From: Peptococcaceae bacterium
GTDB taxonomy: Bacteria > Bacillota > Desulfotomaculia > Desulfotomaculales > JACDOK01
Length of the DNA: 32,136 bases
Reading direction: 5' to 3'
Assembly: GCA_017656185.1 (NCBI GenBank)
Contig: JACDOK010000024.1
Span: 1-32,136 of the forward strand
Shown: one piece after another, positions 1 through 32,136 of the stretch
Position numbering within the stretch: the stretch's first letter is position 1
How the letters are laid out: every line of letters begins with the position of its first letter
Translations under genes and position numbers: made by a program
Notes under the pieces: generated by a model
Databases searched by the model: none
Seen by the model: the letters and a program-made list of their open reading frames with translations, nothing else
Told to the model about the DNA's origin: nothing

Positions 1-1
1 T

Positions 2-1969
2 CTGACTGCCGAGCCGGAGATGATTCGGGCCTTTAGGGATACGTGGGAGTTGGGGATACATTCTTATTTGACGTATTTGCGGGACCGTTTGCTGTTGGCA
101 AGAGAGCTTCTTACTGAAAGTGGAAGCTGTTTTGTGCAAATTAATGATGAGAATGTGCATTTAGTAAGATGCTTAATGGATGAAGTTTTTGGTAAGAAGA
201 ACTATGTTACTATGATAGCCGCAAAACGACCCACAATGGCGAAATCTATTATTAGAAATAATTTTATTTATATATTATGGTATGGGAAAAATGTTCTTAA
301 TATTAAATCACATAAGTTATTTCGCTTAAGAAAACAACATGAGTTACCAGGTTTTGAGAAGAAATCGCTAGGAATGGAACACAAAGAGACTGGAGAAAAG
401 AAAACAGTAACACCTGAAATACGTAAAAATTTGCAGAAATATACAGATAAATGGCGCATATATCAACTTGATAATTTAGTCGCTATGGAGAAATCTGAAG
501 GTAGAAACTACACATTTGAATTTAATGGTAAAAAATATTCACCTGGTTTAAAAGGTTGGAAGGTAAGTTTAGAAGGCATGCAAGAATTAGAAAAAGCTAA
601 TAGATTAGAAGCACGTGGAAATACATTATGTTTTAAGAATTACTTAGATGATTACCCAGTGATAGAAATAACTAACTTATGGGAGGATACAGCTGGTCCC
701 AATAAAGAAGTAATTTATGTTGTACAAACAAAAGATACTATTATTGAACGCTGCCTCCTCATGACTACCGACCCTGGCGACCTTGTATTTGATCCCACCT
801 GTGGCAGTGGTACTACCGCTTATGTGGCTGAAAAGTGGGGGCGCCGGTGGATCACTTGCGATACTTCTCGCGTAGCTATAACTCTGGCCAAGCAGCGCTT
901 AATGACGGCTGTATATGATTATTATGAACTGGCCCATCCGGAAGAAGGGGTGAGCAGCGGCTTTAAATACAAGACCGTTCCACATATAACTCTAAAGACT
1001 ATAGCTTATAATGAACCTCCAAAAAAGGAAACTCTTTACGATCAGCCCTACATTGATCGCAAGAAAAAACGGGTCACCGGGCCTTTTACGGTGGAAGCGG
1101 TGCCGGCACCGGTGGTAAAGTCCCTTGATGAAGTTGAGCAAGAGATAAAAGAAGGCGACAATTCAGTGGCCCGTACGGGTGAAACCCTACGGCAGTCCCA
1201 GTGGCGGGACGAACTGTTGAAAACCGGGATTCGCGGCAAGAACGGTCAAATGATTGAGTTTTCCCGGATTGAACCCCTGCCTGGCACCAGCTGGCTGCAC
1301 GCCGACGGGGAAACAAAGGAGAACGAGCCCAAGCGGGTGGTAATTTCCTTCGGACCCGAACATGCGCCGCTGGAACAGCGGCAGGTGGCCCTGGCCATTG
1401 AAGAAGCGCAAAATCTGGTGCCCAGGCCCAAACTCATCGTATTTGCCGCCTTTCAGTTTGACCCGGAAGCGGCCAAGGACATAGACGAACTTGACTGGCC
1501 CGGCGTCACTCTTCTTAAGGCACAAATGAATGCCGACCTGTTGACCGAGGGCCTGAAGAAAAAGAGGTCAAATAACCAGTTGTTCTGGTTAATCGGTCAG
1601 CCGGATATAGATATCCGCCGGGACAAAGAAGGTAAATACATTGTCGAAGTGCTTGGCTTTGATTACTACAACACTAGAACCGGCGAGATTGAGTCCGGTG
1701 ATACTTCCAAAATTGCTATGTGGATGCTGGATACCGATTATGACGGCAGGAGCCTGTATCCGCAGCAGGTATTTTTCCCTATGGCCGGGGCAAAGGACGG
1801 CTGGGCTAAGTTGGCCAAAAGCCTTAAAGCAGAGATTGACCAGGAATTAATAGAAAAATACCGGGGAACGGTATCTTTGCCGTTTGTGCCGGGTGCTCAT
1901 AAAAGAGTGGCAGTTAAAATTATTGATGATCGCGGGATTGAATCTCTTAAAATCCTGGAGGTGAAATAG
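2..1969 (+). CDS. Type III-like (beta-class) adenine DNA methyltransferase, 5' end missing
   Basis: This is the modification subunit of a restriction-modification system, transferring methyl groups from S-adenosylmethionine to adenine in DNA. The frame is open from the first bases of the window, before the ATG at 20, so the N-terminus and the expected DPPY catalytic motif lie outside. About 240 residues into the visible part is the SAM-binding motif DPTCGSGTT followed by GRRWITCD. A catalytic motif before, and SAM motif after, the target-recognition domain is the beta-class order. Roughly nucleotides 121-760, the expected target-recognition domain, are far more AT-rich than both flanks. About 380 residues follow the SAM motif, a long C-terminal extension seen in methyltransferases paired with large helicase-nucleases. 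The stop overlaps the start of the downstream gene by one base, so the pair is translationally coupled. Family assignment is firm; the recognition sequence cannot be told. Confidence 0.9.
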   Translation: MTAEPEMIRAFRDTWELGIHSYLTYLRDRLLLARELLTESGSCFVQINDENVHLVRCLMDEVFGKKNYVTMIAAKRPTMAKSIIRNNFIYILWYGKNVLNIKSHKLFRLRKQHELPGFEKKSLGMEHKETGEKKTVTPEIRKNLQKYTDKWRIYQLDNLVAMEKSEGRNYTFEFNGKKYSPGLKGWKVSLEGMQELEKANRLEARGNTLCFKNYLDDYPVIEITNLWEDTAGPNKEVIYVVQTKDTIIERCLLMTTDPGDLVFDPTCGSGTTAYVAEKWGRRWITCDTSRVAITLAKQRLMTAVYDYYELAHPEEGVSSGFKYKTVPHITLKTIAYNEPPKKETLYDQPYIDRKKKRVTGPFTVEAVPAPVVKSLDEVEQEIKEGDNSVARTGETLRQSQWRDELLKTGIRGKNGQMIEFSRIEPLPGTSWLHADGETKENEPKRVVISFGPEHAPLEQRQVALAIEEAQNLVPRPKLIVFAAFQFDPEAAKDIDELDWPGVTLLKAQMNADLLTEGLKKKRSNNQLFWLIGQPDIDIRRDKEGKYIVEVLGFDYYNTRTGEIESGDTSKIAMWMLDTDYDGRSLYPQQVFFPMAGAKDGWAKLAKSLKAEIDQELIEKYRGTVSLPFVPGAHKRVAVKIIDDRGIESLKILEVK

Positions 1970-4701
1970 TGGCCGGTACCATTGATCAACTTATTATCAA
2001 CAGCCCTTACGAAAAACCTACCAGGCACTGGAGCTATAACCGCGAGAAAAGGGAATTTAACCTTAAGAAAGGTAGAAGACCGGCCGGTTATGTAATCGCT
2101 TCTGGGAAATCCAAGTCCTTTGACGATCCGGGCATTTTTATAGAGTTGCCGCTGGTCAATAAAATACGCAAGCGAGTGGATGATTGGCGTGAAAGGGGAT
2201 ATCCGGGAGTAACGGGCATAACTAAAAAGCTTTTGGAACACTGGCAGGACCCCGAGGAACGCCATGACCGCCGTTTCTTTTTTTGTCAGTTGGAAGCTAT
2301 TGAAACGCTAATATGGCTGATAGAGGCATCACCTGCCGATAAACAAGGTATCAAAATTCCTTCCGATGGCGGTGAGTTCCGGCGCTTGTGCAGTAAAATG
2401 GCCACCGGTGCGGGAAAAACTATCGTCATGGCCATGCTTATCGCCTGGCAGGTATTGAACAAAGTAACTTACCCCCAGGATACCCGATTTTCTAAAAACG
2501 TGCTGGTCGTAGCCCCGGGCCTGACCGTTAAAAGCAGGCTGCAGGTCTTAAACCCTGCGGCCAGTAATAACTATTACCAGGAATTTAATATTGTCCCTTC
2601 TACTTTGTTTGATAAATTGCGTCAGGGTAAAGTGCGGATAATTAACTGGCATGTTATGAAGCCAAAGGATGAAAGTTCTGGCCCCAGAGTGGTTAAAAAG
2701 GGGCCGGAGAGTGATGAGGCATTTACCAGAAGAGTTTTGGAGGAAATATCGTCAGCTAAAAATATAATTGTGATCAATGATGAGGCCCATCATGCCTGGC
2801 GTGTACCGGCGGAGTCCAAAGTTAAAGGGGTTAAAAAAGAAGAAATAGAGGAGGCTACCCTTTGGGTTGGCGGCCTTGACCGGATTCATAAAAAAAGGGG
2901 AATACTTTATTGTTTTGATTTTTCGGCTACTCCTTTTGCGCCATCAGGCAAAAAGGCGGCCGAAGAAGCGCTTTTTGGCTGGATTGTTTCGGATTTTAGT
3001 TTAAACGATGCCATTGAGTCGGGCCTGGTAAAAACCCCCCGGGTAGTAGTCAGGGATGATGGTACACTGACCAAAGAGTACAAATCCCGCTTTTATCACA
3101 TTTATATGGATGAGGAAGTTAAAGATAACCTCAACCGCAAAGCAAAACCTGAAGAACCCCTTCCCGACCTGGTAACCAACGCCTACTACTTTCTGGGCAA
3201 GGATTGGCTGGAAACGGCTAGGCGTTGGAAAGCTGCCGGCCAAAAAACTCCTCCGGTGATGATTACCATCTGTAATCGTACCGAAACTGCCGCCCGGATT
3301 GAGTATGCTTTTAATCACGGTAAAATCCTTATTGATGAGCTGAAAGCGCCGGATAAGACCTTGCGCATTGACTCCAAGGTGTTGGAGAAGGCAGAAAGTA
3401 AAATTGAAGATCCAGAACCGAAGTCTTCTAAAAAGGATCAGGCTGAGATACTTAGGCTAACGGTGGACACCGTGGGGCAGGTTGGTCAACCCGGGGAGCA
3501 AATTCAAAATGTCATTGCCGTGGCTATGCTTTCCGAGGGCTGGGATGCCAAAACCGTAACCCATATCATGGGGCTGCGAGCCTTTTCCAGCCAGCTCCTT
3601 TGTGAACAGGTGGTAGGCCGGGGCTTGCGCCGGACGTCCTATGAAATAAACCCGGAAACCGGATTCTTTGAGCCCGAATATGTAAACATCTTCGGCGTAC
3701 CTTTTACCTTTCTGCCCCATGAGGGTGGGGATGGCACGCCACCGCCACCGCCGCCGCCTAAGACTTGCATCGAACCGGTGCCGGAAAAAAGGCAATATGA
3801 GATCCGCTGGCCCAACATTATTCGTATCGACTATGTCTACCGGCCCCGCCTCACGCTGGACTGGCAAAAGGTAAAGCCTCTGGAATTGAGACCGGAGGAA
3901 ACACCTACCTTAACAGAAATGGCGCCTCTTGTGGATGGCAAGCCTGATGTCAGTAAGTTAACTCGCATAGATCTGGAAGAACTGGGACGCAGATATCGTA
4001 AGCAGAGGATAATTTTTGAAGCAGCCAGGGATGTTTATGAGCAAATGAAACCAGGCTGGCCGGGAAGCAAGGAATACCTTTTGTTTCAATTAATAAAGCT
4101 GGTGGAAAAGTTTATAAGCTCTGATAAGATACTAATTCCGGAGCCTTTTGATAAGGATGAATTAAGAAGGCGCGTATTAATTACTTTGAATATGAATAAG
4201 ATTGTTCACCACATTTTTGAGGCTATCCGGTTTGAGAATGCCGAGAAGATAGAACCTGTGTTTGACAGGGAACAACCCATCCGTTCCACAGGCGATATGA
4301 TGACGTGGTATACCAGCAAGCCTTGTGAAGTTACCAGGAAATCGCATATCAGCCACGTTGTGTTTGACAGTACCTGGGAAGCCAGCGAGGCTTTTGAACT
4401 TGAACGGAATGAAAACGTCGCGGCTTGGGTTAAAAATGACCATCTTGGGTTTGAGATACTATATGTTTACAAAGGTGTCGTGCGCAAATACAGGCCCGAT
4501 TTCTTAATACGTTTAAAAAACGGCAAGATGCTGGTTTTAGAGGTAAAAGGTCGGGATGATCAGCAGAGCAAGACAAAACGTCAAGCGCTGCAGGAGTGGA
4601 TCAAGGCTGTAAATGCTCACGGTGGTTTTGGTGAGTGGTGTGAAGACATTTCCTACAGTATTGCAGATTTAAAGGGTATTCTTGCCAAGCATAATGGGTA
4701 A
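1969..4701 (+). CDS. Restriction endonuclease helicase-nuclease subunit (Type III Res-like)
   Basis: This is the ATP-dependent restriction subunit partnering the methyltransferase just upstream. The 910 residues show superfamily 2 helicase motifs in order: Walker A ATGAGKT near residue 145, a DEAH box (NDEAHH) near 270, SATPF near 317, and motif VI VVGRGLRR near 546. A C-terminal PD-(D/E)xK nuclease is visible as RPDFLIRL followed by VLEVKGRD, near residues 842-862. A run of seven prolines near residue 590 probably links helicase lobe 2 to the rest. The GTG start at 1969-1971 shares its first base with the upstream TAG stop and has GGAGGTG five bases before it, which supports this start. All key motifs are intact, so the enzyme looks functional. 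It resembles the broad DEAD/DEAH restriction endonuclease families more than classical EcoP1I Res, so the subtype is uncertain. Confidence 0.9.
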   Translation: MAGTIDQLIINSPYEKPTRHWSYNREKREFNLKKGRRPAGYVIASGKSKSFDDPGIFIELPLVNKIRKRVDDWRERGYPGVTGITKKLLEHWQDPEERHDRRFFFCQLEAIETLIWLIEASPADKQGIKIPSDGGEFRRLCSKMATGAGKTIVMAMLIAWQVLNKVTYPQDTRFSKNVLVVAPGLTVKSRLQVLNPAASNNYYQEFNIVPSTLFDKLRQGKVRIINWHVMKPKDESSGPRVVKKGPESDEAFTRRVLEEISSAKNIIVINDEAHHAWRVPAESKVKGVKKEEIEEATLWVGGLDRIHKKRGILYCFDFSATPFAPSGKKAAEEALFGWIVSDFSLNDAIESGLVKTPRVVVRDDGTLTKEYKSRFYHIYMDEEVKDNLNRKAKPEEPLPDLVTNAYYFLGKDWLETARRWKAAGQKTPPVMITICNRTETAARIEYAFNHGKILIDELKAPDKTLRIDSKVLEKAESKIEDPEPKSSKKDQAEILRLTVDTVGQVGQPGEQIQNVIAVAMLSEGWDAKTVTHIMGLRAFSSQLLCEQVVGRGLRRTSYEINPETGFFEPEYVNIFGVPFTFLPHEGGDGTPPPPPPPKTCIEPVPEKRQYEIRWPNIIRIDYVYRPRLTLDWQKVKPLELRPEETPTLTEMAPLVDGKPDVSKLTRIDLEELGRRYRKQRIIFEAARDVYEQMKPGWPGSKEYLLFQLIKLVEKFISSDKILIPEPFDKDELRRRVLITLNMNKIVHHIFEAIRFENAEKIEPVFDREQPIRSTGDMMTWYTSKPCEVTRKSHISHVVFDSTWEASEAFELERNENVAAWVKNDHLGFEILYVYKGVVRKYRPDFLIRLKNGKMLVLEVKGRDDQQSKTKRQALQEWIKAVNAHGGFGEWCEDISYSIADLKGILAKHNG

Positions 4702-5169
4702 AAGAAGGGGTTGTCTGGGGGGATGCAGAAACTACGGGATGCCCAGGGTCAGGACCGCGTTAGCTGTACAACTGGAGTTTGAACGGTTTAGAGAAGTGGA
4801 TATGGCTCCGGTGGTATTTCAATCTCACGCTCCTATGACCGTTACCACGACCTCGCGGCTGTAGGTCTGTACCTTAATTATCTTCTGCAAGTTCTAAAAC
4901 TCCTTTTCGTCAAAAAAATTGTACTCACTAAAATCAATCTCCCCATTTACACCTTCTTAAAGCGGCAACCTTAATTCCCTACAATGGGATATTTTTCTTG
5001 CGCGCCTTGAAAATTCCTTCATTGTCTGGTAAACTGGCCTTGGAAAGTAAGGCTTTCCGGGTTAAGATGTTGATTTAACTTAATCTTGGTAGGGAAAACA
5101 GTTTGCGGTTTTGTAATTCTGGTGGCTGTAAAATATTCGGTGAGGTGTATTAGAAGGAAGGTTGTACAA
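4702..5169. other. 468-base stretch without a recognisable gene
   Basis: No open frame here carries a recognisable domain. A 60-codon frame starting inside the nuclease gene (4682-4864) has no ribosome binding site and matches nothing I know. It could be debris of a lost gene next to the restriction system. A short GGAAAG/CTTTCC hairpin lies near 5042-5058. The last 30 bases hold the ribosome binding site of the following gene. Confidence 0.4.
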
Positions 5170-5604
5170 ATGAAAAACAGGCTTGCCAATGACATGAAAA
5201 CCGCCCTCAGGAACAAGGACAAACAGCGGCTGGCTACCATCCGCCTGGTGATGGCGGCGATCAAAAACCAGGAAATTGAAAAAGGCGAATTGCAGGACAG
5301 CGACATTTTTGCCATTATCCAAAAAGAAATCAAACAGACCAAAGAGTCGCTGGAAGCTTATCAAAAAGCCGGCAACAGCGAACAGGTGCAGGAGTTGACC
5401 AAGCGCTTGGCCATTTTGCAGGAATATTTACCCCGTCAAATGACCGCAGAAGAAATCAAAGCCCTGGTTCTTAAAGTCATGGATGAAAACAACATTCAAA
5501 GTCCCAAAGAGAAGGGTAAATTGATGGGTTTGGTGATGCCTCAGGTAAAAGGCAGGGCTGACGGTAAGCTTGTCAACAAAGTGGTCAGCGAATTGCTGAA
5601 ATAA
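5170..5604 (+). CDS. GatB/YqeY domain protein
   Basis: This is a 144-residue protein of the YqeY family, whose fold matches the tail domain of the GatB amidotransferase subunit and is thought to bind tRNA-like partners; its cellular role is not settled. Typical features are the start MKNRLANDMKTALRNKDK, the stretch LRLVMAAIKNQEIE-like at residues 21-35 (here IRLVMAAIKNQEIE), LAILQEYLPRQMT near 80-92, and the glycine-rich end GKLMGLVMPQVKGRADG. The ATG at 5170 was chosen because AGAAGGAAGG precedes it by a suitable distance and the family starts here; the frame extends upstream to 5086 but that part resembles no family member. In many Firmicutes the gene follows rpsU; here it stands alone. Confidence 0.93.
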   Translation: MKNRLANDMKTALRNKDKQRLATIRLVMAAIKNQEIEKGELQDSDIFAIIQKEIKQTKESLEAYQKAGNSEQVQELTKRLAILQEYLPRQMTAEEIKALVLKVMDENNIQSPKEKGKLMGLVMPQVKGRADGKLVNKVVSELLK

Positions 5605-5725
5605 CTTACAATATGTCGTTTTAACCCTAAGCTATAGGTTCTTTCGTTATTACATTAGCGGCATGAGAAAGGAACCGGGCCATAAGTTCAGATAAGGCGG
5701 GAATAATAAATAGTGGAAGGGTTCT

Positions 5726-6037
5726 TCATAGATCATTGTACGGCTCGGGCCGGTGTGGAAAAAGTTCCTTAGCTTTAAAAAATGCTTCTATCGCCTGATC
5801 GTATTTTTTTAATTCAAAAAGGGCATATCCCAACGCGGTGTAACCATTAAAAGCCATTGGGTCAATTTTTATCGCCTGCTCGAACAGCTTAGCGGCTTCT
5901 TCATGCTTTTCCTGTAAAGTCAGGTTGTACCCAGCAATAATCTTCTGCATGGCCTCCTGGGCAGCACCGGCGGGTTGTGAACCGGCTGTAAGAAAAATAA
6001 TCAGCAATACTAATATGACTATCTTTTTTTGCAGCAT
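5726..6037 (-). CDS. Short secreted or anchored TPR protein
   Basis: This 103-residue protein begins with a charged MLQKK and a long hydrophobic stretch (residues about 6-26) ending AGAAQ, typical of a signal peptide or membrane anchor. Two tetratricopeptide repeats follow at about residues 36-64 and 65-96 (ALGYALFELKKYDQAIEAF is the clearest). TPRs bind other proteins, so a role as an adaptor at the outer membrane face is inferred. The protein stops at PEPYNDL, which looks like the first residues of a third repeat, so the 3' end may have been lost. GGGGGC lies upstream of the ATG. It is transcribed in the same direction as the TauE-like gene behind it, about 75 bases away. Confidence 0.75.
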   Translation of the reverse strand: MLQKKIVILVLLIIFLTAGSQPAGAAQEAMQKIIAGYNLTLQEKHEEAAKLFEQAIKIDPMAFNGYTALGYALFELKKYDQAIEAFFKAKELFPHRPEPYNDL

Positions 6038-6111
6038 TACAAGCCCCCGTCCGAAGATAGGTTTTGTCCTTATATATCACACATACCTCATTTTTATACC
6101 AAATCGGTCAG

Positions 6112-7080
6112 TTAGAAGAAAAATTGGAGAATATAACGCAATGCCAGGAAAAGAATAAGCGCCGCCATGATGCCTTTCACAATTCGTTCTTTCAAATATT
6201 TCTGCAGGTATGCGCCGCAGTATGTTCCTAAAAGTCCGCCTACTCCGAACAAAGCACCCAGCAGCCAGTCGGGGGATACGTTTGTGGAGGTGCCTATAGG
6301 AGTCAAAGCCAGCAGTGAATAAAAAATCACTCCTACGATAGAGGTAAGAAATGTCCCGGCAAGAGCGGCTCCGGCCACCGTATATACGGGCAGGCCCAGG
6401 AGAGAAACGCAGAACGGGGCGATGATGGCGCCCCCGCCTATGCCGTATATACCTCCTATCAGTCCTACCGCCAGTGCCAGCGTAAAGATGACCATAGTAC
6501 CAAAGGAATAAGTTTCGCCCCAAAATTCATATTCGATTTTCCTAAGCGAAAAACTCTTGGTTTTGACAACGGCATCAACCGGCAGACCGGCCGCTATTCT
6601 TTTCCTGGTTTCAGTTTTCAGCTGCTTTACGCGTTCCTTGAATTTTTGTTCCAGGGCCTTATTTTGGGCCTTTTGGTTACTTGACTTGCCGGTGAATTCG
6701 AAAATCAATTTGCCCCCCAGATACAAAAGCACCATTCCCACGAACAACTTAAAAGCTCTGGGATCGGGCAGATAGACAATACGTACCCAGGAACCCAAAA
6801 ACACTCCCGGGAGGGTGCCGGCGATGATAACCCAGGTGAGAGGCCAGGCCATACGCCCTTCTTTGATGTAACGATACAATCCCCCGGGTATGGCTACGAT
6901 GTTGTAAATCAAATTGGTGGGGCTCACGGAAGGACTGGTGTAATGAAGCACGCTTACTTGAAAAGGTAACAGCAAAAATGCGCCCGATACTCCTGCCGAT
7001 GCCGTTACGGAAGAAACCAAAAAAGCCACCAGCGGGGGAATAATAGGATTTACCTCTACGCCGGAAACGGGGAAAAGCAT
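6112..7080 (-). CDS. TauE/SafE family membrane exporter
   Basis: This 322-residue integral membrane protein belongs to the TauE/SafE (DUF81) family, implicated in export of sulfite, sulfoacetate or other small organic anions. It has an N-terminal half of about four hydrophobic segments, a charged cytoplasmic loop of about 60 residues (about 130-190, rich in K, E and R) and a second half containing the glycine-rich GLIGGIYGIGGGAIIAP typical of the family. The N-terminal half carries the matching but degenerate stretch ASAGVSGAFLLLPF. The ATG at 7080 has GAAAGGGA six bases upstream. Substrate cannot be told. It is divergent from the arginine decarboxylase gene. Confidence 0.88.
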   Translation of the reverse strand: MLFPVSGVEVNPIIPPLVAFLVSSVTASAGVSGAFLLLPFQVSVLHYTSPSVSPTNLIYNIVAIPGGLYRYIKEGRMAWPLTWVIIAGTLPGVFLGSWVRIVYLPDPRAFKLFVGMVLLYLGGKLIFEFTGKSSNQKAQNKALEQKFKERVKQLKTETRKRIAAGLPVDAVVKTKSFSLRKIEYEFWGETYSFGTMVIFTLALAVGLIGGIYGIGGGAIIAPFCVSLLGLPVYTVAGAALAGTFLTSIVGVIFYSLLALTPIGTSTNVSPDWLLGALFGVGGLLGTYCGAYLQKYLKERIVKGIMAALILFLALRYILQFFF

Positions 7081-7113
7081 GCTATCCCTTTCTTCCCAAA
7101 GTACCTAATATAC

Positions 7114-7119
7114 ATTATA
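7114..7119 (-). promoter_or_regulatory. Probable -10 box for the TauE/SafE gene
   Basis: A perfect TATAAT reads on the minus strand about 35 bases ahead of the ATG. The -35 region (TATTCT at 17 bases) is weak. Confidence 0.4.
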
Positions 7120-7252
7120 TACATAGCTTCATATAAAGAATACCATAAAGCTTTGGCTGGCAATTGTTTTTTACATAAAACTTCACTTCAGTAACATTTC
7201 TTATACCCGTGAATACTCTGGTAAGGTAAAAATTTATCAGGAGGTATAAAAG

Positions 7253-7714
7253 TTGTTACCAACGCCGAAAAAGTTTACGATGGTCGCCGGTTCCGGAGAG
7301 GGGAACACAGCACTAACTGCCTTTGACTCTGCTCTGCTAAACGCTGGTGTAGGGAACCTAAATTTGATTAAAGTCTCAAGTATCCTTCCCCCTAAAGCTG
7401 AATACCGTGCTGAACTGCAAATACCTCCGGGGTCATTAGTACCTACCGCCTACGGTACTATTTACAGCCAAAATCCCGGTGAAATTATCTCGGCGGCTGT
7501 AGCGGTTGGAATTCCGGAAGGCGACACTTTTGGGGTCATAATGGAATGTGCGGGTATCTATCGCAAAGAAGAAATAGAGGAGCACATTAAAAATATGGTT
7601 AACGAAGCATTTAAAATAAGAAATCTTGCTTTGAAAGAAGTTAAAGTCTGTGCTGCCGAACATGAAGTCATTTGCTGCGGCAGTGCTTTCGCCGGGGTGA
7701 TATTATGGTTTTAA
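7253..7714 (+). CDS. Pyruvoyl-dependent arginine decarboxylase
   Basis: This enzyme converts arginine to agmatine and CO2, a first step towards putrescine and spermidine, using a pyruvoyl group made from an internal serine instead of pyridoxal phosphate. The 153-residue proenzyme has the self-cleavage region IKVSSILPP; cleavage is expected between Ser42 and Ser43, making the pyruvoyl group on residue 43. Other family features are the N-terminal TMVAGSGEGNTALTAFD and IMECAGIYRKEE near residues 100-112. The TTG start at 7253 is supported by AGGAGGT eight bases upstream and by the family's normal start. No spermidine synthase or agmatinase gene is next to it; the downstream gene is convergent, seven bases away. 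Confidence 0.92.
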   Translation: MLPTPKKFTMVAGSGEGNTALTAFDSALLNAGVGNLNLIKVSSILPPKAEYRAELQIPPGSLVPTAYGTIYSQNPGEIISAAVAVGIPEGDTFGVIMECAGIYRKEEIEEHIKNMVNEAFKIRNLALKEVKVCAAEHEVICCGSAFAGVILWF

Positions 7715-7721
7715 AAAACGA

Positions 7722-8153
7722 TTAGAATGAAGAATCCAAGCCCACAAGGATAATCCCCAATACAATAAACACGGCTCCTAAAAGTTTTACGGGTGACAGG
7801 GATTCTCCCAGAAGACTATACCCAACCCAAAGGGTAAACAAAGGCGAAGCAGATAGGACCAGGGCTGTTTTACCTATATCGCCCCATTTTATGGCTGCAT
7901 AGTAAGCCAGGTCTCCGGCAAAAGTAGCCAAAAATGCTTCTGCAGCAAGAAAACACCAACTCCGTGCCGGTATCGTAATAATACGTCCAATACCGCCGCT
8001 GGCAAAAACCCAGGTTCCAATTAAAAGTACCGTTATCAGGGTGCGGGCGGCCAATCCATCAAGAGGGTGAACCCCTCTTAACCCTATCTTGCCAAATGCG
8101 GGAGCAACTCCCCAACATATGGCACCGATCATAGCCAGAAAGAAGGCGTACAT
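7722..8153 (-). CDS. EamA (DMT superfamily) single-domain transporter
   Basis: This 143-residue membrane protein has one EamA domain, half the size of the usual two-domain drug/metabolite transporters; such single-domain forms are expected to work as dimers. Five hydrophobic segments can be seen, opening with MYAFFLAMIGAICWGVAP and closing with LLGAVFIVLGIILVGL. The segment LSASPLFTLWVGYSLLGE is a typical EamA signature. Nineteen bases separate it from the VanW gene upstream, so the two are probably co-transcribed. GGGGGTGGG precedes the ATG. The substrate is unknown. Confidence 0.88.
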   Translation of the reverse strand: MYAFFLAMIGAICWGVAPAFGKIGLRGVHPLDGLAARTLITVLLIGTWVFASGGIGRIITIPARSWCFLAAEAFLATFAGDLAYYAAIKWGDIGKTALVLSASPLFTLWVGYSLLGESLSPVKLLGAVFIVLGIILVGLDSSF

Positions 8154-8172
8154 TGCGACCCACCCCCAGCAG

Positions 8173-9099
8173 TTATTGCGGCCCTCGTTCTACCACCTGC
8201 GTCATGGGGCGGTAGTAGTCAATACCTAATTCCTTTGTTACAGTCTTACTATCGGAATATTCAATTGTGAGCCATGATTTTACGGTAAGGCCGTCAGCAC
8301 CCGGTATGATGACTTTTTCCTCGCCAGGCTGTAACTTGGTGTTATTACGGTAAATTACCGGCATTTCTTGCCGGTGAAGGATCTTATGGTGCCATTTAAC
8401 CTTGGGGGGTCTCGACCTGCCGTAAAAAGCTATATACAGTGTATTTCCCTTGGTATCTGCCCAAATAATGATAGGATGTTCCGTATTGTTTTGGAATTTA
8501 AAATCCCGGTTCCCGTATGATACGGTAGCATCCTGTCCAGGGGGAACATAAGGTACCATCATTCCGTGACAGTGCCGCTCTATAATTTTTAAGTTGGCAA
8601 GGATGGCTACATTGTACAGAGTCGTTGATACCTTACAAACCCCGCCTCCTATGGTTTTCACTACCTGGTTACCCATGTAAGTGGGTCCCTCCCTAAAGCC
8701 GCGTTCTTTGGTATATGGCCCAATAGCTGTATTCATAGAAAAGATTTCGCCGGGATTTACGACTGTTCCGGCCAGCAAGTCTGCTGCCCGGGCGACATTA
8801 TACTCCTCCCCGGGTAGAGGGTCCGGTAACGTAGTTTGAAAGGCAGCCATTCTCATTGACACTTCATATTTAGCCAGTAATTCTTGAAAATCTTCATCGT
8901 TTTCCCACATTAAAGAACCATATGCCGGCCTGCCATATGGGTGAAGGTCATCTGTTTGCGGAAGTTGGTTCACGACACTTGCCCGATCATTATGGGGATG
9001 TTGAGAAGGTTGACAACTAGTAAGAAATCGAGCCGTAAACGTTACGGTTAGTCCTGAGAAAACCAGGACTATTAAAATCCCTCGGGCCAAGTTTTTCAC
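8173..9099 (-). CDS. VanW family protein, exported
   Basis: This 308-residue protein has an N-terminal hydrophobic segment (about residues 6-26), so it is exported or anchored, followed by the VanW domain from about residue 95. Signature stretches are NPGEIFSMNTAIGPYT, GGGVCKVSTTLYNVAILA and NNTEHPIIIWA. The last 60 residues (GEEKVIIPGADGL onward) resemble a G5-type extension, common in VanW proteins. VanW was named from vancomycin resistance clusters, but the biochemical role is unknown; a cell-wall role is likely. The GTG start has AAGGAGG eight bases upstream. No van resistance genes are present here, so drug resistance should not be assumed. Confidence 0.9.
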   Translation of the reverse strand: MKNLARGILIVLVFSGLTVTFTARFLTSCQPSQHPHNDRASVVNQLPQTDDLHPYGRPAYGSLMWENDEDFQELLAKYEVSMRMAAFQTTLPDPLPGEEYNVARAADLLAGTVVNPGEIFSMNTAIGPYTKERGFREGPTYMGNQVVKTIGGGVCKVSTTLYNVAILANLKIIERHCHGMMVPYVPPGQDATVSYGNRDFKFQNNTEHPIIIWADTKGNTLYIAFYGRSRPPKVKWHHKILHRQEMPVIYRNNTKLQPGEEKVIIPGADGLTVKSWLTIEYSDSKTVTKELGIDYYRPMTQVVERGPQ

Positions 9100-9213
9100 C
9101 AGGTAACCTCCTTAAACTATACAACCATAATAAATACTTATTCGTAACAGCTTTAGGCATTCTCAAAAAACTGTACCCCGGAAGTATCCTTGTAAGGTGT
9201 GTTTTAAGGAAAC

Positions 9214-9236
9214 AAAAAAAAGGGGCAGACCCTTTT
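9214..9236 (-). terminator. Rho-independent terminator after the radical SAM gene
   Basis: On the minus strand a perfect 7-bp stem AAAAGGG/CCCTTTT with loop TCTGC runs into a tract of eight T. It lies about 150 bases after the radical SAM stop and ahead of the VanW gene, separating the two transcription units. A GGGGT/ACCCC hairpin sits just beside it at 9237-9248. Confidence 0.75.
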
Positions 9237-9387
9237 GGGGTGTACCCCTGTATCTGAAGTCTGAGTTCCTTTCATCTCGCCAGCAAAGGGTGCGGCTTTG
9301 GTATGAGCCGGTATTCCCGCTGAAGAAATTTATCGAATGTATGCAATGGTTAGATATAAATTTTGATTTTACCAATAACGGAATATG

Positions 9388-10299
9388 TTACTGTGCCAGC
9401 CTTAATCCTAACTGTCTTGCAAACTGGAGGGCCTCAGTATATTCCTTGTGGGTAAGTCTTCTGGCAATTTCTTGATATTCAAAAGCCTGGTGGGCGGGGT
9501 AATACTGATCCATCAGGTTTACCAGGCAGTCAGGGGACAGTTCTTCCTTGATAAACTTCAGGACCTCTTTGGTGTCCTCCAGCCCTCCCGGCATCATGAG
9601 GTGTCTGATAATCAATCCCCGGTAAGCGACCCCCTGTTCATCTGTTTTTAACCCTCCCACTTGACGGTTCATTTCCTTAAGGGCCTTTTTCACTATTTCA
9701 GGATAATTCCTTACTTTAGAATACCTCTGCCCTCTTTCCGCTAGGTGATATTTAAAGTCCGGCATGTAAATATCAACCACGCTGTCCAGCAGGGCCAGGG
9801 TCTCCATTTTTTCATAGCCGCCACAGTTATAGACCAAAGGCAAGGCCAAGCCTTTTTCGGCCGCCAAAAGGAGCGCTTCGAGAATACTGGCGACAAAGTG
9901 GGTGGGGGTGACAAGGTTGATGTTGTGGCACCGGTAGTAGTTTTGGAGCCTGAGCATAATCTCGGCCAGCTTTTCATTGGAGATAATCTCTCCTTCCCCG
10001 CCAAAGCTCAGCTCGCAGTTTTGGCAGAAAACGCAGCGCATGTTGCAGTAGCCGAAAAAGATAGTGCCGGAACCGTTGCGGCCCACCAGAGGGGGCTCTT
10101 CCCCGAAATGGGGCCCGTAGCTGGAAACCAAAGCTTTATCTGCCGCGCGGCAAAAGCCCAGTTCCCGGCGCCGGTTAACGCCGCACTCGTGGGGGCACAG
10201 GTTGCACTCGGTCAGGTGCTTTCGTGCTTCCTTCACCCGGTTTTCTAATTCGCCACCGGCCAAAAGCTTGCGATAGGAAGGTTCATAGTTAACCGGCAT
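9388..10299 (-). CDS. PflX-like radical SAM protein
   Basis: This radical S-adenosylmethionine protein resembles pyruvate formate-lyase activating enzymes and the uncharacterised PflX group (COG1313). The cluster-binding motif CNMRCVFC (CX3CX2C) lies about 90 residues in, after an N-terminal cysteine motif CNLCPHECGVNR that is typical of this group and may hold an additional metal site. Later family features are YNCGGYEKMETL and DIYMPDFKY. The frame extends eight codons upstream to an ATG at 10323, but AAAGGA is well placed for the ATG at 10299, where relatives also start, so that start is preferred. No glycyl-radical or other obvious target gene is adjacent, so its substrate is unknown. Confidence 0.88.
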   Translation of the reverse strand: MPVNYEPSYRKLLAGGELENRVKEARKHLTECNLCPHECGVNRRRELGFCRAADKALVSSYGPHFGEEPPLVGRNGSGTIFFGYCNMRCVFCQNCELSFGGEGEIISNEKLAEIMLRLQNYYRCHNINLVTPTHFVASILEALLLAAEKGLALPLVYNCGGYEKMETLALLDSVVDIYMPDFKYHLAERGQRYSKVRNYPEIVKKALKEMNRQVGGLKTDEQGVAYRGLIIRHLMMPGGLEDTKEVLKFIKEELSPDCLVNLMDQYYPAHQAFEYQEIARRLTHKEYTEALQFARQLGLRLAQ

Positions 10300-10363
10300 T
10301 TGCGTTTGTCCTTTCATTTTCATACTGTCTTTAAACTAGTATGTACCAGTGGGACGCAGCTTA

Positions 10364-10468
10364 GCTCTTGTAAAGAGCGTAGTAATCACCAGAAATGGTA
10401 TTTAAGATAGGAATCTTAATCCTCTTTCTAACTTCCTGATTCGTATTCCATAGCGGCTATGGAAATAC
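10364..10468 (+). other. Series of hairpins between radical SAM and glycosyltransferase genes
   Basis: Three small perfect stems follow one another: GCTCTT/AAGAGC at 10364-10378, TTAAGAT/ATCTTAA with loop AGGA at 10402-10419, and TTCCATAG/CTATGGAA with loop CGG (plus three more pairs after a one-base bulge) at 10443-10468. None ends in a clear T tract. They may be part of the structured leader described next. Confidence 0.45.
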
Positions 10469-10480
10469 CTTCAAATAGGG

Positions 10481-10578
10481 ACTTCATTCCAAAGTTTTGT
10501 ATATTAATGCCCCTACTGAGAAAAACATTTTCCCAAAGGATGTTTTTCTTGTTGGGGTGGCTCATTCCGGAATGAAGT
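10481..10578 (+). promoter_or_regulatory. Structured leader that would sequester the glycosyltransferase start
   Basis: ACTTCATTCC at 10481-10490 is the exact reverse complement of GGAATGAAGT at 10569-10578, which contains the ATG start. Inside, CCCC at 10510-10513 can pair with GGGG of the ribosome binding site at 10554-10557. AGAAAAACAT at 10519-10528 pairs perfectly with ATGTTTTTCT at 10540-10549. All three helices are nested and compatible, giving one long hairpin that hides both Shine-Dalgarno and start codon. The pairing is seen in sequence; a regulatory role is inferred. Confidence 0.5.
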
Positions 10579-11714
10579 CGAGTAGTTCAATAGATAGGAT
10601 TTTGCACATTATCCGCCCGGCGAAGGGTGGAATGAAAAACCATCTCCTTTCTCTGGTCCGGGCAATGTCGGCGCAGAGTAAGGTCTTCGTCGCCTGTCAC
10701 CCCGACATGGCCGCGGAATGTGAAGCAGCAGGAGCAAGAGTTTTGCCGGTTCCCCTGCGCGGAGAGTTAACCCCGCGGGAAGACATGAATTGTATCCGGT
10801 ATTTAGCGGCAGTTATACGGCAGTTAAACATCCCGCTGGTACACGTTCACGGGGCAAAGGCCGGGTTGGTCGGGAGAATTGCAGCACGGTTAAGCGGCGT
10901 GCGGGGTGTAATTTACACGGTACATAATTCAATTTTTTACGAGGACTGGGTGGCCTGGAAGAGGTGGCTGTTGACCCGGGCCGAGGTCCAACTGCGTTTC
11001 CTTACCACACGCATTATTACGGTGTCGGAATATCTCCGGCGTGAGTTAATTGAGCGGGAGGGAATCGAAAAACACCGGGTGGTAACTGTTCACAACGGTA
11101 TCGATATAACGCCTTTCCACGGCGACCGGGCGGTTGGTATGGCTGTACGTCGTGAATTAGGCATCCCCGAGGATGCCCCTGTGGTGGGTACGGTAGCCCG
11201 GTTGGCGCCGCAGAAGGGTGTTACTTACTTGATCAAGGCTCTGGCCCGTTTGCGCAATTATTTGCCGTCAGTGCGCGGTGTAGTGGTTGGTGACGGCCCA
11301 CTGCGTGAGGACCTGGAACGCGAGGCCAGCGAATATGCCGTACCGGTAACATTTACCGGATATTACGCTGATATTCCGGCCTCATTGGCATCCTTCGATG
11401 TTGTTGCCATCCCTTCGGTGACCGAGGGTTTGTCATTGAGCGTATTAGAGGCCATGGCCTCCGCCCGACCGGTGGTGGCGGCGGCGGTAGGCGGTTTACC
11501 GGAAGTTATTTTAGAGGGACGGACCGGGCTGCTGGTTCCTCCTCGAGACCCTGAGGCACTCTCTACCGCCCTTTATCGCCTGCTCACCCGGCCTGCGGAA
11601 GCAGGACGAATGGGTACAGCCGGTCGTGAACGCGTACGACAAAGTTTTACCTTGGAAAAGATGGTAAATAGAACCAGAGAGATCTATCATCAAGCGTTGG
11701 GGAATCTTCGATAA
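10572..11714 (+). CDS. Glycosyltransferase family 4 protein
   Basis: This GT-B fold glycosyltransferase moves a sugar from a nucleotide-sugar donor to an acceptor, most often in polysaccharide, cell-wall or glycolipid synthesis. Near the N-terminus is the acceptor-side glycine-rich stretch IIRPAKGGMKNHL. The C-terminal GT1 domain shows VGTVARLAPQKG, VVGDGPLREDLE, FTGYYADIP and the donor-site stretch PSVTEGLSLSVLEAMA with the expected EX7E pair (E in TEG and E in LEA). The frame is open back to a TTG at 10497, but the ATG at 10572 is preferred: it gives the usual GT4 start shortly before RILHIIRP, and GGGGTGG lies about 12 bases upstream. No sugar-biosynthesis or polymerase genes are adjacent, so the product is unknown. 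Confidence 0.92.
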   Translation: MKSSSSIDRILHIIRPAKGGMKNHLLSLVRAMSAQSKVFVACHPDMAAECEAAGARVLPVPLRGELTPREDMNCIRYLAAVIRQLNIPLVHVHGAKAGLVGRIAARLSGVRGVIYTVHNSIFYEDWVAWKRWLLTRAEVQLRFLTTRIITVSEYLRRELIEREGIEKHRVVTVHNGIDITPFHGDRAVGMAVRRELGIPEDAPVVGTVARLAPQKGVTYLIKALARLRNYLPSVRGVVVGDGPLREDLEREASEYAVPVTFTGYYADIPASLASFDVVAIPSVTEGLSLSVLEAMASARPVVAAAVGGLPEVILEGRTGLLVPPRDPEALSTALYRLLTRPAEAGRMGTAGRERVRQSFTLEKMVNRTREIYHQALGNLR

Positions 11715-11760
11715 CCTTCCGGACAACTGCCCAATAGTTTGTTTGACGGGGTCAATAGAA

Positions 11761-12570
11761 TTATCTCAGCATTAACCACCTGCCATCACTTTTCTTAAAG
11801 CCTTCCAAAAACCATAAGTACTGTGTTTCCTCACACTCCATATCAAGAGCCTGGCAAAGCATTACGGCGTAGTCCGCAGTTTGTGCTATTAATTGGCTGC
11901 CGACATACTTTACCCTGTTGTATTCAGTAGGGATGATAATGGCTTCATAAATGGACCCGGCAAAAGCGTCAAGGCTGTCAGGATGGACGTAGTTGCGGTA
12001 AGCGTCGCGAATGGCCCTCACGTCTTTAGGCAGGTGTACAAAATCAATCCCGTAGAATTCTCTTAACCTGCCCGCCATTTCTGCTTCATCATTGGCAGCG
12101 GTGAGCGGTTGGGAGAAAATCGCCACCCCGTCCGCTGTGGCATTCCACAGTACTTGATAGCCGAACGTTTCTGAAATAAACCGCAGGGGAACATATATTG
12201 CCCCGTCGCGCACAAACGGCACGGCATCAATTTTTTGACTTTTCCCGTTGACTTCGGCCCAACGAGAACCGGGTTTTAAACACACCGTTTTACTGTCTTT
12301 AACTAATACCACTTGTCGGGTTTCGGCCTGCCAGCTTACTACCGCTCCCATTTTCTCCAGGACAATGCGCAGGGGAACAAAGGTATAGCCGTTGTTTTTA
12401 ACGATATTAGCTTCATTACTCAAGTTTTTCCCGTCAATGATTAGGCCGGTCCGGGGCTGCCAGGTGGAAGGATTGCCGCTTATGGACTCAACCCTGAAGG
12501 CTTGAGCCAAAGAGGGGGTAATCAGCACAAATATGATTAACCAAAAAGAGATAAATAGGGTCCTACGCAT
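11761..12570 (-). CDS. Exported copper-amine-oxidase-N (stalk) domain protein
   Basis: This 269-residue protein starts with a signal peptide (hydrophobic residues about 5-22, ending AQA). It then has the beta-rich stalk domain found at the N-terminus of copper amine oxidases and in many clostridial surface proteins. The two halves are visible as YTFVPLRIVLEKMGAVVSW (about 62-80) and IYVPLRFISETFGYQVLW (about 124-141). The rest (about 155-269) is an unassigned alpha-rich domain containing AQTADYAVMLCQALDMECEE; it has no catalytic motif known to me. The ATG has GGGAGG seven bases upstream. It is convergent with the glycosyltransferase gene. A cell-surface role is inferred; no copper chemistry should be assumed. 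Confidence 0.85.
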   Translation of the reverse strand: MRRTLFISFWLIIFVLITPSLAQAFRVESISGNPSTWQPRTGLIIDGKNLSNEANIVKNNGYTFVPLRIVLEKMGAVVSWQAETRQVVLVKDSKTVCLKPGSRWAEVNGKSQKIDAVPFVRDGAIYVPLRFISETFGYQVLWNATADGVAIFSQPLTAANDEAEMAGRLREFYGIDFVHLPKDVRAIRDAYRNYVHPDSLDAFAGSIYEAIIIPTEYNRVKYVGSQLIAQTADYAVMLCQALDMECEETQYLWFLEGFKKSDGRWLMLR

Positions 12571-12745
12571 AAACAGGCCTCCCAGTCAATTCTATTCCAT
12601 TATTTACCATTAACTTTTGGTATTCCTCCCAAAATATCATGACAAATAGCTTGACGTATCCCTAAAGTCCGCGATTTGTTCCGTTTTTGGTAGGGATAAC
12701 CGGGATTTGTCTCGAATTACTTACAATCTTCTTAAGATGCAGAAG

Positions 12746-12795
12746 TAACCTGTAGCTGATAGCAGGTTAAAGAGGGTTGATCAGTAATTAACCTG
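12746..12795 (+). promoter_or_regulatory. Competing hairpins ahead of the hydrolase gene
   Basis: CAGGTTAA at 12763-12770 can pair either backwards with TAACCTG at 12746-12752 (7 bp, 10-base loop) or forwards with TTAACCTG at 12788-12795 (8 bp, 17-base loop). The forward helix ends nine bases before AAGGGG, the likely ribosome binding site. Further upstream TATCCCTA (12657-12664) and TAGGGATA (12691-12698) are also perfect complements. Mutually exclusive pairing suggests a switch, but no known riboswitch class is recognised. Confidence 0.4.
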
Positions 12796-12809
12796 TGGTT
12801 TCATAAGGG

Positions 12810-13961
12810 GTGATATTAATAACAAAGGTGAGTTTTAAAAACGCGTTATTGATAGCATCCGTGCTGGTCATTATCCTGGCCGTTTCGTTCTTTCACGCAG
12901 GGATCGGGATGAGTGATGATACTACCGCTTTTGGTCCTCCGGCGGTTCCCTGCTGTGAGACAGGCGAAGGCGTCCAGGTAGTGGCCGTGCAGATGCACTG
13001 GGACCTCGAAGACTACGCCACGCCCCGGGCTTTTTACCGGGCCATCCAGCGTCTGGTAGCCGAAGGATTGGAAGGTGTCGACCGCGATCGGCCGGTCCTG
13101 ATGGTCTTTCCGGAAGATGTCGGCGCCCCCCTTGTCTTCCTCAACGAGTACCGGGCCGTCAAGGATAAAACGACCCTGGAGGATGCCGTGATAGCGGTTA
13201 TGCTGCGCAACATCCCCGGCGTTCTGTATTATTCCCTTCGCTACGGAGTTGGGCCGGTACGTGCGCTCGCGCTGAGCAAGGCAGGGCTGATGGGCCGCGT
13301 CTACGTGGAGACATTTTCTTACCTGGCAAGGAAGTACGGCATCTACATTATTGCCGGCTCGGCGCCCCTGCCCGATTTTGCCCTCGAACGCGGCGGTGAC
13401 GCCATAAACTATCAAATACGTTCCAAAGACGTCTACAATGTGTCCTATTTCTTCGGGCCGGACGGCCGAATTTTGGGCCGGCAGAAGAAAGTTCACCTCA
13501 TACCCCTGGAGCAGTCAGAGGGGCTTGATCTGGCACCCGGCAAGATCAGTGACCTCGGGGTGGTTCAGACCGGTTTTGGGACGGTCGGCGTAGCGATCTG
13601 CCTCGACGCCTTCCACGAGGACGTCCTGAATACGCTTGTCGCCCAGGGGACCGACCTCCTCGTCCAGCCCTCCGCCAATCCGGGACCATGGAACGAGTGG
13701 CAGCAGAACGACTGGCTCAACGGGGCCTGGAAGGCCGTGCAGGAACACCCTCAGCTGCGTTATGCCGTCAACCCGATGATGACCGGCAACCTTTTTGATC
13801 TTGTCTTTGAGGGGCAGTCCAGTATCATTGCCAAGGTGGAAGAGGCTCAGACGGGCATGTCGTATCCCCTGGCCCCGGTGGAAGGAGGCTTTTTGGCTCT
13901 CGCTGGCGGCCACGATACCGAGGAGTTTGTTACGGCCGTTCTTAAAAGGCCGGACCAGTGA
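12810..13961 (+). CDS. Membrane-targeted carbon-nitrogen hydrolase (nitrilase superfamily)
   Basis: This enzyme hydrolyses a non-peptide carbon-nitrogen bond (amide or nitrile). The nitrilase triad is complete: Glu102 in VFPEDVG, Lys227 in RQKKVHL and Cys264 in VAICLDAFHED. Residues about 11-30 form a hydrophobic segment followed by a cysteine pair (PAVPCCETGEG), so the protein is exported or membrane-anchored. That is unusual, because most nitrilase-superfamily enzymes are cytoplasmic; apolipoprotein N-acyltransferase Lnt is a membrane member but has many more helices. The start is unclear: GTG at 12810 overlaps the AAGGGG ribosome binding site, GTG at 12828 lies rather far from it, and ATA at 12819 has the best spacing but is a very rare start. 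Its substrate is unknown and no neighbour indicates it. Confidence 0.87.
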   Translation: MILITKVSFKNALLIASVLVIILAVSFFHAGIGMSDDTTAFGPPAVPCCETGEGVQVVAVQMHWDLEDYATPRAFYRAIQRLVAEGLEGVDRDRPVLMVFPEDVGAPLVFLNEYRAVKDKTTLEDAVIAVMLRNIPGVLYYSLRYGVGPVRALALSKAGLMGRVYVETFSYLARKYGIYIIAGSAPLPDFALERGGDAINYQIRSKDVYNVSYFFGPDGRILGRQKKVHLIPLEQSEGLDLAPGKISDLGVVQTGFGTVGVAICLDAFHEDVLNTLVAQGTDLLVQPSANPGPWNEWQQNDWLNGAWKAVQEHPQLRYAVNPMMTGNLFDLVFEGQSSIIAKVEEAQTGMSYPLAPVEGGFLALAGGHDTEEFVTAVLKRPDQ

Positions 13962-14064
13962 GGGAGAATTCCTCTGAGGGTTGCGGGAGGGTTACAAACC
14001 CTCCGTTCTAGTAGAGATCCAGTAGAGATCCAATAGAAATCCAGTAGAATATCCAATGGAATAT
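13962..14064 (+). repeat. Hairpin plus degenerate 11-12-bp tandem repeat
   Basis: Just after the hydrolase stop, GGAGGGTT/AACCCTCC forms an 8-bp hairpin with loop ACA (13986-14004), possibly ending transcription although no T tract follows. From 14010 to 14064 five imperfect units follow: AGTAGAGATCC twice, AATAGAAATCC, AGTAGAATATCC and a degraded AATGGAATAT. The array is flanked by GTTCTAG on both sides (14005-14011 and 14071-14077). Related units occur on the opposite strand at 19407-19453, and the hairpin recurs at 15026-15045. Confidence 0.7.
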
Positions 14065-14179
14065 ACTATTGTTCTAGGTCCGTTTCCTGCTAAAAATGGT
14101 TGGGTAGAAAGGTAATTGGCCCAAGGAACGAGAAAGGTATTCGGAAACCGCGCGGGTAGAGAGGGGTTAATAAGGAAAT

Positions 14180-14815
14180 ATGAACATCGAACAGATTATC
14201 AAATTTCCTTTTACTGCTAAGGACTGGATTATCAAGATCCTGATCGGCGGTGTCCTTAATGCCATTCCAATTATTAATTTTTTTAGTACCGGATACTGCC
14301 TGGAAGTAATGAAAAGAACTATAGACGGGCATCCTGCCATGCCGGCCTGGGACAACTGGGGCGCTAAGTTTCTCAAAGGTATTATGGCTTTGTTATTAAG
14401 CATCGTCTACATGCTTCCGGTTGTTTTAATCATCTTGTTTGTTGGTATAGCCGATAATGCCGGGGCTGATGTATCACCTGCCGCCACAGGGATACTGGTG
14501 GTCTTGTTGGCTGTGTTTATCTGGTTTGTTTTTCCCATGGCCCTGGCGGTATACGTTGATACGGGTAATTTTAGGGCTGCTTTTAAACTGGAGAAGGTCT
14601 TCGACTGCATTAGAGTGGTTATTGGAGACTATCTCATAGCATACGTGGTGTTTATCGGCTTGGGATTCCTGGTAGGTCTTATTACGCTGATACCTGTTAT
14701 AGGTTGGCTGGCGGCCATCTTTGGTTGCTTCTATCTTATGGTGGTGGGTGCCGTTCTTTTGGGTGAGGTCTATCGCAAAGCCATGAATAAACAGCAGCAG
14801 TCTATTAATATCTAG
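14180..14815 (+). CDS. DUF4013 family membrane protein
   Basis: This 211-residue integral membrane protein of unknown function has the DUF4013 layout: an N-terminal amphipathic stretch with NAIPIINFFSTGYCLEVMK, then about four to five hydrophobic helices (about residues 66-88, 99-121, 148-170 and 174-198). The conserved FPMALAVYVDTGNFRAAFKLEKV links the middle helices. The ATG at 14180 is followed by MNIEQIIKFPF, typical of the family; the upstream ribosome binding site is weak (AGGAAAT). A strong terminator follows 55 bases after the stop. No function is known. Confidence 0.85.
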   Translation: MNIEQIIKFPFTAKDWIIKILIGGVLNAIPIINFFSTGYCLEVMKRTIDGHPAMPAWDNWGAKFLKGIMALLLSIVYMLPVVLIILFVGIADNAGADVSPAATGILVVLLAVFIWFVFPMALAVYVDTGNFRAAFKLEKVFDCIRVVIGDYLIAYVVFIGLGFLVGLITLIPVIGWLAAIFGCFYLMVVGAVLLGEVYRKAMNKQQQSINI

Positions 14816-14870
14816 AGTATTTGAAAGAAACACGAGAGGTGGACCTGATTTAATTAGCTTGTCTATTTTC

Positions 14871-14901
14871 ATCCCCGTCATAACGACGGGGATTATTTTT
14901 T
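14871..14901 (+). terminator. Rho-independent terminator after the DUF4013 gene
   Basis: ATCCCCGTC/GACGGGGAT makes a perfect 9-bp stem with loop ATAAC, followed by TATTTTTT. Confidence 0.88.
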
Positions 14902-15025
14902 ACAGGCGGTATCTCCCTAAACGGAATGCAAGATAAAGAGGGTAAAAGATAAGATACCGGATAGTGTAATGACCAAAACGGAAAAACTGGGGCAGGCTAT
15001 AAGGTGAGTATTTTTTACGGGCCAT

Positions 15026-15071
15026 GGGAGGGTTACAAACCCTCCCCTATACTCCATATAGGGTTATTTTT
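15026..15071 (+). terminator. Overlapping hairpin pair ending in a terminator-like T tract
   Basis: GGGAGGGTT/AACCCTCCC (15026-15046, 9 bp, loop ACA) is a second copy of the hairpin found at 13985-14004. It shares two bases with CCCTATA/TATAGGG (15045-15063, loop CTCCA), which is followed by TTATTTTT like a rho-independent terminator. AGGGTT at 15060-15065 could instead pair with AACCCT at 15038-15043. The alternatives resemble an attenuator, but the region lies upstream of the best promoter for the next gene. It could equally be a second terminator. Confidence 0.55.
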
Positions 15072-15182
15072 GCTTTACTTTTCCTTTTTCTTAAACTGCC
15101 GCGCCTTAAAAACCATATAAATGCGTTAAGACTGCATTTATTTCGCAGGAATATCTAAAAAAACAGAACCAAAGCCAATGGA

Positions 15183-15223
15183 TTGACATTAAGATTCCCG
15201 CTATATAGACTGAAGACATTAAG
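15183..15223 (+). promoter_or_regulatory. Promoter and direct repeats ahead of the MFS gene
   Basis: A perfect -35 box TTGACA (15183-15188) is followed at 17 bases by TAGACT, or at 15 bases by TATAGA, as -10. The nonamer GACATTAAG occurs at 15185-15193, overlapping the -35, and again at 15215-15223, near the expected start of transcription. They are 30 bases apart, about three helical turns, so they may be operator half-sites for a repressor. Confidence 0.55.
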
Positions 15224-15291
15224 TATGACTCACAAGAAGTTGTACCTTATATTTTAACAGTGGTAGTACTACTTGTTTGAGGTGGGGAAGT

Positions 15292-16509
15292 ATGCCCGGA
15301 AGAGTAGAGGCCCCAGTTGACGTATCCGACAGTTTACAGCAAAAACGCCCGCCTTTATGGACAAGGGACTTCATACTTATTTGTATTTACAACTTGATTA
15401 TTTTTATCAGTTTTCAAATGCTTATGCCGACCATTCCGGTCTATGTAGCTGCCCTGGGTGGGAACGACGAAATCATTGTCGGTTTGGTGACGGGTTTCTT
15501 TACGGTTTCTGCGGTGCTCGTCCGGCCTTGGGCCGGGCAGGGGCTTGACCGTTACGGGCGGCTGGGGATCTGGTTGGTTGGAGCCGCAGTCTTTGTACTG
15601 GCCGTCGTTGGTTACAACTGGGCGCTTACGATTCCGCTTCTACTTGCCCTCCGGGTTATTCACGGTGCCGGTTGGGGTGTTGTTACCACTGCAGGAGCCA
15701 CGGCAGCCACGGACTTAATTCCCCCGCCGCGGCGTGGTGAGGGCATGGGTTTCTTCGGCCTCGGGGCTAACCTTGGCATGGCCGTTGGCCCCGCTATGGG
15801 TTTTTTCCTTGTCACCTGGCTGGGGTTTCCTACACTGTTTTGGAGCTCGGCAGCTTTAGCACTGGTGGGGCTTTTACTGATAACTGCCATCCGGCTGCCT
15901 GAAGTGCATGTGAAAAAAGGGGGATCTGCTCCCGCTTTGTGGGAACCGACCGCCGTTAAACCGGCACTGCTGGTGTTTTTCGCCACATTTGTCTACGGCG
16001 GGGTAGCTACCTTTATTATCCTGTACGGTTTACAGCAGGGTATTCCCAATCCCGGTATCTTTTTTACCGTTTATGCGATTACTCTCATAATCACACGTCC
16101 GGTAACTGGAGCACTTTTTGACTGCTACGGGCACCGGGTCGTACTTATTCCCGGGTTCTTACTTCTCGGAGCGGGAATGGTCATCCTCAGCTTGACCGCC
16201 AATCTGCTTACCTTTTTGGCGGCCGCGGTGATCAGCGGCTTGGGGTTCGGCTTCATCCACCCGGCACTGCAGGCACTGGCGGTCGCCCGCTGCGCACCAA
16301 ACCGGCGCGGGGCGGCCCAGGCTACCTTTACGGCTTCTTTTGATGTCGGGATTGGCATAGGCTCCGTTCTACTGGGGGCCCTGGCGCAGTTTATCGGCTA
16401 CAGCGACATGTACCTGGCGGCGGCAGGAATGGCCGTAATCGGGCTGTTGGTGTACCTGATGGTGGGGATAAGCCCCTTAAAGCGCTTTTCAGGAAATACC
16501 AAAACCTAG
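15292..16509 (+). CDS. MFS transporter
   Basis: This is a 405-residue major facilitator superfamily transporter with about twelve hydrophobic helices in two halves, most like drug or metabolite exporters driven by proton exchange. Motif A between helices 2 and 3 appears as RPWAGQGLDRYGRLG; the matching position in the second half is RPVTGALFDCYGHR. A central loop with KKGGSAPALWEPTAVKP (about residues 205-225) divides the halves. The ATG at 15292 is chosen because GAGGTGGGG lies just upstream; the frame starts at a TTG five codons earlier, inside that ribosome binding site. The substrate is unknown. The promoter region carries repeats that may bind a regulator. Confidence 0.9.
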   Translation: MPGRVEAPVDVSDSLQQKRPPLWTRDFILICIYNLIIFISFQMLMPTIPVYVAALGGNDEIIVGLVTGFFTVSAVLVRPWAGQGLDRYGRLGIWLVGAAVFVLAVVGYNWALTIPLLLALRVIHGAGWGVVTTAGATAATDLIPPPRRGEGMGFFGLGANLGMAVGPAMGFFLVTWLGFPTLFWSSAALALVGLLLITAIRLPEVHVKKGGSAPALWEPTAVKPALLVFFATFVYGGVATFIILYGLQQGIPNPGIFFTVYAITLIITRPVTGALFDCYGHRVVLIPGFLLLGAGMVILSLTANLLTFLAAAVISGLGFGFIHPALQALAVARCAPNRRGAAQATFTASFDVGIGIGSVLLGALAQFIGYSDMYLAAAGMAVIGLLVYLMVGISPLKRFSGNTKT

Positions 16510-16519
16510 GTTTTTATTT

Positions 16520-16624
16520 GTAGAAGTCGAAAAACAGGTTGACAATGAAAAGGCCGGTTTTATAACCGGAACCAATATTATTGTCGACGGCGGCATGACG
16601 GTAAAAATGATTTACGAAGAGTGA
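16520..16624 (+). pseudogene. C-terminal remnant of a short-chain dehydrogenase/reductase gene
   Basis: Read in one frame, this stretch encodes the end of a short-chain dehydrogenase. GFITGTNIIVDGGMTVKM is the hallmark C-terminal stretch (normally preceding the last residues of the enzyme), and it stops at TGA 16622-16624 after IYEE. No upstream part of the enzyme is present: the frame runs back into the 3' end of the MFS gene in a different phase and has no similarity there. A deletion that brought the MFS gene against the end of a former SDR gene explains this best. It is too short to be functional. Confidence 0.75.
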
Positions 16625-16642
16625 TAAAAACGGGGGATCGTT

Positions 16643-16954
16643 ATGAAATGCCCACACTGTGGCAGCGAAGGAGAATATAAAATCTGCCGCAACTGCGGGA
16701 GGCCGGTGCCGGAGGATACCGGCCCTGAAGACGAGGACGCAGCCGAACCGGTTAAAAAGGGTGAATCGGTAAGAGAGGTCGCGGCAAGGCTTCGAAGATG
16801 GGCCAAGAACCCGGAATCCGAACCTGAAATCGATGCCTATTTCCGAAAACAGGCCCGAAAATCCGCGAAGTCAGGCGCGAAACCTAAACCGCCCGGGTGT
16901 TTATTACCGGTATTAACCGTAGTTTTAATAGTGGTTATCCTGTTGTTTGCGTGA
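16643..16954 (+). CDS. Zinc-ribbon protein with C-terminal membrane anchor
   Basis: This 103-residue protein begins with a double-CxxC zinc ribbon (CPHC at residues 3-6 and CRNC at 15-18), continues through an acidic linker (PEDTGPEDEDAAEP) and a basic helical stretch, and ends in one hydrophobic helix of about 17 residues that would anchor it in the membrane with the ribbon in the cytoplasm. GGGGGATC precedes the ATG. Its last 20 bases overlap the end of the convergent amidohydrolase gene. Function is unknown; small anchored zinc ribbons are common in Firmicutes. Confidence 0.75.
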   Translation: MKCPHCGSEGEYKICRNCGRPVPEDTGPEDEDAAEPVKKGESVREVAARLRRWAKNPESEPEIDAYFRKQARKSAKSGAKPKPPGCLLPVLTVVLIVVILLFA

Positions 16955-18548
16955 AAACCGTTTCGCCTCCGACCACTGTCATTAAGGCCGTAATGTCTTT
17001 GATCTCCTCCGGCGGGCAGGTCATATAGTCCCTGTCAATGACGACGAAATCGGCGAGTTTACCGGCTTCTAGAGAACCTTTGATTGTTTCCTCAAACTGC
17101 CCGTATGCCGCCCAGATGGTAAAGGATTTCAGAGCTTCTTCGCGGGTCAGCGCCTCTTCCGGATACCACCCGCCGGGTGGATTGCCTTCAAGGTCTGTAC
17201 GGGTAACGGCGGCATGGAGCCCGTAATACGGGTTAACCGCTTCTACAGGAGCATCGGAACTGTTCACAATTATCGAACCGGCATCAATCACCTTGCGCCA
17301 GGCGTAAGCGCCTTTGATTCTTTCAGTTCCTAAACGCTTTTCCGCCATATTCTTGTCCGACGTGGCAAAAACGGCCTGCATGGCCGGGATGACCCCGAGC
17401 GCGGCGATTCTTTGAATATCTTCCCGCATGGCAATTTGAAAATGCTCTATCCGGTAACGATGATCTGCCAAAGGCAGTTCATTGAGGACTTTTTCGTAAA
17501 CATCGACACACTGGCGGATGGCGGCGTCGCCGATAGCGTGGGTGGCAACCTGAAACCCGTACTGCCGTGCCTCTTTGACTAACTGATACAAGATATCACC
17601 GGTATAGCGTGGGCTGCCGAAATGTCCCGGGCGGTCGCTGTATTCACTCAGCAGCCATGCGCTGCGGGCACCTAAGGAACCGTCGGCGTAAAATTTGACG
17701 CAGTTGACCGCCAGGCGGTTGCCGAACAGGCCCGTCTCAGGTCCTTTTTGATAGTAAATTTCTGCATCCTCACCGGTGTTCACCATTACATAAAGCCGGA
17801 TCTTTAGATCCCCGGACTGGTAAAGTTCTTTCATCAACCGGATGTCACTGACTCCGGCGCCAGCATCCACAGCCGAGGTAATGCCGTAAGAGAACAGCTC
17901 TGACTGTGCCCTGAGCAGGGCTTGCTTTTGTTCTTCTTCACCGAATGGGGGAATTTTACCGGTGATCAGGACTGTGGCAGTATCAGTCAAAATGCCGGTA
18001 GGGTTGCCCTGTTCATCCCTGAAAATTTCCCCGCCTTCCGGATTGGGCGTGTCTTTGTTGATCCCGGCCAGTTCCAATGCTTTGGAGTTAACCCAGACGG
18101 CATGACCGCAGGTACGGGTCAATGCTACCGGATTATGGGGAGCTGCCGCGTCCAGTTCTTCTTTGGTGGGGAACTCGTTACCCGGCCAGACTTCCTGGTT
18201 CCAGCCGTGTCCAAGAATCCACCTGCCGTGCGGCATGCGGCGGGCTTCTGCCTGGACGGCTGCTAAAATTTCCTCCTTGGGCTTCCAAAAGGTATCGAGC
18301 TGCAGCAATCTCTGTCCCAGCCGAGAATAATGCATGTGGCCCTCGATTAAGCCGGGCAGGACGGTTTTACCTTCCAGATCGACCACCTTTGTATCCTGCC
18401 CGATAAACTCTTGGGCCCCCTGGTTGTCTCCCACGTAAATCAAGTACTGTCCTTTTACCGCCAGGGCGGCGGCCTCCGGGCGGTCTTTGTTTAGGGTATA
18501 GATATTGCCGTTGAGGTATACAGTATCAGCCTTTTGGTTACTAAGCAT
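16935..18548 (-). CDS. YtcJ-like metal-dependent amidohydrolase
   Basis: This is an enzyme of the amidohydrolase superfamily, in the YtcJ group of cytoplasmic metal-dependent hydrolases acting on amides or related bonds. The metal-binding HxH is seen in GLIEGHMHYSRLG, other typical stretches are KFYADGSLGARSAWL, VATHAIGDAAIR, RIEHFQI and NSSDAPVEAVNPYYGL, and the composite beta domain ends with GKLADFVVIDRDYM. The frame extends 13 codons upstream to an ATG at 18587, but MLSNQKADTVYLNGNIYTL at 18548 matches where relatives start. Neither has a strong ribosome binding site. About 537 residues is normal for the family. The substrate is unknown and the gene stands alone. Confidence 0.9.
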   Translation of the reverse strand: MLSNQKADTVYLNGNIYTLNKDRPEAAALAVKGQYLIYVGDNQGAQEFIGQDTKVVDLEGKTVLPGLIEGHMHYSRLGQRLLQLDTFWKPKEEILAAVQAEARRMPHGRWILGHGWNQEVWPGNEFPTKEELDAAAPHNPVALTRTCGHAVWVNSKALELAGINKDTPNPEGGEIFRDEQGNPTGILTDTATVLITGKIPPFGEEEQKQALLRAQSELFSYGITSAVDAGAGVSDIRLMKELYQSGDLKIRLYVMVNTGEDAEIYYQKGPETGLFGNRLAVNCVKFYADGSLGARSAWLLSEYSDRPGHFGSPRYTGDILYQLVKEARQYGFQVATHAIGDAAIRQCVDVYEKVLNELPLADHRYRIEHFQIAMREDIQRIAALGVIPAMQAVFATSDKNMAEKRLGTERIKGAYAWRKVIDAGSIIVNSSDAPVEAVNPYYGLHAAVTRTDLEGNPPGGWYPEEALTREEALKSFTIWAAYGQFEETIKGSLEAGKLADFVVIDRDYMTCPPEEIKDITALMTVVGGETVFTQTTG

Positions 18549-18690
18549 ATATACTTCAACCCAAGCGATATTTATAAGCCTTAGCATAAAACTTCTTAAA
18601 TGTTAGCATGAAATCCCGGCCAACTCCAGTAGTATACCATTCTTAAACATGACCGGTTGTGTCCGTTGGAGTACGGATATTCATCGGGAA

Positions 18691-18723
18691 AAGAAAAAGG
18701 GTGAGCGTTTTTACTCACCCTTT
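18691..18723 (-). terminator. Rho-independent terminator of the CBS-pair gene
   Basis: AAAGGGTGAG/CTCACCCTTT forms a perfect 10-bp stem with an 8-base loop (18696-18723). On the minus strand it is followed by a T-rich tract (TTCTT and further T), about 16 bases after the CBS gene stop. Confidence 0.85.
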
Positions 18724-18738
18724 CGGCACTTTATAAGG

Positions 18739-19197
18739 TTAGGACATCCTGGGTTGTGTGTTTGTCATTTTGGGGGCCGCTGGTTCCGAAATATCTGAAA
18801 GGGCTTGCCCGGCTTCATTCTGATAAATATTCTCTACGGCTAGGTCTCCCAGGGATACAATCCCCCTCAACTGACCATTTTCCACTACCGGCAGGCGACG
18901 AACCTGCCGCTTGGCCATCAGGTCGGCCGCTTCGTGCACATCCATTTGCGGCGTCGCCGTTACAACGTCGGTAGACATAACAGACTGAACCTTCATAGTC
19001 TTTGCATCCTGGCCCGTTGCCGTGGTGCGCAGGGTGATGTCCCGGTCAGTGAGGATACCGACAACATTGCCGTTTTCTACGACTGGTACGACACCGATGT
19101 TGTACTGGCTCATAATTTGCGCCGCTTCGGCGACTGTTTGTTGGGGACTTACCGTAGCTACGTTTTTAGTCATTAATTCTTGAAGTTTTTGTGCCAT
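18739..19197 (-). CDS. CBS-pair domain protein
   Basis: This 152-residue protein consists of two CBS domains (about residues 6-58 and 72-122), which fold together to bind adenosine nucleotides such as AMP, ATP or SAM and act as energy or ligand sensors. Typical stretches are MTKNVATVSPQQTVAEAA, GVVPVVENGNVVGILTDRDI and RRLPVVENGQLRGIVSLGDLA. There is no attached enzyme or transporter domain, so the partner is unknown. The second ATG (19197) is preferred over that at 19203, because GGGAGG is seven bases before it and only one or two bases before the first. Confidence 0.92.
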   Translation of the reverse strand: MAQKLQELMTKNVATVSPQQTVAEAAQIMSQYNIGVVPVVENGNVVGILTDRDITLRTTATGQDAKTMKVQSVMSTDVVTATPQMDVHEAADLMAKRQVRRLPVVENGQLRGIVSLGDLAVENIYQNEAGQALSDISEPAAPKMTNTQPRMS

Positions 19198-19406
19198 AAA
19201 CATTCCTCCCGGGTTTGTTTACTACGCTGTTAGATTTGCCAACAACCAGGATCTTTATGCATTTATGGTCATCAAATAAGCAGTCTTATCTTTGCAGCCC
19301 GTTTGGAAACACGGTCGATACGGTATTTGGGCCGGCCGTTACGGTATCCGGATTGTTTTTTGTGCTGATAAAAGGCGGACCCGTAGGGAATGCCCAGGAT
19401 GTACAA

Positions 19407-19453
19407 TTGTATATTCTATTGTGTACTCTACGGATATTCTATCGTATATTCTA
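19407..19453 (-). repeat. Four degenerate 11-12-bp tandem repeats
   Basis: On the plus strand the units are TTGTATATTCTA, TTGTGTACTCTA, CGGATATTCTA and TCGTATATTCTA. On the minus strand they read TAGAATATAC, TAGAATATCC and so on, matching the unit AGTAGAATATCC at 14043-14054. The array begins exactly at the stop codon of the MoaD-like gene, which it partly forms. Confidence 0.7.
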
Positions 19454-19771
19454 CTGCCGGTTCTTTGCTCCCGAAATACGGGCGATACCTAGCAAAACAC
19501 GGTAAGGACCGGGGGTGCCCGGAGGAATAAAGGCTACGCGGTCACCCGGCCTGATCCGGGCTTCATTGAGAGGGCGGGCGACACCGTTAACAAACACGGC
19601 TTCGATCCGGTCAAGGGGTATCTGCATCTGTCGAGCCAGCTCGGTGGCGGAACATTCCTTTTCCAATTTGACACGCATGGGAGAAGGCCATTGCCGGCGG
19701 TCAAAAATCTCCTTTATAAACGAGAAAGCCCTTACCTCAACTTCATTGCACTTGCTTTCTTGTTCTTTCAC
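19451..19771 (-). CDS. MoaD/ThiS-like beta-grasp protein without a GG tail
   Basis: This is a small ubiquitin-fold protein of the MoaD/ThiS family, whose canonical members carry sulfur for molybdopterin or thiamine synthesis on a C-terminal Gly-Gly. The fold is evident from IEAVFVNGVARPLNEARIRPGDRVAFIPP. The expected terminal GG is absent: after PPGTPGPYR the chain runs on with VLLGIARISGAKNRQ. It therefore cannot be thiocarboxylated in the usual way and may be a different branch of the family. GTG at 19771 is preferred to GTG at 19780 because AAGGTG lies eight bases before it but overlaps the first. A perfect extended -10 promoter precedes it. No molybdenum-cofactor or thiamine genes are adjacent. 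Confidence 0.75.
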   Translation of the reverse strand: MKEQESKCNEVEVRAFSFIKEIFDRRQWPSPMRVKLEKECSATELARQMQIPLDRIEAVFVNGVARPLNEARIRPGDRVAFIPPGTPGPYRVLLGIARISGAKNRQ

Positions 19772-19804
19772 TGTGTTCACACCTTTTTCGAATTCTTTTA
19801 AGGC

Positions 19805-19810
19805 ATTATA
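19805..19810 (-). promoter_or_regulatory. Extended -10 promoter of the MoaD-like gene
   Basis: On the minus strand the sequence TGCTATAAT is a perfect extended -10 element. It lies 33 bases ahead of the GTG start; the -35 region is weak, as often seen with extended -10 promoters. Confidence 0.6.
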
Positions 19811-19926
19811 GCACGCAATTTTCTAACGGCTGAAGAGTGAAATTGCCCGATACTTGTATTATAATGATGCACAGGTTGCCGAATATTTGCTGTTTTTGAA
19901 CAGTTAATCATTAATGTAAGGAGTAG

Positions 19927-20793
19927 ATGGATGTGCCCGAGTTAACCTATCTCAACGGTAAAATCTTTGAGGCCGGAGAAACCCGGATTTCTACCAACGA
20001 CCGGGGGTTCATCTTCGGTGACGGCATCTATGAGGTGGTACGTTCTTACAATGGTAAACTGTTCGGTTTGGAAGAGCACCTGAGGCGTTTGCAGCAAAGC
20101 GCTGATGCCATTGATCTGAAACTACCGCATACCCTTGAGGAGTTTCAAGAACTCGTAGAAACCCTGAACAGAAAAAGTGAGCTGCTTGAGACTTTGGTTT
20201 ATATTCAGGTTACGAGGGGAACGGAACCCCGTAATCATCTTTTTTCTTTGGACTTGCCCCCGAATGTTTTTATCACCATCCGGGCTTTACCTGATATCCC
20301 CGGAGAAATATATACCAAGGGCGTTAGCGCAGTTACTGTTCACGACGGCCGGTGGAACATGTGTCATGTAAAATCCATCTCACTGCTGGCCAATGTTCTG
20401 GCGAAACACGAAGCTCGCAAACAGGGTGCTTACGAGGCTATTTTTGTTCGCGAGAACGGAGTGGTAACCGAGGCCTCCTCCAGTAATGTGTTTATGGTAT
20501 CGGGAGGGATTTTACACACCCACCCGGCTGATAACAGGATTCTAAACGGTATTACCAGGCAATTCATACTTAAGCTCTGCGATGAACTAAACATTCCCAC
20601 TGAAGTACGGCCTTACAGTAAAGACGAATTACGGCGGGCTGATGAGGTTTTCTGTACCAACTCGGTACACGAGGTTACTCCCGTTGTAACTGTCGATGGT
20701 ATGACCATTGGAAGTGGAAGACCCGGCCCCATAACCAACCAATTGATGAGAGCTTACCGGCAGCTGGTCAAATCAGTAATCAGTAATCAGTAA
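19927..20793 (+). CDS. dat: D-amino-acid transaminase (class IV PLP aminotransferase)
   Basis: This enzyme transfers amino groups between D-amino acids and keto acids with pyridoxal phosphate, typically making D-glutamate or D-alanine for peptidoglycan; close relatives are branched-chain aminotransferases. The 288-residue chain shows YLNGKIF, DRGFIFGDGIYEVVR near 24-38, the catalytic lysine Lys149 in HVKSISLLANVLAKHEA (typical of D-enzymes), and VTEASSSNVFMV and GITRQFIL in the cofactor site. The lysine position and the KS-x-x-LL context favour the D-amino-acid enzyme over IlvE, but specificity is inferred. The ATG at 19927 is only three bases after AAGGAG; GTG at 19933 has better spacing. 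The final codons and stop lie in a five-unit heptamer repeat. Confidence 0.87.
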   Translation: MDVPELTYLNGKIFEAGETRISTNDRGFIFGDGIYEVVRSYNGKLFGLEEHLRRLQQSADAIDLKLPHTLEEFQELVETLNRKSELLETLVYIQVTRGTEPRNHLFSLDLPPNVFITIRALPDIPGEIYTKGVSAVTVHDGRWNMCHVKSISLLANVLAKHEARKQGAYEAIFVRENGVVTEASSSNVFMVSGGILHTHPADNRILNGITRQFILKLCDELNIPTEVRPYSKDELRRADEVFCTNSVHEVTPVVTVDGMTIGSGRPGPITNQLMRAYRQLVKSVISNQ

Positions 20794-20805
20794 TCAGTAA
20801 TCGGT
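20771..20805 (+). repeat. Tandem heptamer repeat across the dat stop codon
   Basis: Four perfect AATCAGT units and a fifth AATCGGT run head to tail. The array encodes the last residues of the aminotransferase and its TAA stop, then continues into the intergenic region. Seven is not a multiple of three, so gain or loss of a unit would change the C-terminus. Confidence 0.85.
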
Positions 20806-20859
20806 ATTTCCTGTTTCATGTTTTCTGTTTACTGTTCACTGTTAAGGGAGTGGCTTTTT

Positions 20860-21309
20860 ATGACCGTTTTGCTGGCGGCCATTGGGGCTGATCTGTTAGA
20901 AGAAGCTTTGCAGATTTCCCGCAGGCAGCCCGTCGTGGTCTTCGGCACTATGGATGGTGCCGTTTTACGGCGGCTCGGTACAGATAGGCCGCAGGTCTAC
21001 TTTTATGAAACCGGGTGATGCAGCCCGCGCAGGGTACTTGCCGTTGGCAGGCTGGACGATGTTTGGGTGGAACTGCCTGATGAAATCCCCGATCAAGAAA
21101 CTTTGGTCCGAGCTTTTGAGCAGTACTTCCATCGCCAATGGGACGATGTTCTGGTCGGCGCGGGAAAGCCTTTTGCTTACCAGCTAGCCTGGAACGGATA
21201 TGTGGCAGTTTCCTGTTTGACATCTGCCAGGGCCGGCCTTACGCTGGAAGATTTAACCGCTAACGAACTGAGGCTGGCAACGACAGTCATCAACATTATT
21301 GTAGGCTAG
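20860..21309 (+). CDS. Uncharacterised protein with one in-frame UGA (possible selenocysteine or nonsense mutation)
   Basis: I do not recognise this family. A single reading frame of 150 codons including its final stop runs from the ATG at 20860 (GGGAG nine bases before) to the stop at 21307-21309, broken only by TGA at 21016-21018. Before it the chain is protein-like (LLAAIGADLLEEAL, VVVFGTMDGAVLRRLG, QVYFYETG). After it the same frame continues without phase change as CSPRRVLAVGRLDDVWVELP and on to LTANELRLATTVINIIVG. A frameshift or random open frame would not give this. The UGA is followed directly by a cysteine codon, and a GUU-loop stem starts 18 bases later. It may encode selenocysteine, or it may be a recent nonsense mutation (one base from CGA Arg, TGG Trp or TGC Cys). 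It lies 66 bases after dat and before a terminator, so both are probably co-transcribed. Confidence 0.6.
21037..21051 (+). promoter_or_regulatory. Possible SECIS-like stem after the in-frame UGA
   Basis: CTTGCC and GGCAGG pair over six positions (one G-U) with loop GTT. CAG (21030-21032) and CTG (21052-21054) can extend it after a four-base bulge. The loop G lies 24 bases after the UGA, within the spacing known for bacterial selenocysteine insertion elements, which also carry GU in the apical loop. It is short, so chance is possible. Confidence 0.3.
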
Positions 21310-21351
21310 CTATGAAAAGTAACTGTTGCCAGAGGTGCAGGGAAAAGCAAA

Positions 21352-21379
21352 GCCCCGGGAAATACCGGGGCCCGAATTT
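21352..21379 (+). terminator. Terminator after the UGA-containing gene
   Basis: GCCCCGG/CCGGGGC is a perfect 7-bp GC stem with a six-base loop (21352-21371), followed by a short AATTTT tract, about 45 bases after the stop at 21309. Confidence 0.65.
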
Positions 21380-21757
21380 TGGTATTAAGGCTTGTTCCAG
21401 GCGCATCAAGGTGGGTACGAGAGACCTTGTTGCGGCTGTTCAGAATAGAAGTACGTTAAAGAATGCAGTGAAGACTGCAGGATCCCAAGCAATATACTAG
21501 CGGTGAACAGTGGTAGTCCATTCCGGGCGTATTCGCTCTCATATCGTACGGTAGAACGGGAGAAGAAACATTAATGCGTTGCCCTGATGCGTCTTGAAAC
21601 AAAACCCAAGGTCAATAAGTTCGCCTAACGGTACGGGATTCCTGCCTGTAATCCGCCGGTAAAATATAGCAAGATGTGTGCAGGCTATGATGGTTTACAT
21701 TATCTGCCTTGGCAGTTTGTGCTACAATGAAAAAGAGTTTAGCCTGGGGATGATGTG
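21380..21757 (+). other. Intergenic stretch before the DUF2225 gene
   Basis: I see no gene or known RNA. There is a weak TGCAG/CTGCA stem at 21462-21477 and an extended -10 element TGCTACAAT (TACAAT at 21723-21728) about 35 bases ahead of the next start, which is the likely promoter of the DUF2225 gene. Confidence 0.4.
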
Positions 21758-22441
21758 ATGGTAGCAGAAGCAGAAATGATTTTCGAAAAAAGTTTTACAT
21801 GTCCATGCTGCAGCCAGGAAACTCTTTCCCCCGCGGTCAAAAGCCGTTATGTTGTAGTGACCAAAACCGATACCGACTTTTGCAGTCATTTCAGTGGTAT
21901 TAACCCTTACTTTTATGAAGTGGTGGTTTGCCAACATTGTGGTTATGCGTTTACGGAGCGCTGTATGGAAGCACTGAATGCAGATCAAAGAGCGACGATT
22001 AAGCGTATTGTTAACTGGGACGGGAAAACTTTTGCCGGGGTAAGAGATCATAAGAAAGCGGTAGCGTCCTTTATCGCGGCGCTGTACTGCCAGGAAAACA
22101 TTGATGCACGCATGTCCATAAGGGGCGGTTTATGTCTCAAACTGGCCTGGTTGCACCGGTATATTGCTGATACCCAACAAGAAAACCGCTTTCTCCACAT
22201 GGCCTATGAATGCTTTACCGATGCCTATAACAATGAAGTCCTGGGTCCCAAAGAAGAGATCCACCTCTTATACCTGCTGGGCGAAATCGGCCACCGTTTG
22301 GGAAAACCTCTCCAGGAGTGTTTGAAGTGGTTTAATAAAGCGATCCAGCATCCCCGCAAAGATGCATATCCTTTGGGAACCAAAATGGCGCGCGAGAGAT
22401 GGCAGGAAATTAAGTGGGAGCAAAAGAACCGTTCTTCCTAG
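21758..22441 (+). CDS. DUF2225 family protein
   Basis: This 227-residue cytoplasmic protein belongs to DUF2225, widespread in Firmicutes and of unknown function. It begins with a zinc-binding CPCC pair (FTCPCCSQETLSP) completed by CQHCGYAF about 40 residues later, and continues into a helical, TPR-like region with KKAVASFIAALYC, LCLKLAWLHR and LLGEIGHRLGKPLQECLKWFNKAIQ. The ATG at 21758 has GGGGATG at good distance; a GTG one codon earlier is possible. Its TAG stop and that of the convergent ABC permease share the palindrome CTAG. Confidence 0.9.
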   Translation: MVAEAEMIFEKSFTCPCCSQETLSPAVKSRYVVVTKTDTDFCSHFSGINPYFYEVVVCQHCGYAFTERCMEALNADQRATIKRIVNWDGKTFAGVRDHKKAVASFIAALYCQENIDARMSIRGGLCLKLAWLHRYIADTQQENRFLHMAYECFTDAYNNEVLGPKEEIHLLYLLGEIGHRLGKPLQECLKWFNKAIQHPRKDAYPLGTKMARERWQEIKWEQKNRSS

Positions 22442-23634
22442 GTTCCCCAGCGCATGGCTTTGAGGGCCAGCCCAAAGAATAGCGTCCCCATTAGCAAAAG
22501 GACCAAGATATGGGGCACTACCGAGCCCAGGGCGGCTCCGCGCCATACCAGATCCTCGAGGGCCGTTACGGCCCAGCTTTGCGGCACGACCCTGGCTAAT
22601 GTCAGGAGCAGCGGGACGTTAACAATATCCAGCGGCCAGAAACACCCGCCCAGCATTGAGGTGCTGACCACCAGCACGGGGGTTACCGCCTGAAGTTGGG
22701 CGGTCGTTTTTACCAGATTGGATAACAGCAACCCCAGACAGGTGGCGCAAAACACGAAAGCAGTGATTACAAGGAGAACCCCCGGCAGGTTAGCGCCCCA
22801 GTTGACCCCGAACAGGAATTTTCCGGCCAGAATCAGCAGCGTTATCTGGGCCATTCCCAGGGTAAATGAGCCCAGCAGGCTGCCTCCCAGGAGCGCACGG
22901 CGGGAAACAGGCAGCGTCAGCAGCCGCTGCCACGTCCCCTGTTTTCTTTCTTCTAAATGATCACCGATACTGAAAATCACGGTGTACATTACGAAGAACA
23001 ATGCAAAACCAATCGCGGCGTGCACCATTTGGTTATAAGCTGCGGTTTGCTTTCCGCTGCTGTATGATTGGATGTTTAGTCCCACCGGAGGTTGGGGAAA
23101 CCAGGCCTCCGAAGCGCTGCGGTAGGCCCGTTCCGCGATGAGAGCGGCGCGGCCGGTAACATCCTTTGCCTGGCTGATCTCGGCCAGCGCCAGGTCGGCA
23201 ATTTTAAGATTGGAGGCGACTTTGTTGACTGTACTGCGGAAAAAACCGGTCAAAGCGTAAAACTCGCCGCTTTCCCGGACCCTGATCACATCAACCCGGG
23301 GCACCTTATTTGCCTCCAGGGCTTCACCAAAGCCCTCGTTGATGATAAAGGCGGCCTGGACTTTGAAGTCCTGCACCTGCTTCACGGCCTCTTCCTTACT
23401 GCCGGTGCATACGCGGTAGCAGGGTTGTGCTTTAAAATTGTCAATCACCTTTTGGGAGTAGCGGCTGTGATCGTTGTCCACAAAAAATACCGGTATCCGG
23501 CGGGCGCCTTCCGTGTTCATACTGCCCATAAAGAAGGTGAACAGCAAAGGCAGGGCCAGCATGACCAGGAACAGTAAGGGCTGTCGTAACTGCTTGCGGA
23601 TTTTGTTATGCGCAATCACGAAAGCTTTGTACAT
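22438..23634 (-). CDS. ABC-2 type permease, second subunit
   Basis: This is a membrane subunit of an ABC exporter, 398 residues. It has an N-terminal helix (LRQPLLFLVMLALPLLFTFFMG, here split by LL at about residues 20-40), a large extracytoplasmic domain of about 150 residues, and five or six C-terminal helices with the ABC-2 pattern LEERKQGTWQRLLTLPVSRR before the third. This layout is that of the LnrN/YfiN-type subunits. The frame extends upstream to 23697 but ATG 23634 is the start: AGGAGG lies eight bases ahead and MYKAFVIAHNK is typical. It pairs with the permease gene upstream and the ATPase beyond it. Function is inferred as antimicrobial or lipid efflux. Confidence 0.9.
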   Translation of the reverse strand: MYKAFVIAHNKIRKQLRQPLLFLVMLALPLLFTFFMGSMNTEGARRIPVFFVDNDHSRYSQKVIDNFKAQPCYRVCTGSKEEAVKQVQDFKVQAAFIINEGFGEALEANKVPRVDVIRVRESGEFYALTGFFRSTVNKVASNLKIADLALAEISQAKDVTGRAALIAERAYRSASEAWFPQPPVGLNIQSYSSGKQTAAYNQMVHAAIGFALFFVMYTVIFSIGDHLEERKQGTWQRLLTLPVSRRALLGGSLLGSFTLGMAQITLLILAGKFLFGVNWGANLPGVLLVITAFVFCATCLGLLLSNLVKTTAQLQAVTPVLVVSTSMLGGCFWPLDIVNVPLLLTLARVVPQSWAVTALEDLVWRGAALGSVVPHILVLLLMGTLFFGLALKAMRWGT

Positions 23635-23821
23635 TTTAAGACGCCTCCTGTACGCTCGCTGGGCTCGCTGTGACTTGCTCGTTGCACTCGCTGTCATTTG
23701 CTCACTGACGTTCGCTTGCCGTATTGGGGGGTATTCCTTTCCTCTGTTTCCCCATTTTCATCCTTTGCGGCGCCGGTGAAGCGGCATGAAAAACTAGCTT
23801 CTCGCTTCTCAGGTGGCTGCC
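23635..23821 (-). repeat. Gap between permease genes with GCTCGCTG-type repeats
   Basis: Six imperfect octamers of the type GCTCGCTG, GCTCGTTG, ACTCGCTG, GCTCACTG and GTTCGCTT lie between 23654 and 23717 with irregular spacing. The gap is unusually long for this otherwise compact operon. The repeats keep an open frame upstream of the second permease, which explains its apparent extension. No function is evident. Confidence 0.55.
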
Positions 23822-25096
23822 CTAGCTGGTTACCCTGAAAAATTTAGCGCCGATACCCAGGGACGCAATGCCGAACCCGATAAGATAGACTATGGTTGCG
23901 GTTATGTCTCCCAGTGTAGCTCCCTCCATTAAGCTCAAGTACGCTTTCAGGGCCTGACCGTTGATGGTGAAAGCCGCTAAAGTGCTTGTGAACTCCGGCA
24001 TAACATACACCGGCAGGAAGCTGCCTCCTAAAAAGGCCATTACCTGTATGACAACGGACTGAAAAACGATGATGCCCCGTTCCGTCTTAACCAGACAGGC
24101 AATGAGGATGCCGAGGCCTGCCACGGCGAAAACAGCGCTGAAGGTGACGGAGGCCAGCCCGGCCAGGTCAGTCCCCCAGTCGACGCCAAACACCAGGTGC
24201 GTAAAGGTGAACATCACGCTCATTTGCAGCAGGGCGATGAGCATGGTGGCTGTAAATTTGCCGGCTACGATAGCACTTTTTTTCTGACCGGCGACTACCA
24301 GGCGGTCAAAAGTACGGCTGTCTCTCTCCTGCAGAATGCCGGCGGCGCCGAACCCGGCCGCAAAAAGAATGAACATCACGGCCATGGCAGCGGCATAGTA
24401 CTGCCGGGCGGAAATAATCTTTTTACCTTCTTCGGCAACAGTATTTATGGTCACCGAAGTGTGGCTGTTCTCCACCAGGCTGGTGAACAAGGTTGGTGAG
24501 TCGGGAAAAGGATTGGTAGCAATACCCTCGGCGATTTTCTCTTCCTGGATGACCTGCATGGCGATACGCGGCAGGGAGAGGGTATCGGTAAAGCTTTGCA
24601 AAATCCCCTGAAGAACGATTCTAGCAGCGCTGTCTGTGTTGGTGACAACGTGCAGGTTGATATTTTTTCCCATTACGTACTGCATGGAAAAATTATCCGG
24701 CAGGTAGACAATCGCGTCTATTTTTTGCTGCGCCAGCATCGCCCGGGCATCAGGTTCTGCCATGATGCGGTAGTCCAGAATTTTCTGCAGCTCATTTGAT
24801 GCCAGAAAGTCCTGCAGGAAGATTTCTTCCAGGTCAAGATTCCCGGCGGCACGGTTTATTTGTTCCTGCTGTTCTTCCGTTAACAGGTCCCACAGGGGGG
24901 GTGCTGCGGCCGGCGGCTGTTTTACGATCGCGATGGAAAGATGCGGGACCCCCTGGGAAGGGCCGTTAAAAAGCGGGCCCAGGGCCAGGCCCAGGATCGT
25001 AGTGAGGATCACGGGCATCGCTATTAATATCAAGAGCGCCTTTTTGTCCCGGAGCATAACCTGAACGTCTTTGAGGGCGATATACCAGAACGACAT
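23822..25096 (-). CDS. ABC-2 type permease, first subunit
   Basis: This 424-residue membrane subunit has the same architecture as its neighbour: helix 1 near residues 20-42 (KALLILIAMPVILTTILGLAL lies there, shown in parts as ILIAMPVILTTILG), a large outer domain to about residue 235, then about five helices. The stretch LQERDSRTFDRLVVAGQKKS is the typical ABC-2 cytoplasmic signature between helices 2 and 3. The ATG follows the stop of the ATPase gene after only four bases, with GGGAGGA in the ATPase 3' end, so the two are translated together. With the second permease it should form a heterodimeric transporter. Substrate is inferred only from relatives (LnrM/YfiM). Confidence 0.9.
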   Translation of the reverse strand: MSFWYIALKDVQVMLRDKKALLILIAMPVILTTILGLALGPLFNGPSQGVPHLSIAIVKQPPAAAPPLWDLLTEEQQEQINRAAGNLDLEEIFLQDFLASNELQKILDYRIMAEPDARAMLAQQKIDAIVYLPDNFSMQYVMGKNINLHVVTNTDSAARIVLQGILQSFTDTLSLPRIAMQVIQEEKIAEGIATNPFPDSPTLFTSLVENSHTSVTINTVAEEGKKIISARQYYAAAMAVMFILFAAGFGAAGILQERDSRTFDRLVVAGQKKSAIVAGKFTATMLIALLQMSVMFTFTHLVFGVDWGTDLAGLASVTFSAVFAVAGLGILIACLVKTERGIIVFQSVVIQVMAFLGGSFLPVYVMPEFTSTLAAFTINGQALKAYLSLMEGATLGDITATIVYLIGFGIASLGIGAKFFRVTS

Positions 25097-25100
25097 TTTT

Positions 25101-26054
25101 TTATGTCATCCTCCCGTCTCTGAGCCCTTTCCCCGTCAGGTGCAGAAAAACACTTTCCAGGTTAGGTTCCTGGATCCGGAAGGACTTGATTTTACAGTCA
25201 AAGGAGTTGAGGGATGCCACGACCCGGCTGAGGACAGCGCCGGCGTTGCCGGTTAACACCTTGATGGTGTTTTCGGCACAAAGCACTTCGTCAACCCCCG
25301 TCATTTGCCTGAGGTGGGCAATCGCGGCGGGAGAGACACCGGAGGTCCTGATCTCGATGGTTTCCCTTTCGCCCACGAGATGCTTTAGTTCTTCTTTGGT
25401 CCCCTGGGCGATGAGCCGGCCGTGATCGATAATGCCCACCCGGTCGCACAGGAATTCAACCTCTTCCATGTAGTGACTGGTATATAATACCGTCATACCG
25501 CTGCTGGCATTGAGATGTTTAATGGTTTCAAGAATGTGGCGTCTTGATTGGGGGTCAATGCCGACGGTGGGTTCGTCCAGGATGAGCAGTGCGGGTCTGT
25601 TCATCAGCCCCACGCCGATGTTGAGCCGCCTTTGCATGCCCCCGGAAAAGGTTTCGACCCGGTCTTTGGCCCGTGCGGTAAGCCCGGTGATGTCCAGGAC
25701 CTCTGCCACCCGGGCCTTAAGCTTCTGCCCTCTCAGCCCGTACATCCGCCCGAAAAAGGCCAGGTTTTCATAGGCGGAAAGGGTGGGATACAGGGCGATG
25801 TGCTGGGGGACCAGGCCGATTAATTTTCTGACCCGGTCCGGTGCGGACAGAACGCTGTGCCCCTGCACCAGGACATCGCCGGAAATCGGGCGTAAAAGGG
25901 TACTGATAATGGCGATCGTGGTTGATTTCCCGGCCCCGTTGGGCCCCAGCAGCCCCCAGATTTCACCCTGCTGAACGGAGAAGCTCACATTGTCAACGGC
26001 TGTCTGGGGACCGTACTTCTTGGTCAGCTTGTTTACGGTGAGCATAGTCTGCAT
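25101..26054 (-). CDS. ABC transporter ATP-binding protein
   Basis: This is the nucleotide-binding subunit of the two-permease exporter. The 317 residues show Walker A GPNGAGKST (37-45), the Q-loop VPQHIALYPTLSAYENLAFF, the signature FSGGMQRRL, Walker B LLILDEPTVGIDP and the H-loop TSHYMEEVEFLCDR, all intact. The last 90 residues form the extra domain common in ABC-2 drug exporters. The ATG at 26054 has GGAGGCG eleven bases upstream; an in-frame ATG three codons later is possible. Only four bases separate it from the lipoprotein gene, so it is clearly within an operon. Confidence 0.94.
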   Translation of the reverse strand: MQTMLTVNKLTKKYGPQTAVDNVSFSVQQGEIWGLLGPNGAGKSTTIAIISTLLRPISGDVLVQGHSVLSAPDRVRKLIGLVPQHIALYPTLSAYENLAFFGRMYGLRGQKLKARVAEVLDITGLTARAKDRVETFSGGMQRRLNIGVGLMNRPALLILDEPTVGIDPQSRRHILETIKHLNASSGMTVLYTSHYMEEVEFLCDRVGIIDHGRLIAQGTKEELKHLVGERETIEIRTSGVSPAAIAHLRQMTGVDEVLCAENTIKVLTGNAGAVLSRVVASLNSFDCKIKSFRIQEPNLESVFLHLTGKGLRDGRMT

Positions 26055-26058
26055 TTAT

Positions 26059-27129
26059 TTATTTCGCCTCCGAGAAACCTTCCCAGAATTTCTGATCCCA
26101 AAAACCTTCCCAGAGTTGGGGCGTGTGCTTCCTGAAATCCCGGGCCGGGAAACTGTTTTCGGGGGTTATTGGCGGGAAGTCGATGCTGATGTCCTTTTCA
26201 ATGTTCCACCGCTGAAGCTGGATGTCCATATCCATGCGCATCGTAAAGTGCTCCCGGTCGCCGGCGGTAACCTTAAAACGGACATTTTTTTGTACCAGGT
26301 AACCATCCCGGTCAACCATCCCGGTAACGGTAAAACTTTCATAGTGCGCCTGGTTGATGCCCTCCACACAGGAAGCCAACAGTTTATCTAGGTGTGCTTC
26401 TATTTCCGGGGCGGTAGGCTGCTCATCCCGGGAACTTGTGGTATAACGCCGCCAGTTGGCAATGATGTGCCGGCGGATTGCTTCATCGGACAGGACGGCG
26501 GTAACCGTTTGGCGCGCGATTTTTTTGATTTCGGCATCGGTCAGGGTTATGTCGTACCGGGTGACCCTGATGTCTCCTTCCGGCGTGGTAATCAGCTTCT
26601 CGCCGGTGCGCTTGACGTTGTCTTCCCTGATAACGTTATTCCATATGTTGCGCAGCTTGGTCTCCAGGCCGGAGAAGGCCGGGTCTTCTTGCTCGGCTGC
26701 TTCCGTTTTATGCTGGTTTTGAGTGCCGGCCGGGTTGGCGTCGTCTTTGTCAATCACCAGGTACCTGGTGAACATCGGCAGGAGTACGATGATTTGATCT
26801 TTGTTGGCGTAGATTTTAAAGTCAACCCCCATCCCGGGGACATCGATGTGCCCGTCCACGTAGCTGATCTGTTTGGCACGGTCAAATTTTTCTACCAGGG
26901 TTCCCGATATTTCACTGAACATGGCCAGGTTTTGACGGGCTTCTGCGGTGAGGTCGGCGCTGTCAAAATCCATATGCATCTTGAATTTGGTCAGAACGTG
27001 GGCGCTGTTAATGTTTTCGGTCTTATTCACTGCCTGGCGGTATGCCTCGAAGTCGCTGGTCGACCGGCAGCCGATCACGCCGGCCGCGAGCAGCACCAGG
27101 CACAGGAGCAGAAGAATAGGTTTGCGCAC
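26059..27129 (-). CDS. Lipoprotein with LolA-like/DUF6612-like fold, ABC operon
   Basis: This 356-residue lipoprotein starts with a lipoprotein signal peptide, RKPILLLLCLVLLAAGVIGC, with the acylated cysteine at residue 21. After the N-terminal helix (DFEAYRQAVNKTENINSAHV), the chain reads as a long beta-sheet-rich LolA/LppX-type body with alternating strands (KFKMHMDF, GVDFKIYANKDQIIVLLP, VTRYDITLTDAEI, RFKVTAGDREHFTMRMDMDIQLQRW is one of the strands, shown in parts). The assignment to DUF6612-like proteins is tentative. GTG at 27129 is chosen because AAGGAGG lies eight bases ahead; the GTG at 27138 lies inside that ribosome binding site. It is the first gene of the ABC operon and could deliver or sense the exported lipophilic molecule outside the cell. 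Confidence 0.8.
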   Translation of the reverse strand: MRKPILLLLCLVLLAAGVIGCRSTSDFEAYRQAVNKTENINSAHVLTKFKMHMDFDSADLTAEARQNLAMFSEISGTLVEKFDRAKQISYVDGHIDVPGMGVDFKIYANKDQIIVLLPMFTRYLVIDKDDANPAGTQNQHKTEAAEQEDPAFSGLETKLRNIWNNVIREDNVKRTGEKLITTPEGDIRVTRYDITLTDAEIKKIARQTVTAVLSDEAIRRHIIANWRRYTTSSRDEQPTAPEIEAHLDKLLASCVEGINQAHYESFTVTGMVDRDGYLVQKNVRFKVTAGDREHFTMRMDMDIQLQRWNIEKDISIDFPPITPENSFPARDFRKHTPQLWEGFWDQKFWEGFSEAK

Positions 27130-27171
27130 GGGCGGCACCTCCTTAATCTTAATTGGTTTTCGTTGATTACC

Positions 27172-27177
27172 AGTATA
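27172..27177 (-). promoter_or_regulatory. Possible -10 box of the lipoprotein-ABC operon
   Basis: TATACT reads on the minus strand about 43 bases ahead of the lipoprotein start. No good -35 is present, as expected for an activator-dependent promoter. Confidence 0.35.
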
Positions 27178-27231
27178 AGGGTTAGGGAAGAACAGGACAT
27201 GTGGAAAGAGTCATATTTTGCGGAATGCTCT

Positions 27232-27247
27232 AGTGACATTTGTCACT
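27232..27247. promoter_or_regulatory. Perfect 16-bp inverted repeat, candidate response-regulator site
   Basis: AGTGACA and TGTCACT are separated by two bases. The site is about 74 bases ahead of the predicted transcription start of the lipoprotein-ABC operon and just after the response-regulator gene. Symmetrical sites of this type suit a dimeric LuxR-type regulator. Seen in sequence; binding is inferred. Confidence 0.5.
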
Positions 27248-27276
27248 GTGATGTGCCCGCCGCGTTTAAAGCACCC

Positions 27277-27936
27277 CTATGCCAGGTGGTTTTTAACGGC
27301 GAAAATGGCGAGCTGGGTCCGGTCCCGAAGGCCGAGTTTATTTAAGATGTTGCTCAGATAATTGCGTACGGTGCCTTCGCTGAGGTACAGTTCCTGTGCT
27401 ATTTCCTTATTGTTCCTGCCCCTGCCGACCAGCGACACGATGCTTTTTTCGCGGTCGGTGAGCAGGTTAACCTTTTCGTCCTGCATGAAGGACGGGGACT
27501 CCCGGGACGCCATGGCGGTGAAACGTTCTACCACGCGTGAGGCTACCTTGGGCTGGATGGGGGAGCCTCCGCGATAGGCCTCCCGGATGGCCCTGGCGAT
27601 TTCATCCGGGGGTGTTTCTTTCAGCAGGTACCCGCAGGCGCCCTTTCTCAACGCTTCAAAGATATATTCATCATCGTTGAAGGTGGTCAGCACCAGGATT
27701 CTGGTGCCGGGGAAATCGCGTTTAATGAGGGCCGTAGCTTCCACCCCGTTGACTACAGGCATTTTGATATCCATCAGCACGACGTTGGGGCGGTTGCGGC
27801 AGCAGAAACGATAGGCTTCCTGGCCGTCGGCAGCGGTACCGATGACTTCAATGTCCTGCTCACTGTCAAGGATCATTTTCAGCCCGCGGGTGATGATTTC
27901 CTGGTCGTCAACAAGCAGCACACGAATAGGGTTCAA
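27277..27936 (-). CDS. NarL/LuxR-family response regulator
   Basis: This 219-residue response regulator has a receiver domain with the acidic pair Asp10-Asp11, the phosphorylated Asp56 in VVLMDIKMP, the Thr in VLTTFND and the Lys in YLLKETPP. It ends with a LuxR-type helix-turn-helix (LTDREKSIVSLVGRGRNNKEI and LSEGTVRNYLSNIL, about 153-205). It should be phosphorylated by the sensor kinase encoded just upstream (34 bases apart) and control the ABC-lipoprotein operon downstream. The TTG start is preceded by GGTGGTG at about 12 bases; no other start gives the complete domain. Confidence 0.94.
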   Translation of the reverse strand: MNPIRVLLVDDQEIITRGLKMILDSEQDIEVIGTAADGQEAYRFCCRNRPNVVLMDIKMPVVNGVEATALIKRDFPGTRILVLTTFNDDEYIFEALRKGACGYLLKETPPDEIARAIREAYRGGSPIQPKVASRVVERFTAMASRESPSFMQDEKVNLLTDREKSIVSLVGRGRNNKEIAQELYLSEGTVRNYLSNILNKLGLRDRTQLAIFAVKNHLA

Positions 27937-27970
27937 GGGTCCGGTACACCACCTTTCTTATCTCCGACCT

Positions 27971-29179
27971 TTATGCCGGGTCACCGGGCGCGGCGGAGCC
28001 CCGACTTATCGCATCTGCTTCCTGCCTGTTAAAAAACGGAAGTTCAATATTCAGCGTAAATCCTTCCTCCGGTGCTGTCAACCAGCTGACCAGTCCGTTA
28101 ACGTCCTGCAATCTTTCGCGCATGCCATCCAGCCCCTGCCCCGGTTTTACGGCGGAGGCCCCCTTTCCGTTGTCCTTTACTGTGATGCAGAGCTTTGAGT
28201 CGTTCAAATGAAACCTTATAGCAACCCTGGTAGCCTGGCCGTGTCTTACGGCGTTAGTGAGAGCTTCCTGGATGGCCCGGAATACGGCCAGGCTGGTAAC
28301 CGGGGGCAGGGCGGGGATTTGATCCTGTCCCTCTAATTCCACTTCTATGTTGGCATGCCTTCTGAAATCGGTGATCAGTTCTGCAATGGCTTCCGCTAGA
28401 GAGCGGTTCTTCATGGCACGCGGGTGCAGTGCTTCTACGGCCCGGCGCACGTCAGCAAGGCTGCTGCGGGCGCGGGTTTTAATTTGTTCCAGCATTTTTT
28501 CCGCTTCGGAAGGGCGGCGGGCTATCAGGCGCTGGCACATTTCTAATTCCATGATCAGCGCCGTAAGGGAATGTCCCAGGGTATCGTGTATTTCCCGTGC
28601 CAAACGATTGCGTTCGGCGGCAATGCTTAGTTCCCTGACCCGGGCGGCGTACTCCTGCAGCTCGCAGTACAGGCGGCGGGTGTGTTCTTTTTCTTCGTGC
28701 ATGGCCCTGGCGTAGTAGAGCACGACGGTCACCAGCACGGCGCTGAACACGGCAAAGATCAGGGAGGCTATTTGGGCGGGTGTGGGGCCGCTGTAAAGCA
28801 AATTGATAAACTTCAGCGAAGAAACCAGCAAAATGACGGTATTTACGAGCAGGGCCTGTTTCCTGTTCAGATCGAGGGCCGCGGAAACCAGCAGGATCAG
28901 GTAAAAGGAGTGCAGGTAGTAGTTAACGGCGAACCTGGCGTTGTACTCAAGAAGGGAAATGAGCGTTAGGTCTAAAAAGTATGTCAGAAAGTAGAGCCGG
29001 TGCTGCCTTACGGCCGGCAGTTCCTTGAGGTGCATGCCGGCAAGCAAGGCCGTAAAGACAACCACCAGGACCTTCAGACGGTCCGGGCCGGGCGCTTCGA
29101 GGCTGAGCGCGCTTAGAAAAATGAAAAGCAGCACCACGGCTCGTATGGTCAGCAGCAGCGGGCGAGATAAGACCGGCAC
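27971..29179 (-). CDS. Membrane sensor histidine kinase (HisKA_3)
   Basis: This 402-residue sensor kinase has five or six hydrophobic segments in its first 160 residues and little outer loop, so it probably senses a signal in or at the membrane. The dimerisation/phosphoacceptor domain has His198 in LAREIHDTLGHSLTAL, and the ATPase domain has the N box IQEALTNAVRHG, the G1 stretch VKDNGKGA and the G2 stretch GLDGMRERL. All match the NarX/DesK-type HisKA_3 family that works with LuxR-type regulators. GTG at 29179 has AAGGGG nine bases upstream. The kinase, regulator and ABC exporter genes lie in order on one strand, as in Bacillus LnrJK-LMN. Confidence 0.93.
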   Translation of the reverse strand: MPVLSRPLLLTIRAVVLLFIFLSALSLEAPGPDRLKVLVVVFTALLAGMHLKELPAVRQHRLYFLTYFLDLTLISLLEYNARFAVNYYLHSFYLILLVSAALDLNRKQALLVNTVILLVSSLKFINLLYSGPTPAQIASLIFAVFSAVLVTVVLYYARAMHEEKEHTRRLYCELQEYAARVRELSIAAERNRLAREIHDTLGHSLTALIMELEMCQRLIARRPSEAEKMLEQIKTRARSSLADVRRAVEALHPRAMKNRSLAEAIAELITDFRRHANIEVELEGQDQIPALPPVTSLAVFRAIQEALTNAVRHGQATRVAIRFHLNDSKLCITVKDNGKGASAVKPGQGLDGMRERLQDVNGLVSWLTAPEEGFTLNIELPFFNRQEADAISRGSAAPGDPA

Positions 29180-29456
29180 AGAAGAAGACCCCTTACGTTA
29201 CAATCCCATCAGAGATTATGGCCGCACCGCGGCTTGTCCTGATTAATTTTGGCCCCGTCCCGGTTGGCTGCGGTCTGGCACCCTGCGGCACCTCACCGGG
29301 ACCAGCCTATATTCCAGTTATTGCTATTATACCTCTCTTTATGCTTTATTGCCAGCCGGCTTTTGGTAAGGTGTGTTTTGTTTTAGTAATGACAAGGATA
29401 ACAGGGCGGTGAAAGCTAAAAAATAAAGTTAGCCTGATAGGAAAGGGAGTGAGCTT

Positions 29457-29933
29457 TTGACCGACCACCATTCCAACACGGATATCGGAGAGAAGAATCA
29501 GGAATATTACCAGCGTTTGAAGAGACGGGTGATTGATTATGCCCGTTCGAAAGCCGGTAAGGTGGGAGAGAAGGTCGCGGAGTACCTTTTACTGCTGCCG
29601 GACATGTTTTTGTTGCTGGTACGCCTCAGTTTGGACCCCCGGGTGGCTTCCACTGAGAAAAAGATTTTGGCCCTTGCCGTTTTGTACATTATATCACCCC
29701 TTGATTTTCTGCCGGAGGCTGCGTTCGGACCTCTGGGACTGTCCGATGACGTAGTATTGGCTTTGTATGTATTAAACAGGATGATCAACAATGTTCCCCG
29801 TGAAGTGGTGCTGGAGCACTGGAGCGGGGACCGCGACTTGTTTGAAACGGTGCGTTCCGGGCTGGCCGTGGCGGACCGGTTTGTAAGCCGGCGTGTGCTG
29901 GAGCGGATCAACAGGTTGCTTGGCAGGCGTTGA
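29457..29933 (+). CDS. YkvA family (DUF1232) protein
   Basis: This 158-residue protein has the DUF1232 signature KKILALAVLYIISPLDFLPE followed by LGLSDDVVLALYVLNRM (about residues 62-108). Members are small membrane-associated proteins of unknown function, common in Firmicutes. The signature region provides the only hydrophobic stretches. TTG at 29457 is the start: AAAGGGAGTG lies about seven bases upstream. It is divergent from the sensor kinase gene with 277 bases between, in which I see no gene. Confidence 0.9.
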   Translation: MTDHHSNTDIGEKNQEYYQRLKRRVIDYARSKAGKVGEKVAEYLLLLPDMFLLLVRLSLDPRVASTEKKILALAVLYIISPLDFLPEAAFGPLGLSDDVVLALYVLNRMINNVPREVVLEHWSGDRDLFETVRSGLAVADRFVSRRVLERINRLLGRR

Positions 29934-29961
29934 TCGGGGCATGTCCGCTTTTTGATGGACG

Positions 29962-29988
29962 GGATTAACAGGATGGACAGGATATATA
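29962..29988 (+). repeat. Three 9-bp direct repeats
   Basis: GGATTAACA, GGATGGACA and GGATATATA follow one another between the YkvA-like and CsaA-like genes. Sequences of the type GATTAACAGGATGGACAGGA occur dispersed in many bacterial genomes; their function is unknown. Confidence 0.5.
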
Positions 29989-30028
29989 TTATTATGGCGA
30001 TTTTGGAAAAGGGGAGTTTGGCGGCAGA

Positions 30029-30361
30029 ATGATTACCATTGATGATTTTAAAAAAGTAGATATGCGTGTGGGGCGTATAATCAAGGTCGAGGACTTTCCC
30101 AAAGCGCGTAAACCGGCCTACAAATTGTATATCGATTTTGGCAAGGAATTGGGTGTCAAAAAATCGAGCGCACAAATCACCAAGCTGTACCGTAGGGAAG
30201 ATTTGGAAGGACGCTTGGTAATTGGGGTAGTGAATTTCCCCCCACGGCAGATTGCCGATTTTATGTCCGAGGTATTGGTGCTGGGAGTTGACGACGGTAA
30301 GGGCGGCGTGATACTGCTGCAGCCCGACCGGGATGCGCCTTTGGGTGTAAGGGTTTACTAG
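30029..30361 (+). CDS. csaA: CsaA-like tRNA-binding domain protein
   Basis: This 110-residue protein is a stand-alone tRNA-binding (OB-fold) domain, the same module found in methionyl-tRNA synthetase tails. CsaA of Bacillus is thought to act as an export-related chaperone. Visible family motifs are FKKVDMRVGRIIKVEDFP near the N-terminus, YKLYIDFG near 35-42, and VIGVVNFPPRQIADFMSEVLVLG near 64-86. The length is normal for CsaA. AAGGGGAG lies about 13 bases ahead of the ATG. The following helicase gene is 84 bases downstream. Confidence 0.92.
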   Translation: MITIDDFKKVDMRVGRIIKVEDFPKARKPAYKLYIDFGKELGVKKSSAQITKLYRREDLEGRLVIGVVNFPPRQIADFMSEVLVLGVDDGKGGVILLQPDRDAPLGVRVY

Positions 30362-30445
30362 AGAGGTTATTGATGTATTAGAGAAGAAATACTATTTACG
30401 TAGAGAAAATAGCAAAATTATACGGTTAAGAGAGGTTACGTAATT

Positions 30446-32008
30446 GTGAATGCGCGAATATTTGAGGATTTTAATCTAAAACCTGAATTAATAAAGGCAG
30501 TCGCGGTAATGGGTTTTGAGACGCCTACCCCTATCCAGAAAGAGGCTATTCCGCTCATTCTGGCGGGGCGTGATGTTCTAGGACAGGCCCAAACCGGAAC
30601 CGGAAAGACGGCGGCCTTCGGGCTGCCAATGCTCCATCTTATTGCCCTGGATGCGGGCATCCAGGGGTTGGTGATGTGTCCCACCAGGGAACTGGCTGTG
30701 CAGGTTGCTAAGGAACTGAACAGCTTGGGCCGTTTTTTGAAAGCCAGAGCCGTGGCCATCTACGGGGGGCAATCATTTGAGGTTCAGTTGCGGGCCTTGA
30801 GGAAAAATCCGCAGATTATTGTAGCTACTCCCGGGCGTTTGCTGGACCATATCCGCAGGAAAAACATTGAGCTGCGCGGCATCAGCATCGTGGTTTTAGA
30901 CGAAGCCGATGAGATGCTGGATATGGGGTTCCGGGACGACATTCAAACGATCCTTAAACAGTGCCCGCGTAAGCGTCAAACCTTAATGTTTTCTGCTACT
31001 CTTGCCGACCAGGTTCGGGAACTGGCCCACAGGTTTATGTCTAATCCCCAGTTTGTCACTGTTACCGGGGCTGAAGTTACCGTTCCTAAGATCGAACAGC
31101 GTTTTTACAAGGTCAATCCCCAGCAGAAGGTAGAGTCCTTATGCCGGATACTGGACGTGGAAAACCCCCCAGTAGCACTGATTTTTTGCCGCACCAAAAA
31201 AGGTGTTGCAGAGTTGGTGGAAGAACTGCAGGCGCGCGGTTACGCGGCTGAGGCCATCCACGGCGACCTTTCCCAGCGTGAGCGCGATAACGTAATGAAC
31301 CGCTTTCGCCAGGGTACTGTAGAATTATTAATCGCTACCGACGTGGCCGCCAGGGGGTTGGATATCCAGCACGTAACCCACGTTATTAATTTCGACATTC
31401 CGCAGGACACCGACAGCTATGTGCACCGCATCGGCAGGACCGGACGAGCCGGTCGGGAAGGGGTGGCCATTACCCTGGTAGAACCCCGTGAAATTAAACA
31501 GTTACGTTTTATTGAAAGGGTCATTCGAACCAGCATCGAAGAACGTTCCCTGCCTACCCTTGACGATGCCATGGAGCGGCGTAAGGAGCTTATTGTCGAA
31601 AAAGTTAAGTCAGCCATTAGGGACTGTACCGGTGATTACCAGGAAATGGCGACTGAGCTTTTGGACCGGCATGATGCGCGTCTGGTGGTCGGTGCTGTTT
31701 TAAAACTGCTTGATGATGAAGGGCCGGAACTGGAAAGGGCGGAGCTAGGCGAAGTTGATAACGATCTGGTGGCCGCAACCGTTCCTGTGGGCCGGATGCA
31801 GGGAATGAACGCCAATAGGATTTTGGATAAACTGGCCAATAATTTTGGCCTGCAAAAAGACCAGGTGGGGAAAATAAACATCGGCCGCAACATGACTACG
31901 GTAGAAGTGCCAGGTTATCTGGTTGGTGAATTGTCGGGACTTTTTCACAGTTCGGGGGGTTATAAGAGCTGCAGGCGGAAGAAACGGGGCTTCGGCCGCC
32001 GAAGGTAG
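30446..32008 (+). CDS. DEAD-box ATP-dependent RNA helicase (CshA/DeaD type)
   Basis: This is an ATP-dependent RNA helicase for ribosome assembly or RNA decay. All core motifs are intact: the Q motif with GFETPTPIQ, AQTGTGKT, PTREL, TPGR, DEAD (near residue 152), SAT, ARGLD and HRIGRTGRAG. After the core (to about residue 370) comes a linker and a DbpA-type RNA-binding domain (about 430-500, ATVPVGRMQGMNANRILDKL), and a basic tail RRKKRGFGRRR. DbpA-type tails target ribosomal RNA in some relatives. The GTG start at 30446 has AGAGG nine bases upstream, and 520 residues is normal. It is the last gene of the window; the 128 bases after it show nothing. Confidence 0.95.
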   Translation: MNARIFEDFNLKPELIKAVAVMGFETPTPIQKEAIPLILAGRDVLGQAQTGTGKTAAFGLPMLHLIALDAGIQGLVMCPTRELAVQVAKELNSLGRFLKARAVAIYGGQSFEVQLRALRKNPQIIVATPGRLLDHIRRKNIELRGISIVVLDEADEMLDMGFRDDIQTILKQCPRKRQTLMFSATLADQVRELAHRFMSNPQFVTVTGAEVTVPKIEQRFYKVNPQQKVESLCRILDVENPPVALIFCRTKKGVAELVEELQARGYAAEAIHGDLSQRERDNVMNRFRQGTVELLIATDVAARGLDIQHVTHVINFDIPQDTDSYVHRIGRTGRAGREGVAITLVEPREIKQLRFIERVIRTSIEERSLPTLDDAMERRKELIVEKVKSAIRDCTGDYQEMATELLDRHDARLVVGAVLKLLDDEGPELERAELGEVDNDLVAATVPVGRMQGMNANRILDKLANNFGLQKDQVGKINIGRNMTTVEVPGYLVGELSGLFHSSGGYKSCRRKKRGFGRRR

Positions 32009-32136
32009 CGTCCAGATCGCAACATCCAACCTTTATTATCGTTGCTTGAGCATGTAAGCGTGTTTAAGTTATGCAGGAAATGTAGAGTAGAGCACTGGCG
32101 TAGTGGTCTGGTTAGGTCTATTAATCCATATGCTTA

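Follow-up and report, generated by a model that had tools for sequence, protein, structure and literature searches.

The locus and its reading frame

The analysed stretch of DNA (the window) comprises 32,136 nucleotides of contig JACDOK010000024.1 from a Peptococcaceae bacterium and includes, on its forward strand, a frame that runs from an ATG at position 20860 to a TAG ending at 21309. The sole internal stop of this frame is the TGA at 21016-21018, which is followed by TGC (Cys), and the translation has the form M...YFYETG*CSPRR...NIIVG*. A plausible ribosome-binding site, AAGGGAG, precedes the ATG. An earlier sequence-only reading of this DNA had described one frame interrupted by a TGA with a Cys codon next to it, and a six-pair stem (CTTGCC-GTT-GGCAGG) at 21037-21051 whose loop starts 24 nt past the UGA, and all these coordinates were found to be exact. 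The features assigned to the locus are the following:

20844-20850, forward strand: Shine-Dalgarno-like AAGGGAG, 9 nt upstream of the ATG at 20860, read from the sequence.
20860-21309, forward strand: predicted selenoprotein gene for a protein of 149 residues, the 53rd being Sec, assigned from homologs whose frame likewise continues through the UGA, from dN < dS and from the AlphaFold model.
21016-21018, forward strand: UGA read as Sec53, placed in the loop that follows predicted strand 3 (YFYETG-U), assigned from the column comparison of homologs.
21037-21051, forward strand: bSECIS hairpin with arms 21037-21042 and 21046-21051 and triloop GUU at 21043-21045, conserved and covarying in 42 genes.

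The 29 genes of the window end in TAA (15), TAG (10) or TGA (4), and since four of them use UGA as terminator this codon is not reassigned in the code. Tandem GTAATCA units occupy 20764-20803, covering the 3' end of the aminotransferase gene and continuing into the intergenic region behind it. On the other side of the predicted selenoprotein gene, about 440 bases (21310-21754) lack a convincing gene and hold a GC-rich inverted repeat (CCCCGGGAAATACCGGGG) at 21350-21373. The search of the window against Rfam returned nothing.

Conservation of the UGA codon and of the downstream hairpin

A homolog search found the family in 27 of 60 relatives, the homologs spanning both halves of the protein; all matches except one hold exactly one stop, which is always TGA and falls at one identical column in 27 of the 28 aligned rows. 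When the search was extended to the class, homologs were found in 46 of 113 genomes, with exactly one in-frame UGA in 46 of the 48 full-length copies. In the alignment of the 48 distinct homologs the Sec53 column is UGA in 47, all of the UGA copies sharing this same column, and Cys, Arg, Trp, UAA and UAG were found there in none. A hand-made pattern was also used to scan 84,980 genomes, with the third base of the Sec codon left free (TGA, TGY or TGG) because this avoids a bias towards TGA. The scan produced 25 matches, of which 24 were homologs, all with TGA (24/24); the only TGC match, of 45 amino acids, was a chance match and not a member of the family. A Cys form at the Sec position, which is usual in selenoproteins without being strictly defining, was therefore found neither among the 48 homologs nor in the 84,980 genomes.

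Two paralogs lack the UGA and have Ile (L031, G046:C1:280551-280991) or Ala (L131 2977-3420, genome G062) at the site, and each of the two host genomes also keeps a UGA copy. Both paralogs retain the Cys that lies four residues ahead of the site. In another genome a second, decayed piece of a family member, YLYQCDURADRKTVAVGDLVKVWT, was observed at a distance of about 3.3 kb to the intact gene (L133, G008:C252:4799-4942). The residue that follows the UGA is mostly Asp or Glu in the homologs; the Cys next to the UGA, which the sequence-only reading had singled out, is thus present in this gene but not conserved in the family, and it was rejected as a partner residue. For 22 pairs of relatives, and wherever dS was computable, dN was much lower than dS both before and after the UGA.

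The hairpin of the window, considered alone, was within chance (z = -0.7, with 40 of 200 shuffled sequences folding equally well), and a longer stretch prefers a different fold. The case is therefore made by comparison. The main clade, with 42 genes, shares a hairpin with at most seven pairs and a triloop; the hairpin starts 17 nt after the UGA and its loop 24 nt after it. In this alignment 96.6% of the cells are paired, a value that falls to 21-59% when the partner is slid by one to three bases, and the covariation score is 0.342 versus 0.171 in shuffled alignments, with none of 500 shuffles reaching it. There are 24 compensatory cells, with compensatory changes in four pairs, and RNAalifold returned the same helix unprompted. 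GCCG is invariant in the hairpin and the loop starts with G, mostly as GU. Of 47 genes, 45 use GCC for Ala61, whose codon lies within the stem, and those of the main clade do so invariably, while GCC accounts for 43% of all Ala codons in these genes. The complete geometry (at least six pairs, G in the first two loop positions and a loop exactly at +24) was found in 38 of the 42 main-clade genes, but at only 0.3% of control codon positions within those genes. The published bSECIS model has a spacing of 16-37 nt and G in the first two loop positions (PMC13188914), and both the G at the start of the main-clade loop and its 24 nt spacing agree with it; folded by itself, the hairpin of a few members does not reach the -7.5 kcal/mol limit of the model. 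The five genes of the second clade also hold a hairpin in agreement with the model, but with the loop 17-18 nt after the UGA. The stem proposed from the single sequence is one case of a conserved, covarying bSECIS-type hairpin.

The genome also contains selA, selB, selC and selD. The tRNA-Sec has the anticodon UCA and a score of 75.7 bits, SelA and SelB adjoin on contig C3, and SelD was detected above the cut-off on contig C4 (L064 1501-2424). This SelD has its own in-frame UGA, in the motif TSSGUGGK, and judging by its sequence it is itself a selenoprotein. SelB was above the cut-off in 58 of the 60 relatives.

The conserved UGA, the purifying selection on the frame, the bSECIS hairpin at a fixed distance and the full Sec machinery together argue that SelB and tRNA-Sec would insert selenocysteine at residue 53. 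The decoding proposed by the sequence-only reading is supported by the UGA column of the homologs, by the four sel genes and by the covarying hairpin: the UGA at 21016-21018 is almost certainly read as Sec, and the status of the protein as a selenoprotein appears near certain, short of protein chemistry.

Selenocysteine insertion competes with termination in bacteria, which leaves some room for a conserved UGA that is read as another amino acid by a near-cognate tRNA, or that acts as an inefficient, programmed stop with a 52-residue main product. This is very improbable considering that a complete tRNA-Sec/SelA/SelB/SelD set is encoded in the genome, that other genes of the window end normally at UGA, that much of the fold predicted by AlphaFold lies in the second half of the protein, and that the geometry is canonical for a bSECIS, with G in the first two loop positions and a spacing of 16-37 nt (PMC13188914). 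A one-base nonsense mutation, a sequencing error or a recent pseudogene would look identical in one sequence with a single stop in an otherwise open frame and a stem within chance, but this plain alternative has a negligible probability and is refuted by homologs from independent genomes, since 47 of the 48, from many genera and several phyla, have UGA and never UAA or UAG at the same column and dN < dS is maintained after it.

Predicted fold, gene neighbours and possible function

The AlphaFold models reached a pLDDT of 96.2 for the protein of the window and 94.5 for a member of clade 2, with the order strand-helix-strand-helix-strand-strand-helices-strand-helix-strand and Sec in the loop that joins strands 3 and 4. 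The leading Foldseek matches of both models belong to the PUA-like superfamily; the window model matched EVE and ASCH and the clade-2 model YTH and ASCH, with moderate scores (TM 0.40-0.47, best PDB E 0.01-0.02), and EVE/ASCH proteins were also among the top matches in a viral library. A profile comparison with a few EVE/ASCH sequences gave no match, and a weak one came only with a larger EVE set, in which YFYETGU..RRVLAVGRL aligns in register with MFIYHSGK..KAIVGVARV over the region of strand 3, loop and strand 4; its score was 22.4, compared to a mean of 11.9 and a maximum of 20.9 in 100 shuffles, with an hhalign probability of only 8%. The Pfam EVE model PF01878 did not match the protein, and an EVE search over the relatives did not recover the selenoprotein locus. 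The two models agree in this (TM about 0.46, E about 0.01), and from them the protein is probably a compact domain resembling the PUA-like superfamily (EVE, ASCH, YTH).

The EVE domain (PF01878), the top Foldseek class for the window protein, shares with it the order of strands and helices and a similar strand-loop-strand motif (YFYxxG-loop-VVAVG and YHSG-loop-IVGVA), but it has Lys (YH[ST]GK) at the place of Sec, and the usual EVE opening YWLxKSEP is absent from the protein described here. The predicted PUA-like barrel is also common to ASCH (PF04266; Zymomonas ZmASCH) and to YTH (m6A readers), the latter matched by the clade-2 model at a Foldseek probability of up to 0.99; however, the TM of about 0.44 goes with no significant sequence similarity, and the function of these domains is not transferable. 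EVE domains are described as binders of modified bases and as structurally closest to YTH (PMC7641849). A literature search found nothing linking selenoproteins with EVE, ASCH or PUA-like domains.

None of the gene neighbours is constant, so that the proposed function rests on the resemblance of the fold. Over 40 loci, the most frequent neighbour was a CxxCxxCC protein (YkgJ-like, PF03692), adjacent and co-directional in 11 loci (nine times downstream, twice upstream). Next came an unnamed 106-residue protein in six loci and, in four, the class IV aminotransferase that is also encoded in the window. The protein of about 106 residues has no Pfam match and is often encoded on the opposite strand near the selenoprotein gene (L105, L110, L114, L119, L127 and L132). 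The sequence-only reading had linked the gene to dat, the gene of this aminotransferase, which does lie just upstream in those four of the 40 loci; the arrangement is local and not general, and a functional link to dat was rejected.

The alignment of the main clade contains neither a conserved second Cys nor any other obvious metal site, while clade 2 has CxxxU. Lacking a conserved partner Cys, the main-clade protein is not a thiol-disulfide enzyme of the UxxC/CxxU type, and, as Sec is never swapped for Cys, a thiol alone seems insufficient for its function, which apparently requires selenium. Judging by the resemblance of the fold, the pocket may bind a small ligand, a nucleotide or a modified base, and a selenolate placed there could act as a nucleophile, a redox group or a metal ligand. 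A ligand- or nucleotide-binding pocket with a reactive selenolate is tentatively proposed on this basis. A more specific version, which is speculative and rather unlikely in its full detail, would be a selenium-dependent PUA-like domain of the modified-base-reader type, in which the obligate pocket Sec would act chemically on a nucleotide, a modified base or a ligand bound to nucleic acid, with Cys unable to substitute for it. The two paralogs that persist with Ile or Ala in place of Sec count against the selenoprotein explanation as a whole.

As plausible as the reactive pocket, and likewise short of even odds, is that Sec serves as a metal or metalloid ligand or as a redox group working with the neighbouring CxxCxxCC protein, the PUA-like fold then not being used for nucleic acids or nucleotides. 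The adjacent and co-directional gene in 11 of 40 loci fits this possibility, as does the proposal that many orphan selenoproteins handle metals (PMC13188914), but in the region read the neighbour is absent from 29 of the 40 loci, and neither a second conserved Cys nor another obvious metal site is present in the main clade.

Novelty, distribution and meaning of the family

The scans of Pfam and NCBIfam release 20 gave no match at E 0.1 that recurred consistently across the members, and the curated models of known selenoprotein families in both libraries did not match the whole protein; either half searched separately against NCBIfam also gave no match, and SelD, as a positive control, was recognised in the same scan. 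A sequence search of the PDB found no match. A 2026 review lists 119 selenoprotein families and subfamilies (PMC13188914), among which no listed motif or domain fits and no family is described with this type of fold. The family is therefore very likely new relative to Pfam, NCBIfam release 20 and the 119-family catalogue, compared by listed motifs and domains, and the suggestion of an undescribed selenoprotein family holds against every described family that could be checked. That the protein belongs, unrecognised, to a family already described is improbable: the same review mentions candidates without validation that came from 44,000 groundwater MAGs (PMC13188914), but neither the motifs and domains of the catalogue nor the libraries that recognised SelD gave a consistent match.

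The in-frame UGA, the bSECIS just downstream and the tRNA-Sec/SelA/SelB/SelD set are shared with the bacterial selenoproteins of the review, nearly all of which have a Cys form (PMC13188914), whereas none was found here; the main clade also differs in the absence of UxxC/CxxU and in a fold that is not thioredoxin-like. The combination of a thioredoxin-like fold with UxxC or CxxU, characteristic of thioredoxin-like redox selenoproteins, was not found in the protein.

Glycine reductase protein A (GrdA) and other strongly Sec-dependent selenoproteins show little or no substitution of Sec by Cys, and in this respect they resemble the family described here. The sequence of GrdA is unrelated, however (no match to PF04723), and CxxU is a feature of GrdA. 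Overall, the data are best explained by a selenoprotein that carries Sec53 and whose family is absent from the libraries and the catalogue checked, an explanation to which a probability of about 0.9 is assigned; within it the PUA-like fold is probable and the ligand-site selenolate putative.

The carriers named by the scan of 84,980 genomes were Desulforamulus aquiferis, D. aeronauticus and D. putei, Desulfoscipio geothermicus, Desulfotruncus alcoholivorax and D. arcticus, together with Desulfallas, Desulfovirgula, Desulforudis and uncultured Peptococcaceae. Among 399 sampled genomes of the phylum none outside the class had the family, and no homologs were found on plasmids and phages. The pattern scan nevertheless recovered three MAGs of other phyla, filed as Nitrospira, Desulfobacteraceae and Deltaproteobacteria (L054, L061 and L049), whose members form one supported subclade. 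On the contig filed as Nitrospira the family member adjoins LpxB-, MsbA- and WaaA-like genes, as read from their translations, and horizontal transfer to a Gram-negative host is therefore more likely than a binning error.

A gene of this kind is likely to be called truncated or to be overlooked by annotation pipelines, and most selenoprotein searches, which rely on Cys/Sec pairs, are blind to a family without a Cys form. The present family shows that such selenoprotein families exist, and selenium seems here to be irreplaceable by sulfur. If the PUA-like assignment drawn from the models is true, Sec would be placed on a fold for which it was not known. Why Sec is kept although Cys is cheaper is a question that this family makes directly testable.
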